Below, piece after piece: positions 1 to 64,000 of a stretch of DNA of 64,000 nt; the first letter of the stretch is position 1; each line of letters opens with the position of its first letter. The translations under genes and the position numbers were made by a program. Source of the stretch: Parapedobacter defluvii (GTDB lineage Bacteria; Bacteroidota; Bacteroidia; Sphingobacteriales; Sphingobacteriaceae); assembly GCF_014642075.1 (NCBI RefSeq), contig NZ_BMIK01000007.1, positions 62,001 through 126,000 of the forward strand, given 5' to 3'. Below the pieces are notes generated by a model. It made no database searches and was not told the origin of the DNA. It worked only from the letters and a program-made list of their open reading frames with translations.

Positions 1-1082
1 TTGCGGAGTCTCCCGTTACCCCATTTATGGGTACTAAAATGATTTTTTATCAGAACTTAAGCGAGGTGTATGAAAAACTGGGCGATTTCGAACAAGCCTA
101 CCGATGGTTAAAGCCGTATAGCACCATCGCCGACAGTCTCAACCAGGCCCGTTTGAAGGAGAAGATCGTCCAGTTAGAGGCAAAATTCCAAAACGCGGAA
201 TCGAGACATGAAATTGCATCGCTAAAAGCACAAAAATCAGAAGCAGAATTGGAAGCAAAAAATAGCCGCCTATTCGCCTGGGTACTGGGGTTAAGCTGCT
301 TTGTCCTCCTACTGGTCGCTACCTTTTCGATCATTTACTACCGCGAACAAAAGCAACTCGGCAAACAAATGGCAATCAACCATCAACAGCAGGTAAAGGA
401 GCTGGAACAGCATCAGCAATTGGCCGTCACAAAGGCTATACTGGAGGGCGAAGAACGGGAGCGGCAGCGCGTTGCGCGTGACCTGCACGATGGCTTGGGC
501 GGCATGCTTGCAGGCGTTAAGATCAACCTCTCGGGATGGGCAGCCAACAACCTCGAAGCACCGCAGCATAACTCGTTCTATAAAGTAATTAGCCAATTGG
601 ACAGCTCAGTAACCGAGCTCAGGAGAATCGCGCGGAATATGATGCCCGAAGCGCTCTTCAAATTCGGCCTTGAGACAGCACTGCGCGACCAATGTGAATT
701 TTATACCACCGCTGGGATACACATCGATTTCCAACCGTTTGAATTGAGCAATACAAACTCACTTGCGTTTCAGATTACGGTTTATCGCATCGTGCAGGAA
801 CTGCTCTCCAACGCTGTCCGGCACGGAAAGGCGACCAATATTGTGGTGCAATGCAGTCAGAGCGGCAGTGATTTTCTCATCGCTGTCGAAGACAATGGTA
901 TGGGTTTTGATAAAACGATAGGGAAACAGAAAAATGGAATCGGCCTTTCAAATATCAAGAGCCGCGTTTCCTATTACAAGGGTGAAATGGAGCTGATCAC
1001 CTCACCCGGGGAAGGAACTACCGTTCATATTGAACTACATGACCATGAGGAAGGATACTATCCGGATCGTATTGGTGGATGA
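1..1082 (+). CDS. NarL-type sensor histidine kinase, 5' end outside the window
   Basis: Membrane sensor kinase that should phosphorylate the response regulator encoded directly downstream. The frame is open to the left edge, so the ATG at 27 is probably internal and the N-terminus (likely TPR repeats, as in relatives) is missing. Counting from that ATG there is a TPR-like stretch at 1-50, a coiled coil at 40-80, a membrane helix at about 82-105 and a HisKA_3 domain with phospho-accepting His154 in RDLHDGLGG. The HATPase_c domain has N-box ELLSNAVRHG, G1 VEDNGMGF and G2 GIGLSNI. The 3' end overlaps the regulator gene, which implies translational coupling. The family call is secure; the input signal is unknown. 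Confidence 0.9.
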   Translation, partial: AESPVTPFMGTKMIFYQNLSEVYEKLGDFEQAYRWLKPYSTIADSLNQARLKEKIVQLEAKFQNAESRHEIASLKAQKSEAELEAKNSRLFAWVLGLSCFVLLLVATFSIIYYREQKQLGKQMAINHQQQVKELEQHQQLAVTKAILEGEERERQRVARDLHDGLGGMLAGVKINLSGWAANNLEAPQHNSFYKVISQLDSSVTELRRIARNMMPEALFKFGLETALRDQCEFYTTAGIHIDFQPFELSNTNSLAFQITVYRIVQELLSNAVRHGKATNIVVQCSQSGSDFLIAVEDNGMGFDKTIGKQKNGIGLSNIKSRVSYYKGEMELITSPGEGTTVHIELHDHEEGYYPDRIGG

Positions 1083-1680
1083 TCATCCCGTTGTAATACA
1101 AGGCCTAAAGACAGCACTGGAAGAAGAGCCTAACTTCACGATTGTGAGCACTTTCTCTTCGGGCTTAGCGCTGCTATCTTTTTTGGAAAGCAACCCAGTA
1201 GACGTCATGTTGCTCGACATCATTTTGCCCGATGGTAATGGCGTGGATTTTTGCCTTGAAATCAAGCGTCTTTATCCCGATATCGTCGTGTTGATCTTGA
1301 GTAACCATGCCGAACGGAGCTTTATCGTGCAAGCGGTACAAAACGGGGCCAGCGGATACCTGCTAAAAAACACTTCCCTTTTAGAGCTGACAACCTGTAT
1401 ACACGAAGCGATAGATGGCCAGGTGACATTCAGCGATGAAGTGAAGAAAATCATGGTCAGGCCCGCCGAGAGTAACATACAGGGAATACCCCAGCTCACC
1501 AAGCGCGAAAAGGAAATATTGAAATTGTTGGCCGACGGTAAAACGAGTGCTGCAATTGCCGATGAATTGCACATCAGCCCGCTCACCATCATCACCCATC
1601 GCCGTAACCTGATGCACAAATTTGATGTGAAGAACGTTGCAGAGCTGATCATGGCAGCAACGCGAAACAACTACCTGTAA
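1039..1680 (+). CDS. LuxR/NarL-family response regulator
   Basis: DNA-binding response regulator and expected partner of the overlapping upstream kinase. The receiver domain occupies residues 5-120, with acidic pocket VDDHP, phospho-acceptor Asp60 in MLLDIILPDG and a conserved Lys in YLLKN. A GerE-type helix-turn-helix follows at about 150-210 (LTKREKEILKLLADGKTSA). A TTG at 1030 is also in frame, but the ATGs at 1039 or 1045 are the plausible starts. The reading frame overlaps the kinase 3' end by about 44 nt, typical of a bicistronic two-component pair. Target genes cannot be read from the sequence. Confidence 0.92.
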   Translation: MTMRKDTIRIVLVDDHPVVIQGLKTALEEEPNFTIVSTFSSGLALLSFLESNPVDVMLLDIILPDGNGVDFCLEIKRLYPDIVVLILSNHAERSFIVQAVQNGASGYLLKNTSLLELTTCIHEAIDGQVTFSDEVKKIMVRPAESNIQGIPQLTKREKEILKLLADGKTSAAIADELHISPLTIITHRRNLMHKFDVKNVAELIMAATRNNYL

Positions 1681-1726
1681 TGAAACCCAGGCAGACAATC
1701 CCAATAGAAATATATCCAATTTTTAT

Positions 1727-1734
1727 TAGGTTTG
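1727..1734 (+). promoter_or_regulatory. -7 promoter element upstream of the SGNH hydrolase
   Basis: TAGGTTTG matches the Bacteroidota -7 consensus TAnnTTTG. No clear TTG is seen at the -33 position. Transcription would begin near 1740, which makes the ATG at 1745 almost leaderless and favours the ATG at 1766. Confidence 0.5.
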
Positions 1735-1765
1735 TTAGGTATTTATGACATTCACTCAACGCGCA

Positions 1766-2587
1766 ATGAAATATGCTCTTCTGTACACATGGATCCTTCT
1801 GCTTTCCTGCTCTTTCGGCCAAAAACAGCAGACTTGGCTGGCCCTCGGTGATTCCATTACTTACCTGAATGAGCATCCCGATGAAACCGGGCATCGCGTT
1901 AGCAAGGGATATATGACACTTATTACCGAAAAACGGCCGAATATTCAGTACGTTAATCAAGGGCATAACGGCTGGACAGCTGTAGGTATTGCCGAACAGA
2001 TTGAGAAACTTGGGATTGAGAAAGCGGATTATTATACGGTTTTTCTGGGTACAAACGATTGGTGGGCGGGATTGCCTTTGGGTTCAACGGCCGACTTCCG
2101 TGGCAACACCGGCAGCGGTACGACAAGCGGCGCTTTCCGGATCATTGTCGATAAATTTCGCAGCTTAAATCCGGATGCGGAGATTGTCTTCATCACACCC
2201 ATGCAACGATCGGACTTTGTATATATCAACGACTATAAAAACAATGCCTGGGGTTCTTATAAACCCAACAAAAACGGACAGACACTTGAAGCCTTTGCAG
2301 ATACGATCCAAGCCATTGGCCTAAAGGAAGGGTTCAAAGTTGTCGATCTCTATCACCATCCCAAATTAAGACTTGAAAAGCTGGTGAAATTCAAATGGCT
2401 CAAAGATCCGGCTACGGGCAAATATCGCAAATATCGCTACCCTGCCTATACGGGAATCCCGTTCAATCCTGAAACGGATGAATATCCATATCCTGTAAAG
2501 GCGATTGATATGACATACGATGGACTGCACCCCTCGGATAAGGGTTATCGGGTTATCGCCGCGGAATTACTTCCCATACTAAGATAG
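1766..2587 (+). CDS. Exported SGNH/GDSL-family hydrolase
   Basis: Probable secreted or lipid-anchored esterase, lipase or carbohydrate acetylesterase. Using the ATG at 1766 (273 aa), the N-terminus is a signal sequence ending in LLLSC, a possible lipobox. Block I is LALGDS with nucleophile Ser30. Block II GHNG, block III FLGTND and block V DGLHP (Asp252, His255) complete the SGNH signature. The ATG at 1745 would add seven residues before the signal peptide; the -7 element at 1727 argues against it. The gene stands alone, followed by a large inverted repeat. The substrate is unknown. Confidence 0.85.
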   Translation: MKYALLYTWILLLSCSFGQKQQTWLALGDSITYLNEHPDETGHRVSKGYMTLITEKRPNIQYVNQGHNGWTAVGIAEQIEKLGIEKADYYTVFLGTNDWWAGLPLGSTADFRGNTGSGTTSGAFRIIVDKFRSLNPDAEIVFITPMQRSDFVYINDYKNNAWGSYKPNKNGQTLEAFADTIQAIGLKEGFKVVDLYHHPKLRLEKLVKFKWLKDPATGKYRKYRYPAYTGIPFNPETDEYPYPVKAIDMTYDGLHPSDKGYRVIAAELLPILR

Positions 2588-2648
2588 CAAATTCCCTGTC
2601 TCAAGACACCCTTCCGCCGCCCCCTATCCGCCCCTGCGTCGCATATCC

Positions 2649-2717
2649 GCCGCTATATATACGCAAAATAAACGAAAAAGCGATACCTTAGCGATAGGAT
2701 AGCGTATACATAGCGGC
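2649..2717. repeat. Long inverted repeat with 11-bp phased AGCG units
   Basis: Arms at 2649-2664 and 2702-2717 are 16 bp and complementary except at one position. Inside and through the right arm, AGCG starts at 2679, 2690, 2701 and 2712, a strict 11-bp period. The element lies between two convergent genes, so a structured terminator or a repeat remnant is more likely than a promoter operator. Confidence 0.75.
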
Positions 2718-2741
2718 AAAAAGGCTGATGTGAGGGAATGG

Positions 2742-3506
2742 TTAATCTACTGCACCGAAGACTTTTTTCAGCAGCGAAGTAGTCCGGAATACCGGATTAT
2801 TCCGGATGTTGCTTTCCTTTTCAGCAACCATCTTGAAGACACCATTGACCGTTTCCTGGGTCACATAGCTATTCAAGTCCGTTTCGATATCCTGACGGGT
2901 AATGCCATTGTATTTACTGATGATCTGCGCCCATACTTTATCTGCTCCAACTTTGCCAAGCGATCCTTCCACTTTGGGTTTGAAAGCTGTAAAAAGCTGT
3001 TCGGTTGTCTTTCCCTTTAGGTAATCCGTTGCGGCAGTGCTGTCGCCCAAGAGAATATTTTTTGCATCGTCAAACGTCATAGACGTAATAGCTTTGGCAA
3101 AGATGGGAGCGCCTTCCTGAACGGCATTCTCAGCAGCTCGGTTGAGCAGCAGCAGGCCCTGATCGGCTAAATTGCCTAACCCGATTCCGCGCAGTGTAGC
3201 ATCCACCTTCCGGAGTTTTTCGGGAAGAAGAATTTTAACCAATTCATTTCTAAAAAACCCGTCTTCGGCACCCAGCTTAGCTATACCTTCTTTAACGCCA
3301 ATGTTTAGTGCTTCTTTCAACGCGGTGGACATTTCACTGGTAGATATTCCGGTTAAATCCACATTTTTTTTGTTTTCAGCGCTTTTGTCGCCCTGACTTC
3401 CCTTTACCGCTTCTTTTAAGCTATCAAATATGCTTTGTGCTTGGGCAGAGGCAGAACTCAATGCACTTATAGCCAATCCGGCAAGAAAGATTATCCTAAA
3501 AATCAT
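2742..3506 (-). CDS. DUF4197 family exported protein
   Basis: Periplasmic or secreted protein of unknown function, 254 aa. A signal peptide occupies residues 1-24, with cleavage probably after AQAQ. The rest matches DUF4197 as I know it: a helical protein with conserved stretches LRGIGLGNLADQ, FDDAKNILLGD, TDYLKGKTTEQL and DKVWAQIISKYN. It has its own -7 element upstream and lies 45 nt downstream of the siderophore-interacting protein gene, so it could also receive read-through from there. No enzymatic motif is visible. Confidence 0.85.
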   Translation of the reverse strand: MIFRIIFLAGLAISALSSASAQAQSIFDSLKEAVKGSQGDKSAENKKNVDLTGISTSEMSTALKEALNIGVKEGIAKLGAEDGFFRNELVKILLPEKLRKVDATLRGIGLGNLADQGLLLLNRAAENAVQEGAPIFAKAITSMTFDDAKNILLGDSTAATDYLKGKTTEQLFTAFKPKVEGSLGKVGADKVWAQIISKYNGITRQDIETDLNSYVTQETVNGVFKMVAEKESNIRNNPVFRTTSLLKKVFGAVD

Positions 3507-3522
3507 ACGATGAGAATTTATG

Positions 3523-3530
3523 CAAACTTA
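3523..3530 (-). promoter_or_regulatory. -7 promoter element for the DUF4197 gene
   Basis: On the minus strand the sequence is TAAGTTTG, matching TAnnTTTG, 17 nt upstream of the start codon. No good -33 TTG is present at the expected distance. Confidence 0.45.
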
Positions 3531-3551
3531 GGTAAATTCTTTTATAGGCTA

Positions 3552-4271
3552 CTACAGTCCCCTTTTCCCTTCGGCCCAATAGGGTTCAGTTTGGATATGC
3601 TTCCGGGGCACGCCCTTTTCCAACAAATAACCGCGCACCCGCTGAATAGACTTGGCTCTTCCTGTAAGATAGAAACCTACCTTGTCCCCGTATATATCCT
3701 GCCAAGATTCTAATACCTCCAAGGCCCGTTTAGCGGGAGAATCCATGGATGCGCGGACAACCGTGGTTCGATCATCCGTGCCAATTTCCCATGAAATATT
3801 TTCGGGTGCAAATTCCAATAAGCCTTTAAATTGACTACCGCTGCGCTCGCACTCATTTGCAATGCAGTGGGCCAAGCCAACGGATGTCTCATCACCGAAA
3901 ACCAAGTGTACTGGAAATTCGCTCCGGTATGCTAATTTACCTCCGGGACCAATTAGTTTGAGCTGCTGCCCTTCTTCCAAGGCTTCCGCCCACATGCTCC
4001 CGATCCCGCGGCCATGCAAGTAAAAAATCACCTCACAGGCTTTCTGTTTTGTATCAAAAACCGACGGTGTATAATGTCGATAATCCGTATCGGTTACCCG
4101 AAATTCAACAACTTGACCCGGCGTAAAAGCAATCGATTTTATATCTCCTTCAAAGCGGACTTTCTTTAACGATTCATTCAAATAGGTAACATCTGTTACC
4201 GTTACCGCATGATAATATTTGCTGGACAGTTTTTCAAGGGTATCTCCAAGCCATTTCGGAACACTGGGCAT
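3552..4271 (-). CDS. Siderophore-interacting protein (FAD-binding ferric reductase family)
   Basis: Predicted cytoplasmic NAD(P)H-dependent ferric-siderophore reductase of the ViuB/YqjH family, releasing iron from imported chelates. The 239-aa protein has an FAD-binding N-terminal domain with the typical RHYTPSVFD motif near residue 60. The C-terminal SIP domain follows, with VFGDETSVGLA and a final GRAKSIQRVRGYL helix. The length is normal for the family. The gene is preceded by a good promoter whose start site is covered by a Fur/PerR-like 10-1-10 palindrome, which fits iron repression. No siderophore receptor is adjacent. Confidence 0.85.
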   Translation of the reverse strand: MPSVPKWLGDTLEKLSSKYYHAVTVTDVTYLNESLKKVRFEGDIKSIAFTPGQVVEFRVTDTDYRHYTPSVFDTKQKACEVIFYLHGRGIGSMWAEALEEGQQLKLIGPGGKLAYRSEFPVHLVFGDETSVGLAHCIANECERSGSQFKGLLEFAPENISWEIGTDDRTTVVRASMDSPAKRALEVLESWQDIYGDKVGFYLTGRAKSIQRVRGYLLEKGVPRKHIQTEPYWAEGKRGL

Positions 4272-4289
4272 AACTTATCTTTTTTCTGT

Positions 4290-4310
4290 TATTAAGAATA
4301 ATTCTTAATA
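4290..4310. promoter_or_regulatory. Fur/PerR-like operator upstream of the siderophore-interacting protein
   Basis: A perfect inverted repeat of two 10-bp arms around one central base (core ATTAAGAAT-A-ATTCTTAAT). Its 7-1-7 core fits the general Fur/PerR pattern TnAnAATnATTnTnA. It begins 19 nt upstream of the start codon and lies immediately downstream of the -7 element, so a bound repressor would cover the transcription start. Confidence 0.65.
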
Positions 4311-4313
4311 GAG

Positions 4314-4344
4314 CAAAGGTAGTTGATTCAACCTTATTTCCAAA
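4314..4344 (-). promoter_or_regulatory. Promoter of the siderophore-interacting protein gene
   Basis: Minus strand: -33 TTTG (4344-4341), a 19-nt spacer, then -7 TACCTTTG (4321-4314). Both elements match the Bacteroidota housekeeping consensus, and the Fur-like box follows directly. Confidence 0.7.
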
Positions 4345-4518
4345 TTAATTGAATAAGTTGCCATTTCTTTGATTTTCTGGTAGTACTCCACGATCGGTTC
4401 CTCTTTCGCCTGACGAGATTTAAGATTTCAGGGACCGAACCGGTTTACAGCAATTTCATCACAAGTACAAACAAAATTAAGGGTTGCGGTGTTTTTTCTG
4501 TGAAATCAGTTTATTTTC

Positions 4519-5748
4519 ATGTACATGCGCCAGTCTATGAAACAATTATATACCAGTGACACCTCTCCACAATTGCACCCGCAATCCTTTAAACCTTCCT
4601 CGCCCTTCTTTCTGAAAGAGATACAGGACTTCGATACAGATTTCAAAACCCACCCGATTGAGAGGGCATTGATAAGAACCGAACAAAAGTATAAGGCCCT
4701 GTTTGACTCCATCGATGAGGGATTCTGCATTATCGAAGTGATTTTTGATCCGAATGAACGGCCTGTGGACTATCGCTTCCTTGAGGTCAATGCCGCATTT
4801 GAACGGCAAACAGGTATCGTAAATCCAACCGGACGGTGCATGCGTGAAATTGCCCCTTTGCATGAAGAGCATTGGTTTGAAATCTATGGAAAGGTTGCAG
4901 CAACGGGTGAACCGGTACGTTTTGAAAACCAAGCAAAACAACTCAATCACTGGTATGAAGTGTATGCATTCCGCACAGGCGATCCGGAACAGCGGCAAGT
5001 AGCGATCCTATTTAAGGATATAGACGGTCGAAAAACTGTTGATCAATTGAAGGACGATTTTATCAGCATCGCCAGCCACGAACTGCGTACTCCGCTCACC
5101 GGTATTAAAGGTTATACGGACCTGCTAAAACGGCAATTACAAAAACCAACTCCAAATGGAGATTTGCTTACGTTGGTCAATAAGTTGAACAAACAGGTAA
5201 ACCGGCTCGCCAATCTTGTAAATAATCTTTTGGAAACTACCAATTTATCTCGCGGGGAACTTGTCCTCACTAAAAAATGGTTTGATCTCAATGAACTGAT
5301 CGTAGCCTGCATTTCCCAGTTGCACCCCATTGCGCCCAAACGTACACTGACCTTAAAACTGACAAGTGTGCCGCCGATTCTGGCTGATCAAAAACGTATT
5401 GCTCAGGTATTGACCAACATCATTTCCAATGCCATTAAATATACAGAAACTGAAGGAGCCATTGTGGTCAGCACAGCGAAAGAGAGTACCGATTCTGTAA
5501 AAGTTACCGTACACAACATGGGAGTGGGTATTTACCACAAATATGTGGGAAAAGTATTTGATCGTTTCTTTCGGATCAGCAATACCGAAATGCCTAATCA
5601 TTCCGGTATGGGGCTGGGACTTTACATCTGTGCCGAAATCATTAAACGTCACAACGGCAGCATCGCATTGGAGAGTACTTCAACTAGCGAAGTGATTTTT
5701 TCCTTTACACTTCCATGCAAAGCCACAACTCACTGCACACCAATATAA
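4519..5748 (+). CDS. Cytoplasmic PAS-domain sensor histidine kinase
   Basis: Soluble sensor kinase, 409 aa, with no membrane helix. A PAS domain covers residues 56-172 (KALFDSIDEGFCIIEV to ILFKDIDGRK). A HisKA dimerisation domain follows with His187 in SHELRTPLTG. The HATPase_c domain has N-box LTNIISNAIKYT, a G1 box reading VHNMGVGI, an F-box FDRFFRIS and a G2 box GMGLGLYI. Asn333 takes the place of the usual G1 aspartate, a variant also found in other active kinase families. No response regulator is adjacent, so the kinase is an orphan here. A strong terminator lies 138 nt downstream. Confidence 0.9.
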   Translation: MYMRQSMKQLYTSDTSPQLHPQSFKPSSPFFLKEIQDFDTDFKTHPIERALIRTEQKYKALFDSIDEGFCIIEVIFDPNERPVDYRFLEVNAAFERQTGIVNPTGRCMREIAPLHEEHWFEIYGKVAATGEPVRFENQAKQLNHWYEVYAFRTGDPEQRQVAILFKDIDGRKTVDQLKDDFISIASHELRTPLTGIKGYTDLLKRQLQKPTPNGDLLTLVNKLNKQVNRLANLVNNLLETTNLSRGELVLTKKWFDLNELIVACISQLHPIAPKRTLTLKLTSVPPILADQKRIAQVLTNIISNAIKYTETEGAIVVSTAKESTDSVKVTVHNMGVGIYHKYVGKVFDRFFRISNTEMPNHSGMGLGLYICAEIIKRHNGSIALESTSTSEVIFSFTLPCKATTHCTPI

Positions 5749-5885
5749 AAGCAGAACACTTCAATAACCCTACACTAAAAGTTTTAAAAAAAACATCAAA
5801 ATTAGTGGCTATACCAAAACTTTGGCATCGTTTTCGCTAATGATGGATAGGTTTAGGTTGATAGCCCCTAACCCCATTGGGGCGG

Positions 5886-5916
5886 CCGTCCCGGTTTATG
5901 CCGGGACGGTTTTTTT
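5886..5916 (+). terminator. Intrinsic terminator
   Basis: A perfect 9-bp stem (CCGTCCCGG / CCGGGACGG), a 6-nt loop and seven T residues. It is preceded by a small CCCC-ATT-GGGG hairpin at 5873-5883. It sits 138 nt after the PAS kinase and just before the S41 peptidase gene. Confidence 0.85.
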
Positions 5917-5971
5917 ATGCCCTCTATTTCCCTTACCTTCGTACCGACATATTTCCAAGTAACATCCGTCC

Positions 5972-8900
5972 ATGAAAAAGATAATGCTAATTTTACTGAC
6001 GATGTGCGCTATTTGGGGCGCCAACGCACAGGATGAAGCCCGATTACTACGTTTCCCCACCGTACACGGTGACCAGGTAGCCTTTACTTACGCCGGCGAC
6101 CTGTACATTGTACCGGCAAGCGGAGGTGTAGCGCGGCGCATAACCAGCCATCTAGGGCACGAACTGTTCCCCCGTTTCAGTCACGATGGTAAGTACATTG
6201 CTTTTACCGGACAATACGATGGCAATACAGAAGTTTTTATCATTCCGGCAACGGGAGGAATACCTAAGCGGATTACCTATACACCTACGCTCAGCCGCGA
6301 CGACCTAGCGGATCGTATGGGCCCTAATAACATTGTGATGGGATGGACACCGGATGACCAACATGTCATTTATCGGGGCCGTGGCACCTCATTCAATCCC
6401 TTTAAGGGCAAACTGTATTTAGCCCCCTTGAATGGCGATCTCAGCCTGGAATTACCTTTTTCGGTTGCATCCTGGGCCTCCTACAATGCAGATGGGTCTA
6501 AGCTCGCCATGAATCGCGTGTTCCGTGAATTCAGGACGTGGAAATACTATCGTGGAGGAATGGCCGATGACATCTGGCTGGTTGATCCCAAGTCTGGTGA
6601 CACAGAGAATGTGACCAACCATCCCGCCCAAGATGTATTTCCAATGTATTATCAGGACAAAATCTACTTTGTGAGCGACCGTGATCGTACAGCGAACCTT
6701 TTTGTATACGATACCCAAAGCAAACAGACGCAAAAAGTAACCAATTTCACCGAGTACGACGTCAAATTCCCTTCTTTGGGAGATCACGCCATTGTATTTG
6801 AAAACGGTGGTTATATTTATCACCATGACCTAATAAGCGGACAAACTCAAAAACTCCGTATTATCATCGCCGAAGATTTTGCATCAGGCCGGAACAGACA
6901 GGTTGATGCGTCCACATTTGTATACAGTGCTGATATTTCTCCCGATGGCAAGCGGGCAGTATTCGGTGCAAGAGGAGATGTCTTTACCGTACCAGCCAAA
7001 ACAGGTGTTACCCGAAACCTGACACAAAGCAGTGGGGCACACGACCGTAATGTAGGTTGGAGCCCCGATGGACAATGGATCAGCTATATTTCAGACCGGA
7101 CGGGAGAAGATGAGCTATACATCCAGAAACAAGACGGCACAGAACCTGCCCTCCAATTAACCAAAGGAGGGGGTGCCTATAAATTCAACCCGGTCTGGAG
7201 CCCTGACAGCAAAAAACTGCTTTACGGCGACCGCAACCAGGATCTCTATGTGGTGGAAATCCCGTCGGGTGCTAAACAGCTGGTAACGCATTGCGATGAC
7301 GGCACCATAACCTCGTACACGTTCGGTCCGGATAGTAAATGGATTGCCTATTCGTTACCCGGTAAAGCACGTGAGTTTACGGTTATCAACCTATACCACC
7401 TCGATACAAAACGCATCATCCAGGTCACCGATACATGGTACAATAGCAGCCAACCTGAATTCAGCCCAGATGGCAAGCTACTTTATTTTGTTTCGGAGCG
7501 CGACTTTAACCCTACCTACGGAAGCACCGAGTGGAACCATGTATACAACAATATGAGTCGCCCGTACCTGGTCCGGTTAAACACCGCTACCAAGTCACCT
7601 TTTGCTGAAGAAAGCGACGAAGTAACCACCTCGTCAGTCTACCCGGAAGAAGAGCGCACCCAAAAAGACGATTCAAAAAAAGAAACCCAAAACGAAATCA
7701 CCATCACGGTAGATGAAGAAGGGCTAGCAGACCGTATTGAAAGCCTACCTGTATCTCCCGGCTCTTATTTTGGCCTCGTTGCCACGACAGATGGACTGTA
7801 TTACACCGGAGGAAGCCAGGGAAACCGTAGCTTTAAATTTTTCAGCCTCGCTGACAAAAAGGAAACCGAAATCGGAAATTTCAGTGGCTATGCAACCAGC
7901 CCGGATCGGAAGAAGATACTGATTCGAAGCGACGGGGATTTTTTCATCGAAGATTTGGGTAAATCTAAAATAAGCGCTCCCTCCAACAAAGTAAATATGG
8001 TGGGCATGAAAGTGACCGTAGATCTGAAAGCAGAATGGAAGCAAATCTATGATGAGAGCTGGCGACAGATGCGGGACTATTTTTATGACCCCGATATGCA
8101 TGGAGTTGACTGGAAGGCGATGCATGATAAGTATGCGCCCCTATTGCCGTATGTCAACCACCGTGATGACCTCACTTACCTCATAGGTGAATTAATCGGT
8201 GAACTCAATGTAGGCCATGCTTATGTGAACAGCGGGGACCGTCCCTCCCCCGAACGCATCCCTATGGGATTACTGGGGGCCATTTTCAGCCGCGATCCAA
8301 GTGGTTATTATCGGATAGATAGTATCCTCTCGGGCCAAAGCTGGAACACTACGCTGGCATCCCCGCTACGAGCGCCGGGAGTAGCAGCCAAGAGGGGTGA
8401 GTACATTACGGCAATCAACGGTACCTCGATGAAAGACGTAGAGAATCTTTACCAAACGCTGATTGGAAAAGCAGGTCAGCTGGTGGAAATCGAAATCAAT
8501 GGTTCACCAACCGCAAAGGGTGCCCGGAAAGTCCTGGTAAAGCCGATAGCGGACGAATCGGCTCTCTATTATCACGAGTGGGTGCAGCAAAACATCGCCA
8601 AGGTAACGGCGGCCAGTAACGGCCGGATTGGTTACATACATATACCCGATATGGGACCGGACGGACTTAACCAATTTGCCCGTTATTTCTACCCTCAACT
8701 TGACAAGGAAGCGCTCATCATTGACGACCGCGGCAATGGCGGCGGCAATGTCTCGCCAATGATTATCGAACGGTTGATCCGCAAACCAGGTTTAGGTACT
8801 ATGCGTCGTAACAATAAAACGGCCTCCATCAAACCCGATGCTCATGTAGGCCCCAAAGTGTGTCTTATTGATCAGTACTCGGCGTCTGACGGAGATTTGT

Positions 8901-9232
8901 TCCCCTGGCAGTTCCGCTATTACGGCATCGGACCTTTAATTGGACAACGCACCTGGGGCGGCGTCGTTGGTATCAGCGGAACGCTCCCCTTCATCGATGG
9001 TGGAGATATGCGCAAACCTGAATTTGCACACTTCGCAGCAGATGGCTCTTCTTTCATTATTGAAGGTGAAGGCGTACATCCGGATATCGAAGTAACGAAC
9101 GATCCGTATGACGAATATCAGCAAAACGATGCCCAACTAGCCCGTGGAGTAGCGGTACTTCTCGAAAAATTGGCGGACGGCAGTGCCATAGGTGTACCGA
9201 AAATACCGGCATTTCCAGATAAATCAAAATAA
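5972..9232 (+). CDS. Tricorn-like S41 family peptidase with beta-propeller
   Basis: Exported serine peptidase of 1086 aa, related to archaeal tricorn protease. The signal peptide ends near GANA at residue 19. PD40/WD40-like repeats form one or two propellers to about residue 670, recognisable as repeated FSHDGKYIAF, SPDGKRAVF and WSPDGQWISYIS blades. A C1 domain, a PDZ domain (about 755-850) and the S41 core follow. The likely nucleophile is Ser972 in SASDGD, with Asp973 beside it. His749 lies in LNVGHAY; tricorn has a Ser before this His, here Gly748. The protein probably degrades peptides in the periplasm. A terminator upstream isolates the gene. Confidence 0.88.
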   Translation: MKKIMLILLTMCAIWGANAQDEARLLRFPTVHGDQVAFTYAGDLYIVPASGGVARRITSHLGHELFPRFSHDGKYIAFTGQYDGNTEVFIIPATGGIPKRITYTPTLSRDDLADRMGPNNIVMGWTPDDQHVIYRGRGTSFNPFKGKLYLAPLNGDLSLELPFSVASWASYNADGSKLAMNRVFREFRTWKYYRGGMADDIWLVDPKSGDTENVTNHPAQDVFPMYYQDKIYFVSDRDRTANLFVYDTQSKQTQKVTNFTEYDVKFPSLGDHAIVFENGGYIYHHDLISGQTQKLRIIIAEDFASGRNRQVDASTFVYSADISPDGKRAVFGARGDVFTVPAKTGVTRNLTQSSGAHDRNVGWSPDGQWISYISDRTGEDELYIQKQDGTEPALQLTKGGGAYKFNPVWSPDSKKLLYGDRNQDLYVVEIPSGAKQLVTHCDDGTITSYTFGPDSKWIAYSLPGKAREFTVINLYHLDTKRIIQVTDTWYNSSQPEFSPDGKLLYFVSERDFNPTYGSTEWNHVYNNMSRPYLVRLNTATKSPFAEESDEVTTSSVYPEEERTQKDDSKKETQNEITITVDEEGLADRIESLPVSPGSYFGLVATTDGLYYTGGSQGNRSFKFFSLADKKETEIGNFSGYATSPDRKKILIRSDGDFFIEDLGKSKISAPSNKVNMVGMKVTVDLKAEWKQIYDESWRQMRDYFYDPDMHGVDWKAMHDKYAPLLPYVNHRDDLTYLIGELIGELNVGHAYVNSGDRPSPERIPMGLLGAIFSRDPSGYYRIDSILSGQSWNTTLASPLRAPGVAAKRGEYITAINGTSMKDVENLYQTLIGKAGQLVEIEINGSPTAKGARKVLVKPIADESALYYHEWVQQNIAKVTAASNGRIGYIHIPDMGPDGLNQFARYFYPQLDKEALIIDDRGNGGGNVSPMIIERLIRKPGLGTMRRNNKTASIKPDAHVGPKVCLIDQYSASDGDLFPWQFRYYGIGPLIGQRTWGGVVGISGTLPFIDGGDMRKPEFAHFAADGSSFIIEGEGVHPDIEVTNDPYDEYQQNDAQLARGVAVLLEKLADGSAIGVPKIPAFPDKSK

Positions 9233-9275
9233 GGATATCTGTGCGATAATTTAAACGGAGCATCCCACATTTTAC

Positions 9276-9283
9276 TAAATTTG
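9276..9283 (+). promoter_or_regulatory. -7 promoter element for the hybrid kinase
   Basis: TAAATTTG matches TAnnTTTG and lies 17 nt before the ATG at 9300. A -33 TTG is not evident. Confidence 0.5.
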
Positions 9284-9299
9284 CGGAACGCAGTAGCCA

Positions 9300-11102
9300 A
9301 TGGAAGATTCTTTACGAAAAGAGACGATACCAGCGAGTTATTTTCTACCTCATATCAAAGATCCGATTACCCGGGCTTTGGCTATCACTTGTTTATTAAG
9401 CGTATCATTAACGATTCTTAAAATAATCGTTATTCTTCCTCATTTCTCGAACGACGCGCTCCGTATTGTTGTCTTTGCCGTAGTCTCGGCGGCAGCTGTC
9501 TTTCTCTGTGCGAGGGCGGCGAAGACCCCCCACCTGATAAGACGGTATTACCACTTTGGCCTGATGGTTTACGTTGGCTACCTGGCTATCAGTATATTTT
9601 TGCTTAGCAAAGGAATCAATATTTCAACCTTACAGGAGTTTTATCTTGTGATTATCTGGGCATTCTTCGGGCTCGGAATACGTTGGGGCATTTTATATGC
9701 GGGGTTAACAATCGGGATGGCCGTGGTCTTTCTGGTCTATTCCAATCAGGCCCTCACAACCATTTATCTCTTACCGCCGAATATTCCGTTTTGGACGGCT
9801 ATCTTTGTTGTTGTCACTAATTTTGTATTGGCTATTTTTAGCCTTTATGCCTATCAGCGAGCCATCGTAAAAACCTCCGAGGAAAAAACAGCGTTAAATA
9901 AGCAGCTAAATAAACTGCTTGACGCCAAAACGGATTTTCTGTCTACGATGTCACATGAATTGCGTACCCCATTAAATTCGGTGATCGGCATTACTAATCT
10001 CCTTATTGATGCAAACCGGGATACGTCACAGAATGAAGATTTAAGAAACCTACGCTTCTCTGCGGAAAGCCTGCTGCTGCTCATCAATGATATCCTAGAC
10101 TTTCAGAAAATGGATTCCCACAAGCTGGAGCTGGAATTAATCCCTTTTAATCTGTCCGATTTACTGGAAGACGCCTGCGGAAGCCTGAGAACCAAGGCTT
10201 CGGAAAAGAATCTCTTTTTTGAAGTCCATAGTGACCCACGGCTATTAACCTTTGAGGCAATCGGAGATCCTACACGCTTGACCCAGATACTGTTCAATCT
10301 AGCCAGCAATGCGATTAAGTTTACCGAAACCGGGGGGGTTAAGGTTTCTTGCCAACTTATAAACGATTACGACGATAAGGCCACTGTACATTTTTCGATT
10401 GAAGACACCGGCATTGGAATAGCCGCCGATCAGCAGGCGGTCATATTTGAACCTTTTATCCAGGCATCCAGAAATATTTCGCGAAAATTTGGGGGAACCG
10501 GGTTGGGACTGTCCATCGCAAAACACTTGGTTAACCTTCATGGAGGCACCATTCACCTGAAAAGCACACAAAATGTAGGATCGGTATTCTATTTTGATAT
10601 TACTTATAAAAAATACCACCGACATTTAACCTCCCAGCCCCCCAGTTCGACATCAAGTAACCGCGTAATCAGCAAGGAAAGTTTAAAGGGCCTTCGCGTC
10701 CTCCTGGCAGAGGATAATCAAATGAGCGTCCTGTTTATGCGAAAGTTATTCGCAAAATGGGAGATTGAACCGGATATCGCGATGAACGGCCAGGAAACCA
10801 TCGATAAGCTCGACCAAGAAGCTTATGATGTTATTTTGATGGATCTGCACATGCCTGTGATGAACGGCATCGAAGCAACCCAGCACATACGCTCTATGGA
10901 AAATCCCTTAAAATCCAAAGTTTACATCCTTGCATTAACGGCTTCGGTTTCCGATGACATCATTGCAAACATCAAAGCACTTGGATTTGACGACTACCTT
11001 GGTAAACCTTTCCGCCCGAATGACCTACACCACAAACTCGAAAAAATACTCCGAAAGCAATATATTCTCAGCAAAAAACATCATTTTTTTTGTTTTTTTT
11101 AA
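9300..11102 (+). CDS. Hybrid sensor histidine kinase/response regulator
   Basis: Inner-membrane hybrid kinase, 600 aa. About six membrane helices fill residues 20-190, followed by a short coiled coil. The HisKA domain has His219 in SHELRTPLNSVIG. The HATPase domain has N-box LFNLASNAIKFT, G1 EDTGIGI and G2 GGTGLGLSI. A C-terminal receiver domain (about 462-585) carries Asp515 in LMDLHMPVMNG. There is no Hpt domain or DNA-binding output, so signalling must go to a partner elsewhere. The last codons run through two T8 tracts and encode FFCFF, an odd tail for a receiver domain. The gene lies head to tail before the ATP-grasp operon but is separated from it by an AT-rich gap. Confidence 0.92.
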   Translation: MEDSLRKETIPASYFLPHIKDPITRALAITCLLSVSLTILKIIVILPHFSNDALRIVVFAVVSAAAVFLCARAAKTPHLIRRYYHFGLMVYVGYLAISIFLLSKGINISTLQEFYLVIIWAFFGLGIRWGILYAGLTIGMAVVFLVYSNQALTTIYLLPPNIPFWTAIFVVVTNFVLAIFSLYAYQRAIVKTSEEKTALNKQLNKLLDAKTDFLSTMSHELRTPLNSVIGITNLLIDANRDTSQNEDLRNLRFSAESLLLLINDILDFQKMDSHKLELELIPFNLSDLLEDACGSLRTKASEKNLFFEVHSDPRLLTFEAIGDPTRLTQILFNLASNAIKFTETGGVKVSCQLINDYDDKATVHFSIEDTGIGIAADQQAVIFEPFIQASRNISRKFGGTGLGLSIAKHLVNLHGGTIHLKSTQNVGSVFYFDITYKKYHRHLTSQPPSSTSSNRVISKESLKGLRVLLAEDNQMSVLFMRKLFAKWEIEPDIAMNGQETIDKLDQEAYDVILMDLHMPVMNGIEATQHIRSMENPLKSKVYILALTASVSDDIIANIKALGFDDYLGKPFRPNDLHHKLEKILRKQYILSKKHHFFCFF

Positions 11103-11116
11103 CTAAAAACAAAAAA
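11084..11116 (+). terminator. A/T-only hairpin at the hybrid kinase 3' end
   Basis: T8-G-T8 (11084-11100) is followed by AAAAACAAAAAA (11105-11116). A 12-bp inverted repeat with a 7-nt loop results, overlapping the stop codon. The weak stem makes a conventional terminator doubtful. The homopolymers could also slip. Confidence 0.35.
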
Positions 11117-11244
11117 TTACATGCAAATAATATCGATAAACTTAATAATTTATCATTATATTGATTAATTATATGATTATTTATAGTAAAAATATATTAT
11201 TTTAGTAAAAAAATACACTTATTAAAATAAAAACATGATATTTA
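11103..11244. other. Very AT-rich leader of the ATP-grasp operon
   Basis: This 142-bp gap is almost pure A/T, far below the surrounding composition. It contains a near-duplicate TATATTGATTAA / TATATGATTATT (about 11158-11182). I see no TAnnTTTG element, so the promoter of the operon is not identified. Confidence 0.6.
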
Positions 11245-12708
11245 ATGACAAATGATCATTTTTTTAAACATTATATATCCAATTCAACCAATTGGGATGA
11301 AATGCGCGATTCAAAATCCATCAGAAAGCCCTATTTATCCGTTTTTTCCAACCTACAGCAACTGAATATTGACACATTGATCAGCAAACACAATATTGCG
11401 AGTGAATTGTTCATGAATCAGGGCATCACATTCACTGTGTATAATAATGAAGAAGGAATCGAGCGAATATTTCCATTTGATATCATCCCCCGAATCATCA
11501 CCGGAAGCGAATGGGAGCAAATTGAACGCGGTATTGCCCAACGGCTAAAGGCGTTGAACCTATTTATTAAAGATATTTATAATGAACAACAGGTCATTCA
11601 TGACGGAATTATCCCCGCAAGTCTCATTGCTACATGTCCGCATTACAAACGTGAAATTTTCGGAATTAAAGTGCCTCATGACATCTACGTCCACATCTCG
11701 GGAATCGACCTGATCCGCGGAAACGACGGCAAATTTTACGTATTGGAGGATAACCTCCGGACGCCATCGGGTGTAAGCTATATGTTGGAAAACCGCGAGG
11801 TAACCAAACGGATTTTTCCAGACATGTTAGCTGCGAATAACGTTCGGCGGATCAGCAGTTATCCGGTTATCCTACATGAAATATTACTGGAACTGGCTTC
11901 TACGCAGATATCCAATCCCCGTGTTGTGTTGCTTACACCCGGGATATACAATTCGGCTTATTACGAACATTCCTTTCTAGCCCGCCAAATGGGCATCGAC
12001 CTCGCAGAAGGGAGAGACCTAGTCGTTGAAAATCACAAAGTTTACATGAAAACAACGAAGGGATTAGAACAGGTACACGTCATTTACCGACGTATAGACG
12101 ACGAATACCTAGATCCATTGGTGTTCCTCAAAAACAGCGCAATCGGCGTTCCTGGCCTCATCGGTGCATACCGAAAGGGTAATGTTGCCATCGTCAACGC
12201 AGTGGGCAATGGGGTAGCAGACGACAAAGCTGTTTACGCATACGTGCCTGAATTGATCAAGTATTACCTGCACGAAACCCCCATTCTTGAAAACGTGCCG
12301 ACTTACCAATTGAGTGATCCCGATGCCCGGAAATATGTCATGGAAAACCATCAAAATATGGTCATTAAAAGCACCAACCAATCCGGAGGATACGGGATGG
12401 TTATGGGCAATACCATTACGGAAAAGGACTGGTTGAAAGCCAAGGTTATTATTGAAAACAATCCAAGAAATTATATCGCCCAGCCGATCGTCGCTCTTTC
12501 CACCGTTCCCTGTTTCATCGATGGCAAAGTTGTGCCCCGTCATGTGGACCTAAGACCTTATGCGTTGTGTGGCCCTAAGGGTATACAGCTTGTACCCGGC
12601 GGGCTCACCCGTGTAGCACTCAAAGAAGGGTCGTTGGTAGTTAACTCCTCCCAGGGCGGAGGCAGTAAGGACACATGGGTTATTGACGATCCGGATTATC
12701 TAACATAA
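11245..12708 (+). CDS. Circularly permuted ATP-grasp protein (DUF404/DUF407 type)
   Basis: Predicted ATP-dependent carboxylate-amine ligase, 487 aa, matching the CP_ATPgrasp_2 family (old DUF404/DUF407). Recognisable stretches are DLIRGNDGKFYVLEDNLRTP near residue 155-175, VIYRRIDDEYLDPL, VGNGVADDKAVYAYVPE, VIKSTNQSGGYGMVMG and the C-terminal VPGGLTRVALKEGS. The length is typical. It is the first of three genes (ATP-grasp, alpha-E, transglutaminase-like), spaced 8 and 17 nt apart, that recur together in many bacteria. Comparative work has proposed that such operons make or modify a peptide, but the product is not established. No signal peptide is seen, so the enzyme is probably cytoplasmic. 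Confidence 0.88.
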   Translation: MTNDHFFKHYISNSTNWDEMRDSKSIRKPYLSVFSNLQQLNIDTLISKHNIASELFMNQGITFTVYNNEEGIERIFPFDIIPRIITGSEWEQIERGIAQRLKALNLFIKDIYNEQQVIHDGIIPASLIATCPHYKREIFGIKVPHDIYVHISGIDLIRGNDGKFYVLEDNLRTPSGVSYMLENREVTKRIFPDMLAANNVRRISSYPVILHEILLELASTQISNPRVVLLTPGIYNSAYYEHSFLARQMGIDLAEGRDLVVENHKVYMKTTKGLEQVHVIYRRIDDEYLDPLVFLKNSAIGVPGLIGAYRKGNVAIVNAVGNGVADDKAVYAYVPELIKYYLHETPILENVPTYQLSDPDARKYVMENHQNMVIKSTNQSGGYGMVMGNTITEKDWLKAKVIIENNPRNYIAQPIVALSTVPCFIDGKVVPRHVDLRPYALCGPKGIQLVPGGLTRVALKEGSLVVNSSQGGGSKDTWVIDDPDYLT

Positions 12709-12716
12709 TTATACAC

Positions 12717-13655
12717 ATGCTTAGTAGAATAGCTGATTCTCTCTTTTGGTTGAACCGATACATGGAACGTACCCAAAGCATTCTGAGGGTGGTTCATAGT
12801 CATTATATCATTTCCTTAGATAACGATACCATCGGAAGCACAACCTGGAAACCCATTTTAGAAATTTTTGCTCAATTGCCCGACGCTGAGATTGCACAAA
12901 TTGAAAAGTTGCCGGGGGCTGTTTTAAAAAAAATTATTATCGACAACAACAATCCCAATTCGATCAAGACCATTGTGGCAAAGGCAAGGGAGAATGCACG
13001 CGGCGTGCAAAATCACATCACCAAGGAACTTTGGGAAGCAGTTAATTCGATGTATCACCTAACCAATAAGTCACAACTCAGTTCAAAACTCTCCGGCCCT
13101 GATGCCCTGGAAGCAGTTGACCAATTTATGCGCCAAAGTGTGCTTTACGCCGGTATTGCAGACATCACTATGCAACGAGGTACCGGGTGGGATTTTATGA
13201 AGTTAGGCAAATACATCGAGCGTAGCATGGAGACCATTGTGATTACCGATAAGCAGTGTCAACTATTTGGGTACGATCTTCAGCAGGAACGCGATGTTGC
13301 GCATTGGCGATTTTTGCTGATGTCCCTGGCCGGATATGAAGTATACTTAAAAACGTACCGGTCATTCAAACATAACAACAGCATCCTGCACCAGATGCTG
13401 CTCAATGAAGATTATCCCCATTCTGTTATCTTTTCCCTAACCCGAATCGATCGCTATTTACGCGATGTGACCAAAGAAAACGAAACTCCCGAAAAGCAGG
13501 CATTAATCCGTACTTTTGGCCGGTTATACAGCAAGATGAAATACATGGAACCAAAAAGTTTGGAGACTATGGATCTACAAGCCTTCTTCAAGGAGTTGCG
13601 CAACGATCTATTAACCGTCCACAATCAGCTGGAAAAAGTATTTTTCTCGTATTAG
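12717..13655 (+). CDS. Alpha-E domain-containing protein (DUF403)
   Basis: All-helical protein of 312 aa, matching the alpha-E family (DUF403) through its N-terminal signature LSRIADSLFWLNRYMERTQ and the later KLGKYIERSMET motif, both rich in conserved Glu and Arg. It begins 8 nt after the ATP-grasp gene and ends 17 nt before the transglutaminase-like gene. The family is nearly always found next to this ATP-grasp type, sometimes fused to it, so it is probably a partner or substrate-handling subunit. No catalytic activity has been assigned with certainty and none can be read from the sequence. Confidence 0.87.
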   Translation: MLSRIADSLFWLNRYMERTQSILRVVHSHYIISLDNDTIGSTTWKPILEIFAQLPDAEIAQIEKLPGAVLKKIIIDNNNPNSIKTIVAKARENARGVQNHITKELWEAVNSMYHLTNKSQLSSKLSGPDALEAVDQFMRQSVLYAGIADITMQRGTGWDFMKLGKYIERSMETIVITDKQCQLFGYDLQQERDVAHWRFLLMSLAGYEVYLKTYRSFKHNNSILHQMLLNEDYPHSVIFSLTRIDRYLRDVTKENETPEKQALIRTFGRLYSKMKYMEPKSLETMDLQAFFKELRNDLLTVHNQLEKVFFSY

Positions 13656-13672
13656 CAAGTTGAAACCATCCA

Positions 13673-14617
13673 ATGGCAATATTTAAAATCCACCATATAA
13701 CCAACTATCAGTATGACAGCCCGGTCGTAGACAGTGTCAACGAAATAAAGGTCTTTCCGTATTCCTGCCCCGAACAAGAAGTACTGCAAATGGAACTGAA
13801 TATATCCTTTTCGCCAGACGTGCAGCTATTCCAGGATTACTGGGGCAACCGATGTGGTTTGTTTTCGTTACTCATTCCCCACAAGACGCTTGCCATCGAA
13901 AGCAAAGCTGTTATACGAACTACCCAGTCCAATCAATTAAAAATTGATTTCCACAGTGATTTCCAACAATTGCAGGAGGAAAAACGCAATAACCTATCGT
14001 TGATTGAACTATCCTATTTTGAGCCCGTTAAAAACCAGGAAACTATTGATAAAATAGCAATGCAGTTGACGGAAAATACCAACAGCGTGGCAATGCTCGT
14101 GGAACAATGCTGCGAATATATTTTTAAACGATTCAAATATGTAAAAGGCATTACAACCATCGAAACCACGGTAGACGAGATATTGGATCACCAATCCGGC
14201 GTTTGTCAAGATTTTGCGCACCTCATGTTACAAATATTGCGTACCATCGGTGTTCCGAGCCGTTATGTAAGCGGGTATATCTGTCCCAATAAAAATGGTA
14301 TGCGCGGAGAAGGTGCCACCCATGCCTGGGTGGAAGCCTATATTCCAGGTTATGGATGGGCAGGCATCGATCCCACAAACAATGTATGGGTAACCAACAC
14401 ACACGTTAAACTTGCCATCGGCCGGGATTTTAATGATTGCAGCCCCGTAAAAGGGACATTCAGAGGGAATGCCGAACAACATTTGTCCGTATATGTATCG
14501 GTAGGTTATGAAGACGGTCACGTCTTTGAGGGTACCAACGACGTAAAACAGGAACCGATGTTTCCGTTTTCACATGCGATCGAAGCTTCGGATCACATCA
14601 GCACCCAACAGCAGTAA
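13673..14617 (+). CDS. Transglutaminase-like cysteine peptidase family protein
   Basis: Protein of 314 aa with a bacterial transglutaminase N-terminal beta domain (about 1-90, opening IHHITNYQYDSPVVDSVNE) and a transglutaminase-like core. The catalytic triad is visible: Cys178 in SGVCQDFAH, His217 in GATHAWVEAY and Asp233 in WAGIDPTNN. Such enzymes usually act as peptidases or amide-bond transferases. It closes the three-gene operon, which suggests that it cleaves or transfers the amide product of the ATP-grasp enzyme; that is inference. No signal peptide is evident. The stop lies 3 nt from the convergent nuoN stop. Confidence 0.9.
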   Translation: MAIFKIHHITNYQYDSPVVDSVNEIKVFPYSCPEQEVLQMELNISFSPDVQLFQDYWGNRCGLFSLLIPHKTLAIESKAVIRTTQSNQLKIDFHSDFQQLQEEKRNNLSLIELSYFEPVKNQETIDKIAMQLTENTNSVAMLVEQCCEYIFKRFKYVKGITTIETTVDEILDHQSGVCQDFAHLMLQILRTIGVPSRYVSGYICPNKNGMRGEGATHAWVEAYIPGYGWAGIDPTNNVWVTNTHVKLAIGRDFNDCSPVKGTFRGNAEQHLSVYVSVGYEDGHVFEGTNDVKQEPMFPFSHAIEASDHISTQQQ

Positions 14618-14620
14618 TGC

Positions 14621-16000
14621 TTACACCAAGCCGGTTATCCAAGCCGGATATATCCCCAGTAATAACGTGGCGAGGATAGCCACTACCAATACGGTTTTGT
14701 AATATCCGTTCACCACTAGCTGGTCTCGATCAAGCGGTCGGAAATACATCGCCACAATAACGCGGAAATAGTAGAAAATACCTATTGCTGCGTTCAAAAC
14801 TGCCAAAACGACCAATAAAATCTGGTAATCAGCCAATACCCCTGAAAACATCATAAATTTGCCGATAAAACCAGCCGTGAGCGGAATCCCTGCCAACGAC
14901 AGCATAGCGACCGTAAGCGCTAAAGAAAGGTATGGGTTCTTCTTAGCGAGGCCATTGAATGCCTCAAAATGATCGCTTCCCGTAGCTCGCTTAACCAAGA
15001 TGAGGGTACCGAAAGCGACAACAGATGCCAGCGAGTAAGCCGCCGCATATATCAATACCGCTTCTGAGGAAGAGGGACCGACCGCTACGATGGCAAAAAG
15101 CATATACCCGGCATGTGAAATGCTCGAATAGGCCAGCATACGTTTAAAACTTGACTGTACAAGCGCTGTGATGTTTCCAATGAACAACGTAACGACCGTC
15201 ATGACCAGCAATGCTGGCATCCAAAAGTCCTGTAACGGAACGAAGCAGAAATAAAACAACCGAAGAAAGCCGGCAAATGCGGCCGTCTTAACGACCGTAA
15301 TCATAAACGTCGTAATCAGTATGGGTGCGCCGTCGTAAACATCGGGTGCCCAGAAATGAAAAGGAGCTGCGCCCACCTTAAAAGCCAGCCCTACCAGTAG
15401 CAATAAGATGCCACCGTAGAAGAGCGGAGAAACTGCTTGGGGATTGGATACCACGTAATCCTTGATTTCCGCTAGGTCAAAAGATCCGCTTGCACCATAC
15501 AGCAACGCCACACCAAACAGCAAAAACCCGGTAGAAAATGCCCCCATCAAGAAATACTTCAACGCTGCCTCGTTGGATGCAAAATCTTTCTTCCGGATAC
15601 CTGCAAGGATATACAGCGCTACCGACATGATTTCTATCCCGATGAACAACATGGCTAGGTTGTGGAAGGACGTCACCAATAATGCTCCGGTCAGGGAGAA
15701 AAGAATTAGTGCATAATATTCCGCAATATGTGTGCTTCCTGCATCAAAATAGTTTTTTGACAACAATAAAACCAGTATCGTCAACAACACACACAATACC
15801 GAAAACGCAATCGCATAATGGTCAAAAAGCACCATTCCACTGTATAAAGGCACAGCTTGTCCTTCCCATTGGATCACAAACAGCACCAGGGTGCTTACCA
15901 ATCCCAATAAAGATACCGGCAGCAGTGCATTCCGGGCCTTGAATAATCCCAAATACAGCACCAATATGGCCAATAAAGACAGCGTAATGATTGCACTCAT
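14621..16000 (-). CDS. nuoN: NADH-quinone oxidoreductase subunit N
   Basis: Antiporter-like proton-pumping subunit of complex I in the inner membrane, 459 aa with about 13-14 helices. Family landmarks are FIGIEIMSVALYILAG (conserved Glu in helix 5), KVGAAPFHFWAPDVYDGAP (Lys and half-helix region) and MLAYSSISHAGYMLF. It is the last gene of the nuo operon and faces the transglutaminase-like gene with 3 nt between the stops, so there is no room for a private terminator there. Confidence 0.95.
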   Translation of the reverse strand: MSAIITLSLLAILVLYLGLFKARNALLPVSLLGLVSTLVLFVIQWEGQAVPLYSGMVLFDHYAIAFSVLCVLLTILVLLLSKNYFDAGSTHIAEYYALILFSLTGALLVTSFHNLAMLFIGIEIMSVALYILAGIRKKDFASNEAALKYFLMGAFSTGFLLFGVALLYGASGSFDLAEIKDYVVSNPQAVSPLFYGGILLLLVGLAFKVGAAPFHFWAPDVYDGAPILITTFMITVVKTAAFAGFLRLFYFCFVPLQDFWMPALLVMTVVTLFIGNITALVQSSFKRMLAYSSISHAGYMLFAIVAVGPSSSEAVLIYAAAYSLASVVAFGTLILVKRATGSDHFEAFNGLAKKNPYLSLALTVAMLSLAGIPLTAGFIGKFMMFSGVLADYQILLVVLAVLNAAIGIFYYFRVIVAMYFRPLDRDQLVVNGYYKTVLVVAILATLLLGIYPAWITGLV

Positions 16001-16056
16001 ATTTTGTTTATCTTAACTTCCGTCCGGTTTAACAACCGTAGGACTGATTATGCTTA

Positions 16057-17511
16057 CTAGTTATTAATCAAACTTACCTTTCCAATCAACTCCGTAACGG
16101 CGGCTTCGGAAATATGCAATAGCGGCTTGGGATATATTCCGATACCGATCACCAACACTGCAATAATTGCCAATACCAACCACTCTGTCCCCCTCACGTC
16201 TGCAAAATCCGAAGTCTTTGCATTTGCGTCTCCAAGCATCACTTTCTGATACATCCGTAGTAAATAAACCGCACCCAATATCAACGTAAGCCCTCCGAAA
16301 ACCGAATACCAAATACCATACTGATATATCCCCATCAACAACAAAAATTCTCCGACGAACCCGTTGGTCAACGGTAATCCTACAGCTCCCATTACAATTA
16401 CCAAAAATAGGATGGCGAGGGCAGGTGCAGCCTTGGCAATTCCTCCCATGTCGCTCATCTCACGTGTACCCAACCTTCTGGTAACGATATCCAGCACAAA
16501 AAACAACCCTACTACGCTGATGCCGTGATTAACCATCTGGATCATTGCTCCCTGCACACCTTGTACATTCCAGGCAAAAATCCCGGCACCAATAAGCCCC
16601 ACGTGTGCAATCGAAGAATAAGCTACCAAACGCTTTACGTCCTGTTGTTTAAATGCGATGATGGAACCATACACGACACCAATTATACAAAGTACCAGGG
16701 CCAGGTGCCCATACGCCGCAAAACCCAGGGGAGCAACCGGAATTAACCAACGGATTAACCCATATACTCCCATTTTAAGCATAATACCTGCCAGCAACAT
16801 GGTACCAGCGGTTGGCGCCTCCGTATAGGTATCTGGCTGCCAGGTATGGAATGGGAAAATGGGCATCTTGATGGCAAATGCAAGGAAAAACGCCCAAAAA
16901 ATCCAACGCTGCGTACTCGAATCCAATGCAAGTTGATAAAATGAAGTCAACTCGTAATCACCCGACGGCACCTGAAGGTGTAAGTAGATGATGGCAATCA
17001 GCATCAATAAGCTTCCCAAAAACGTGTAGATGAAGAATTTAAGGTTTACACGAATCCGGTTCTCTCCGCCCCACAGGGCACAGATGAAGTAAATCGGTAT
17101 CAACGCGATCTCCCATCCTACATAAAATGCAAAAGCATCCAGGGCCGTAAAAACCAGTAACAAGCCGGCCTGCATAAATAATACAAGTGCATAAAAGCCG
17201 CCTTTATAATCATAGCTGAATGCCGATAGAATAATCAACGGAACCAACCCATTGGTCAGCAATACCAACGGCAAACTAATGCCGTCGATACCGATATGGA
17301 AATGGATACCCAAAGCAGGTATCCACGCGAATTGCTGTTCAAATTGGATACTGTCATCGGGCACAAAACCCGATAAAAACGGGATCGTCAGTCCGAGTGA
17401 CACCAAAGATACCAGCAACGCCAACTGCCGTGCGGCCTTTGCCTGTTTTACAAAAGCGAGCGCGATTGCTCCAAGGACCGGAAGTAATAAAAGTATAAAT
17501 AGATTGTCCAT
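16057..17511 (-). CDS. nuoM: NADH-quinone oxidoreductase subunit M
   Basis: Second antiporter-like membrane subunit of complex I, 484 aa with about 14 helices. Diagnostic residues are Glu in YVGWEIALIPIYF, Lys in FAIKMPIFPFHTWQPDTYTE and the LVAYSSIAHVG segment. It lies between nuoL (24 nt upstream) and nuoN (56 nt downstream), the usual order. It contributes to proton translocation coupled to quinone reduction. Confidence 0.96.
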   Translation of the reverse strand: MDNLFILLLLPVLGAIALAFVKQAKAARQLALLVSLVSLGLTIPFLSGFVPDDSIQFEQQFAWIPALGIHFHIGIDGISLPLVLLTNGLVPLIILSAFSYDYKGGFYALVLFMQAGLLLVFTALDAFAFYVGWEIALIPIYFICALWGGENRIRVNLKFFIYTFLGSLLMLIAIIYLHLQVPSGDYELTSFYQLALDSSTQRWIFWAFFLAFAIKMPIFPFHTWQPDTYTEAPTAGTMLLAGIMLKMGVYGLIRWLIPVAPLGFAAYGHLALVLCIIGVVYGSIIAFKQQDVKRLVAYSSIAHVGLIGAGIFAWNVQGVQGAMIQMVNHGISVVGLFFVLDIVTRRLGTREMSDMGGIAKAAPALAILFLVIVMGAVGLPLTNGFVGEFLLLMGIYQYGIWYSVFGGLTLILGAVYLLRMYQKVMLGDANAKTSDFADVRGTEWLVLAIIAVLVIGIGIYPKPLLHISEAAVTELIGKVSLINN

Positions 17512-17535
17512 GTACGCGATATAACTTCGTCTCGA

Positions 17536-19455
17536 TTAACCGTTAAAAACACCGTAGGCCAACAGCGCCACCACCGCAATGACCATCATAAAAATATAGA
17601 ATCCTACATTGCCACTTTGCAGCAAACGGATTCCCTTGCCCGATTTGCCTGTAGCACTTCCAAGCCCATTGACCACCCCGTCAATTCCTCCCCGGTCTAC
17701 CTTACGGTAGAAAAATACGGACAGTGCATTCAACGGACGTACGATCAAGGTATCATATAACTCGTCAACATAAAATTTGCGGTATGATAGGCGAGACAAG
17801 CCACTGCGGGGTACATCATCCGCAACCGGTACCACTGCTTTTGATACATACTGACGATAGGCTACTACAGCCATCACGATGGCCGCCAACGCAGAAATAC
17901 CCATCAACACATATTCGGTACTATGTTCCAGATGAGCCTCTCCCACTTTTTCAACGCTTTCTGCAAATACCGGAGCCAGGAAGTTGGCCAGTGCATGTTG
18001 CCCGCCCAAAGCAGCCGGTACATTCAGGAAGCCTCCAAGGGCTGCCAATACCGCCAACACCACCAAGGGAACCGTCATCGTTGGAGGCGATTCATGCAGG
18101 TGACTCGCCTGCGCAGAAGTTCCCCTGAATTGGCCGAAAAAAGTAAGAAATAGCATCCGGAACATATAAAAGGCCGTAAACAGTGCCCCCATGAAACCAA
18201 GCACCCACAGCACCTTGCTGTGTGCAAAGGCATGGGCCAGGATTTCGTCCTTTGAAAAAAAGCCTGAAAGCGGCGGGATACCGGCAATGGCAACGGTACC
18301 GATCAGCATGGTCAGGTACGTCACCGGCAGGTGCTTTTTCAGTCCACCCATATTCCGCATATCCTGTTCATCACTCATTGCATGGATGACTGAACCAGCG
18401 CCCAGGAACAACAATGCCTTGAAAAATGCATGGGTAATTACATGGAAAAACGCACCGGTAAACGCGCCAACCCCGAGCCCCAGAAACATGTAACCCAATT
18501 GAGACACCGTAGAATATGCCAATACCTTCTTGATGTCATTCTGTGTGACAGCAATAGCCGCTGCCAGCAACGCCGTACAGATGCCAATGGCGGCCACTAT
18601 CTGTAAGGTAATCGGCGACAAGGTAAAGAGGATATTAGAACGGGCAATCATGTAGATACCTGCCGTCACCATGGTTGCCGCGTGGATCAATGCAGACACC
18701 GGAGTCGGACCTGCCATTGCATCGGGCAACCACGTAAATAACGGAATCTGCGCGGATTTTCCCGTTGCAGCAACAAACAGCAGGAGCGTAATCAGCAGGA
18801 GCGTGGTATCGCCCATAGTCATATTGGCTGCCTGCGGAAATATCCCGGCAAATTCAAACGTACCGAACGTGGCAAATATCGCAAACACCGCAATGAGGAA
18901 TCCCAAATCACCGATGCGGTTCATCACAAATGCTTTCTTGGCTGCGCTGGCATACGATGAGTTTTTAAACCAAAATCCGATCAGGAGATAGGAGCAAAGG
19001 CCCACACCTTCCCAACCGATAAACATCACGATGTAATTGGAACCCAATACCAATAGCAGCATGAAGAAAATGAACAGGTTAAGGTAGGCGAAGAATTTGG
19101 CAAACCCCGCATCGTGCTGCATGTATCCGATGGAATACACGTGAATCAGGAAACCGATGCCGGTAACAATAAGCAGCATGGCGGCACTCAATGGGTCTAC
19201 CAGAAAAGAGAGTGAAACCTGGGCGCTACCCGCACCGATCCAGTCAAAAACCGGCTGCGTAAATGTTGCGCTCTCTCCAGCTTGCCTTAAGGTATAAATG
19301 GTGGAAAACACGCCACAGCTCAACAGGAACGAAATTAATACAACGCCGCACCCGACAACACCGACCAATGACTTTGGCAACACATTCCTACCAAGTCCAT
19401 TGACCAAAAACCCGATCAATGGCAGCAATGGAATCAACCAAATTAAATCTATCAT
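17536..19455 (-). CDS. nuoL: NADH-quinone oxidoreductase subunit L
   Basis: Distal antiporter-like subunit of complex I, 639 aa. It shows FIGWEGVGLCSYLLIGFW, the Lys-containing ATGKSAQIPLFTWLPDAM and the HAATMVTAGIYMIAR segment. The C-terminal extension after about residue 530 should form the long lateral helix that clamps the membrane arm. Size and order are standard for Bacteroidota. A 47-nt gap separates it from nuoK. Confidence 0.96.
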   Translation of the reverse strand: MIDLIWLIPLLPLIGFLVNGLGRNVLPKSLVGVVGCGVVLISFLLSCGVFSTIYTLRQAGESATFTQPVFDWIGAGSAQVSLSFLVDPLSAAMLLIVTGIGFLIHVYSIGYMQHDAGFAKFFAYLNLFIFFMLLLVLGSNYIVMFIGWEGVGLCSYLLIGFWFKNSSYASAAKKAFVMNRIGDLGFLIAVFAIFATFGTFEFAGIFPQAANMTMGDTTLLLITLLLFVAATGKSAQIPLFTWLPDAMAGPTPVSALIHAATMVTAGIYMIARSNILFTLSPITLQIVAAIGICTALLAAAIAVTQNDIKKVLAYSTVSQLGYMFLGLGVGAFTGAFFHVITHAFFKALLFLGAGSVIHAMSDEQDMRNMGGLKKHLPVTYLTMLIGTVAIAGIPPLSGFFSKDEILAHAFAHSKVLWVLGFMGALFTAFYMFRMLFLTFFGQFRGTSAQASHLHESPPTMTVPLVVLAVLAALGGFLNVPAALGGQHALANFLAPVFAESVEKVGEAHLEHSTEYVLMGISALAAIVMAVVAYRQYVSKAVVPVADDVPRSGLSRLSYRKFYVDELYDTLIVRPLNALSVFFYRKVDRGGIDGVVNGLGSATGKSGKGIRLLQSGNVGFYIFMMVIAVVALLAYGVFNG

Positions 19456-19502
19456 GCTATTTAGTAGTTCAAATCTTCAAATTCAACAATTCCGTCATCA
19501 CA

Positions 19503-19832
19503 TTAGCCCCGCAGCCGATTCAATGCATTGATATCAACCGATCGTGTATTGCGATAAACCATCACAATAATGGCTAAGCCAACCGCCACTTCCGCCGCAG
19601 CCAATGCCATAATGAAAAACACGAACACTTGTCCCGATGGATCACCGCTATGCGCGGAAAAAGCCGTCAATAGCAAATTCACCGAATTAAGCATTAATTC
19701 GATAGACATCATGATAATGATGACATTACGGCGAATCAGCACGCCAATGACTCCAATGGTAAAAATTAGACTGCAAAACAGGATATAGTGATTGAGCGGA
19801 ACACCCTGTATTTCTTGTACGATAGTCTCCAT
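19503..19832 (-). CDS. nuoK: NADH-quinone oxidoreductase subunit K
   Basis: Small complex I membrane subunit, 109 aa with three helices. It carries the conserved Glu in MMSIELMLNSVNLL and a second Glu in ALAAAEVAVGLAI, both part of the hydrophilic axis that conducts protons. The start codon follows the nuoJ stop codon with no gap, so translation is probably coupled. Confidence 0.95.
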   Translation of the reverse strand: METIVQEIQGVPLNHYILFCSLIFTIGVIGVLIRRNVIIIMMSIELMLNSVNLLLTAFSAHSGDPSGQVFVFFIMALAAAEVAVGLAIIVMVYRNTRSVDINALNRLRG

Positions 19833-20330
19833 TTACGCGTTTTTTGGATCGTTTTTAGCCAATAATACCGCACCTACCATAGCGGTCAACAATAAAATTG
19901 AGGAAATTTCGAATGGAAGTAAAAATTCACTGAACAGCACTTTTCCGAGATTGCCCACCAGGCCAATCTCTGTATTTTCCACGATATCCACACCGGTAGC
20001 CTGGAGCACCCGGAAGGAGCCTGCCAACGTTACCAACAAGCACATCCCGGCGATCACTCCCATCACTTTCACCAAATTGGATTTAAGTGGTTCCGTATCC
20101 TTGTTCAGGTTAAGCAACATCAGTACGAATAGGAAAAGTACCATGATTGCACCCATGTACACAATGAAATTGACGATCGCAAGAAATTGGGCATTCAACA
20201 GAATATAATGTATGGTAAAGGTGAAAAAAGTAATGACCAAGTATAATACGCTGTGTACCGGATTTTTGGCAAAGATGGTCATCAGCGCAAAAAAAATCGA
20301 CAGAAAGGCTACAAAATAAAAAATACTCAT
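19833..20330 (-). CDS. nuoJ: NADH-quinone oxidoreductase subunit J
   Basis: Complex I membrane subunit with five helices, 165 aa. The third helix stretch YMGAIMVLFLFVLMLLNL is the conserved pi-bulge region of the NuoJ/ND6 family. Its ATG overlaps the nuoI TGA in a TGATG junction, and its stop abuts nuoK. It helps to transmit quinone-site changes to the pumping subunits. Confidence 0.94.
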   Translation of the reverse strand: MSIFYFVAFLSIFFALMTIFAKNPVHSVLYLVITFFTFTIHYILLNAQFLAIVNFIVYMGAIMVLFLFVLMLLNLNKDTEPLKSNLVKVMGVIAGMCLLVTLAGSFRVLQATGVDIVENTEIGLVGNLGKVLFSEFLLPFEISSILLLTAMVGAVLLAKNDPKNA

Positions 20331-20851
20331 CAGGCTATCGTTTCTTGCTCCTTTTTATAATCAAACCGGGGTTCCACCAATTTGTCTTTGCCATAAATAA
20401 AGTCCTTACGCAATTGCTCCGGCGGCACATGTGAGCCATCCAAGAAAATAGCTTCCTTGGGGCAGGCTTCCTCGCAAAGTCCGCAAAATATACAGCGCAA
20501 CATATTGATTTCATATACCGCTGCATATTTCTCCTCGCGGTAAAGGTGTTCTTCCCCTTTTTGCCGTTCTGCGGAAATCATGGTAATGGCCTCTGCAGGA
20601 CAGGAGAGTGCACACAGCCCACATGCGGTACACCGTTCGCGTCCTTCCTCGTCACGTTTAAGTGAATGTTGGCCACGGAAGTTCTTAGAATACGGACGCT
20701 GCACTTCCGGATACTTATACGTAGCCTTGGGTTGGAAAAAATACTTGATCGTAATGCTGAGCCCCCGGGCAATAGCGGGTAAATACATCCGCTCCCAAAA
20801 ATTCATGGGCTTTTGCTCCAACACTTTTTTCCGATTACTGAGTGATTGCAT
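20330..20851 (-). CDS. nuoI: NADH-quinone oxidoreductase subunit I
   Basis: Peripheral-arm ferredoxin-like subunit carrying clusters N6a and N6b. The two [4Fe-4S] motifs are CTACGLCALSCPAEAI and CIFCGLCEEACPKEAI. The ATG at 20851 gives 173 aa. A TTG five codons further upstream is in frame but unlikely. The gene lies between nuoH and nuoJ, the usual place. Confidence 0.95.
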   Translation of the reverse strand: MQSLSNRKKVLEQKPMNFWERMYLPAIARGLSITIKYFFQPKATYKYPEVQRPYSKNFRGQHSLKRDEEGRERCTACGLCALSCPAEAITMISAERQKGEEHLYREEKYAAVYEINMLRCIFCGLCEEACPKEAIFLDGSHVPPEQLRKDFIYGKDKLVEPRFDYKKEQETIA

Positions 20852-20872
20852 AGTCTCTTCCCCCAATCCAAA

Positions 20873-21910
20873 TTAAAAATAGGTGTCTTTTACAATGGTT
20901 ACGATACCCGTCAACACGATATTAGCCACCGCCAAAGGTATTAAAATCTTCCATCCCAACCGCATCAATTGATCATACCGGAAACGGGGAACTGTCCATC
21001 GGATCCACATGAAGAAAAAGATGAAAGCAAGAATTTTCGCAAAGAACACCAACACGCCAATGATGGTAATCCAATTCTGGGATAGCCCCAGGTCATACAT
21101 AAATGGAAAATTATATCCGCCAAAGTACAAAGCGGCCATCAGCGATGATGACACAAACATATTAATATACTCGGCAAACATATAAAAGGCCAGCTTCATG
21201 GAAGAGTATTCCACGTTATACCCCCCTATCAACTCCGTTTCGCACTCTGCGAGGTCAAAAGGCACCCGGTTACATTCGGCAAATGCACAGACGATAAAAA
21301 TCAGAAAGCCGAGCGGTTGTACCCATATATTCCAGTTGACAAATCCTTCCTGCTGGGCAACGATTTCCTTCAACGAAAGCGTGCCGGTTACCATCAGTAG
21401 GGCAATTAGGGAAAGCCCCATGCCAATTTCGTAACTGATACTCTGCGAAGCGGCACGCACGGCTCCCATCAAAGCATATTTGTTGTTCGAAGCCCATCCA
21501 CCAATCATAATACCGTATACACCCAATGCCACCACGCCAAATATATAAAGGACCCCCACGTTGATATCGGCAACCTGCAAGGTGATCACCCTGTCACCGA
21601 TGGTCAGCTCCTGCCCCCAGGGTATCACCGCACTACTGATGCACGCGGTAAACATCGCAATGGTGGGGCCGGCGATAAAAAGAGCCTTATGTGCTCCTGC
21701 AGGAATGATTTCCTCCTTAAAGAAAAACTTGCCCCCGTCGGCGAGTGGTTGCAGCAGGCCGAAAGGGCCCGCACGATCCGGGCCGAACCGCGCCTGCATA
21801 AAGCCAGCCACTTTGCGTTCCACCAGTGTGGAATACATCGCAATAAACAGCGTGATAGCAAATACCGCCACCACCAAAATCGTTTTTTCTAACAATAAAG
21901 CTGATTCCAT
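20873..21910 (-). CDS. nuoH: NADH-quinone oxidoreductase subunit H
   Basis: Membrane subunit that forms the quinone entry site with NuoB and NuoD, 345 aa with eight or nine helices. Landmarks are ERKVAGFMQARFGPDRAGPF near the N-terminus and the acidic loop NRVPFDLAECETELIGGYN. The start is well defined 15 nt after the nuoG stop codon. Confidence 0.96.
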   Translation of the reverse strand: MESALLLEKTILVVAVFAITLFIAMYSTLVERKVAGFMQARFGPDRAGPFGLLQPLADGGKFFFKEEIIPAGAHKALFIAGPTIAMFTACISSAVIPWGQELTIGDRVITLQVADINVGVLYIFGVVALGVYGIMIGGWASNNKYALMGAVRAASQSISYEIGMGLSLIALLMVTGTLSLKEIVAQQEGFVNWNIWVQPLGFLIFIVCAFAECNRVPFDLAECETELIGGYNVEYSSMKLAFYMFAEYINMFVSSSLMAALYFGGYNFPFMYDLGLSQNWITIIGVLVFFAKILAFIFFFMWIRWTVPRFRYDQLMRLGWKILIPLAVANIVLTGIVTIVKDTYF

Positions 21911-21925
21911 CGCTTCTAAAAATGG

Positions 21926-22939
21926 CTAAAGCAGTTCCTTAGCACGTTCAAACTGTTCTTTATTCGTTTCCTGCAACAAGAGGTTCTTTTTCACCACCGG
22001 AGGCGGGTTCAACTCATCGTAATGATTCAATGAAATGACCGATGTAGGCTTTACGTTACGGGGGCCTTCGATCACCCAATCCGAGGTAGCCTTCTTATCA
22101 AACCGGCAGGTGTTGCAGATAAATTCTTCCACTTCACCGTATTCATCTTTCCGGGCAGTTACCCGCAATACTTCCTCACCTTTATACCACAACGTCACTT
22201 TGCCACTGCATGTAGGGCAATCGCGATGTGCTTCCACCGGTTTGGTAAACCACACCCGGTTTTTGAAACGGAAGGTCTTGTCTGTCAACGCACCCACGGG
22301 ACAAACATCAATGACATTCCCCGAAAATTCGTTATCAATCGCGTTCTTGATGTATGTGGATATCTCAGCGGCGTCGCCGCGACCCAATACCCCATGCACC
22401 CGCTTCGGGGTAAGCTGATCGGCCACAAATACACACCGGTAGCAGAGGATACAGCGGGTCATGTGCAGCTGCACTTTGTCCCCGATATCGATCTTATCAA
22501 ACGTCCTCCGTTCAAACTCATACCGCGTACTGGCTAAGCCATGCTGATAACTCAGATCCTGCAAATGGCACTCACCTGCCTGATCGCAGATCGGGCAATC
22601 CAACGGGTGGTTGATGAGCAACATTTCCACCACCCCTTTACGCGCCTCCAGCACTTCAGGAGACGTAATGTTCTGTACTTCCATGCCGTCCATTACGGTT
22701 GTACGGCACGACGCCACCAGTTTAGGCATAGGACGCGGGTCCTTTTCAGACCCCTTGCTCACTTTCACAAGACAGGTCCGGCACTTTCCTCCACTGCCCT
22801 CCAACTTGGAATAATAGCACATAGCTGGGGGCACGATATCGCCACCGATCTGACGGGCGGCATTCAATATGGTTGTTCCCGGCGGCACTTCCACCGGAAT
22901 CCCATCGATGCTTACCTTAAATTTTACGTCTTCCGCCAT
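21926..22939 (-). CDS. nuoG: Short NuoG-type iron-sulfur subunit of complex I
   Basis: Peripheral-arm subunit of 337 aa, far shorter than the roughly 700-900 aa NuoG of proteobacteria. It keeps the N-terminal [2Fe-2S] domain (GGKCRTCLVKV), the His/Cys ligands in CPICDQAGECHL, and the two Cys groups in RCILCYRC and DVCPVGAL. A tail with two further CxxC pairs (DCPTCSGK and FICNTCRF) follows, and the protein ends without the molybdopterin-oxidoreductase-like domain. Nothing suggests a frameshift, and the next gene starts 15 nt later. Short NuoG forms are common in this phylum as I recall. It passes electrons from NuoE/F to NuoI. Confidence 0.85.
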   Translation of the reverse strand: MAEDVKFKVSIDGIPVEVPPGTTILNAARQIGGDIVPPAMCYYSKLEGSGGKCRTCLVKVSKGSEKDPRPMPKLVASCRTTVMDGMEVQNITSPEVLEARKGVVEMLLINHPLDCPICDQAGECHLQDLSYQHGLASTRYEFERRTFDKIDIGDKVQLHMTRCILCYRCVFVADQLTPKRVHGVLGRGDAAEISTYIKNAIDNEFSGNVIDVCPVGALTDKTFRFKNRVWFTKPVEAHRDCPTCSGKVTLWYKGEEVLRVTARKDEYGEVEEFICNTCRFDKKATSDWVIEGPRNVKPTSVISLNHYDELNPPPVVKKNLLLQETNKEQFERAKELL

Positions 22940-22948
22940 CTTTTTTTA

Positions 22949-23020
22949 GCTATCGGCTGTCAGCTTTCGGCATTCAGCCTTGTTTTCTAACCTCGTACCT
23001 CTAACCTCGTACTTCGTACC
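22949..23020. repeat. Simple repeats in the nuoG-nuoF spacer
   Basis: This 81-bp spacer holds a GCTATCGGCTGTCAGC-type unit (22949-22964). Two exact copies of CTAACCTCGTAC follow (22987-22998 and 23001-23012), then a partial TTCGTACCTC. A related GCTATC unit occurs in the next spacer at 24382. No coding potential is seen. Confidence 0.7.
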
Positions 23021-24373
23021 TCACATCACCGGCTCCAGTGGATCCGCATAGTGTGCCAATCCATAATTCCGTGTCTGTGCTTCCTGACCGTTGGTTACAT
23101 GCCACTCAAACTCATCCCTGAAATGCCGGATCGCACTGGCCACCGGCCATGCAGCCGCATCGCCAAGCGGACAAATGGTATTCCCTTCGATCTTCTTGGC
23201 AACATCCACCAACAGATCGATGTCACTGAATGTGCCATGTCCATGTTCGATTTTATGCAACACTTTTTCCATCCACCCCGTTCCCTCGCGACAGGGAGAA
23301 CATTGGCCACAGCTTTCGTGATGATAGAAACGGGTAAAATTCCACGTGTTACGTACAATGCATTGATCTTCATCAAAGGCAATAAATCCACCCGATCCCA
23401 ACATCGTTCCGCTTTGGAACCCGCCATCGGCCAATGATTCATACGTCATTAAACGCGATTCGCCTTTCAGCGTTTTCAGAATCAAATTAGCGGGCAGAAT
23501 GGGAACCGAAGATCCACCGGCCACCACCGCCTTCAATCGCTTGCCATTCGCAACGCCACCGCAATACTCCTCTGAATAGATAAATTCTTCCACAGGTAAT
23601 CCCAATTCGATTTCATATACACCGGGCTTATTTAAATTACCTCCTGCAGAAATGAGCTTGGTTCCGGTACTGCGTTCAATACCAATCTTTGCATATTCTT
23701 CACCGCCATCGTTAATGATGGGGACCGTGGCTGCTATGGACTCAACGTTGTTAACCACCGTAGGGCAATTATACAGTCCTGACACCGCGGGGAATGGGGG
23801 TTTAATTCGCGGATTACCCCGCTTGCCTTCTAGGGATTCCAAAAGCGCCGTTTCTTCACCACAGATATAGGCACCGCCACCGGGCTGTACGTATAACTCC
23901 AGGTCATAACCTGTTGCCAGTATATTCTTGCCCAGAAATCCCGCTTGCTTAGCTTCAGCAATTGCCCTTTCCAGGATACGTACTTGGGGCATCATCTCTC
24001 CACGTACATAGATATACGAAGTGTTTGCACCCAGCGCATAGCTGGCTACAATCATTCCTTCGATCAGCGCATGGGGAATATGGGTCATCAGGTAGCGGTC
24101 TTTGAACGTTCCCGGCTCCGACTCATCGGCATTACACACCAGATAACGCGGTACCCCTTCAGGTTTGGCCAAAAAGCTCCACTTCATTCCCGTGGGAAAA
24201 CCGGCCCCACCGCGACCCCGGAGACCCGACTTCTTCACTTCTTCCACCACATCATCGGGGCTAAGCGTCTTCAACGCTTTTTCCACCGCCCGGTACCCGC
24301 CTTTTTGGCGGTATACGTCAAACGTACGGATTCCCGGAACGTTGATATGTGTCAATAGTAACTTACGAGCCAT
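23021..24373 (-). CDS. nuoF: NADH-quinone oxidoreductase subunit F
   Basis: NADH-binding subunit of complex I carrying FMN and the [4Fe-4S] cluster N3, 450 aa. The FMN/NADH motifs are GLRGRGGAGFPTGMKW and YICGEETALLESLEGKRG. The cluster ligands are in ESCGQCSPCREGTGW and later NTICPLGD. Size and order match the family. The flanking spacers carry unusual short repeats. Confidence 0.96.
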   Translation of the reverse strand: MARKLLLTHINVPGIRTFDVYRQKGGYRAVEKALKTLSPDDVVEEVKKSGLRGRGGAGFPTGMKWSFLAKPEGVPRYLVCNADESEPGTFKDRYLMTHIPHALIEGMIVASYALGANTSYIYVRGEMMPQVRILERAIAEAKQAGFLGKNILATGYDLELYVQPGGGAYICGEETALLESLEGKRGNPRIKPPFPAVSGLYNCPTVVNNVESIAATVPIINDGGEEYAKIGIERSTGTKLISAGGNLNKPGVYEIELGLPVEEFIYSEEYCGGVANGKRLKAVVAGGSSVPILPANLILKTLKGESRLMTYESLADGGFQSGTMLGSGGFIAFDEDQCIVRNTWNFTRFYHHESCGQCSPCREGTGWMEKVLHKIEHGHGTFSDIDLLVDVAKKIEGNTICPLGDAAAWPVASAIRHFRDEFEWHVTNGQEAQTRNYGLAHYADPLEPVM

Positions 24374-24374
24374 A

Positions 24375-24421
24375 ACAGTCTGCTATCAGCTGCCGGCTAT
24401 GGGCTGTTAGCCTATAGCCGC
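24375..24421. repeat. GCTATC/GGCTGT repeat in the nuoF-nuoE junction
   Basis: The spacer consists of degenerate GCTATCAGCTGCCGGC (24382-24397), GGGCTGTTAGCC and TATAGCC units. The same sequence forms the last codons of nuoE (Ile-Gly-stop). The 24382 unit matches the one at 22949 in 13 of 16 positions. Confidence 0.6.
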
Positions 24422-24934
24422 CGCTTTTTCTTTTAATTCATCAATTAATTTGTCTACGCTTTCCTCAGTAAGGTTTTCGTAAAACGTATACTCGGGGCCA
24501 ATCTGCAATACAGGGCCATAACCGCACGCAGCCAGGCATTCCACTCCCCGCCAGCTGAACAGTCCATCGGGTGTCACCTCCCCTTCTTTTACGCCCAAAC
24601 GGGTTTCGATATGCTTCATGATCCGTTCAGCTCCTACCAGGCAACACGGGCCGGTGCGGCATACTTCCAACGCATATTTACCGGGAGGCCGCAGGAAAAA
24701 CATGGTATAAAACGTCGCTACCTCATATACTTCAATGGGTTCAATCCCAAGATACGCAGCTACCCTGTCCATTGCCGGAACACTCAGCCACCCATAGACG
24801 GCCTGTACTTCATGCAATATGGGCAATAGCGCCGATTTTTGCCGACCTTCCGGGTAACGCGCCACAATTTCGGCAAACTTGCCGAGCAATTCATCCGTGA
24901 ATTCCACGGGGTCGTTGTGTTTCACACTAAGCAT
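24407..24934 (-). CDS. nuoE: NADH-quinone oxidoreductase subunit E
   Basis: Thioredoxin-like [2Fe-2S] subunit (cluster N1a) of the NADH dehydrogenase module, 175 aa. The four Cys ligands lie in EVCRTGPCCLVG and VECLAACGYGP. The start overlaps the nuoD stop by 8 nt. Its last three codons lie in a short repeat that continues into the spacer, which suggests repeat growth has altered the C-terminus slightly. Confidence 0.95.
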   Translation of the reverse strand: MLSVKHNDPVEFTDELLGKFAEIVARYPEGRQKSALLPILHEVQAVYGWLSVPAMDRVAAYLGIEPIEVYEVATFYTMFFLRPPGKYALEVCRTGPCCLVGAERIMKHIETRLGVKEGEVTPDGLFSWRGVECLAACGYGPVLQIGPEYTFYENLTEESVDKLIDELKEKAAAIG

Positions 24935-26162
24935 CCAGTTCTCCTGCTATAACATTTAGACTACTCATATTGATGATGGCATCCGAAAGCAACATCCCAC
25001 TGCTCATAGGCGCATACATCTGATAGTTTATAAACGAAGGTCTACGGAAATGCAACCGGTAGGGCGACCTACCTCCATCACTGATCAGGTAAAAGCCCAA
25101 CTCGCCGTTAGCACCTTCCACACAATGATATAATTCCTTTTTAGGTGCGTCTATTTCGCCCATTACAATCTTAAAATGGTAAATCAACGCTTCCATATTA
25201 TTATACACCTGCTCCTTTGGAGGCAGGTAGAAATCCGGCACATCTGCGTGAAATATGCCTTTGGGCTCTTTTTCAATCTTTGCCAGCGCCTGCTCAATCA
25301 TTCGCAAACTTTGCCACATCTCACTGTTGCGAACGAGAAAGCGATCGTATACGTCGCCGTTCGTACCTACGGGTACTTCAAAATCAAATTCCTCATAGGA
25401 GGAATACGGTTCATTTGCCCTCACGTCATAGTCCACCCCTGTAGCCCTCAAAATAGGACCGCTCCAACTGTAGTTAAGGGCCGTTTCAGGATCAACAGCC
25501 GCCACGCCTGCGGTCCGCTCAATAAAGATCCGGTTACGTTCGAGCAACGCTTCAAATTCTTTCAGTACCGCCGGAAATTCTTTTACAAACTGCTTGATTT
25601 TCGAAAAAGCCGTTTCGTTGAAATCTCTTTCAAATCCCCCAATCCGGCCAATATTTGTCGTCAGGCGTGCTCCGCAGATTTCCTCAAAAATTTCATAGAT
25701 AAACTCCCGCTTTACCATCATGGGAATGAACCCTGCAAACGTTCCCGTATCCACGCCCAATATACCATTGCAAATAATATGGTCTGCGATGCGGGACAGT
25801 TCCATGATAATCACCCGCATGTACTGTACCCGTTTCGGAAGTTCAATATCCAGCAGCTTCTCGACCGTCATGTGCCACCCCATGTTATTGATGGGTGATG
25901 AACAATAGTTGAGCCGGTCGGTCAGTGTGGTGATCTGATAATAAGCACGGTGCTCGGATATCTTCTCAAAAGCGCGGTGAATATACCCAATGGTAGACAC
26001 ACCACTGACGATGCGTTCTCCATCTACCTGCAATACATTTTGGAACACCCCGTGTGTGGCGGGGTGGGTCGGGCCGAGATTGAGGGTAAACAATTCCTCC
26101 TGCGGATCGTTGTCCACAAAAACCGGTTTATTGCTCGTAATCTTACTGATTGATTCGCTCAT
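24927..26162 (-). CDS. nuoD: NADH-quinone oxidoreductase subunit D
   Basis: 49-kDa-type subunit that lines the quinone pocket, 411 aa. The quinone-binding loop LGPTHPATHGVF lies near residue 30, followed by GYIHRAFEK and the C-terminal PSFINYQMYAPM. NuoC and NuoD are separate genes here, not fused as in E. coli. The 3' end overlaps nuoE by 8 nt. Confidence 0.96.
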   Translation of the reverse strand: MSESISKITSNKPVFVDNDPQEELFTLNLGPTHPATHGVFQNVLQVDGERIVSGVSTIGYIHRAFEKISEHRAYYQITTLTDRLNYCSSPINNMGWHMTVEKLLDIELPKRVQYMRVIIMELSRIADHIICNGILGVDTGTFAGFIPMMVKREFIYEIFEEICGARLTTNIGRIGGFERDFNETAFSKIKQFVKEFPAVLKEFEALLERNRIFIERTAGVAAVDPETALNYSWSGPILRATGVDYDVRANEPYSSYEEFDFEVPVGTNGDVYDRFLVRNSEMWQSLRMIEQALAKIEKEPKGIFHADVPDFYLPPKEQVYNNMEALIYHFKIVMGEIDAPKKELYHCVEGANGELGFYLISDGGRSPYRLHFRRPSFINYQMYAPMSSGMLLSDAIINMSSLNVIAGELDA

Positions 26163-26174
26163 ATTACATACCGC

Positions 26175-26678
26175 TTACCTTCCAAAGAAGTAGTCCTTTT
26201 TATCCATGCGATTGGGATCTTCCAGAGGATATTCTTTACGCATGGGGAATACTTCCATATCGTCTACGTTCAATATTCTGCGCAGGTCAGGATGTCCTAC
26301 AAACTGGATTCCGAAGAAATCGTATGTTTCACGTTCCATCCAGTTAGCGCCATTCCAAAGCACAGTTGCCGTCGGGATCGCCGGATAACTGCCTTCTAAA
26401 AAGACCTTAATCCGGATACGTACGCCATTCACCAAGCTGTGCAGGTGATACACCACTGCAAATTCTTTCGGGAGATGGGGGTAATGAACTGCCGTGATAT
26501 CGGTTAGATAACCAAACTGCAATTCCCCATTTGTTTTTAAAAATTCAAGGACGTCTAAGATATCCTCCTTACCGGTTTCCAGGGTCAACAAACCATAGGA
26601 TTCTTCCAATGGATTGAACCGCCCTTCAAACCGGGAGTTAAGGCGCGCAATGATACTTTCGTTACTCAGCTTAGCCAT
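26175..26678 (-). CDS. nuoC: NADH-quinone oxidoreductase subunit C
   Basis: 30-kDa-type peripheral subunit, 167 aa. The family signature is ERETYDFFGIQFVGHPDLRR, followed by PMRKEYPLEDP. The start overlaps the nuoB stop by 8 nt. It scaffolds NuoD and NuoI in the connecting module. Confidence 0.95.
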   Translation of the reverse strand: MAKLSNESIIARLNSRFEGRFNPLEESYGLLTLETGKEDILDVLEFLKTNGELQFGYLTDITAVHYPHLPKEFAVVYHLHSLVNGVRIRIKVFLEGSYPAIPTATVLWNGANWMERETYDFFGIQFVGHPDLRRILNVDDMEVFPMRKEYPLEDPNRMDKKDYFFGR

Positions 26679-27222
26679 GGGTAGTGAATCCGTATTTCTC
26701 CAGCAATGCTTTATACTCCGGCGTTTGCCTTCTGTTTAATGATTCGTTTTTTACAATTTCCTGTAAACGCATCACACCGTCAAGAATTGCCTCCGGCCTC
26801 GGAGGGCACCCGGGCACATATACATCCACCGGAATAATTTCATCAATTCCCTGTAACACGGAATAGGTATCAAATATCCCCCCACTGGATGCACAGGCTC
26901 CGACAGCAATTACCCACCTAGGTTCTGCCATCTGTGAATAGACCTGCCGGAGTACCGGTCCCATCTTCTTGGCAATGGTACCCATCACCATGAGCATATC
27001 GGCCTGCCGGGGTGAGAAACTATTACGCTCCATCCCGAAACGGCCAGCATCGTATGTTGCAGCCATGGTAGCCATAAACTCAATGCCGCAGCAGGAAGTC
27101 GCAAATGGTAACGGCCACAACGAGTTGGCTCGTGCCAAACCGATTGCCTTATCCAATGATGTCGCAAAAAAACCGGACCCTTGAATCCCCGGGGGAGCTT
27201 CCGCTAATTTTATATCACTCAT
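26671..27222 (-). CDS. nuoB: NADH-quinone oxidoreductase subunit B
   Basis: Subunit carrying cluster N2, the final electron donor to quinone, 183 aa. Ligands are the tandem Cys in TSCCGIEFMA, one Cys in VGACASSGG and one in YVPGCPPRPEA. A 122-bp gap separates it from nuoA, unusually long for this operon, and holds a terminator-like hairpin. Confidence 0.96.
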   Translation of the reverse strand: MSDIKLAEAPPGIQGSGFFATSLDKAIGLARANSLWPLPFATSCCGIEFMATMAATYDAGRFGMERNSFSPRQADMLMVMGTIAKKMGPVLRQVYSQMAEPRWVIAVGACASSGGIFDTYSVLQGIDEIIPVDVYVPGCPPRPEAILDGVMRLQEIVKNESLNRRQTPEYKALLEKYGFTTHG

Positions 27223-27241
27223 TACTAACCCCTTACCTATC

Positions 27242-27274
27242 TAAAAACAAAAACCCATCAGTTACAAACTGATG
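27242..27274 (-). terminator. Terminator-like hairpin between nuoA and nuoB
   Basis: On the minus strand a 7-bp stem CATCAGT / ACTGATG with a 5-nt loop is followed by GGTTTTTGTTTTT. It lies after nuoA and before nuoB in the direction of transcription, so it may attenuate or partly uncouple the operon. Confidence 0.65.
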
Positions 27275-27344
27275 AGTGCAAATCTACAATATATTGCCCT
27301 TTAATCCGGCTATTTATATTATTTAGAAACGTTCTAACAAATAG

Positions 27345-27722
27345 CTATTCCCAATCTAATGCCCTTTTTTTGATGACATAAATAAAGCCCAAAAGCAGTA
27401 AAGCCATAAATACAAACATTTCGATCAGTCCTGATAAACCGAACTCCCGGAAGTTAACCGCCCAGGGGTACATAAAAATGACTTCGATGTCAAAAATCAC
27501 AAACAATATGGCAACAATAAAGTATTTGATGGAGAAAGGTTGCCTGGCATTCCCGATAACTTCCACCCCCGACTCGAACGACCCCAGTTTGGTGGCCGTC
27601 TTTACTTTGGGGCCGATGAAATGGGTCAACAAAATCACACCCACCGAAAATAATGTGGCTACACCAAATTGAATAAGAATGGGTAAATAATCCGCAGGTG
27701 TGCTCAATACTTCTGATTCCAT
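27345..27722 (-). CDS. nuoA: NADH-quinone oxidoreductase subunit A
   Basis: First gene of the complex I operon; a membrane subunit with three helices, 125 aa from the ATG at 27722. It has the loop KLGSFESGVE (FESG as in E. coli NuoA) and the following IKYFIVAILFVIFDIEVIFMYPW helix region with conserved acidic residues. A TTG at 27746 and an ATG at 27728 are also in frame. The -7 element at 27744-27751 excludes the TTG. The position ahead of nuoB is standard, but an internal terminator-like hairpin follows. Confidence 0.94.
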   Translation of the reverse strand: MESEVLSTPADYLPILIQFGVATLFSVGVILLTHFIGPKVKTATKLGSFESGVEVIGNARQPFSIKYFIVAILFVIFDIEVIFMYPWAVNFREFGLSGLIEMFVFMALLLLGFIYVIKKRALDWE

Positions 27723-27743
27723 ATGCATAATCCTAAGATGCGC

Positions 27744-27751
27744 CAAAGCTA
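27744..27751 (-). promoter_or_regulatory. -7 promoter element of the nuo operon
   Basis: Minus strand TAGCTTTG, a full match to TAnnTTTG, about 22 nt before the nuoA ATG. The -33 region falls inside the upstream gene's terminator stem and has no clear TTG. Confidence 0.6.
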
Positions 27752-27783
27752 AAAAATAAAGCGCTAATTCTAAAATTAGCGCT
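27751..27783 (-). terminator. Terminator of the Ton/TPR operon
   Basis: Perfect 10-bp stem AGCGCTAATT / AATTAGCGCT with a 4-nt loop (27760-27783). On the minus strand it is followed by TTTATTTTTT. It lies 30 nt after the TPR gene and immediately before the nuoA promoter. Confidence 0.85.
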
Positions 27784-27812
27784 CTATTGAATCTATAAAA
27801 ACAGAAGTTTTT

Positions 27813-29552
27813 CTACTGACCGGAAGCTGCACCTGTCGACGCTGCAGACTCTTGTTCCAAATACTGCAAGGTTTGTTTCGCCCAGGTATTTCCAGGATCA
27901 AGCTTCAGAACCTCGCCGATCAAATCCCGGCCCTTTTGGTACTCGCCGCGCTTTACACTAACTACAGCAATTGTGCTGTACGCATCAATAAGTTTGCTCT
28001 TATTTTTCTGGATTTCAGCATCCCCTTTTTCTTTGACCATTTCAATATATTTCAGAAAATAAGGTTCAGCCAGGCCCTTCGGATTTTCGGTATCATCCAA
28101 CAAATTATTTACGTTCGCACGGAACAAATAAGCATCCTGTGTAGTAGGCGCCTGTTCAATTACCACACCGAAGGCTGTATCAGCTTTATGCAACAGGGCG
28201 GTTTCTGCCTCTCCCCGTTGGGCTACCGGTTTGGTAGCTACGGCATAGTAAGCGGAATACCCCAAATAGAAGTTGTCGTAAATGAAATTCCTGGAAGTAG
28301 GCGTGGAAGCGGCAATTTCAAATACTTTGGAAGCATCCAGAAATTTCTTAGCCGTAAACAGCTCTTTACCCACATCGTTCAAATCGTTAGCAACAGACGA
28401 GTCGGCAGCTACCGCCTTCTTCAGCTGATTAATCCCTTCACTAAACAGGACTTCGTCAGTTGGGTCGCTTTGGGTAGCCAATTTGATGTCCGCCAATCCC
28501 AAATGCAAATAGTCGAGCTGAATGATCCGCTCAGCTTCAATCCGCGTAAACAGTTTATCTAAGGCATCTTTACTTTCCTGATACTGTTTATTTTCATAGG
28601 CTGAATACCCGAGGTAACGCAATACTTTCGGATTCACATCTTCCAACTGCGCCAACTCCGCTGCTTGTACTTGCAGCTCTTCGTAGTCCTTCACATATAC
28701 CAAGAAGTCAGCATAACGAATCCGGGATTCTACCGTATAATCGGTCTTATCCATGTATTGCTTGTAGTAGTTCACGCCTTCACGGTTGCGCGCATTGTAA
28801 GCCACCGTATCGGTCGCTGTCAATGCCCAAGCACGATAGGTCTCTGCCAACTCGCGGTAAGTCGGTGCATAGTCCGGCACATCTGCTGCAATCTGCTTTA
28901 AGCCATCAATTGCCTCTTGCCAAGCATACGACCCACGGGTGATGACCTGCATCTGAACCCGGGCACGTGTCAATGTATTGTCCAACACCGATGCATCCCG
29001 GTAGTTTTTGTAGGCCATACTGTTATTTTTCAACCCGAAATACGCATCGCCCAATGCCAACGGAATCAACGGATCCTTGAGATTTTTAGCCTTTGCCTGA
29101 TCCAGATACTCCACTGCTTTTTGGTAATCCGGATTCGGCGCATCGATATAAGCACGTCCGATGTGATACAGTTCCAAATAGTCCTTACGCTTGAGCTTTC
29201 CGGTCGCTTCTGCAAATTTAGTAGCAGCAGCGGCGGCGTCTTCTTTATACAGATCTATGATCCCTTTTCCCACCGTGTTCAGGTTTCCTTTCGGGTCTGC
29301 TGCAATCCCCTGATCAAAAACGGCTAAGGCTGAATCCAAGTGCTCATTATGTATGTATACAAGCCCTAAATAAAAATAATTCTCTCCATCTTTCGGCTTG
29401 TTCTTCACAAGCGTTTCCAACATTCCTTTCGCCTGGGCAAACTGTTCTGCATCAATTGCCTTCTTCGCATCGTCCAAACTCTGCGCACGTACCCCGGTAA
29501 CCACAAAAGCAAGGGATATACCCCATATCATTGCTTTTTTCATCATGTTCAT
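27813..29552 (-). CDS. Exported tetratricopeptide-repeat protein
   Basis: Periplasmic TPR scaffold, 579 aa, with a signal peptide ending near VRAQ (residue 24). Degenerate TPR units run along most of the protein, for example GENYFYLGLVYIHNEHLDSA, AVEYLDQAKAKN and YQKGRDLIGEVLKLDPGN at the C-terminus. There is no enzymatic domain. It is the last gene of a seven-gene operon that starts with exbB, 23 nt after the PstS-like lipoprotein gene. The context suggests a protein-protein platform linked to the Ton system; this is inference. Confidence 0.85.
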   Translation of the reverse strand: MNMMKKAMIWGISLAFVVTGVRAQSLDDAKKAIDAEQFAQAKGMLETLVKNKPKDGENYFYLGLVYIHNEHLDSALAVFDQGIAADPKGNLNTVGKGIIDLYKEDAAAAATKFAEATGKLKRKDYLELYHIGRAYIDAPNPDYQKAVEYLDQAKAKNLKDPLIPLALGDAYFGLKNNSMAYKNYRDASVLDNTLTRARVQMQVITRGSYAWQEAIDGLKQIAADVPDYAPTYRELAETYRAWALTATDTVAYNARNREGVNYYKQYMDKTDYTVESRIRYADFLVYVKDYEELQVQAAELAQLEDVNPKVLRYLGYSAYENKQYQESKDALDKLFTRIEAERIIQLDYLHLGLADIKLATQSDPTDEVLFSEGINQLKKAVAADSSVANDLNDVGKELFTAKKFLDASKVFEIAASTPTSRNFIYDNFYLGYSAYYAVATKPVAQRGEAETALLHKADTAFGVVIEQAPTTQDAYLFRANVNNLLDDTENPKGLAEPYFLKYIEMVKEKGDAEIQKNKSKLIDAYSTIAVVSVKRGEYQKGRDLIGEVLKLDPGNTWAKQTLQYLEQESAASTGAASGQ

Positions 29553-29575
29553 TCTATTTAGTTTAAACTTCTATT

Positions 29576-30487
29576 TTACTTCCTGATAATCAATTCTCTT
29601 GGCGGTATGCTATCCGGCAATAATCCGGCTTTCAAAATTACCCGCTGACCGGACTCCCCCGTCAGGTACGCTGCAAACCCCATGCCTAAACTCTTACGGG
29701 GTTCCGCGTTAATGATATAAACCGGCCGGGCCAACGCATATAGACTGTCTGCTAAATTAGATTGTGAAGGTTTATAATATCCTCCACCCGCCGGCTCACC
29801 CTCACGTCCTTTCACGCCCAATACCTTTATCCCCTCTACGTACTTCTTTATGCCATTATCGGGCCTTACAATCCAACTGACGCCGACCACACCGATTGAC
29901 TGGGGTGTCTCATACACATACTTCAGCACATCAAGGTTCGACTTCAATGCATATACACCGTTCGCTGGCAACGAATCCACTCCCGCTAACTCCTTCAACA
30001 ATCTCACCGTGCTAGAGTTCGGATTATCAAATACCAACTGATTCAGCGAACCGGTCGATTTTTCACCTCGCATGATTTTTACCAAGTGATCCAACGTGAT
30101 TACCGAATCAGAAACCTGCTTATTGACAATAACAGCTACCGCATCTGTTGCAAACTTGTACACCCGGGGTGTAAACTTACGCGCTTTAAAGAACTGGTTT
30201 TCCTGTTCGGTCAATTGCCTCGTCAATACCGCCACCTCTACTTCCTTATTCAGCAGTTTGCGGATGATCTGGTTCTCCTGAGCGCTCGTTAATTCCACAT
30301 TTGTGCGGTCATACAAATGCTCAAATACCGCTACTTGTTCCTCCATGACCGGAAGCAGTGTCTCGTCCGCTACCACCTCCACTTTACCACTAACAATGGT
30401 CTGAGCCCGCTTTGTTTCGGCGTTATTACAGGACCAAAAAGCAACTATCCCAAAGAAAACGAGCCGTAATAATACTAATTTTTTCAC
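29576..30487 (-). CDS. PstS-like substrate-binding lipoprotein
   Basis: Lipoprotein of 303 aa with a signal peptide and lipobox ending FWSC (Cys20). The mature part resembles the PBP-like (PstS) fold: KVEVVADETLLPVMEE, NVELTSAQENQIIRKLLNKE, VAVLTRQLTEQE and DAVAVIVNK are typical strand and loop elements. In phosphate-binding homologues the corresponding loops bind phosphate, but I cannot confirm the ligand residues here. It is not next to pstCAB; it lies in the exbB-exbD-exbD-tonB operon. A role in phosphate uptake is therefore doubtful, and a sensor or Ton accessory function is possible. Confidence 0.78.
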   Translation of the reverse strand: MKKLVLLRLVFFGIVAFWSCNNAETKRAQTIVSGKVEVVADETLLPVMEEQVAVFEHLYDRTNVELTSAQENQIIRKLLNKEVEVAVLTRQLTEQENQFFKARKFTPRVYKFATDAVAVIVNKQVSDSVITLDHLVKIMRGEKSTGSLNQLVFDNPNSSTVRLLKELAGVDSLPANGVYALKSNLDVLKYVYETPQSIGVVGVSWIVRPDNGIKKYVEGIKVLGVKGREGEPAGGGYYKPSQSNLADSLYALARPVYIINAEPRKSLGMGFAAYLTGESGQRVILKAGLLPDSIPPRELIIRK

Positions 30488-30539
30488 GGTTATGAAAAAA
30501 TAACCAATTTTTTACAAAATCTCAACCCCACTATTTGCA

Positions 30540-30773
30540 CTACCGATTTTGCCAAAGTCGCACAAATCGAAAAAAAGAGTAAACAACCAGTAGGACTCCA
30601 AACAATGTCCGCAGGGTCCTATCCAACTGAAGCGGAAAATCCTTCCAAAAAATAATTGCCATTCCCAACGCAAAATAAAAGCCGAACATAAATAGTCCCA
30701 AAACAGACAGAAACCGCTTGGTGGGCGATTTCTGTCTGCCATTTGTGTTTTGTTGATGCGGTTGCGATGCCAA
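30540..30773 (-). CDS. Small two-helix membrane protein in the Ton operon
   Basis: 77-aa protein with a basic, polar N-terminus (about 1-20) and two membrane helices, FLSVLGLFMFGFYFALGMAI and LRTLFGVLLVVYSFFRFV. It sits 7 nt after tonB and 52 nt before the PstS-like gene, on the same strand. I do not recognise a named family, though similar small proteins occur in Bacteroidota Ton operons as I recall. The clean helix pattern and operon position support a real gene. Confidence 0.72.
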   Translation of the reverse strand: MASQPHQQNTNGRQKSPTKRFLSVLGLFMFGFYFALGMAIIFWKDFPLQLDRTLRTLFGVLLVVYSFFRFVRLWQNR

Positions 30774-30780
30774 GCTTTAC

Positions 30781-31614
30781 CTATTGTTGAAGGTTAAGCC
30801 GGATGGGCAACGTATAAGCTACCCGAACCGGACGACCGTTCTGAATACCCGGACTCCACTTTGCTGCTTTGGAAAGAAGCTTTACCGCTGCGTCTCCCGT
30901 ACCGTATTTCAAGTCTCTAACAACCTTTATATCAGTCAGACTTCCATCTCGCTCCACAACGAAAGACACCTGCACCTGACCATTCACACCAGCCTCAATG
31001 GCAGCCTGTGGATAATCATAATTTTTGGCAATCCATTCCATGAACGACTTCATTCCTCCCGGTGGTTCCGGATTGATTTCAACGGATTGGAAGATCTGGT
31101 CACTTGATGTTTCCGTTACTTCCGCGTCTATTTCGCCTTCACCTACCGGCAAATCAATCCGGATTTCCGCATTCGGATCCCCTTCAATGGTTTTTGATCC
31201 CGGATCTGCCAATTTAAGTTGCTCAACCGTGGGAGGTTCCTCATCCTGTACCTGTTCTGCGGGGACCACCTTCGGCTCGGGCATACGCACCTGGTCCACC
31301 CGGGGGGGAGGAGGTTCTACGGGTGGGGGGGGAGGAGGTTCCTCTTCATTTACGGGTGGCGGCTCTGAGAGCACCACCTCGGTCTCAATAATTTGCTCGG
31401 TCGGCTCATTACTACCCAAATCTACTCCAATCCACCGTGCAATCGCAGGTGATAATAAAAGCAGCACAAAAGCAATGGATGCCGAAAACAACCCGATGGT
31501 AGTAGCTCTGGGCGACAACTTACGGAGCTCATATGCACCATAAGCCTTGTTTCGACCGTCAAATACCACATCGAGCCATTCTTTCCTAAAAATATCCAAT
31601 TTTGAACCTATCAT
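30781..31614 (-). CDS. tonB: Energy transducer TonB
   Basis: Links the inner-membrane proton motor to outer-membrane receptors. 277 aa: a cytoplasmic N-terminus (about 1-38, with GRNKAYGAYELRKL, common in Bacteroidota TonB), one membrane helix at about 39-62, a proline-rich periplasmic span with EEPPPPPPVEPPPP, and a TonB C-terminal domain (about 190-277) with YPQAAIEAGVNGQVQVSFVV. It follows two exbD genes and exbB, so a whole motor is encoded together. Likely clients include SusC-type receptors such as the one at the right edge. Confidence 0.93.
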   Translation of the reverse strand: MIGSKLDIFRKEWLDVVFDGRNKAYGAYELRKLSPRATTIGLFSASIAFVLLLLSPAIARWIGVDLGSNEPTEQIIETEVVLSEPPPVNEEEPPPPPPVEPPPPRVDQVRMPEPKVVPAEQVQDEEPPTVEQLKLADPGSKTIEGDPNAEIRIDLPVGEGEIDAEVTETSSDQIFQSVEINPEPPGGMKSFMEWIAKNYDYPQAAIEAGVNGQVQVSFVVERDGSLTDIKVVRDLKYGTGDAAVKLLSKAAKWSPGIQNGRPVRVAYTLPIRLNLQQ

Positions 31615-31636
31615 AGCTATATTCTGTGGTTATTCA

Positions 31637-32149
31637 TCAATCGTTATACAAGTTGTCCCGCTTCAATACTTCAATTTCCGGATCGCTGATGGTACCGATC
31701 ATATAAATCGGTGCCTTGATGATATTCATTTCATCCAGTATATCCACCAAATTGCGGTGTGTCGATTTTTCACTGGGGCGTAGTACAATAATCAAGTCTT
31801 TCCCGGTCTGTTGCTTCACCTGCTCCATCTTTTTAATCAAGATGGGCCGGATCCCCTCTTTACCGTAATCGACAATTTCAGGCCCTTCGATAGGATTGCT
31901 GTAATCGCCATGATACCACTCGATCTTGTTGTTGCTGCCGAGCAGCAGCGTCAGGGTCCGGGTATCGGCTACCTCCAGCCTATCTTCCGGATCTTCTTCG
32001 TTCTTATCCGGCATCGCCACATCCATGGCATTCGGCTTGTTGATCGACGTGGTAAGCATGAAAAAGGTGATCAAGAGGAACGCCAAATCCACCATGGCCG
32101 TCAAGTCCACTCTTGGCTGCTGCTTACCGCCGGTATTTAATTCTGCCAT
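31637..32149 (-). CDS. exbD: ExbD-family motor subunit (second copy)
   Basis: Inner-membrane ExbD/TolR protein, 170 aa. A single N-terminal helix carries the proton-path aspartate in DLTAMVDLAFLLITFFMLTT. The periplasmic domain then has a variable insert and the conserved end YMIGTISDPEIEVLKRDNLY. It is the second of two adjacent exbD genes, 22 nt before tonB. Paired ExbD proteins are common in Bacteroidota Ton operons. Confidence 0.92.
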   Translation of the reverse strand: MAELNTGGKQQPRVDLTAMVDLAFLLITFFMLTTSINKPNAMDVAMPDKNEEDPEDRLEVADTRTLTLLLGSNNKIEWYHGDYSNPIEGPEIVDYGKEGIRPILIKKMEQVKQQTGKDLIIVLRPSEKSTHRNLVDILDEMNIIKAPIYMIGTISDPEIEVLKRDNLYND

Positions 32150-32182
32150 TTGTTATTTCCTTTATTGTTAGACCGTATTGCC

Positions 32183-32812
32183 TTACATTCCTTCTCCGGC
32201 ACGGAGACTGGTGATCAAGCTGAACTTGTTCACCTTTTGGCTTTGCAATACATCGATTACCTTTTTGATTTCAGGGTATTTCTCTTCGGCATCCCCTTTA
32301 ATCGAAACCCTCATCTCGGTGTTTTTTAACTCCTTGGTTGCTACACGCGCTGAATAAATCCAATGGAACAGCTCATTGCTTAACGCATCGGTCGAGTCAA
32401 CCGGGATTCCCGGTTGGAGCCCGGGCTTCACGCGGTCATTTGGCCCCATGTTAATCAATTGCTTTAAGTTACCTATCGGTACACCGAAAGTTTCCATCGT
32501 AGAAAACTTAGCCTTCTCTTCCGGTGTAAACGGTATGGAATATTTTTCAGACATGAGTTCAAGCATCCGGCTCCGTGCGTTCCGATTGACTACGCCAAAA
32601 AAGACTTTACCTCCGTCACCAACCGTTATCAGTCCTAAATCGTCATCCGGCACTTTTACCTGCGTAACCGATGCCGGTGTATCCACCGGCAATGGCTCAG
32701 GTTCCCGGGCCGTGGCTGTCAATATAAAAAACGTGAGCAGTAGAAAAGACACATCGCACATGGCGGTCATGTCTATTGTCGTACTTGCTCTCTTTACTTT
32801 AACCCTTGGCAT
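32183..32812 (-). CDS. exbD: ExbD-family motor subunit (first copy)
   Basis: ExbD/TolR protein of 209 aa, longer than the second copy. The helix DMTAMCDVSFLLLTFFILTA holds the conserved Asp. The periplasmic part has an extended central insert (about 75-155) before the closing YPEIKKVIDVLQSQKVNKFSLIT segment. It lies 33 nt upstream of the other exbD and 71 nt after exbB. The two copies probably form a heterodimer inside the ExbB pentamer; that is inference. Confidence 0.92.
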   Translation of the reverse strand: MPRVKVKRASTTIDMTAMCDVSFLLLTFFILTATAREPEPLPVDTPASVTQVKVPDDDLGLITVGDGGKVFFGVVNRNARSRMLELMSEKYSIPFTPEEKAKFSTMETFGVPIGNLKQLINMGPNDRVKPGLQPGIPVDSTDALSNELFHWIYSARVATKELKNTEMRVSIKGDAEEKYPEIKKVIDVLQSQKVNKFSLITSLRAGEGM

Positions 32813-32883
32813 ATGTGTTTCGTTTTATCTTTACTTATAGATGCATCATCCACCGGCTTTCCATAAATTGCCGGAAATTATTT

Positions 32884-33714
32884 CTATTTATGCGAAGCCG
32901 CATACGTTTGGACGATGGAGAACCCAGCCTCATCTATTGAGTAGGTTAACGTGTCAATCTTGGAAGTAAAGATGTTATAGAATACAATTGCGATAGCAGA
33001 CGTAGCAATACCCGTTGCTGTGTTAATCAACGCTTCGGAGATACCGTTTGCCAATTGTGCTGAATCAGGCGCACCACCGGTGGCAAGTGCCGAGAAGGCC
33101 TTGATCATCCCGGTTACCGTACCCAATAGACCCGTCAACGTACCGATGGACACCAAGGTAGCCATAATCGTCAGGTTTTTCTCGAGCATCGGCATTTCCA
33201 ATGCAGTAGCTTCCTCAATTTCCTTCTGAATAGCTACGGTAGCCTGCTCCGTGTCGAGCGCCGGATTTGCTGACACATCTTTGTATTTCAACAAACCTGC
33301 TTTGATTACGTTCGCTACCGAACCCTGTTGTTTGTCACATTCCGAGATGGCCGAATCAATGTTACCGCCTCCGATAAGCGACTGGATTTTCCGCACGAAA
33401 TTACCCACGTTACCTTTTCCGGAAGCCCGGCTGATTACGATAAAGCGCTCAATTGCAAAAACCCATACCATCAAGAACAACCCCAACAACACAGGAACCA
33501 CATATCCTGCGTGGTAAACCATTCCTAAGTAATTGCCTTCTACCGGACGATTTTCAGGATTCCCGTCAACGAAGTTATTCGGATCACCCATAATATATCT
33601 CCATACCAATGCTCCGATAATGAAACAAATGATAATTGCCAGACTTGCAAAAACATTGGATGTTGAATTGCTCTTCTCCTTTTTAATTGTGCTTGTTTTT
33701 GGTGCGTTTGCCAT
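32884..33714 (-). CDS. exbB: ExbB/TolQ/MotA-family proton channel
   Basis: Pore-forming motor subunit of the Ton system, 276 aa. A membrane helix at about 25-45 and another at about 75-95 precede a cytoplasmic domain. Two further helices follow, with the family core LTIMATLVSIGTLTGLLGTV and NTATGIATSAIAIVFYN. It is the first gene of the operon and has a good promoter. The TolQ alternative is less likely because tonB and no tolB or pal follows. Confidence 0.93.
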   Translation of the reverse strand: MANAPKTSTIKKEKSNSTSNVFASLAIIICFIIGALVWRYIMGDPNNFVDGNPENRPVEGNYLGMVYHAGYVVPVLLGLFLMVWVFAIERFIVISRASGKGNVGNFVRKIQSLIGGGNIDSAISECDKQQGSVANVIKAGLLKYKDVSANPALDTEQATVAIQKEIEEATALEMPMLEKNLTIMATLVSIGTLTGLLGTVTGMIKAFSALATGGAPDSAQLANGISEALINTATGIATSAIAIVFYNIFTSKIDTLTYSIDEAGFSIVQTYAASHK

Positions 33715-33785
33715 CTTCTTGAATTTTTAGATTTTAATGTTGTTAATTATGATTTTTAAGTAATTTGTACAATTTAATCAGTCGC

Positions 33786-33803
33786 TAGCCACCATAATGG
33801 CTA
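33786..33803. repeat. Inverted repeat at the exbB transcription start
   Basis: TAGCCA and TGGCTA separated by 6 nt. It starts 3 nt after the -7 element, so it would be an operator at the start site or a hairpin at the 5' end of the mRNA. Confidence 0.5.
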
Positions 33804-33806
33804 AAG

Positions 33807-33836
33807 CAAATATAGTGTTTTAAAGTAAAAACAAAA
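33807..33836 (-). promoter_or_regulatory. Promoter of the exbB-tonB-TPR operon
   Basis: Minus strand: -33 TTTTG (33836-33832), a 17-nt spacer and -7 TATATTTG (33814-33807). This gives a 5' leader of about 85 nt. Confidence 0.7.
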
Positions 33837-34114
33837 TGTCCCCGCCAATAATTGTTTAGTAAACTCTCTTTAAGCTTAAGGGATGCGCAGCAGCAGCATC
33901 AGCACACCCTAACATTCAATGCTCTTGTATTCACAAAGCAATTTCTGCACAATGAAAACTATTTTTTTTTGTAATTGCAAATTAAACATTCAAAATAAAT
34001 AGGTTTTAGCAGCGCATAAATGGCAATCCTACATTTATTGATCTACCCAACCATCACCTTAATCTTCAATAAAGAACTAATTGTCAACAATTTAATCAGA
34101 AATATTGTCTTCTA

Positions 34115-34456
34115 TTATCCACCGGCAAGTTTTACCCGGTATCCTTCATCACTGAGTAATTGCAGGATACGCTGCCTGAAATCCCCCTGAACAATAATCT
34201 CTCCGTCCTTCGTGCTGCCGCCAACGCCACATTTTTGTTTCAATTTTTTTCCCAAGGCTTCCAAATCGTCCGAAGTACCTACAAAGCCCGTCACCAATGT
34301 GACCGTTTTCCCCCCACGCATCTTCCGGTCCAACATCACCCGCAGTTGCTGTTTATGATTGGGTAGCGTCTCGGTCTCATCGCTATCCGCCTCCTGATAG
34401 GCAAAGGTTTCATCCGTAGAATATACGATACCGCTATACCGCTGTTTCTTTTTCAT
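34115..34456 (-). CDS. SUI1/YciH family translation initiation factor
   Basis: Bacterial eIF1-like protein of 113 aa. The SUI1 domain covers the C-terminal 75 residues, with RKMRGGKTVTLVTGF, LGKKLKQKCGVGGSTKDGE and IIVQGDFRQRIL all matching YciH. In eukaryotes and archaea the family ensures accurate start-codon choice. In bacteria it is non-essential and its role is unclear. It is probably cytoplasmic and ribosome-associated. The gene lies downstream of a lipid kinase gene, separated by a palindromic gap. Confidence 0.92.
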   Translation of the reverse strand: MKKKQRYSGIVYSTDETFAYQEADSDETETLPNHKQQLRVMLDRKMRGGKTVTLVTGFVGTSDDLEALGKKLKQKCGVGGSTKDGEIIVQGDFRQRILQLLSDEGYRVKLAGG

Positions 34457-34482
34457 CGACTATTTTTTTCTCTATCGGCGAT

Positions 34483-34543
34483 GAAGCTTGCATGAGCTAA
34501 TCTAATATGCCTTTTTTTCTGAGCGGCCGCTCATGCAGGTTTC
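34483..34543. repeat. Compound palindrome between lipid kinase and SUI1 genes
   Basis: A 9-bp perfect inverted repeat TGCATGAGC / GCTCATGCA (34489-34497 and 34529-34537) extends to 15 bp with three mismatches. Inside its right half lies a second perfect palindrome TGAGCGGCCGCTCA (34520-34533 region). The two folds exclude each other. Confidence 0.6.
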
Positions 34544-34602
34544 ATATCTTTTACTAAACGGTGATTTTATCAATAAATTGTTTTAATGAAGCAATAAGTA
34601 CC

Positions 34603-35490
34603 TCAGCAAAGAATACGCAGTGTACTGGGGTTAACCGTGATATCCAATACCGTACCCATTTCTCTGGGTTCCCCATCTACATGCACCGCATCAGCCCGCT
34701 CACGTTCAATACGGATCTGCTTACCAGGTATAATTTCCACATACTCCGATTGATCCGCTGTTTTGTTGAATAAGTGAAACAACATCATCGGAATGGTGTA
34801 TAATGGAAACTTATGAATGATGCACACGTCGAGCACGCCATCTGTTACCGAGGCCTGTGGCGCTACATATGCGTTATTCCCATATTGTGGCGAATTGGCC
34901 ACGCTGATCATGAATGCTTCCCGCTCCAAAATCTTCCCATCGATATCCAGCAGGTAACGTTTCGGCTTATATGTACTGATTTCACTTACCACCGCTTTCA
35001 GGTATCCGATCGGCCCACGGATGTTATCGCTGGCAAACCGATCACTTACCGATGCATCAAAACCGATGCCCGCCATGTTGAAAAAAGCCAGTCCGTTGAT
35101 CGTACCGCTATCAATGGTCATGGTTTCAAACCGATTTAGCCGCCGCACCGCCGCACGCTCATTTAGCGGGATTCCCAGGTATAGTGCCAACCCGTTGCCC
35201 GATCCTTCCGGGATAATTCCCAATGCGGTTTCCGTACCGTTCAATGCCGATGCAATTTCGTTAATGGTTCCGTCACCTCCCACTGCCACCACCAGATCAA
35301 CCCCATCTTTTACAGCCTCTTTGCTCAGTTGGTTTGCATGGCCCGCACATTCTGTAAAGACAAATTGAGCATCGTACAAGCCCATATCAAGGCCCTCACG
35401 AGCTCGCTTTTCAAAACCCTTTTTCTTCTTGCCCCCCGATATCGGATTGACAACAAATAAAACACGCTTTTTCTTTATCACGGCCTTCAT
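34603..35490 (-). CDS. Diacylglycerol/sphingolipid kinase family protein (YegS/BmrU-like)
   Basis: Cytoplasmic lipid kinase of about 295 aa. The N-terminal ATP-binding domain has VVNPISGGKKKKGF and GGDGTINEIASAL; the second domain has IPEGSGNGLALYLGIP and the beta-sandwich SPQYGNNAYVAPQASVTDGVLDV, here quoted in parts. It likely phosphorylates diacylglycerol or, as Sphingobacteria make sphingolipids, a sphingoid base. The substrate cannot be told from sequence. The ATG at 35490 is preferred over an upstream GTG at 35496. Confidence 0.88.
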   Translation of the reverse strand: MKAVIKKKRVLFVVNPISGGKKKKGFEKRAREGLDMGLYDAQFVFTECAGHANQLSKEAVKDGVDLVVAVGGDGTINEIASALNGTETALGIIPEGSGNGLALYLGIPLNERAAVRRLNRFETMTIDSGTINGLAFFNMAGIGFDASVSDRFASDNIRGPIGYLKAVVSEISTYKPKRYLLDIDGKILEREAFMISVANSPQYGNNAYVAPQASVTDGVLDVCIIHKFPLYTIPMMLFHLFNKTADQSEYVEIIPGKQIRIERERADAVHVDGEPREMGTVLDITVNPSTLRILC

Positions 35491-35509
35491 GAACACCCGT
35501 TTATCTCCG

Positions 35510-35517
35510 CAAATGTA
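35510..35517 (-). promoter_or_regulatory. -7 promoter element for the lipid kinase
   Basis: Minus strand TACATTTG, 19 nt before the ATG. No -33 TTG at the usual distance. Confidence 0.45.
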
Positions 35518-35590
35518 TTAGCATTATCCATATAAACTACCCGACCCCCTAATATTTTATATAAAATTAATATAAGGAGAGAGTCTCAGT

Positions 35591-35620
35591 TTTGAAAACG
35601 CCAAAAGTATCGTAGCTTTG
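35591..35620 (+). promoter_or_regulatory. metK promoter
   Basis: -33 TTTG (35591-35594), an 18-nt spacer and -7 TAGCTTTG (35613-35620). The start would fall near 35625, leaving a leader under 20 nt, too short for a SAM riboswitch. Confidence 0.75.
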
Positions 35621-35641
35621 CTGCCGAAATTACAAAGCGAC

Positions 35642-36895
35642 ATGCCTTATTTATTTACTTCAGAATCTGTTTCAGAAGGGCATCCCGACAAGATTGCCGA
35701 CCAAATTTCCGATGCGCTTATCGACAATTTCCTCGCTTGGGATTCCGATGCGCGCGTGGCGATTGAGACCCTGGTTACCACCGGGCAAGTTGTATTGGCC
35801 GGCGAGGTTAAATCCAAGATATACCTGGATGTTCCAAAGATTACACGTGCAGTCATCGAACGTATTGGGTATACCAAATCCGAGTATATGTTTGAAGCAA
35901 ACTCGTGCGGTATTCTTTCTGCTATCCATGAACAGTCGCCAGATATTAATCAAGGCGTAGATCGCAAAGAAAAGCAGGAACAAGGCGCAGGCGACCAAGG
36001 CATTATGTTTGGATACGCCAACAATGAGACCGAAAATCTCATGCCCCTCGCATTGGATCTTGCACATCGGCTATTGCATGAACTTGCCGCCTTACGTCGT
36101 GAAAACAGAGAAATCACTTACCTCCGGCCGGACTCCAAGGCCCAGGTAACGTTGGAATATGACGATAACCACAAACCCATTCGAATCGATGCAATTGTGG
36201 TATCCACCCAGCACGACGACTTCGATACCGAAGAGGCAATGCTGGCCAAGATTAAATCAGATGTGGTCAATGTCCTGGTTCCCCGGGTAAAAGCCCAGTT
36301 GAAACCTGAACTGCAACATCTGTTTACAGATGACATCAAATACCACATCAATCCTACGGGCAAGTTTGTCATTGGCGGTCCCCACGGTGATACCGGATTG
36401 ACGGGAAGAAAAATCATTGTAGATACCTACGGAGGCAAAGGCGGCCACGGTGGTGGCGCCTTCTCGGGCAAAGACCCGTCCAAAGTAGACCGTTCGGCTG
36501 CATATGCAACCCGGCATATTGCCAAAAATCTCGTCGCGGCGGGTGTGGCAGACGAACTGTTGGTTCAGATATCCTATGCTATCGGGGTGAAAGATCCCAT
36601 CGGTATTTATGTCAACACGTATGGAACGTCCAAAGTAGGATTATCAGATGGCGAAATCGCCCGTAAAATCCACGAGTTGTTTGACATGACACCTTATGGT
36701 ATCGAAACACGTCTGAAACTACGCAGTCCCATTTACTCAGAAACCGCCGCTTATGGCCACATGGGGCGTGAACCCCGCACCGTGACCAAGACATTCGAGA
36801 ACAGCAACGGAGAGACGATATCCTTGGAAGTCGAATTATTCACCTGGGAAAAACTCGACCACGTAGCGCAGGTAAAAGCCGCTTTTGGGTTATAA
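35642..36895 (+). CDS. metK: S-adenosylmethionine synthetase
   Basis: Makes S-adenosylmethionine from ATP and methionine in the cytoplasm; 417 aa from the ATG at 35642 (in-frame codons upstream of it precede the promoter-defined leader). Motifs are [14 protein letters not shown], the methionine-loop hexapeptide [19 protein letters not shown] and the P-loop-like [19 protein letters not shown]. All are intact and the length is normal. The gene has its own strong promoter. Its stop codon overlaps the convergent fabD stop, so the two transcripts must cross. Confidence 0.97.
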
Positions 36896-37774
36896 AACTG
36901 CTGCGGAAGTTTCGGCCTGCCGGTTTATTTTCTTCACAAGCCCTTGCAACACGTTGCCGGGCCCCACTTCGGTAAAGGATGTAGCTCCGTGTTCGATCAT
37001 ATGGAGGATGGTTTGTGTCCATCGCACCGGGCCGGTAAGCTGCTCAATCAAGTTCTGTTTAATTTCATCGGGATTGGTATGGGGCTTTGCATCGATATTC
37101 TGATACACGGGACATACCGACTCCCGGATTTCAACCGCCTCTATTGCCGCCTGTAGCTCCACCTTAGCCGCTTCCATTAAAGGAGAATGAAATGCCCCCC
37201 CCACGTTCAGTTTGAGTGCCCGCTTAGCACCTGCTTCCAGCAGCAGCTCGCACGCTTTCTCGATCCCCGAAACCGTTCCGGAAATCACCAGCTGCCCGGG
37301 GCAGTTGTAATTAGCAGGCACCACAACATCGCTGATCCGCTGACAGATATCTTCCACCGTGAAATCGTCAAGTCCGAGGATAGCCGCCATCGTCGAAGGT
37401 TGGATTTCTGTGGCCTTTTGCATCGCATTCGCACGGGCTGCCACCAGCCGAAGGCCGTCTTCGAAATTCAATGTGCCTGCCGAAACCAGTGCCGAAAATT
37501 CGCCCAGTGAATGGCCGGCTACCATCTGTGGGTGGAATGCCTTACCCATCGCTTTTGCCAGAATCACGGAATGGAGAAAAATAGCCGGCTGCGTTACCCG
37601 GGTCTGTTTCAAATCTTCATCTGTGCCCTCAAACATGACATCTGTAATACGGAAACCCAAAATCTCATTAGCCTGTTCAAACAGAAACTTCGTCTCTTCG
37701 CTGTGGTTATAAAGATCCCTGCCCATGCCAACAAATTGGGCTCCTTGTCCGGGAAAGATGTATGCTTTCTTCAT
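36890..37774 (-). CDS. fabD: Malonyl-CoA:ACP transacylase
   Basis: Transfers malonyl from CoA to acyl carrier protein to supply fatty-acid elongation; 294 aa. It shows the N-terminal [12 protein letters not shown], nucleophile Ser in [12 protein letters not shown] near residue 92, an Arg in the ARANAMQ segment and the catalytic His in GGAFHSPLM. It is not clustered with other fab genes. The stop codon overlaps that of metK by 6 nt in a TTATAA sequence. It has a -7 element about 48 nt upstream. Confidence 0.96.
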
Positions 37775-37821
37775 GTCGTTGTTCAGTTTAATTTAATACA
37801 GGTATCGTCTACAGATGCTTG

Positions 37822-37829
37822 CAAAGATA
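37822..37829 (-). promoter_or_regulatory. -7 promoter element for fabD
   Basis: Minus strand TATCTTTG, about 48 nt before the start codon. The nearest TTTG upstream is only 12 nt away, too close for a -33 element. Confidence 0.45.
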
Positions 37830-37891
37830 TTATTACCTTGTCAAACATCGAACCTAATTTTCATTTTATATCCGAGGCCGGGCAATGCCGT

Positions 37892-40771
37892 CTATACCTC
37901 CATTAAAAACTCCGTAAGATTTTTCGTATGCGGCAGATTCAGTTTTTTCCGCAGCCGGTAACGCCTGATTTCCACACCCCGGGTCGTGATATTCAGCAAG
38001 GAAGCGATCTCTTTACTGCTCATGCTCATGCGCAGATATGCACACAGTTTCAGGTCGTTGGGTACCAGCTCCGGATAATCTGCCTTCAGTTTCTTGAAAA
38101 AGTTTTCATGGGCTTCATTAAAACTTTCTTCGAATAGGTTCCAATCCCGCTCGTCGCTACGGGCATCTTCAATGATTTTATTGATTCTCCGTAGTTGCTC
38201 TCCCGATAGCTTACGCCCCTCACCATCCTTCAGTTCCAACAGCTCTTCATACACATTGTTTAATAGCTCATTTTTATAAACAATGTTCATTGCCGAATTG
38301 GCTAATTCGCGGTTTTTACTGGCCAGTTCCTGCTCCAATTGTTCATTTTTGAGTTTGATGAGCCGCTGTTCATTCGCTTCAGCCTCCTTCCTCAGCAATT
38401 CCTGTTGCTGCCTGCTCATGTTTTCCTGCACCAACCTGCGGTGTTTCTGTATCTTATGCTGGTACCATCCACGCCCGGCAATCAAAAGAAAGAAAAACAC
38501 CGCGGCATACAGTACCCAGGCCGCCCAGGAAAGATACCAGGGCGGTAAAATCGTGAACCGGAAATCGGTGATGCTTGATAAGGTTCCATCCGGCGCCATG
38601 GCCCGTACCCGGAACGTATAGTCGCCCTGTCCCAGGTTGGTAAATTCCTTCTGTGCAGCCTCGTCCCATTCAGACCAGGTTCGCGAATACCCCTTGAGGT
38701 AAAATTGATACCGCAGGGGAACAGAGCTATACCAGGGCGACGCATAGGTGATACGGAGATTATTATGCCGGAAGGGTATTCCCGGAACCGTGTCCTTACT
38801 ATACCACCTGCCCGAAAGACTGTCGGTAATGTTGCGAACCGTACGGATCAGGGGGCGCGGCAAGCGGGGTGTGGCAACCGCAGAATCACCAGCCTGGTAA
38901 ATTGCAAAACCGTCGTCCAAACCCATCAGGTATACATCTTCTTCAATCCGATTGACATTTTCATAGTAGTTCATCATCCGGCCATTGAGCACGGCAAATT
39001 GCGTGGAATCCACGTGTACCATCCCCTTTGGGCCGAAGTAAACCAATGAAATCCGCGCACGGTTAATAAACCAATAACGGTGGGCACCCGCAGGAATGAC
39101 TTTATTAGAAAAGGCAAAAGACCCCAGTTGTTCGTTGAGCTGATCGTACCGATAAAACCGGTCTGTGATGTCATCGTGCCGGTAAAATCCGCTATCCGTG
39201 GCAAAAACCGGACTGCCACCCAATTCAAATACATTTAGAAATGTACTATGGGGCAAGCCATTGGCAGAATCATACACATGGACCTGCTTCACCGTGCGAA
39301 GTGCACTGTCCAGCAAGACCAATCGTAATCCCTTGTATCCGCTTGCCCAAACCTCGGTTTCCGAAATGGGTTCGATAAATTGGGTTGGATCTCGGTAACC
39401 GTCCACGCGGTGTACAAATTGCCATCCCTTCGCCGTCTTATTGAAAACGGTCAATCCGGTATATGTACCCTGCAACAGCGTATTCGGCCGACCGGCCAAC
39501 TGCCGCAATACCCAGCCTCCGGTAACGGGCGACAGTCGTTCAAGCCGATTGCCCGATATCCGGAATGTACCGTCGTTATGACCGCAAAGCAATTCACCGT
39601 CGACAATCGTCAGGTCCCATACCTGTCCCTGCGACCCCTCGATCAGCGTAAATGAGAAAGGCCGGTATCCATCTGTTGGCCATGGGCTGTAAAAAAGCCC
39701 CTGATTGGTTCCCAGGTAAATGTTGCCACCAAAAATCTGGGCGGTATAAACCGTACCGATACTTCCGCTGTTGTCGGTATAATAATAGATAGGTGCATTG
39801 ATTTCTATCCGGTCTATTCCGTTGTCCAATCCTACCCAAATATTTTGCTGAAGATCGGCATGAATACCCAGCACGGTATTGTTTTGCAAGCCATTGCCCT
39901 TATGGATATGCTGTACGATATGGCCCGATTCGTCAATGATCACAACCCCCTGCAGAATTGTACCGAAAGCGTAATAACGATCCAATACCTTCAACCCGTT
40001 ATTAAGTTGTGCAGCCTGCAATAAACCATCGGCAGCATTTTGCCACTTATGGATGATGCCGTTGCTATCCATCCGGAACAGGCCGGATTTAGAAGTACCG
40101 ATCAGGATTTCTTTTTCCCTGCCGAAGGGCAGCATGGTAAGCACATTGGCTCCTTTCAAAATATCCTTATTCCGTACCGGAACCAGTGCATTTCCTTGTA
40201 ATTCATGGATACCGTCGGGAATCAGCTCAATAAATGTCCTTCCCCGTACGTGATGCAGAAAAAGAAAAGGTTGTCCATTGCCTTTAACCGTCTGTAAATG
40301 ATTATCTTCGTAGATATATAACGTGGAAAACGACTGAAAAAGCACCCGGTCGCCATCAATGATGATTTTCCAGATTTCATCCCAAACGGCATCTTCCCGA
40401 TTCAACAGGCGACTGATTGAATGATACTGCATCTGTCCGCTTCCGGTATTCTCCCAATAGCCAAACTCCGCCAGCCCACCCGTATAGACCCTTCCTGAAC
40501 TATCCACCGCTACGCTCCGGACCGTACTTTTGTTGGGAAGGGAATGCAGGGTCCAATATTGTCCGTCAAACACCAACAGTCCATCTGCATTGGCAATATA
40601 CATTATGCCGTCTTTTCCCGCCGCCACCGCCCAGTTTTGGTTGCCCGCTTTGTATTCTGCTTTGGGATATTGCTGTACCAGGGGCGAACCAATACGCGGT
40701 ATTTCCTGCGCATTAATAACGCCAAGGCAGAGCATAGCAGACAGGGTGGTTATTAAAGATTTCCTGCGCAT
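37892..40771 (-). CDS. Membrane-bound one-component regulator (two-component-type propeller, Y_Y_Y, LuxR HTH)
   Basis: Single-chain sensor and transcription factor of 959 aa. A signal peptide (1-21, ending INAQ) is followed by a periplasmic beta-propeller of Reg_prop-like repeats to about residue 640. The Y_Y_Y domain (about 665-740, with LRYQFYLKGYSRTWSEW) leads to a membrane helix near 750-770. A cytoplasmic coiled coil (about 775-860) ends in a GerE/LuxR helix-turn-helix (LKLCAYLRMSMSSKEIASLL). There is no kinase or receiver domain, so it resembles SusR-like regulators and not hybrid sensors. The nearest co-oriented neighbour is the barrel protein gene upstream. Confidence 0.88.
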   Translation of the reverse strand: MRRKSLITTLSAMLCLGVINAQEIPRIGSPLVQQYPKAEYKAGNQNWAVAAGKDGIMYIANADGLLVFDGQYWTLHSLPNKSTVRSVAVDSSGRVYTGGLAEFGYWENTGSGQMQYHSISRLLNREDAVWDEIWKIIIDGDRVLFQSFSTLYIYEDNHLQTVKGNGQPFLFLHHVRGRTFIELIPDGIHELQGNALVPVRNKDILKGANVLTMLPFGREKEILIGTSKSGLFRMDSNGIIHKWQNAADGLLQAAQLNNGLKVLDRYYAFGTILQGVVIIDESGHIVQHIHKGNGLQNNTVLGIHADLQQNIWVGLDNGIDRIEINAPIYYYTDNSGSIGTVYTAQIFGGNIYLGTNQGLFYSPWPTDGYRPFSFTLIEGSQGQVWDLTIVDGELLCGHNDGTFRISGNRLERLSPVTGGWVLRQLAGRPNTLLQGTYTGLTVFNKTAKGWQFVHRVDGYRDPTQFIEPISETEVWASGYKGLRLVLLDSALRTVKQVHVYDSANGLPHSTFLNVFELGGSPVFATDSGFYRHDDITDRFYRYDQLNEQLGSFAFSNKVIPAGAHRYWFINRARISLVYFGPKGMVHVDSTQFAVLNGRMMNYYENVNRIEEDVYLMGLDDGFAIYQAGDSAVATPRLPRPLIRTVRNITDSLSGRWYSKDTVPGIPFRHNNLRITYASPWYSSVPLRYQFYLKGYSRTWSEWDEAAQKEFTNLGQGDYTFRVRAMAPDGTLSSITDFRFTILPPWYLSWAAWVLYAAVFFFLLIAGRGWYQHKIQKHRRLVQENMSRQQQELLRKEAEANEQRLIKLKNEQLEQELASKNRELANSAMNIVYKNELLNNVYEELLELKDGEGRKLSGEQLRRINKIIEDARSDERDWNLFEESFNEAHENFFKKLKADYPELVPNDLKLCAYLRMSMSSKEIASLLNITTRGVEIRRYRLRKKLNLPHTKNLTEFLMEV

Positions 40772-40827
40772 ACCACGAAGATAAATAAACTAAAGAATTT
40801 TGTATCGAACAGCCAATGTACGAATGC

Positions 40828-40860
40828 AAAAAAACCGCCGCCGATTCACATCAGCGGCGG
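40828..40860 (-). terminator. Terminator of the outer-membrane barrel gene
   Basis: GC-rich 7-bp stem (CCGCCGC at 40835-40841, GCGGCGG at 40854-40860). On the minus strand seven T residues follow. It lies 29 nt after the stop codon and separates the barrel gene from the regulator downstream. Confidence 0.88.
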
Positions 40861-40889
40861 CGAACCACAAATTTATATGCCCAAACACA

Positions 40890-43319
40890 CTAAGGCATAT
40901 TTATACGGCTTTTTTCCTCGCTCTGGGTTTCACGGCGGGCGCCGTTTTTCAGATTCCCAAAACTGTAGGTGAAGGTAAGCCGCACAACCCTTGTCTCGTT
41001 TTTCTGATTGATAACTGCATTCATGTTGTTATAACGTGTCCGCACATCCTGTATGCGGGTGTCGAAAATGTCACTTACAGAAAGCTTTAAATTGGCTTTC
41101 TTATTGTAAAAAGATTTATTCAGCCCGGCATCGGCCGACCATTGTGCACCGATATGATATACGCTGTAAATCAATGACGACTGATAATTGACCGATGCTT
41201 CGGCTGTCAATGTACTCAGAATATTAAATGTATGGTTGCTTCGCAGCTGCCAAGCAAACTGTCCCTGCTCCAGATAGTCGCCGTTCAGTGGTCCCTTAAA
41301 CCCCATGTAGAAGGCATTCAGGTTAGTCGTGGTATTCCAGTATTTGGCTATCTTGATAGGTAAATTGAGGTTGGCAAACCAAACTTCCTGCATAGCTAGG
41401 TTATCATGGGTTACCCACGTACGTTTGGTCACTGGCTCTTGATTCATGGATTCCGCAATCACATCATTTGTACGGTTATACCCCGCACTCAGGTGATATT
41501 TTTGTTTCAGGGTATAAGAGGCCTCAAATGCATGTGTATATTCCGGTCTGAGGTAAGGATTACCTCGCTCGAAGGTATATTGATCAAGAAAATATTCAAA
41601 GGGATTAAGGTTGCCGTAGTTTGGCCTGTTAATCCGTTTGCTGTATGAGAGTCCTGTTTGGTGATCATCGGAAATGTTGTAATTGATAAACAAGCTTGGG
41701 AAGAAATCAATATAGTCTCGTTTCACACGGTTGGCCATGGTGATGGAATTACCGTCTGAAAGTGTATATTCGCCGCGTAGCCCCGCTTGGGCACCCCATT
41801 TACCCAACTGCATGCTGTAGTTGACATAAGCGGCCGCTACCTGTTCCTCATACAGAAAGTGATTGGTTCTCCCTGCATCATTCTGCCAGTTTCCACTTGC
41901 CTGATTTTCGAACCGCATGTCATTGTCGGACGAAACATTGCTGTATTTCAACCCTGTTTCTATTTTATTCTTTTTGCCTAAGGGGTGAGTATAATCTACC
42001 TTGGCAACCCGGATATCAACAATGGTGGGCATGTCACTGCGCGACAGCAGCGGATCGTCTTTCATTGCTCCGGAAGGCAGGTAAAATGTGTTGTTGTAGT
42101 TGGCACGGTTGTGATTCGAAAACCGAGACACATCCACATCTGCAACCAGTTTCCGGCCGTTGCTGTCAATGGTAAATTGGTTATTTAAATTTACCGCAAA
42201 ACTCGTATAGCTGCCTTCGAAAATCGAGGCCGTGGATAGGGTAGAATCCGGAGCGACCAGCGTGCGGCCAATCAACGTATTGCTTGAATTGTCGTTGTTA
42301 TTACCGCTAATATAACCACTCAGTAGAACGCCAATCACGTTCCTGTCTGAAGTACTGTAGTCAACACCTGCCCGGTAATTGTGGCTACGATTCCAACGGT
42401 TAAAATTGGCAAATTGCTGAAAATCTGTATTGCCGTTATCCTGCACGACAGAACGGAAAATATCAAACTCGTTCCCGCCTCGGTTATTCAGGTAACTGTA
42501 GGTTCCGAACACATTGAAGCGGCCCGCCTTGTGGTTGAGGTTGAGGGAAGTATTGGCTTTATGGCCAACACCATAGCCCGTCCCAAGGGTGAAAGTGCCA
42601 TTGGTGCCGGCCATGCGGTTTTTCTTCAGTACAATATTGATCATGCCAGCCGTACCGGAAGCATCGTATTTGGAAGAAGGGTTGGTGATCAACTCAATGG
42701 ACTTGATTGTATTACCATCTGTATTGCGCAGGAAATTGGCGAGCTGCTCCGCTGAAAGATATGTTTGTTTACCATCGATCATTACCGTCACTCCCTGTTT
42801 GCCCATGAGGCTGATGTTATCATCTTTGTCTACCGTTACCCCCGGAGAGCGCTCAAGGATATCCATCGCGGTATTGCCGGCGGCAAGCGTAGAATTTTCC
42901 ACGTTGACCACCAACATATCCGGCTTGCGTTCTACCAATGGCCGTTGCGGGGCAGTTACCGCTACTTCTGCCAGCACGGTATTTGTACTTTTAAGCAACA
43001 ATACCCCGAGATCCTGGGTGCCGGCAGCAGCGGTAATCTTCACCACCTGGCTGACTGCATCTGCATAGCCCACCAACACCGCGGAAACCCGGTACTCGCC
43101 CGGTGTGACATTCACAAAAACATAGTTGCCGCTTGCATCGGGAAAAGCCGTCTTTAAGACCGTAGAATCTTTTGCCCGCAGTAAGTTGACCGTTGCCAGG
43201 TCCAACGGCGCATTCCGCTCATCCACTACGGCACCCCTCAGGGTCACTTCCTGAGCATATACTTTCGTATACACCGAAACGGTAAGCAGTAGCATGTTGA
43301 GGAGGCTTATATATTTCAT
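40890..43319 (-). CDS. Outer-membrane beta-barrel protein with carboxypeptidase-like and plug domains
   Basis: TonB-dependent-receptor-like protein of about 809 aa from the ATG at 43319, which begins a clear signal peptide ending VYAQ. A CarboxypepD_reg-like domain (about 22-105, VTLRGAVVDERNAPLDLATV) is followed by a plug region (about 110-230). A long barrel follows, of the outer membrane protein beta-barrel type (OMP_b-brl_3) with aromatic-rich strands. It ends RINMP, lacking the terminal aromatic residue of a classical barrel. The substrate is unknown. A terminator follows and another hairpin precedes it, so it is probably monocistronic. Confidence 0.85.
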   Translation of the reverse strand: MKYISLLNMLLLTVSVYTKVYAQEVTLRGAVVDERNAPLDLATVNLLRAKDSTVLKTAFPDASGNYVFVNVTPGEYRVSAVLVGYADAVSQVVKITAAAGTQDLGVLLLKSTNTVLAEVAVTAPQRPLVERKPDMLVVNVENSTLAAGNTAMDILERSPGVTVDKDDNISLMGKQGVTVMIDGKQTYLSAEQLANFLRNTDGNTIKSIELITNPSSKYDASGTAGMINIVLKKNRMAGTNGTFTLGTGYGVGHKANTSLNLNHKAGRFNVFGTYSYLNNRGGNEFDIFRSVVQDNGNTDFQQFANFNRWNRSHNYRAGVDYSTSDRNVIGVLLSGYISGNNNDNSSNTLIGRTLVAPDSTLSTASIFEGSYTSFAVNLNNQFTIDSNGRKLVADVDVSRFSNHNRANYNNTFYLPSGAMKDDPLLSRSDMPTIVDIRVAKVDYTHPLGKKNKIETGLKYSNVSSDNDMRFENQASGNWQNDAGRTNHFLYEEQVAAAYVNYSMQLGKWGAQAGLRGEYTLSDGNSITMANRVKRDYIDFFPSLFINYNISDDHQTGLSYSKRINRPNYGNLNPFEYFLDQYTFERGNPYLRPEYTHAFEASYTLKQKYHLSAGYNRTNDVIAESMNQEPVTKRTWVTHDNLAMQEVWFANLNLPIKIAKYWNTTTNLNAFYMGFKGPLNGDYLEQGQFAWQLRSNHTFNILSTLTAEASVNYQSSLIYSVYHIGAQWSADAGLNKSFYNKKANLKLSVSDIFDTRIQDVRTRYNNMNAVINQKNETRVVRLTFTYSFGNLKNGARRETQSEEKSRINMP

Positions 43320-43352
43320 GTCTGTATGCTTGGCACAGCGATCCCCGCTATC

Positions 43353-43371
43353 AAAAAGCAATCTGCTTTTT
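43353..43371 (-). terminator. Terminator-like hairpin after the PspC gene
   Basis: AAAAAGCA and TGCTTTTT arms with a 3-nt loop. On the minus strand the right arm ends in five T residues. It lies 105 nt after the PspC gene and 34 nt before the barrel start codon. Confidence 0.5.
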
Positions 43372-43475
43372 AATACGGCATCGTTCTTTGCTAGGTATTG
43401 GAGAATGTTAAACTATGTTATTTGTACTCGTATATAAGACGCCACAATGTGCCGAAAAGTTGCACCGATCCTGAA

Positions 43476-45131
43476 TTAATTTTGGATTGTAACCGTATCG
43501 GCACCGGCAGTGCTCCCCGTACGCAACGTATCCATCGGTTCCGGACGCTCCTCGACTGATGGGATAGCCATTGCACACTTTAAGCCTGATTCCTGCATAA
43601 TCCATTCGGTTTTATCGGGCCGGCTCCCATCTGGATACTGATAATTGTCTTCACACTGGTTAAATGGCAGATCCGAAATATGCCGCTGGAGCTCCCTGTC
43701 AATAACAAGCCGGGCCCCTACCGGAATATTCAATTTCAGGTACAACCGCTGGTCGCGCATGAGATCGTCATCCGCCAAGCTGAAATGGCTGTCGAAAATC
43801 AGCCTGTCTGCCTGCTGCTGGAAATGATAGTTGATCCTACCCGCACGTTCGGCAGCAAGTTCATAGGTTATCCCATGTGCTGAATATTCGTAAGTAAGGG
43901 AAGGAGATTGGGTGGAATCCACTTTTACGATGCGCATATACATTCGGCTTTGCCACTCCATCATATTGCGGTTGCGGATGACGGCACGTTGCCGGATAAA
44001 TGAGGTACGGTCGGCAGAATCACTTTGTAACCGGATAACCGTCATATCGTTTTTTGACAGGTGGTATACGGGTTGTCTTTCCAACGGACGTTCCTCAACC
44101 ACCGTGCTTTCCTCCCGGAAGTCGTTGACCGTACGGACCCCATACACCGTCGTGAATCCCACCGCGATCAGCCAGATGACCAACAAGGTAAAGCCTGTAT
44201 ATTGTCCCATCGCCGATCTATTAAACACGATCCGGATAACCAATGCCACCAATGCAATGAAAGGAATAATCGCAACAAAAAGTGCGCTGACTAGCATTGG
44301 CGTACGGTAGGCTGGCTCGACAACGTTGAGGGGGAACATCGCCATGTCTGTATCACTGCCAAAGAAACCGAAGGAAGCTACGATACTGATGACCAAGACG
44401 ACCAGACCGCCACATAGGCCGACCAGGAACAATACACCGATTACCTTAGCCAGGACGATAAAGGCTCTCATCAGGAAATTTCCGGCCGAGTTCAAGCCCC
44501 TCTTAAGCCCTTCCTCGGCCCCGGTAAAATTTGAGCGGAGGCCCTCCATCTCCTCCTGAAAGCTGCGTTTGAAGTTTTGCAGATTGGGGGTCTCTCCCCG
44601 CATGGCCATGCGATCGGCGCGGGTGCGGGCCAAGGGCATCACAATCCACAGGATGATGTACAGCAGGAATCCCGCCCCCCCGAAAATAAACATCAACACA
44701 AGAATAAGCCGGACCCACCGCGATTCGATACCAAAATAATGGCCCAATCCGCTACATACGCCTCCGAACACTTTGTCATCAGGGTCCCTCATCAGCTTGC
44801 GCTGTCCACTTGCCGGCGGAATCTCGTAGGTGTCATCGAGCGGTGTATAGGCTTCGTCGGGATCGCCAGCTTCGAAATCACTGACCCTTCCCATCTGGGC
44901 GATCACGTCATTGACATCCTGCATCGTGATGACTTCCTTTTTGCCTTGTACAATACGTTCATTGAACATCTCGGCGATCCGGTTTTCAATATCACCCACA
45001 ATTTCGTGACTATCCGCCGTATAGCCAAAGTGCCGCTTTACATCGATCATATAGGTGCGGAGCACTTCGTAAGCATCTTCCTCAATGTGAAAAACAATGC
45101 CGTTTATATTAATAATGATGGTCCTGTTCAT
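43476..45131 (-). CDS. PspC domain-containing membrane protein
   Basis: 551-aa protein. The N-terminal segment (about 1-85, with IENRIAEMFNERI and VNDVIAQMGRVSDFE) is a cytoplasmic domain common in Bacteroidota PspC proteins. The PspC domain (about 110-170) has KLMRDPDDKVFGGVCSGLGHYFGI and a membrane pair. More helices follow up to about residue 345, and a C-terminal soluble region holds degenerate strands. It is 14 nt downstream of a PadR regulator, an arrangement known in this phylum for envelope-stress modules. The exact role is unknown. Confidence 0.88.
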   Translation of the reverse strand: MNRTIIININGIVFHIEEDAYEVLRTYMIDVKRHFGYTADSHEIVGDIENRIAEMFNERIVQGKKEVITMQDVNDVIAQMGRVSDFEAGDPDEAYTPLDDTYEIPPASGQRKLMRDPDDKVFGGVCSGLGHYFGIESRWVRLILVLMFIFGGAGFLLYIILWIVMPLARTRADRMAMRGETPNLQNFKRSFQEEMEGLRSNFTGAEEGLKRGLNSAGNFLMRAFIVLAKVIGVLFLVGLCGGLVVLVISIVASFGFFGSDTDMAMFPLNVVEPAYRTPMLVSALFVAIIPFIALVALVIRIVFNRSAMGQYTGFTLLVIWLIAVGFTTVYGVRTVNDFREESTVVEERPLERQPVYHLSKNDMTVIRLQSDSADRTSFIRQRAVIRNRNMMEWQSRMYMRIVKVDSTQSPSLTYEYSAHGITYELAAERAGRINYHFQQQADRLIFDSHFSLADDDLMRDQRLYLKLNIPVGARLVIDRELQRHISDLPFNQCEDNYQYPDGSRPDKTEWIMQESGLKCAMAIPSVEERPEPMDTLRTGSTAGADTVTIQN

Positions 45132-45145
45132 TTTTTTGTGGTTTT

Positions 45146-45553
45146 TTATTCTTCGTTTTCTGATGGATCTTGATGGTTATCGTCTACCGGGGTTCCCTGC
45201 CTGGCGTCTGATGTTTCTCTTCCCACACGCCCTTCCATAGATGTCTTCACGGCGAAGACCAATTCTTCCCAGGTCGTATCCAATTTGTTGAGTACTTCCA
45301 GACCAGCAGGTGTAATCTGGTAATATTTGCGAGGGGGGCCTGAGGTGGATTCCTTCCAACTGTAACTTAGCAGTCCGTTATTTTTAAGCCGGGTTAACAA
45401 GGGATATAAAGTACCCTCTACCACCAGCAACCGCGCTTTCTTCAGCTCGCCGATGATGTCTGAGGCATAAATCTCACCCCGCGAGATAATTGAAAGGATA
45501 CAGTATTCCAGTATCCCCTTCCTCATTTGGGTTTGCGTATTATCTACTATCAT
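45146..45553 (-). CDS. PadR-family transcriptional regulator
   Basis: Winged-helix repressor of 135 aa. The N-terminal sequence QTQMRKGILEYCILSIISRG is a typical PadR start, followed by the recognition helix and wing VVEGTLYPLLTRLKNNGLL and SGPPRKYYQITPAGLEVL. It is directly followed by the PspC gene. It probably represses its own operon through a 7-5-7 palindrome in the promoter. The ligand is unknown. If the -7 element is right the mRNA is nearly leaderless; a later ATG at 45526 is an alternative start. Confidence 0.93.
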   Translation of the reverse strand: MIVDNTQTQMRKGILEYCILSIISRGEIYASDIIGELKKARLLVVEGTLYPLLTRLKNNGLLSYSWKESTSGPPRKYYQITPAGLEVLNKLDTTWEELVFAVKTSMEGRVGRETSDARQGTPVDDNHQDPSENEE

Positions 45554-45557
45554 AATA

Positions 45558-45589
45558 CAAAGATATATGTTTTATTTTGTACTATGCAA
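45558..45589 (-). promoter_or_regulatory. Promoter of the PadR-PspC operon
   Basis: Minus strand: -33 TTG (45589-45587), a 21-nt spacer and -7 TATCTTTG (45565-45558). The -7 ends only 4 nt before the ATG. Confidence 0.5.
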
Positions 45590-45598
45590 TACATAGTA
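45580..45598. promoter_or_regulatory. Candidate PadR operator
   Basis: Perfect inverted repeat TACTATG-CAATA-CATAGTA overlapping the -33 element. The ATG...CAT core recalls PadR-family sites, which often have ATGT/ACAT half-sites. Confidence 0.5.
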
Positions 45599-45644
45599 GT
45601 ATATAGAAACATAAATTATTGGTAATCAATAATAAAAAATAAAA

Positions 45645-45656
45645 TCAATCGATTGA
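45645..45656 (-). terminator. Weak terminator-like palindrome after gldH
   Basis: TCAATCGATTGA is a 12-bp palindrome. On the minus strand it is followed by TTTTATTTTTTATTATT. The stem is short, so the call is tentative. Confidence 0.35.
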
Positions 45657-45666
45657 GATTATCGGA

Positions 45667-46140
45667 TTACTCGGCAGGTTCGATGCGGATCCCTACATCA
45701 GTGATTTCAAGCAGGGGATTCTCACGCATATTTTGTTCTAGGGTAAATACATAATTTCCCGTATCCGGAAGGCGGATAGCTTCCTTGATCAGTTGCTGAT
45801 GCGTATAGACACTTCCAGTGCTGCGGCCCAACCACCTACCATCGGGTTCGGCCAGCTCCAATTCAAACCTTTCGGTTGTATCACGCCCGTTGGGCAGGCG
45901 TTGATGCAACAAGATAAATACGTTGGAGTACTTATAACCGGGCGTGTGCCTCAGATTAAGGTAGATATTATACGGCCGGGTAATATCGGTAATATGTGCG
46001 GTCAGCTGAGGTTGATCTTCGTAGCGCCAGGCACGATCGGTGATGGCAACATTCTGATCCAGAACCGCAGTATCCGTACAGGACAATGCGCCGGAGGTCA
46101 TTAGGAAAATACCAAGTAAGGTTGTCCACTTAATGCCCAT
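45667..46140 (-). CDS. gldH: Gliding motility lipoprotein GldH
   Basis: 157-aa lipoprotein with signal peptide and lipobox ALSC (Cys21). The mature protein matches the GldH family: NIYLNLRHTPGYKYSNVFI, LELAEPDGRWLGRSTGS and YVFTLEQNMRENPLLEITDVG, here given in parts. In Flavobacterium johnsoniae GldH is needed for gliding and works with the GldK-N machinery, but many non-gliding Bacteroidota keep it. It is the last gene of a four-gene operon, 6 nt after ricT. Whether this organism glides cannot be told here. Confidence 0.88.
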   Translation of the reverse strand: MGIKWTTLLGIFLMTSGALSCTDTAVLDQNVAITDRAWRYEDQPQLTAHITDITRPYNIYLNLRHTPGYKYSNVFILLHQRLPNGRDTTERFELELAEPDGRWLGRSTGSVYTHQQLIKEAIRLPDTGNYVFTLEQNMRENPLLEITDVGIRIEPAE

Positions 46141-46146
46141 CGGTTA

Positions 46147-47478
46147 TTAACTATTTTGTCCGGTTTGCTGTTGTCCACCGCCTTTCCCTTTCCGGTTGTT
46201 CCCGCGGAAGCGCTTCTTGGATTTAGGTGCTTTCGCTTCAGCAGGCTTATTTTCCTTCTCCGTTGCAGGTTGTTTTGCAGGAATTCCCGGCTCCGCTGCT
46301 TTTCCCTGCGGTGGGGCTGCGGCTGCTTTTTTTCCATCGGGTTTCCGTTTGCTTTTACCCGAACGCTTCTTCTTACTCCGGTCATCCAAACGGGTGAGGC
46401 TATCCTGACCCACCACGTTTTCGTAATCGTAAATGACAGGCTTTTCCTCCGGTGCCTCTAAGATGACGGCTCCGATTTCTGCGGGCTTCACACCCTCCTT
46501 ATTCAAGTGGTAAATTTCCTTTACCCGATCGGTCGTAAGCGGGATCCAGTTTTCCTCTCCCGGATAGCTAAACCACATCAATTTCTTGAAGATATCCGTT
46601 TTTTGGAGAAAAGCAACTCCTTTCTGCGTTTCGATACGTTCGATATTGTTGGGAATATCTTTCAGGGCATCCATATAGCTGTCCAACTCATAGTTGAGGC
46701 AGCACTTCAGTTTTCCGCATTGTCCTGCCAGTTTCAGGGTATTGAGTGAAAGGTTCTGATAGCGGGCTGCAGAAGTTGATACCGTCTTAAAGTCGGTAAG
46801 CCAGGTAGAACAACAGAGCTCCCGTCCACACGAACCGATTCCACCCAGCCTGCTCGCTTCCTGCCGCATTCCAATCTGCCGCATTTCAATCCGGATACGG
46901 AATGCTTCGGCCATGCGCTTGATCAGTTCCCTGAAGTCCACCCTTCCATCGGCGGTGTAGTAAAACGTAGCCTTGGACTTGTCGCCCTGATAATCCACAT
47001 CACTGATCTTCATGGAAAGTCCCAGGTCCAACGCCAGTTTACGGGCACGGTGCATGGTCTCCCATTCAAGATCTTTGGCAGCCTGCCATTTCTTGATGTC
47101 TGCATCGGTAACTTTCCGGTAGATCTTTTTGGTTACACTTGCTGCATCCACGTTGTTTTTCTTCAGTTGCAGACGTACCAACTCACCCGTCATTGATATA
47201 TGGCCAATGTCATAGCCACCTGCATTCGGCTCAACGGCCACCATTTCACCCATTTCAAGGTACAGGTTTTCAGGATTGATAAAAAAGTCTTTTCGAGACC
47301 CTTTAAACCTGACCTCCACAATGTTGAAGGGTTTATAGTTTGTTGGCATGTCCATGTCGGCCAGCCAATCGTATACATCCAATTTATTACATCCGCTCGT
47401 CATGCAGGCACCATTATTCTGGCAACCTGCCGGTGTCGTACCACACCCTCCGCCGGATGAGCAACTGCTACATCCCAT
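46147..47478 (-). CDS. ricT: PSP1/RicT-like regulatory iron-sulfur protein
   Basis: 443-aa protein of the PSP1 (YaaT/RicT) family, which in Bacillus forms an Fe-S complex that steers RNase Y mRNA processing. The core (about 60-300) includes ADGRVDFRELIKRMAE and the Cys clusters CGRELCC and CGKLKCC. Two extras stand out: a Cys/Gly/Ser-rich N-terminus (MGCSSCSSGGGCGTTP and further Cys) and a C-terminal tail of about 110 residues rich in Lys, Pro and Ala. Similar extensions are usual in Bacteroidota as I recall. The start overlaps the holB stop by 11 nt, echoing the holB-ricT link in other phyla. Confidence 0.87.
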   Translation of the reverse strand: MGCSSCSSGGGCGTTPAGCQNNGACMTSGCNKLDVYDWLADMDMPTNYKPFNIVEVRFKGSRKDFFINPENLYLEMGEMVAVEPNAGGYDIGHISMTGELVRLQLKKNNVDAASVTKKIYRKVTDADIKKWQAAKDLEWETMHRARKLALDLGLSMKISDVDYQGDKSKATFYYTADGRVDFRELIKRMAEAFRIRIEMRQIGMRQEASRLGGIGSCGRELCCSTWLTDFKTVSTSAARYQNLSLNTLKLAGQCGKLKCCLNYELDSYMDALKDIPNNIERIETQKGVAFLQKTDIFKKLMWFSYPGEENWIPLTTDRVKEIYHLNKEGVKPAEIGAVILEAPEEKPVIYDYENVVGQDSLTRLDDRSKKKRSGKSKRKPDGKKAAAAPPQGKAAEPGIPAKQPATEKENKPAEAKAPKSKKRFRGNNRKGKGGGQQQTGQNS

Positions 47479-48631
47479 AATGATCGATATATGTCGAGTC
47501 CGCCAACTGGCGGAACGTTTGATATTTATAAATTAAAACTAGTTGCAAAGATACGTCTAAAAATAATATTTTCGGATTTGCATTCCGCTCAATGTGGTAA
47601 TGCGCCTCTTCGAATAGACGGATTGCCGCTTCAATTTGCTCCATCCGGTAGTGCTTACTGAACTTCTGCACAAAGTCGAGCTCACCGCTTGGCAGATGAA
47701 CCAATTGCCCCATATCTTCCTTCAGTAACACCACCTGCCGCATCATATTTAGGGTGTAAAGTAAGAAACTTTTTTGATTTTCACGTCCCAGTTTTGATAA
47801 CTCATCTTCGCAGATCTTTATCAGCGAAGAGCCGGAATCGGTCACGCAGTGGCGCAGCCATCGGATCATCAAGTCAAAATGGTCTTTTGTATCTTCACCC
47901 AGTAAATGAATGGCCTGCTGAATGCTTCCCCCGCTGATGAAGGCAATTTCTTCTGCCTGATGTTTACCCAGTTGATGTCTTTCCATCAGGTACCCGGCTA
48001 CCTCGGCATCCGTTAGGCGGTTTATTTTGACAAGTTGGGTACGGGAAATGATCGTATTGAGTATCCGGTCCTGGCTTTCCGATACCAAAAGAAAAAGCGT
48101 TTTCTCAGGTGGCTCTTCAATGAGTTTCAATAGTGCATTACCCTGTGAATCCAAATATTCCGGCAACCATAGAATCAGCACTTTATATTCCGCTTCAAAC
48201 GCCTTCAGGCTTAACTTTTTGATAATGTGGTGTGCCTCGGCAATGTTAATATTCGCTTGTTTATTTTCGGCATCAAACTGCCCCCGCCAATAATCAAGAC
48301 CGAGGTAGGGGTTCTCCAAGAAGGCTTTGCGCCATTCTTCTGCATAGGTTGCCGCAGTATCTTCCTTGTGTTTGGCAAAGAAAGGGTATGAAAAATGCAG
48401 GTCGGGGTGGATGAGTTTATTATATTTACGGCATGACGCACATTCGCCGCAGCTATCATCGGGTTGTCTGTTTTCGCAATTGATGTACTGCGCATAGGCT
48501 ACCGCCAATGCGAGACTTCCACTGCCTCCAGGGCCCAGGAAAAGCTGGGCATGGCTTACGCGGTTTTCTTTTACCGTATTGATGAGGCTCCGCTTGATTG
48601 CGGCCTGCCCGACGACTTCATTGAATAACAT
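47468..48631 (-). CDS. holB: DNA polymerase III subunit delta'
   Basis: Clamp-loader subunit of the replisome, 387 aa. The AAA+ domain opens with VVGQAAIKRSLINTV and a degenerate P-loop GPGGSGSLALA without the usual Lys, as in other delta' subunits that do not bind ATP. A Cys-rich zinc module follows (CGECASCRKYN), then LIEEPPEKTLFLLVSE and the SRTQ sensor-1 equivalent. It follows map by 24 nt and overlaps ricT by 11 nt. Confidence 0.9.
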   Translation of the reverse strand: MLFNEVVGQAAIKRSLINTVKENRVSHAQLFLGPGGSGSLALAVAYAQYINCENRQPDDSCGECASCRKYNKLIHPDLHFSYPFFAKHKEDTAATYAEEWRKAFLENPYLGLDYWRGQFDAENKQANINIAEAHHIIKKLSLKAFEAEYKVLILWLPEYLDSQGNALLKLIEEPPEKTLFLLVSESQDRILNTIISRTQLVKINRLTDAEVAGYLMERHQLGKHQAEEIAFISGGSIQQAIHLLGEDTKDHFDLMIRWLRHCVTDSGSSLIKICEDELSKLGRENQKSFLLYTLNMMRQVVLLKEDMGQLVHLPSGELDFVQKFSKHYRMEQIEAAIRLFEEAHYHIERNANPKILFLDVSLQLVLIYKYQTFRQLADSTYIDHYGM

Positions 48632-48655
48632 ACAGCTCCTGATTCCCTCCCCTGA

Positions 48656-49420
48656 TCAATTCCATATTTCATTGTTCTGGGTCAGGATGGCGGGATTGCC
48701 ATCGGTAACCACAACGGTATGCTCGTGTTGAGCCACAAAACCACCCTTATTTCCGACCAATGTCCATCCATCTTTCGCGGTAAGCGCAAGCGTAGAACGG
48801 TTCGAAATAAATGTTTCAACGGCTATTACGGTATTTTTCCTAAACCGGTTCCGGTTGAACCGATCGTAATAATTAGCAATTTCACTGGGTTCTTCGTGTA
48901 AACTCCTGCCGACTCCATGACCCGTTAAATTTTTAATGACCGTGTATCCACGTTTCTTTGCTTCAGTTTCAATCAGTCTTCCGATGTCTGCAATGCGCAC
49001 TCCCCCTTTGATTTGATGGATGGCCTTCCATAAAATGTCTTTGGATGCGTCGATTAACCGCTGGTGACCATGGACATCCCGGCCCAGTACAAACGACCCA
49101 CCGTTGTCCGCCCAATAGCCGTTAAGCATAGCAGAGACGTCGATATTTACCAAATCACCTTCTTCCATGACACGGTCATCGGTGGGAATCCCATGTGCAA
49201 TTTCGCCATTCAGACTAATACAGGTGCAGCCCGGAAATCCATACGTCAACGTCGGAGCAGATTGTGCCCCTTTGGCTGCCAAAAGCTCCTGTCCGTAGTC
49301 ATCCAATTGTTTGGTGGTCATGCCGGGTTTGGCATATTCCCGCATCGCTTTTAAGGTAGTAGCTACCACTTCGCTGACACGCTGCATTCCGATCCATTCC
49401 GATTCGCTGGTGATTGACAT
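48656..49420 (-). CDS. map: Type I methionine aminopeptidase
   Basis: Removes the initiator methionine from new proteins; 254 aa in the cytoplasm. The metal and substrate residues of the type I family are present: His in HGIPTDDR, Asp in NIDVSAMLNGYWADNGGS (two), His in GHGVGRSLHEEP, Glu in AVETFIS and Glu in QHEHTVVVTD. The gene heads an operon with holB, ricT and gldH. It lies divergent from ssb across a palindromic 254-bp region and has its own -7 element. Confidence 0.95.
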   Translation of the reverse strand: MSITSESEWIGMQRVSEVVATTLKAMREYAKPGMTTKQLDDYGQELLAAKGAQSAPTLTYGFPGCTCISLNGEIAHGIPTDDRVMEEGDLVNIDVSAMLNGYWADNGGSFVLGRDVHGHQRLIDASKDILWKAIHQIKGGVRIADIGRLIETEAKKRGYTVIKNLTGHGVGRSLHEEPSEIANYYDRFNRNRFRKNTVIAVETFISNRSTLALTAKDGWTLVGNKGGFVAQHEHTVVVTDGNPAILTQNNEIWN

Positions 49421-49484
49421 GGTTTTTCCTTATTATCCGTTCATGTAGTTTTATTTCCCTTTAGGCTGTCCTACACCCATTTTC

Positions 49485-49492
49485 CAAAGGTA
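49485..49492 (-). promoter_or_regulatory. -7 promoter element of the map-holB-ricT-gldH operon
   Basis: Minus strand TACCTTTG, a full match to TAnnTTTG, giving a leader of about 58 nt. The nearest TTG upstream is 26 nt away, too far for a good -33. Confidence 0.5.
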
Positions 49493-49540
49493 CGAAAAAC
49501 ATCGGTAATCGGTGAGCCCAACCAGGGTAAGCTAATCGTC

Positions 49541-49564
49541 TATAACCGTTTATAAACGGTTATA
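49541..49564. promoter_or_regulatory. Perfect 24-bp palindrome in the map-ssb divergent region
   Basis: TATAACCGTTTA followed by its exact reverse complement. A third copy of the half-site, TATATCCGTTTA, starts at 49561, 20 bp from the first. GCTAATCG flanks the block on both sides (49531 and 49580). It has the look of an operator for a dimeric regulator. Confidence 0.7.
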
Positions 49565-49674
49565 TCCGTTTACTATCCGGCTAATCGGTTTTGATCGCCT
49601 CATCTTTGTAGGGTCGATGGTCCTAAGAGCCCATCGTTCGTTAATCGCATGTTTCTCACTTAAATGATCACATT

Positions 49675-50016
49675 ATGAACACATTAAAAAACAGCGTACG
49701 TCTCACCGGCTTTTTAGGTAGCGACCCCGAGGTAAAAACATTCAGTAACAACAAAACCTTTGCCCGTGTTTCCATTGCGACCAATGAACGGTATCGCAAC
49801 AGCCAGGGTGAGTGGATCACGGACACCCAATGGCATAACCTCGTATTTTGGGGAAAACAGGCATTGTTTGCTCAAAAAAGCCTTAGCAAGGGCTCAGAGA
49901 TCGCCATTGAAGGCAAACTGGTCAACCGCCAGTACGTGGATAAAGATGGTGCAACACGTTATGTCACGGAAGTTAACGTAAATGAAATACTTCAGTTCAA
50001 CCGTAAACCCGAGTGA
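49675..50016 (+). CDS. ssb: Short single-stranded DNA-binding protein
   Basis: OB-fold protein of 113 aa that binds single-stranded DNA. It shows NSVRLTGFLGSDPEVKTF, a typical strand-1/2 region, DTQWHNLVFWGKQA, and the later YVTEVNVNEIL. The sequence stops right after the OB fold (NRKPE), with no Gly/Gln-rich linker and no acidic tip that recruits partners. It is therefore likely a secondary SSB, with the full-length replication SSB elsewhere. It lies behind a 24-bp palindrome and is followed by its own terminator. Confidence 0.92.
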   Translation: MNTLKNSVRLTGFLGSDPEVKTFSNNKTFARVSIATNERYRNSQGEWITDTQWHNLVFWGKQALFAQKSLSKGSEIAIEGKLVNRQYVDKDGATRYVTEVNVNEILQFNRKPE

Positions 50017-50026
50017 TGTCTGCTCC

Positions 50027-50070
50027 AACCTGGCAGGTTTTAAAACGTGCCGGGTTGTTTATTCTTTTTT
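50027..50070 (+). terminator. ssb terminator
   Basis: 9-bp stem AACCTGGCA / TGCCGGGTT with one G-U pair and a 12-nt loop (50027-50056), followed by GTTTATTCTTTTTT. It lies 10 nt after the stop codon. Confidence 0.8.
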
Positions 50071-50072
50071 GA

Positions 50073-50103
50073 TTGGCAATTCATGCAGGTTTCAGTAGCT
50101 TTG
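50073..50103 (+). promoter_or_regulatory. gcvT promoter
   Basis: -33 TTG (50073-50075), a 20-nt spacer and -7 TAGCTTTG (50096-50103). The start codon at 50125 lies 22 nt downstream of the -7. Confidence 0.7.
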
Positions 50104-50124
50104 CGGCGGAATAAAAAACGCCAC

Positions 50125-51207
50125 ATGATCAAGCATACCGCCCTCACAGACTTACACATGGCCTTGGGTGCCAAGATGGTTCCTTTTGCGGGTTTCAACA
50201 TGCCGGTTCAATATTCAGGCATCAACGATGAGCACGAGACCGTACGCAATAACGTAGGTGTATTTGATGTGAGCCATATGGGCGAATTTATACTCAAGGG
50301 AGACCATGCCCTGGATCTGGTACAGAAAATCAGCTCCAACGATGCCTCGAAGCTCCACGATGGCAAGGTGCAATATGCTTACATGCCCAATGAAATGGGT
50401 GGGATAATCGATGATTTTTTGGTCTACCGCATTGACGAAAAAACCTACTTACTTGTGGTCAATGCATCAAACATCCAAAAAGACTGGGATTGGATTTCCC
50501 AGCACAATACGTTTGGCGTTACGTTGAAAAATATTTCGGACGAAACGTCTCTGCTTGCCGTACAAGGACCAAAAGCCACGGAAGCTTTGACCAGCCTTAC
50601 GGAGATCGATCTCCCTACCATGGAATATTATACCTTTGCCAAAGGTAAGTTTGCTGGGGTAGAAAATGTACTGGTGTCTGCCACGGGCTACACCGGAGCA
50701 GGCGGATTTGAAGTATACGTAGCCAATAAAGACGCAAAAACCGTGTGGGGTGCGATTTTTGAGGCAGGAGCACCCTATGGCATCAAGCCCATCGGTTTAG
50801 GTGCCCGTGATACCCTACGGCTCGAAATGGGCTTCTGCCTGTACGGAAATGATATCGACGACACCACTTCTCCCTTGGAAGCCGGTTTGGGCTGGGTTAC
50901 GAAATTTTCCAAAGACTTTGTGAATGCCGAGGGATTAAAAAAACAAAAAGAGACCGGCCCGCAACACAAACTGGTCGGGTTCGAAATGGTCGACCGGGGA
51001 ATCCCGCGCCATGGATATACCATTGTTGATGCCGATGGTCATCCGATCGGGCACGTTACATCGGGAACACAGTCCCCGACCCTCAAGAAATCCATCGGAT
51101 TGGGATACGTACCCATCGCCTATGCAAAGGAAGGAACCGAAATATACATCGACATACGCAACAGTAACGTAAAAGCTGTTGTAGTGAAGCCTCCATTTGT
51201 CAAGTAA
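50125..51207 (+). CDS. gcvT: Glycine cleavage system T protein (aminomethyltransferase)
   Basis: Transfers the methylene group of aminomethylated H protein to tetrahydrofolate and releases ammonia; 360 aa. Motifs are [35 protein letters not shown] (folate site), [19 protein letters not shown] and the C-terminal [18 protein letters not shown]. The longer frame from 50047 is rejected because the promoter lies inside it. gcvH and gcvP are not in the window. comB follows after 19 nt, so the two may be co-transcribed. Confidence 0.95.
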
Positions 51208-51226
51208 CCTAAGCAAACCCCACCTG

Positions 51227-51958
51227 ATGAGTCCGAAAAGCATCCGTGTCTGTTTGAGCCCCGCACTGCTCCCATTTTACGAACTTGACGATACAATTGC
51301 GGTGGTAATCGATATCTTCCGGGCCACCTCCTCCATGTGTTATGGACTGGCAAACGGAGCACGGGCCATCATTCCTGTGGAAGAATTGGAGGAATGTCTT
51401 TCCTACCGGGGCAATGGACATCTGTTGGCTGCAGAGCGTGACGGTCAGGTCGTAGCAGGATTTGATTTCGGCAACTCTCCTTTTTCGTATACCCGGGAAA
51501 AAGTAGCCGGAAAAACGATTGTGTTGACCACCACCAATGGTACGCGGGCTATCCAACGATGTGCCCGTGCGAATGCGGTCGTGCTTGGATCGTTTCTCAA
51601 TATCACTGTCCTTACAGATTGGCTTAAAAATCAGCCGCACCATATTCTGCTTGTATGTGCAGGCTGGAAAAACCATTTTAACCTAGAAGATACGGTATTT
51701 GCCGGAGCACTTGTTCATCGCCTCAAAACAGCAGACGTAGACCTTGATGACGCCGCCCATGCCGCAGAAAGTCTTTACCGGGAAGCACAAGGTGATTTAG
51801 CCTCATACCTCAGTAAAGCCTCGCACAGCAAACGGATGCAACATCTCCACATTACGCAAGACATCGCATTCTGCCTCCAACAAGACCAGGTGTCTGTTAT
51901 ACCGATTCTAAATGGTTACGAGCTCGTTTCCCTAACGCTGTCTCACCCGCTTCAATAG
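51227..51958 (+). CDS. comB: 2-phosphosulfolactate phosphatase family protein (ComB-like)
   Basis: Mg-dependent acid phosphatase family member, 243 aa, preserving AVVIDIFRATSS, AAERDGQVVAGFDFGNSP, VLTTTNGTRAI and LVCAGWKNHFNLEDTVFAGA. In methanogens ComB makes sulfolactate for coenzyme M. Bacteroidota lack coenzyme M in general, so here the enzyme may feed sulfolactate or another sulfonate, or act on a different phosphate ester. The ATG at 51227 is preferred to a TTG at 51197. It lies 19 nt after gcvT. Its last 27 nt overlap an antisense gene. Confidence 0.85.
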   Translation: MSPKSIRVCLSPALLPFYELDDTIAVVIDIFRATSSMCYGLANGARAIIPVEELEECLSYRGNGHLLAAERDGQVVAGFDFGNSPFSYTREKVAGKTIVLTTTNGTRAIQRCARANAVVLGSFLNITVLTDWLKNQPHHILLVCAGWKNHFNLEDTVFAGALVHRLKTADVDLDDAAHAAESLYREAQGDLASYLSKASHSKRMQHLHITQDIAFCLQQDQVSVIPILNGYELVSLTLSHPLQ

Positions 51959-52108
51959 CCGATACTTCAGGTAGCCTAGTATTAAAATGATCAAAACTGA
52001 GATAGCTAGCACAAGATAATCACTACTCTGATAGGCTGCTACCACCGCTAACAACATCAATATGAGACTGATATTCAATAGCGTATTATAAAGAAAATAT
52101 AGTTTCAT
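51932..52108 (-). CDS. Small two-helix membrane protein downstream of rhodanese
   Basis: A 58-aa frame starting MKLYFLYNTLLNISL, with helices LILMLLAVVAAY (about 15-26) and LVLAISVLIILILGYL (about 32-47). It has a short polar turn QSSD and a basic tail KYRLLKRVRQR, so both ends should face the cytoplasm. It begins 17 nt after the rhodanese stop codon on the same strand, and its 3' end overlaps the comB 3' end by 27 nt antisense. No named family is recognised. The clean topology and operon position support a real gene. Confidence 0.72.
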   Translation of the reverse strand: MKLYFLYNTLLNISLILMLLAVVAAYQSSDYLVLAISVLIILILGYLKYRLLKRVRQR

Positions 52109-52125
52109 GCCGACTGCCTAAGCAA

Positions 52126-52440
52126 TCAATAAACCTGCATATCGGGATCAAACGCATCACGCCATGCCAGTATTCCTCCCTGCAGGTTATACAGATTATC
52201 AAAACCTTCCTGTTCCAGCAACATAATGGCTTGGGCACTACGCTTGCCGCTGCGGCAATGAATGACCACCGGTTTATCCCGGGATATCTTATCCTGCTCC
52301 AAAACAACATCCGCCAACGGGATATGCTCACCGTTTATATTGGAAGTTTCGTATTCAAACTCTTCACGAACATCTATCAACTGGAAATCTTCGTTATTAT
52401 CGATCTTATCCTTAAGTTCTTCAACCGTAATCTCTTTCAT
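52126..52440 (-). CDS. Single-domain rhodanese-like protein
   Basis: Sulfurtransferase-fold protein of 104 aa. It has the CH2A-type LIDVREEFEYETSNINGE and the active-site loop HCRSGKRS with the catalytic Cys, followed by GFDNLYNLQGGILAWRDAFD in parts. The length is that of stand-alone rhodaneses that move sulfane sulfur or act in redox signalling. The promoter is overlapped by one arm of a 14-bp inverted repeat, so it is probably regulated. A small membrane protein gene follows after 17 nt. Confidence 0.92.
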   Translation of the reverse strand: MKEITVEELKDKIDNNEDFQLIDVREEFEYETSNINGEHIPLADVVLEQDKISRDKPVVIHCRSGKRSAQAIMLLEQEGFDNLYNLQGGILAWRDAFDPDMQVY

Positions 52441-52462
52441 AATTTATTCTCTTTTGTGTATC

Positions 52463-52493
52463 CAAACTTAGATAAATTCGCTGTTATATGCAA
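52463..52493 (-). promoter_or_regulatory. Promoter of the rhodanese operon
   Basis: Minus strand: -33 TTG (52493-52491), a 20-nt spacer and -7 TAAGTTTG (52470-52463), with a leader of about 16-20 nt. Confidence 0.7.
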
Positions 52494-52521
52494 TATATTC
52501 GCGTTGAATATAACAGCGAAT
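52476..52521. promoter_or_regulatory. 14-bp inverted repeat over the rhodanese promoter
   Basis: ATTCGCTGTTATAT (52476-52489) and its exact complement (52508-52521), 18 nt apart, 32 bp from arm to arm. The first arm fills the spacer between -33 and -7, so bound protein would block polymerase. Confidence 0.7.
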
Positions 52522-52632
52522 ATTTCATGATGGGTTTGTTTTCAATTGCATTCATGAGCGCTTACGCGGTTTACCGATCTCGCTTCCGCCTTATTCACTA
52601 AACGGAACAATGTAAGGATGAAAATTGTTGTA

Positions 52633-52663
52633 TTGTATATAAAAGCAACTTTACCTAAGTTTG
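52633..52663 (+). promoter_or_regulatory. Promoter of the M28 peptidase gene
   Basis: -33 TTG (52633-52635), a 20-nt spacer and -7 TAAGTTTG (52656-52663), 23 nt before the ATG. Confidence 0.7.
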
Positions 52664-52685
52664 GCCATATACAAATAGATAAGCC

Positions 52686-53993
52686 ATGAACGTTTTCAAC
52701 CACTGCATCTGGATCGCCGTACTTCTATTGACGGGCTGTACCGTTCGCCAGTCATCCGATCGGATTGTTGACACCGCCGAAGTGAAGCGGATATTGAATA
52801 CACTGGCTGCAGATGATATGGAGGGTAGGGCCGCCTTTTCTTCCGGTATTGAACGGGCAGCCGATTTCATTGCGACAGAATTCGATAAAATCGGTTTACA
52901 ACCTTATGCGCAGGATGACTACCGGCAAACGTTCCATGTATCCCGTATCCGTCCCACAACCTGGGAGGTTGCATTTGACGGGGCGGATATTCCCCTTGAA
53001 CATGTCATTATATCAAGCAATAGCCCTGGTATCAACTGGAACGACGAACCGGGAGTATCGCTGATACAGATCCAGGCCGGCGATGATTTTGCCCAGCGCT
53101 TCCGCGATGCATCCGTTGGCGGAAAAGATGCCATCGTCGTGGTGGATACCAGTTTTGCTTCTCTGTTTGAACGGTACCGTGGCTTCCTGATGCAAGGCAG
53201 GATCAACCAACCCGGCCAACCTTCACAACCTACGCCGTCGGTTGTCTATGTATTAGCCAACCAGGCACCTAAGTCATTTCGCGTGAGCTTTACGAACCAG
53301 ATTGAAGAACTTCCGTTATTCAACGTCGTAGGGATGCTTCCCGGCAAATCAAAACCCGGGGAGTACGTTATCTTCTCGGCCCACTACGACCACATCGGCA
53401 TCCTTCAACCCGTGGGGCAGGATTCAATCGCCAATGGCGCGGATGACGATGCTTCGGGTGTGTCTGCCGTAATCAGCTTGGCAAACTATTACAAACGGCT
53501 GAACAACAATGAACGTTCGCTCCTCTTTGTTGCCTTCACTGCAGAAGAGATCGGCTTGGTAGGGTCCAATTATTTTTCCAAACAGCTACATGCCGACAGT
53601 GTGGTGGCCATGATTAACATTGAAATGATTGGTAAAGATTCAAAATTCGGTCCCAATTCACTGTACGTAACGGGGTATAACCAATCTAATCTGGCGCAAA
53701 TCATGCAGCAGAACGTTCAAAATACCGCTTTCACATTCCATCCCGATCCATATCCCACACAAAACCTTTTCTATCGCAGCGACAATGCATCACTGGCAGC
53801 ACTGGGAGTTCCTGCCCATACGTTTGCCACGGTTCAGATCGATAAGGACGGTTATTACCATACTGTAGATGACGAGATCGAAACACTGGATATTGACAAC
53901 ATTGTATCGTCCATCAAAGCCATTGCCATCGGTGCGAAAAGCATTGTGGCGGGTAAAGATACGCCGACCCGCGTTCCCAAACTGAAGCGATAA
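52686..53993 (+). CDS. M28-family zinc peptidase lipoprotein
   Basis: Exported aminopeptidase-like metalloenzyme of 435 aa with a lipobox LTGC (Cys18). Zinc ligands are readable in the C-terminal half: His in FSAHYDHIGIL, bridging Asp in GADDDASGVSAV, Glu pair in FTAEEIGLVGS, Asp or Glu in NIEMIGKDS and the final His in DGYYHTVDDEIETL. A middle insert (about 90-200) may be a PA-like domain. It probably trims peptides at the outer membrane. It stands alone with its own promoter. Confidence 0.9.
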   Translation: MNVFNHCIWIAVLLLTGCTVRQSSDRIVDTAEVKRILNTLAADDMEGRAAFSSGIERAADFIATEFDKIGLQPYAQDDYRQTFHVSRIRPTTWEVAFDGADIPLEHVIISSNSPGINWNDEPGVSLIQIQAGDDFAQRFRDASVGGKDAIVVVDTSFASLFERYRGFLMQGRINQPGQPSQPTPSVVYVLANQAPKSFRVSFTNQIEELPLFNVVGMLPGKSKPGEYVIFSAHYDHIGILQPVGQDSIANGADDDASGVSAVISLANYYKRLNNNERSLLFVAFTAEEIGLVGSNYFSKQLHADSVVAMINIEMIGKDSKFGPNSLYVTGYNQSNLAQIMQQNVQNTAFTFHPDPYPTQNLFYRSDNASLAALGVPAHTFATVQIDKDGYYHTVDDEIETLDIDNIVSSIKAIAIGAKSIVAGKDTPTRVPKLKR

Positions 53994-54062
53994 CCCTGCC
54001 CAAAAAGCTCAAACAAATTCAAATCCGGGGTGTTGGCTAAATGGATTCAAATTTTCAATATC

Positions 54063-54344
54063 ATGAGCACATCCAAACAAACCAGCGACCACAATACCAT
54101 ACGGAAATGGGCAGAACAACGGGGTGGTGTACCTGCCAAGGTACGGGGTACCGGCCGTGGCGACGATGAGGGAGTCCTACGCATCCATTTTCCGGAAAAC
54201 AGTAAAAGTGATGACCAGTTGGAGGAGATTTCCTGGTCTGATTTCTTTGATAAATTTGATGCGGAAAAACTTAATTTCCTCTATCAGGAAGAGAAAGCAG
54301 ATGGCGAACCAAGCACCTTCCATAAATTCGTCAATCGCGAATAG
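54063..54344 (+). CDS. Conserved small soluble protein near glgX
   Basis: 93-aa acidic protein from the ATG at 54063 with segments HNTIRKWAEQRGGVPAKV, RGTGRGDDEGVLRIHFPE, EEISWSDFFDKFDAEKLNFL and a closing FHKFVNRE. I recognise it as a widespread uncharacterised family that databases often label 1,4-alpha-glucan branching enzyme, though it has no glycosidase domain. The label probably comes from its neighbourhood; here glgX lies 220 nt away on the other strand. The function is unknown. Confidence 0.75.
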   Translation: MSTSKQTSDHNTIRKWAEQRGGVPAKVRGTGRGDDEGVLRIHFPENSKSDDQLEEISWSDFFDKFDAEKLNFLYQEEKADGEPSTFHKFVNRE

Positions 54345-54363
54345 CAAGGGTAATAGAATAACG

Positions 54364-54546
54364 ATGAAAACACTTCTCATTTTTATGATGCTGGGAATTA
54401 TAGGGGCTGCATGCAACCACACACCTCCCCATGGTACGGATTCTTCGCACAGAGACAGCATAGGGGATCCGATAAACCCGAGTGATACTGCAGTAGACCG
54501 GATGGATCCCGATTCCTTAGTGGATACGCCCAAGGTCCGGTTTTAA
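54364..54546 (+). CDS. Small lipoprotein
   Basis: 60-aa frame starting MKTLLIFMMLGIIGAAC, a full lipoprotein signal with Cys17 as the lipidation site. The rest is a short, polar, Asp/Ser/Pro-rich tail (HGTDSSHRDSIGDP and later DPDSLVDTP) with no fold evident. It lies 19 nt after the 93-aa gene on the same strand and is convergent with glgX. A longer frame from 54124 overlaps the previous gene and is rejected. Similar unstructured small lipoproteins are common in the phylum. Confidence 0.6.
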   Translation: MKTLLIFMMLGIIGAACNHTPPHGTDSSHRDSIGDPINPSDTAVDRMDPDSLVDTPKVRF

Positions 54547-54563
54547 TCGGTGGAAGGTCTGTG

Positions 54564-56684
54564 CTACTCGATGCAACGATACACCTGAATCGCCCGGCCG
54601 GCTATCTGGACTCCACTGCCAGCTGTGTAGGTTTCATTCGGGGTGTCTCCTCCATCAAGATCCGTATCGATCACTTTCTCCCATACACGGCCATATTTCT
54701 TTTTTTTGGGAAGCACAAATTCCAGCCCTTCGTAATGAGCATTGAAAATCAGGTAAAAGTTATCATCCACGATCTGCTCTCCTTTTTCCCCAATGGAGTG
54801 GATGCCCTCGCCGCTCAGAAATATAGCTAAAGAACGCGCGAAACCATGATCCCAGCTTTCATCCGGCATTTCACAGCCATCGGGTAGGAACCAAGCGATA
54901 TCTTCTACTCCTATTCCCTTGATGGGCTGGCCCGTAAACCACTTTCTGCGACAAAATGCCGGATGCGCCATACGCAGCGCAATGAGTTTTTGCGTGAACA
55001 ACAGCAGGTCCCGGTCCATCCGGTCCCAATGCAGCCATGAAATCTCATTGTCCTGACAATACGCATTGTTATTTCCCTGCTGCGTCCTGCCCGCTTCATC
55101 CCCGGCAACCAACATGGGCACTCCCTGTGAGAGCAGCAAAGTGGTCAGAAAATTACGTTTCTGCCGTGTGCGCAGGGCATTGACCTCCGTATCTTCGGTA
55201 GGCCCCTCCACTCCGCAATTCCACGATCGATTATGATCCTCCCCATCTTTGTTGTCTTCCTGATTCGCTTCGTTATGCTTTTCATTATAAGACACCAAGT
55301 CATGCAGGGTAAAACCATCGTGGGCAGTCACAAAGTTGATGCTCGCCGTAGGTCGCCGGTAGTCATCTCTGTACAAATCCGAACTTCCCGTAAAACGTTC
55401 GGCAAACTCTGAGAGCATACTGTCTGCTCCCCGCCAGTAATCGCGCACACAATCGCGGTATTTACCGTTCCATTCGGCCCAATCCGGCGGAAAATTACCC
55501 ACTTGATACCCGCCTTCGCCCAAATCCCAGGGTTCGGCGATGAGCTTCACCTGCGAGATCACCGGATCCTGGTGGATAATGTCAAAAAAGGCACTCAAGC
55601 GGTTTACCTCGTGAAACTCACGCGCCAGCGTTGCTGCCAAATCAAACCGGAATCCGTCAACATGCATTTCGGTAATCCAATACCGGAGGCTGTCCATGAT
55701 AAGCCGGAGTACATTGGGCAGATTGGCATTCAGGGTATTGCCGGTTCCTGTATAGTCCATGTAATACCGGGGATCCTCGGTGAGCCGGTAATAGTTGGCA
55801 TTATCGATGCCCTTGAAGCATAATGTGGGGCCCAGGTGGTTACCCTCAGCCGTATGGTTGTATACCACATCCAGAATTACCTCAATGCCCGCTGCGTGAA
55901 GCACCTTCACCATCTGCTTAAACTCCTGTACCTGCTGGCCCATTGTACCTGAAGAGGCATAGCGTGCCTCGGGCGCAAAAAAACCGATTGAATTATATCC
56001 CCAGTAATTGGATAACCCTTCGGTTTGCCGGTCGTTGACAAACTGATGCACCGGCATCAATTCAATCGCAGTGATACCCAGCTTTTGTAGATAAGCCACC
56101 GTAGCGGGATGACCCAACCCAGCGTAGGTACCGCGCAGGGCTTCGGGAATTTCCATGTTAAGCTTGGTAAATCCCTTAACATGCGCCTCATAAATAATGG
56201 TTTTGTGAAAGGGAATGTCGAGTTGCTGATCACCTTCCCAATCAAATGTCGGATCGATCACCACAGATTTAGGCACATAGGGTGCACTATTCACCTCGCT
56301 GAAGCTTAAATCAGTATCCGGGTGGTCAAGTTCATAACCCAAATGGGCCTCGTGTGCATTGACTACGCCCGCTATTGCTTTGGCATACGGATCGATCAGG
56401 AGTTTATGTGCATTATATCGATGCCCTTCGTTGGGTAAAAAAGGGCCATGTACCCGGTAACCATAACGCTGCCCGGGTTTTAACCCGGGAATATAGCCAT
56501 GCCACACTTGGTGGGTGCGCTCCGTGAGCGTAATCAATTCTTCACGTGCATCGGCTGCGTCACCATCGAACAAGCAAAGCTGTACCTCCGTTGCATTTTC
56601 AGCGTATAAGGAAAAATTCACTCCATTTCCATCCCATGTGGCACCTAACGGATAAGGCTTCCCCGGATAGATCGAATATTCCAT
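54564..56684 (-). CDS. glgX: Glycogen debranching enzyme GlgX
   Basis: GH13 isoamylase-type enzyme of 706 aa that cleaves alpha-1,6 branches of glycogen or limit dextrin in the cytoplasm. An N-terminal CBM48-like domain (about 1-130, YPLGATWDGNGVNFSLYAEN) precedes the barrel. The catalytic regions are DVVYNHTAEGN, the nucleophile Asp in DGFRFDLA, the acid/base Glu in LIAEPWDLG and the third Asp in VTAHDGFTL. All are intact and the length is normal. No glgA, B or C is in the window. Confidence 0.95.
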   Translation of the reverse strand: MEYSIYPGKPYPLGATWDGNGVNFSLYAENATEVQLCLFDGDAADAREELITLTERTHQVWHGYIPGLKPGQRYGYRVHGPFLPNEGHRYNAHKLLIDPYAKAIAGVVNAHEAHLGYELDHPDTDLSFSEVNSAPYVPKSVVIDPTFDWEGDQQLDIPFHKTIIYEAHVKGFTKLNMEIPEALRGTYAGLGHPATVAYLQKLGITAIELMPVHQFVNDRQTEGLSNYWGYNSIGFFAPEARYASSGTMGQQVQEFKQMVKVLHAAGIEVILDVVYNHTAEGNHLGPTLCFKGIDNANYYRLTEDPRYYMDYTGTGNTLNANLPNVLRLIMDSLRYWITEMHVDGFRFDLAATLAREFHEVNRLSAFFDIIHQDPVISQVKLIAEPWDLGEGGYQVGNFPPDWAEWNGKYRDCVRDYWRGADSMLSEFAERFTGSSDLYRDDYRRPTASINFVTAHDGFTLHDLVSYNEKHNEANQEDNKDGEDHNRSWNCGVEGPTEDTEVNALRTRQKRNFLTTLLLSQGVPMLVAGDEAGRTQQGNNNAYCQDNEISWLHWDRMDRDLLLFTQKLIALRMAHPAFCRRKWFTGQPIKGIGVEDIAWFLPDGCEMPDESWDHGFARSLAIFLSGEGIHSIGEKGEQIVDDNFYLIFNAHYEGLEFVLPKKKKYGRVWEKVIDTDLDGGDTPNETYTAGSGVQIAGRAIQVYRCIE

Positions 56685-57082
56685 AGTTTTTGTTATGATT
56701 TTGAAAAATACGACCTAGATCGCCTGCTTTTGTCTTTAATTCTCCAGCGGCATATAGCCACGGCCATTCACGTTATAACTGTTGCAACTCGATAGTCAGT
56801 TGCCTAGTCTTCGGACGATGAAGGCCGGACAGCTAATATACAAGATTTTTCAGGTTACCGCAGCAGCGGATGAATCAACAGGAATATTCCGATGAGCAGA
56901 AGATTACGCTAAGCTAGGCGGATTGTTGGCAGGAATCACGAAATAAAGAAAATAAGTGGATGAATTTGAAAAACCCGGACATGTATTATATTTGTCGGGG
57001 CAATGCTTCTCAGATAAGTTTGCACCAAAAACCAATCAATTAATCACGGCCACTGATTCGGCAGCAGTAAGTATACGTTAAT
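56685..57082. other. 398-bp divergent gap between glgX and the NagX-like gene
   Basis: It contains tandem promoters for the rightward gene at 56965-57022. A small GCAACT/AGTTGC inverted repeat lies at 56784-56803. I found no TAnnTTTG element for glgX on the minus strand and no coding frame. Confidence 0.6.
56965..57022 (+). promoter_or_regulatory. Tandem overlapping promoters upstream of the NagX-like gene
   Basis: P1: TTTG (56965-56968), an 18-nt spacer, TATATTTG (56987-56994). P2: TTTG (56991-56994, the end of the P1 -7), a 20-nt spacer, TAAGTTTG (57015-57022). Both fit the consensus and share four bases. Confidence 0.6.
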
Positions 57083-58192
57083 ATGCAACAGGAAAACAAA
57101 CGGCTTCTGTCCTTGGATGCCCTCCGGGGGTTCGATATGTTTTGGATAACCGGGGGAGATGAGCTCATCCATATCGGAGCAAAAATATTCGGCTGGGGGT
57201 GGCTAGTCGTCCTTTCGCAGCAGTTCCATCATCCCGAGTGGAACGGACTATCCGCATATGACTGTATTTTTCCCCTTTTTATTTTTATGGCCGGAGTATC
57301 CGTTCCCTTTTCGTTCGGCAGCCGCATGGAAAAAGGAGTGCCTAAGCATAAGCTGGCAAAAAAAGCCATACAACGGGGTCTTATTTTGGTTTTACTCGGT
57401 ATCGTCTACAACAACGGAATACTGGTAAAATCTTTTTCCGAAATGCGTTACGCCAGCGTATTGGGACGGATCGGACTAGCCGGTATGTTTGCGCAATTGC
57501 TTTACCTATATAACCCTTCTGCATTAAAGCTGCTGATCCAAGGAGCTGTCTTGCTGCTGATCTATTGGGCCTTTTTGTCTTGGTTCCCTGTTCCCGGCTG
57601 CCCGCTGGGAACAATGACCATGGAATGCAACCCTGCCAGCTATATCGACCAGCTTATCCTGCCGGGAAAACTGTATAAAGGTATTCACGACCCTGAAGGC
57701 TTCGCTTCTACGATTCCAGCCGTGATGACCGGATTGTTGGGGATATTGGCCGGCATGCGAATAAGGAATCATCAAACCCAATCGGGAGAGAAAAAGGTCC
57801 ACTACCTAATGCGCTACGGAGCCATAGCGCTTATCCTAGGTGTTGTATGGTCATTTTTCTGGCCGCTTAACAAAAATTTATGGACCGGATCTTTTGTACT
57901 CGTTGTTGGGGGCATCAGTTTTCTTCTGCTGGCACTTTTCTATTGGGTCATTGATGTGAAGAAATTACGGCGCTGGACGCTGTTTTTTGTAGTCATCGGT
58001 ACCAATTCAATCGTCATCTACCTGCTTAGCCACTTTGTGGATATCGGCTACACGGCAAACGCTTTGTTCGGGGGGTTGCTTGCTTCCCTCGGGCCGGCCG
58101 CTGCCGAGCTCGGGGAGGTATTAACCTATATACTTGTACAGTGGTGCTTGATGTATGTGCTGTATAAAAACAAATGGTTTCTCAAGGTATAG
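57083..58192 (+). CDS. NagX-like membrane protein (DUF5009 / heparan-alpha-glucosaminide acetyltransferase family)
   Basis: Inner-membrane protein of 369 aa with about ten helices, of the COG4299/DUF5009 family. The N-terminal signature is RLLSLDALRGFDMFWITGGDE; others are WNGLSAYDCIFPLFIFMAGV and FVVIGTNSIVIYLLSH. Relatives include lysosomal HGSNAT, and in Shewanella and Xanthomonas NagX genes cluster with N-acetylglucosamine uptake. A FucP/NagP-type transporter gene follows 127 nt later, which supports an amino-sugar role. The acetyl-transfer activity is not proven for bacterial members. Confidence 0.85.
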   Translation: MQQENKRLLSLDALRGFDMFWITGGDELIHIGAKIFGWGWLVVLSQQFHHPEWNGLSAYDCIFPLFIFMAGVSVPFSFGSRMEKGVPKHKLAKKAIQRGLILVLLGIVYNNGILVKSFSEMRYASVLGRIGLAGMFAQLLYLYNPSALKLLIQGAVLLLIYWAFLSWFPVPGCPLGTMTMECNPASYIDQLILPGKLYKGIHDPEGFASTIPAVMTGLLGILAGMRIRNHQTQSGEKKVHYLMRYGAIALILGVVWSFFWPLNKNLWTGSFVLVVGGISFLLLALFYWVIDVKKLRRWTLFFVVIGTNSIVIYLLSHFVDIGYTANALFGGLLASLGPAAAELGEVLTYILVQWCLMYVLYKNKWFLKV

Positions 58193-58319
58193 ATAGTGGC
58201 AGTCAAAGGGGACGGCGGTCAGTAAGCGTAGGATGGAAAAAGAATTATTGAAAAATATTGATCCAATCCACCGGATTTCTCTATTTTAGGCGTTCCATTT
58301 TCAATGGGGGCCTATATTT

Positions 58320-59600
58320 ATGAGCAAAAAATCAATTTTCATTAAGGATGGCGTGAACTATACCATGCCTTTCATGGCAATCAGCACGCTGTTTCTTACC
58401 TGGGGAATCGCACACGGCTTACTGGACACGCTTGACAAGAACTTCCAGGAACTATTGCATTTGAAAAAGTGGCAGTCAAGCTTCATACAGGTCTCTCTCT
58501 ATGGGGCTTATTTTTGTACAGCCATACCAGCCGGTCTGTATACCAAGAAATACGGCTATAAAAAGGGCATTATATTCGGATTGAGCCTTTTTGGAATCGG
58601 CGCATTACTCGCTGCGGGAACAGCACCGTTGCAGTCGTTTGTTCTTTTTTTATTTTGCTTATTGGTGATCGGTGCCGGCTTGGCGACTTTGGAAACGGGA
58701 GCCAATCCCTATACGACCAAACTCGGCCCTCCGGAATCCGCTGAAAGGCGAATTAATATCGCCCAGTCCTTCAATGGCTTTGCATGGGTAGTCGGTCCGT
58801 TGATTGCTTTATCGATCTACGGTAACCGCAGTCATGTTGAAGGAGAGAAAATGATTTCCATTATTCTCCCTTTTGCGATCATCGGATTATCCGTTCTTGC
58901 CATTGCCTTTCTTTTCTCCCGGTTAAAACTGCCAAAAATTGACGAGGAAGATTTAGTGCATGCACACGGTGCAGCTCCTACACCCGGGGGCGACATGGAA
59001 ATTACAGATCCTTCGCATCCCGCTTATATTTCCAAAAAACCGTTGTGGAAAAACAGACATTTTAAACTGGGTGTTGCTTCACAGGCCTGTTATGTAGCGG
59101 CCCAAACCGGTGTTTTCAGTTACCTGATTAATTTCGTTACAGACCACGACATGCATCCCAGGTTTGATGTGCAATACGGTCCCTATTTTTTATCCCTGGG
59201 GTTTTTCCTATTTATGATGGGCCGCTTTTCAGGCAGTGCACTTATGCGGTATTTTAAGCCTCCCCGCATGCTGGCTTTCTATGCACTGATGATATGCGTT
59301 CTATTGCCTATCGTGTCGTTAAAACTGGGATGGGTTTCGTTCGTTGCACTTTATGGTGTTTTCTTTTTCATGTCCATCATGTTTCCAACCATATTTGCAT
59401 TGGCCATCAGGAGCCTAGGAACCCATACCAAGCAAGGCGCTTCGTTTTTAGTTATGTCTGTTGGTGGCGGAGCTGTATTTCCACCTATAATGGGCTATGT
59501 TTCTGACATATACGGCATGGCAGCAGGTTTTTTCGTTCCGATCCCCCTATTTGCCTTTATTGCCTATTACGCAATTGAAGGGTATAAAATCAAGGCTTAG
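58320..59600 (+). CDS. MFS sugar transporter of the FucP/NagP family
   Basis: Twelve-helix major facilitator of 426 aa, probably a proton symporter for a hexose or amino sugar. It shows WGIAHGLLDTLDKNFQELL at helix 1, YGAYFCTAIPAGLYTKKYGYKKG and ETGANPYTTKLGP, the pattern of L-fucose permease and NagP. A central loop near residue 215 holds a His/Pro-rich stretch. It follows the NagX-like gene by 127 nt. Whether the cargo is N-acetylglucosamine or another sugar cannot be decided. Confidence 0.88.
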   Translation: MSKKSIFIKDGVNYTMPFMAISTLFLTWGIAHGLLDTLDKNFQELLHLKKWQSSFIQVSLYGAYFCTAIPAGLYTKKYGYKKGIIFGLSLFGIGALLAAGTAPLQSFVLFLFCLLVIGAGLATLETGANPYTTKLGPPESAERRINIAQSFNGFAWVVGPLIALSIYGNRSHVEGEKMISIILPFAIIGLSVLAIAFLFSRLKLPKIDEEDLVHAHGAAPTPGGDMEITDPSHPAYISKKPLWKNRHFKLGVASQACYVAAQTGVFSYLINFVTDHDMHPRFDVQYGPYFLSLGFFLFMMGRFSGSALMRYFKPPRMLAFYALMICVLLPIVSLKLGWVSFVALYGVFFFMSIMFPTIFALAIRSLGTHTKQGASFLVMSVGGGAVFPPIMGYVSDIYGMAAGFFVPIPLFAFIAYYAIEGYKIKA

Positions 59601-59612
59601 CAAACCCAAAGC

Positions 59613-61541
59613 TTACGGAGATACGGAAATCGTGGTCGCGTCAGGAGCGGCATTTTCAGCTAAGGGTGAAGAAACCGGCAGGCTATAGTAAAAGCTGGCA
59701 CCACCTTCGGGATTATTGGCCGCCCATATGCGGCCGTTCATCTTTTCGATCATCTCCCGACATACAATCAGCGCTAGACCGGAGCCTCCGCTCGCCATTT
59801 CGGACCGTTCCTTGTTGAAGAGCTTAGGAAGCACCTCTTCAGAAATTCCTCCACCTGAATCCGAAATACGCACAATGGCCTGTCTCCCCTCTGGGTCCAT
59901 GTTCGCCGTCACAATAATCTGCCCCGATTCAGGGGTATGACGGATGGCGTTTCCGAGGATATTGCGGTTTATGAAAAGCAGCATTTCGCTCTGTGCCAGC
60001 AGCTCAATTGATTCGGGCACGAAGTCCATGATCGCGATGCCTTTTTGATCGGCTACCGTACGATTGTAATCAAGGGCTGTCAGCATGTTGTCTCTGAGGC
60101 TGACCACTGAAGGGGTGTATGCCAGCCCAATCGTATTCAATTTCATCCAATGAACCAAACCGTCCATCGCCTGCAGGCTTGTCTTTGCACTGAGACTGAT
60201 CTGGTCAAACACATATTGGCGTTGGGCATCGCTCATGTGTTCCACCATACCGCCGTCACCCAGCATCAGCATGGATGACAGGGGCTGCCGCAAATCATGA
60301 GACATAATTGAGATTAATTTCTGATGAAACGTATCGTTATCTTCCAATTGCAGGTTCTTGGCTTCGAGCTTGTCGTTGCTGTCTTTCAGGTAACAGGCTA
60401 ACTTGCGTTGCTTACGGTATTGCCGCAATACCAGTATCGAACCGACACTGGCCAGTAAGCAAATGACCACCATCGAGGTCGCTAACAAACGTCTCGACTG
60501 CAATTTGGCCTCTTCGGCAGCCACTTCCTGTTCCTTAAGCGCCAACTGGAGGAAATCCATACCCGTCTTTTGATTTTCCAGTTCTTTTTCCTTCGACAGC
60601 TCCAGCAGCCTTCGGCTGTATAGATCAGCCTGGGGCGGTATGGGCTGCATGTGTGTCAAGACATCATAGGCCTGCGCCATGGCATGGAAATGGAGTCCTT
60701 TATAGCCCGTCGTCTCAGCTAGATTGATGGCCATATCGAAGTAGCGTAACGCGCTGTCTAGGGATATGGGTAAGTACATATTCCCCATTTCTAGGTAAGC
60801 CAACGCTGTAAAATACTCGTATCCATTTGCTTTTGTTTCCTCGATAACGGCGTGCTGATCTGGAATGATATCACCCGGCGGTATACCGCTATGTAGGCGG
60901 GTGACATTACGCGCCATCCGGGCAACTATCAAGAAACGCTCATTACCCTGTTTTTTGGCCAGTTGTTCGGCTTCGTCCAATAGGGGGGTAACATCGGGTG
61001 GGTTCGGGGTGAACGATTGGGCCTGGGCCAGATTAATGAGCACCAGCGGCCGGATGGAGTCTTGCACCAGGTTTTTACTGAGATCACGTGCTTTTTCGTA
61101 TTGCGCCAACGTCTGATCCAATTTACCCTCTTGACTCAAAAGCACACCGATGTTCATCGTCACCTCACAGATCTTTGGTTTATTGCCCAACTGTTCAAAC
61201 AGGGCCAGGGATTCATTGATATATTTATAGGCTAGGTATGGATTACCTCTCTCCATGTAGTAAAATGCAAGCACATTCAGTGCTTCGGCTTCACCCGTTT
61301 TATCGTTGATACGTTTGGCCAAATCCAGTGCCCGAGCACCGAAATAATAGCACGAGTCAAGCGAGCGGTTCGTATAAAGCATACCCAACTGCGCATAAAG
61401 CGCTGCCCGCTCCATACTGTCGCGGAGTGCTGGAATGCGTGCCTTCAATTCTGTGATGTCCTTGATCTGTGCCTTCAATGGCGCGATCCCGGTAATGATC
61501 AAAAGCACGATGTACACCGGTTTGCGTACAAGTTCAGTCAT
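59613..61541 (-). CDS. TPR-containing sensor histidine kinase
   Basis: Membrane kinase of 642 aa from the ATG at 61541, which starts a signal peptide ending PLKAQ. Periplasmic TPR repeats (about 30-340, for example YAQLGMLYTNRSLDSCYYFG) are followed by a coiled coil and a membrane helix at about 365-385. The HisKA domain has His415 in SIMSHDLRQPLSSM. The HATPase domain has N-box NRNILGNAIRHT, G1 RISDSGGGI and a short G2 GGSGLALIV. No response regulator is adjacent. It is convergent with the transporter gene (12 nt) and lies downstream of the SusCD operon. Confidence 0.9.
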   Translation of the reverse strand: MTELVRKPVYIVLLIITGIAPLKAQIKDITELKARIPALRDSMERAALYAQLGMLYTNRSLDSCYYFGARALDLAKRINDKTGEAEALNVLAFYYMERGNPYLAYKYINESLALFEQLGNKPKICEVTMNIGVLLSQEGKLDQTLAQYEKARDLSKNLVQDSIRPLVLINLAQAQSFTPNPPDVTPLLDEAEQLAKKQGNERFLIVARMARNVTRLHSGIPPGDIIPDQHAVIEETKANGYEYFTALAYLEMGNMYLPISLDSALRYFDMAINLAETTGYKGLHFHAMAQAYDVLTHMQPIPPQADLYSRRLLELSKEKELENQKTGMDFLQLALKEQEVAAEEAKLQSRRLLATSMVVICLLASVGSILVLRQYRKQRKLACYLKDSNDKLEAKNLQLEDNDTFHQKLISIMSHDLRQPLSSMLMLGDGGMVEHMSDAQRQYVFDQISLSAKTSLQAMDGLVHWMKLNTIGLAYTPSVVSLRDNMLTALDYNRTVADQKGIAIMDFVPESIELLAQSEMLLFINRNILGNAIRHTPESGQIIVTANMDPEGRQAIVRISDSGGGISEEVLPKLFNKERSEMASGGSGLALIVCREMIEKMNGRIWAANNPEGGASFYYSLPVSSPLAENAAPDATTISVSP

Positions 61542-61550
61542 TTTCGGTAA

Positions 61551-61558
61551 CAAATGTA
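61551..61558 (-). promoter_or_regulatory. -7 promoter element for the TPR kinase
   Basis: Minus strand TACATTTG, 10 nt before the ATG, giving a very short leader. No -33 TTG is found at the usual distance. Confidence 0.4.
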
Positions 61559-61580
61559 CGCATTGTAAGTGTTTAAATCG

Positions 61581-61618
61581 AAAATTCCCTGTCAATACCG
61601 TTCGGTATTGACAGGGAA
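61581..61618 (-). terminator. Terminator of the SusC-SusD operon
   Basis: Perfect 16-bp inverted repeat (61585-61600 and 61603-61618) with a 2-nt centre. On the minus strand it is followed by four T residues. It begins 9 nt after the susD stop codon. Confidence 0.85.
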
Positions 61619-61626
61619 AACATCTG

Positions 61627-63495
61627 CTATTCTGCCCAAAATGGATTCTGAACTAAATTTGGATTTTTATCGATCTCGCCTTGAGGGATGGGAAACCAGT
61701 AGTTCTTCTTGGTGAATACCCGACGTTGATATACCGTACGCTTAAAAAACGCCAACGGATTATTTTCATCGTCGTCTTTCTGAGTACCGGAAAAATTCAT
61801 ACCGTAAAAATCCCCGTTCAACGTTTGCTCGCCGATTTTCCAACGCCGGATGTCGCGGTAACGGATGCCTTCGTTATTCAGCTCTACACGGCGCTCACGC
61901 CGGATGGCCTCCCGCATGGCTTCTTGTGATGCAGGAATGGGCAGTGCATCTTCACCTTGACCATATTGTGGGATACCCCCACGTTCCCGGATTAGGTTGA
62001 GGTATTTCAAAATATCCGGATGTGATGGATCGGTTTCATTAAGCGCTTCCGCATAATTCAGATACGCCTCTCCCAACCGGTAGAGAATGCCGGGCCTATA
62101 AGGGTTTGTACCGTTCCGCGGATCATGGTCGGGATGTACTTTTTTACGGATCAGGTACCCATTCTGCGGTGCATCATGCGTAGGTCCACCATCCCAGTTG
62201 CCACTGTAAAACTCTGTCGTCCGCCCTTCACGGCGGTACCAGGCCCCATTGTACAGTACCGAAATGTAAAACCTGGGCTCTCGGTGGGTGTACATGTTAT
62301 AGGTACCCGCGAGGGTAACCTGTCCGCCGCCCTGTACTTCGCCCCAAGCCGTATTGCGGACCTCAGGTTCACTGGAGAAGCCTTTTTCGACATATCCTGA
62401 ATTAGGGTCGTCAATGGGCAGCCCGTTTTCCATGAAAAAAGCATCTACCAACGATTGGGTAATCCCCAATCCGCCATTACCGCCTGTGCCCCGGGGTTGT
62501 GCATGCTTATCGTATTCCCAATGATTGCAGTCTGGCCGGGCAAACAATATCTCATGATTCCCATCCTGTGGCCTGCGGAACAGCATGTTCTGATAGGAAA
62601 GAAAGGGGTCGATGCGACCATCCGTATATTCGTAATAAAGACGGTGGCCCGCCGCTTCTGCTGCGTCAATCAGCTGCTTACAGGCGCGCGCAGCACGTTC
62701 CCACTTACCCGCATCGTATGTGCTGTTGTAAATGGGCACACCCTCGTTGTTGACAAAATCAGCATAGTCCGCATTACCATTGACCAGGGGACTGGCCGCA
62801 AATAGCAGCAACCGGGCGCGCACGGCGAGACACATAATTGAGGTAGCCCGACCGTACTTTTGGGCTGCTGCGTACGAAGAGGGTAATAGCGTGGAGAGTT
62901 CAAGCAACTCCTGATCAGCCCAGTTGATCACTTCATCAAACGGCGTCTGCCCGATCATCAGCTCGCTTTCTGGCGCAGCGGGGTTGGTAAGCCCCAAAGT
63001 AAATGGAATGGCTCCGTAAGCATCCAGTAACAACGAATAATAATAAGCGATCATGAAGCGTGCTTCATAACGCATCAGGTTAACCTCTTCTTCGGAGACA
63101 AGCTGTGCGGGGTTGGGCTTTACATTCTCAATAAAGATATAAGCAGAACGGATCCGCTTGGGTAGTTCCACCCAGTAGTTAGGCTGCCAGTCACTCAGCG
63201 TATTCCAGTTGCCGGTCTGTTTGCCTATAACCGTCCAGCCAAACTGTTCCCACCCTGTGGAGGGCGCCATATCATCCGACAACGGGTCGAATACAATGTC
63301 CCGCGTATAACCCCAATAGGGATCGGGGATATTACTATAAATACCCGCCAGCCAGTCTTCCGTACGGGTCTTGTCGTTAAAAACCATTTCCAGCGTCAGC
63401 TGGTCATCAGGCATGCGGTCCAAAAACTTACTGCAGGAGGACAACACTGCCAAGCCGATGATACAGGTTGCTATTTTCATCAATATGTTCTTCAT
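61627..63495 (-). CDS. SusD/RagB-family nutrient-binding lipoprotein
   Basis: Surface lipoprotein of 622 aa that caps a SusC channel. The lipobox is LSSC (Cys21), followed by SKFLDRMPDDQLTLEMVF, a typical SusD opening. The helical TPR-like body has LMRYEARFMIAYYYSLLLDAYG and YLNYAEALNETDPSHPD, and the C-terminus has RRERRVELNNEGIRYRDIRRWK, all family hallmarks. It follows the susC gene by 13 nt. The glycan or peptide bound is unknown; no glycoside hydrolase is in view. Confidence 0.95.
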   Translation of the reverse strand: MKNILMKIATCIIGLAVLSSCSKFLDRMPDDQLTLEMVFNDKTRTEDWLAGIYSNIPDPYWGYTRDIVFDPLSDDMAPSTGWEQFGWTVIGKQTGNWNTLSDWQPNYWVELPKRIRSAYIFIENVKPNPAQLVSEEEVNLMRYEARFMIAYYYSLLLDAYGAIPFTLGLTNPAAPESELMIGQTPFDEVINWADQELLELSTLLPSSYAAAQKYGRATSIMCLAVRARLLLFAASPLVNGNADYADFVNNEGVPIYNSTYDAGKWERAARACKQLIDAAEAAGHRLYYEYTDGRIDPFLSYQNMLFRRPQDGNHEILFARPDCNHWEYDKHAQPRGTGGNGGLGITQSLVDAFFMENGLPIDDPNSGYVEKGFSSEPEVRNTAWGEVQGGGQVTLAGTYNMYTHREPRFYISVLYNGAWYRREGRTTEFYSGNWDGGPTHDAPQNGYLIRKKVHPDHDPRNGTNPYRPGILYRLGEAYLNYAEALNETDPSHPDILKYLNLIRERGGIPQYGQGEDALPIPASQEAMREAIRRERRVELNNEGIRYRDIRRWKIGEQTLNGDFYGMNFSGTQKDDDENNPLAFFKRTVYQRRVFTKKNYWFPIPQGEIDKNPNLVQNPFWAE

Positions 63496-63508
63496 CTCAA
63501 ACTTGTAT

Positions 63509-64000
63509 TTACTTAAAATTGAGCTCCAATCCGACCGAAACGGATTTTAGAATGGGATAGCGCATGCCGTTATTTACACCGAGTTCGGGGTCCCACAGTT
63601 TAAAATCGGATAGGGTAAGCAGATTATTGCCCCGAAGGAATATCCGTAGGTTACTAACCGCTATCCGATCCAACCAACCCGAAGGAAGACTGTATCCGGC
63701 CTCGACATTGCGCAGGCGGATAAAACTCATGTCGCGCAGCCACCACGTAGACGGCATATTGTTATTGGCGCTCTGGTAGTCAGATAGCCGCGGATAGAAC
63801 ACATCTTGCCGCGGATTATCCACGGTCCAACGGTTATCCACATTCGAGAAAATATTGCCCATGGAGCCGTTGGCACTTCCGGGGATGAAGTTGGAACCTC
63901 CAATAATCCGATACGTCTCACCAGCACCCTGGAAGAAAAAGCCGAAATCGACGCTCTTATAGCGTACGTTGGCACCCACCCCAAACACCATCTGCGGATC
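63509..64000 (-). CDS. SusC/RagA TonB-dependent outer-membrane receptor, C-terminal part
   Basis: Only the last 164 or so codons are in the window; the gene continues past the right edge (the frame is open to 64000). The fragment is typical of the SusC barrel end: VGANVRYKSVDFGFFFQGAG, WWLRDMSFIRLRNVEAGYSL, RIFLRGNNLLTLSDFKLWDPE and the closing YPILKSVSVGLELNFK with a terminal aromatic near the end. It is paired with susD 13 nt downstream. The plug and N-terminal domains are outside the window. Confidence 0.93.
   Translation of the reverse strand, partial: DPQMVFGVGANVRYKSVDFGFFFQGAGETYRIIGGSNFIPGSANGSMGNIFSNVDNRWTVDNPRQDVFYPRLSDYQSANNNMPSTWWLRDMSFIRLRNVEAGYSLPSGWLDRIAVSNLRIFLRGNNLLTLSDFKLWDPELGVNNGMRYPILKSVSVGLELNFK

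Follow-up and report, generated by a model that had tools for sequence, protein, structure and literature searches.

The Ton motor operon of Parapedobacter defluvii extends into three further genes, for a small membrane protein (smp), a PstS-like lipoprotein and a TPR protein, and there is good support for an evolutionary coupling of this trio to this specific ExbB/ExbD/ExbD/TonB motor. The open reading frames and their Pfam matches define a seven-gene block at 33714-27813 on the minus strand of the window (the whole stretch of 64,000 nucleotides that was analysed), in the order exbB-exbD-exbD-tonB-smp-PstS-like lipoprotein-TPR. All seven reading frames that an earlier note had assigned to a Ton operon at 27813-33714 were found there. 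The start of the lipoprotein gene was corrected to a GTG at 30487, and that of smp, most likely, to a TTG at 30773. The block and its signals are:

33807..33835, minus strand: Bacteroidota-type promoter TTTG-N17-TATATTTG, just upstream of exbB
32884..33714, minus strand: exbB, 276 aa, cognate motor subfamily with an N-terminal extension (PF01618, 103 bits)
32183..32812, minus strand: exbD1, 209 aa (PF02472, 4e-17), with an Asp within the TM segment DMTAMCDVSFLLLTFF
31637..32149, minus strand: exbD2, 170 aa, a second and different ExbD (PF02472, 3e-15), with an Asp within the TM segment DLTAMVDLAFLLITFF
30781..31614, minus strand: tonB, 277 aa, Pro-rich linker and TonB_C domain (PF03544, 2e-16, 61 bits)
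30540..30773, minus strand: smp, 77 aa, two hydrophobic segments, likely TTG start, with homologous ORFs at the loci of relatives
29576..30487, minus strand: PstS-like lipoprotein, 303 aa, GTG start, lipobox Cys20 (PBP_like_2, PF12849, 95 bits)
27813..29552, minus strand: TPR protein, 579 aa, signal peptide and all-helical repeat array (several TPR families in Pfam; AlphaFold2 model)
27755..27788, minus strand: strong intrinsic-terminator-like hairpin, 15 pairs, with a T run behind it, directly after the TPR gene

Together, the seven genes make up a conserved cluster, for which one promoter and one terminator are predicted. The gaps between successive genes, from exbB to the TPR gene, are 71, 33, 22, 7, 52 and 23 nt, and no other promoter of the Bacteroidota type was detected between 27.7 and 34.2 kb, the operon interior included. 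The unbroken run from the motor into the extra genes that had been claimed is matched by one predicted promoter and one terminator-like hairpin. As judged from Pfam and the sequence, all parts of a Ton motor are present: ExbB, two ExbD proteins (63 and 57 bits for PF02472) that both carry the transmembrane Asp, and the C-terminal domain of TonB. The closest named match to the ExbB of the window comes from Parapedobacter koreensis (97% identity, locus L073). Outside the block, dagK-sui1/yciH lie upstream and the nuo operon lies downstream.

When an alignment of the operon ExbB was used as query, 80 named genome loci were returned, and 70 of them display the order exbB-exbD-exbD-tonB-(tonB)-smp-pstS-tpr, some with an extra tonB. 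This recurrence, which had been surmised for the phylum, is far above chance, and it spans Sphingobacteriaceae, Flavobacterium, Pontibacter, a Saprospiraceae MAG and an Ignavibacteria MAG, among others. The genes are tightly packed, with median gaps in the named loci of 3 nt (tonB-smp), -4 nt (smp-pstS) and 22 nt (pstS-tpr). Several of the ten loci without the full order stop at a contig edge; among the remaining ones are Chitinophaga, a Cytophagales MAG and a Saprospiraceae MAG. A second sample of 40 loci over the whole phylum gave the same picture. The genes that flank the block in the window recur only at Sphingobacteriaceae-type loci, plus nuoAB at one Chitinophagaceae-type locus. As the flanks are conserved only close to the family of the window and reshuffle while the seven genes stay together, general synteny was rejected as the cause of the conserved neighbourhood, and it is apparently selection that keeps the seven genes together. 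Carriage of the operon by viruses was also rejected, since a scan of viral contigs returned no relative.

Absence or separation of the three genes in most relatives, or promoters of their own, would have spoken against a common module; none of this is seen in the sequences, yet the module is detached in several lineages. Three genomes of Chitinophagaceae type, an assignment made from gene order and from the Chitinophaga loci in the named set, have the order tonB-smp-pstS-tpr-nuo genes-exbB-exbD-exbD-tonB (L160/L161, L162/L163 and L164/L165). There the trio lies ~20 kb from exbBDD-tonB, yet is preceded by a tonB of its own (L160, L163, L164). At four other loci (L042, L067, L039 and L056) the trio has no adjoining tonB. 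Wherever it is located, the trio keeps its internal order, which argues that it is a unit.

Co-occurrence was analysed in 99 genomes drawn over the phylum, with full-length TPR orthologues called at 243 bits or more (next best paralogues at most 151 bits) and the cognate ExbB subfamily from about 200 bits upwards (other ExbB proteins at most 137 bits). The TPR orthologue is encoded in 34 of the 99 genomes, from 15 families. All 34 possess the cognate ExbB and carry the PstS-like gene directly upstream of the TPR gene, the pair being split over contig ends in one of them (G039), and none of the 42 genomes without the cognate ExbB has the TPR orthologue. In the three families of mixed presence (f4, f14 and f16), 12 genomes have both ExbB and the TPR protein, ten have neither, and not one is discordant. 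The Fisher value for the association (3e-11) ignores relatedness among the genomes, so the concordance within families is the better argument. Conversely, the TPR protein is missing from 23 of the 57 genomes that encode the cognate ExbB (20 in f17, two in f15 and one in f28); inspected loci of f17 consist of exbBDD-tonB alone, without smp or TPR gene, and those of f15 and f28 of exbBDD-tonB plus a diverged smp. Hence the motor is able to exist without the full trio. Pairwise identities of the operon proteins correlate with r 0.60-0.89, values that common descent alone predicts and that we do not count as evidence of contact. Strict co-occurrence, shared gain and loss in three families, and a detached trio that retains a tonB together identify the trio as an accessory module of the motor, a role that the earlier note had suggested and that the synteny also supports.

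The smallest member of the trio, smp, matches no Pfam or NCBIfam family. Homologous ORFs nevertheless number 35 among the window and the 40 phylum loci, and smp adjoins pstS in 69 of the named loci. The TPR protein is modelled with a pLDDT of 94 as entirely helical between residue 26 and the C-terminus, in about 15 hairpins, and its PDB matches are generic TPR superhelices. One entry, 3u4t from Cytophaga hutchinsonii, scores 224 bits against the family profile and may be a fragment of a TPR orthologue, although generic consensus TPR proteins score equally high or higher. The best conserved stretch lies around residues 216-240 and is a candidate contact site.

The lipoprotein does have the phosphate-binding-type fold proposed for it: its AlphaFold2 model (pLDDT 93) shows a confident PBP fold behind the Cys20 lipobox, and sequence and fold searches of the PDB return PstS structures, the nearest folds being PstS entries such as 4OMB, 4PQJ and 4GD5 (TM 0.67-0.71 to the query). 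The likeness to PstS receptors is confined to the fold and weak sequence similarity. In established PstS structures, the phosphate-binding arginine sits in RxxxSGT. The corresponding column in 36 Ton-linked proteins is occupied by D in 18, P in seven and G in five; the window protein reads D154-N-P-N-S-S-T at this site, and the Gly-Ser ligand loop of PstS is replaced by Gln-Glu in the linked family. Conserved instead are Cys20, D-E-[ST] at 41-43, R90, E96, D115, S158 and YPL at 250-252. Positions in the cleft also stay conserved, with D-E-[ST] and N-S-S as family-specific motifs. Loss of the ligand arginine and of the Gly-Ser loop makes phosphate binding unlikely. The association with PstCAB is likewise missing, and the gene is linked to a Ton motor instead. 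The supposed absence of pstCAB holds at the Ton locus, where no pst gene other than the PstS-like one occurs, but not for the genome as a whole, where another contig carries a full set of pstSCAB genes, the PstS being of the canonical type; moreover, at least eight genomes (for example G080, G021 and G142) retain the Ton-linked protein and have no PstC match at all. On account of the ligand residues and this independence from PstCAB, we rejected an orphan Pst receptor, and the phosphate binding or sensing suggested by the earlier note does not stand: as far as the sequence tells, a role of the lipoprotein as phosphate receptor is not supported. Inspection of the residues after the lipobox Cys revealed no known Bacteroidota-type signal for surface export, and a periplasm-facing anchor is therefore assumed.

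Ton motors with two ExbD genes are already known. In the open-access papers searched, we came across no account of the trio as a module, of its linkage across the phylum or of its reliance on a single ExbB subfamily; this agrees with the presumption that the added genes are undescribed, apart from a single mention of a PstS-like gene as a flank in Riemerella anatipestifer. The available text of that report gives the tonB2 locus as leuS-exbB-exbD-exbD-tonB-PstS-like (PMC4446302). One of our loci (L166) has leuS upstream and this same gene order, and the window likewise carries exbB-exbD-exbD-tonB and then, on the same strand, a PstS-like gene. Gene order and annotation lead us to infer that the R. 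anatipestifer tonB2 system corresponds to this operon. In the text available, TonB2 is treated as a four-gene system in which the PstS-like gene is named only as a flank, and smp and the TPR gene go unmentioned there (PMC4446302). Deletion of tonB2 yielded a viable strain that made less use of hemin and iron and grew poorly on hemin and with a chelator, according to the same text (PMC4446302); by analogy with this presumed orthologue, the motor probably energises TonB-dependent transporters. The text further reports that TonB function in E. coli was restored by the three-gene ExbB1-ExbD1-TonB1 but not by ExbB2-ExbDD-TonB2, both of them without the trio (PMC4446302). This failure fits what an accessory module predicts, and the trio offers a direct, testable explanation for it; an unsuitable TonB2 or poor expression may also have been the cause.

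On the basis of these results, we lean towards a model in which the two-ExbD Ton motor of Bacteroidota has an accessory module of its own, the trio acting as a periplasmic scaffold that the motor needs or that tunes it. ExbB and the ExbD1/ExbD2 pair would form the proton-driven motor for TonB, and smp, with its two TM segments, would accompany it in the inner membrane. In the periplasm, the TPR superhelix and the lipid-anchored PBP-fold protein may bind each other as well as the periplasmic parts of TonB or ExbD, and the scaffold could present TonB to the outer-membrane transporters, or reset or recycle it from them. The PBP fold would here bind a protein or a non-phosphate ligand and not act as receptor for an ABC importer of phosphate. 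Membership in one operon does not prove a shared complex, and the scaffold mechanism is put forward as an inferred one. It has a precedent in the Tol-Pal system, in which CpoB, a periplasmic TPR protein, reads the energy state of the PMF transducer TolA (PMC4458516).

The module would then be needed for, or tune, the energisation of many TonB-dependent transporters of the phylum, including the SusC type. Bacteroidota feed through very many TonB-dependent transporters of the SusCD type, and their driver is usually discussed as an E. coli-like ExbB/ExbD/TonB. A conserved trio tied to one motor subfamily in 15 sampled families suggests motor parts that nobody has examined: the trio supplies candidate periplasmic partners for a Ton motor in Bacteroidota, and its proteins may be parts that the motor needs to work. 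A bolder version, which we regard as rather doubtful, would set this Ton motor apart as a class of its own among proton-driven machines that span the envelope, with a PBP-fold/TPR stator or adaptor complex in the periplasm as an obligate part, one that ordinary Ton systems do not have. If true, it would explain why the four-gene motor failed in E. coli, and Tol-like functions in the envelope could fall to the machine as well, in a phylum that has no Tol-Pal.

The same precedent can be read differently, with the operon replacing Tol-Pal in envelope integrity and division, the TPR protein being CpoB-like and the lipoprotein a Pal- or TolB-like partner. To our knowledge, Bacteroidota lack tol-pal, and the layout is of the same kind as tolQ-tolR-tolA-tolB-pal-cpoB: both E. 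coli Tol-Pal/CpoB and the window combine genes for a PMF motor and transducer with those for a lipoprotein and a TPR protein of the periplasm (PMC4458516). The transducer in the window is TonB, however, and Pfam finds no TolA, no TolB propeller and no OmpA-like, peptidoglycan-binding Pal domain in the seven genes. Moreover, whereas CpoB joins an N-terminal coiled coil to a short C-terminal TPR domain, the repeat array spans the whole mature protein of ~580 aa. Membership in Tol-Pal or the CpoB family was rejected on these domains. Replacement of its function is improbable too, given the viability and the hemin and iron phenotype described in the accessible part of the R. anatipestifer study, the absence of the whole system from 42 of the 99 genomes, and the tethering role already proposed for PorE.

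A ligand-centred reading holds that the lipoprotein binds a small molecule, phosphate or another nutrient delivered by TonB-dependent transporters, and signals to the motor or passes the ligand on. The confident PBP fold closest to PstS and the conserved cleft motifs speak for it, but with the phosphate ligands gone, no permease or kinase in the operon and the protein retained where PstC has no match, we consider it unlikely. The three genes might also have an unrelated envelope function and simply ride in a conserved block; their detachment in several lineages and the motors of f17 without smp or TPR gene would agree with this. Such passive co-transcription sits poorly with the strict dependence on the cognate ExbB down to concordant presence and absence within families, with flanks that reshuffle around seven stable genes, and with the tonB that precedes the detached trio in three genomes, and we grant it little probability. 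The accessory module remains our preferred reading.

Related arrangements appear in other published systems. PVC-group TolQ-TolR-TolR-vWA clusters resemble the window in that their motor has two different ExbD/TolR proteins and a TPR gene lies next to it, but their transducer is a vWA protein, not TonB, and the available text reports no PBP-fold lipoprotein or smp (PMC12204202). In B. thetaiotaomicron, BT2664-BT2668, grouped in one list as a substrate-binding domain protein, ExbD and ExbB, changed in expression under iron deficiency; that study contains no functional work on the substrate-binding protein, and its list lacks the small protein and the TPR gene (PMC10434189). In F. psychrophilum, the TonB-ExbBD genes belong to the set with high expression under every condition (PMC9723704).

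The 77-aa protein with two hydrophobic segments encoded by smp has relatives in lineages that lack the TPR protein, where exbB-exbD-exbD-tonB is followed by a diverged homologue at two of the genome loci (L numbers) retrieved by homologue searches:

L155:4206-4601, diverged smp homologue, 131 aa, after exbB-exbD-exbD-tonB
L157:9865-10260, diverged smp homologue, 131 aa, after exbB-exbD-exbD-tonB

Given this placement, the most ancient of the Ton motor's accessories may be smp. In a tandem-TonB version of the operon, carried by Pontibacter, Hymenobacter and others, an extra tonB lies between tonB and smp (L140, L144, L145, L147, L151, L050, L052).

PstS-like genes also occur away from the trio. 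Families f15 and f28 carry them as a tandem pair, adjoined by neither smp nor a TPR gene, the first gene being extended in its N-terminal part:

L048:5706-8105, tandem PstS-like gene pair, families f15/f28
L053:5987-8147, tandem PstS-like gene pair, families f15/f28

In family f17 the cognate exbB-exbD-exbD-tonB stands alone (L153, L154), and a PstS-like lipoprotein gene adjoins arg genes at a separate place (L051, L059), with permease-like genes also beside it at L051.

Judged by sequence, the TPR protein may have an orthologue of known structure in PDB 3u4t, a solved TPR fragment of Cytophaga hutchinsonii Q11TI6, which scores 224 bits against the operon TPR-protein profile, a value that generic consensus TPR proteins equal or exceed.

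In the window, complex I (nuo) genes come immediately after the Ton operon and share its strand (24927-27746, minus strand), as they do at most Sphingobacteriaceae-type loci. In three Chitinophagaceae-type genomes (L160-L165) the nuo operon splits the Ton operon, such that tonB-smp-pstS-tpr precedes nuoA and exbB-exbD-exbD-tonB follows the last nuo genes.
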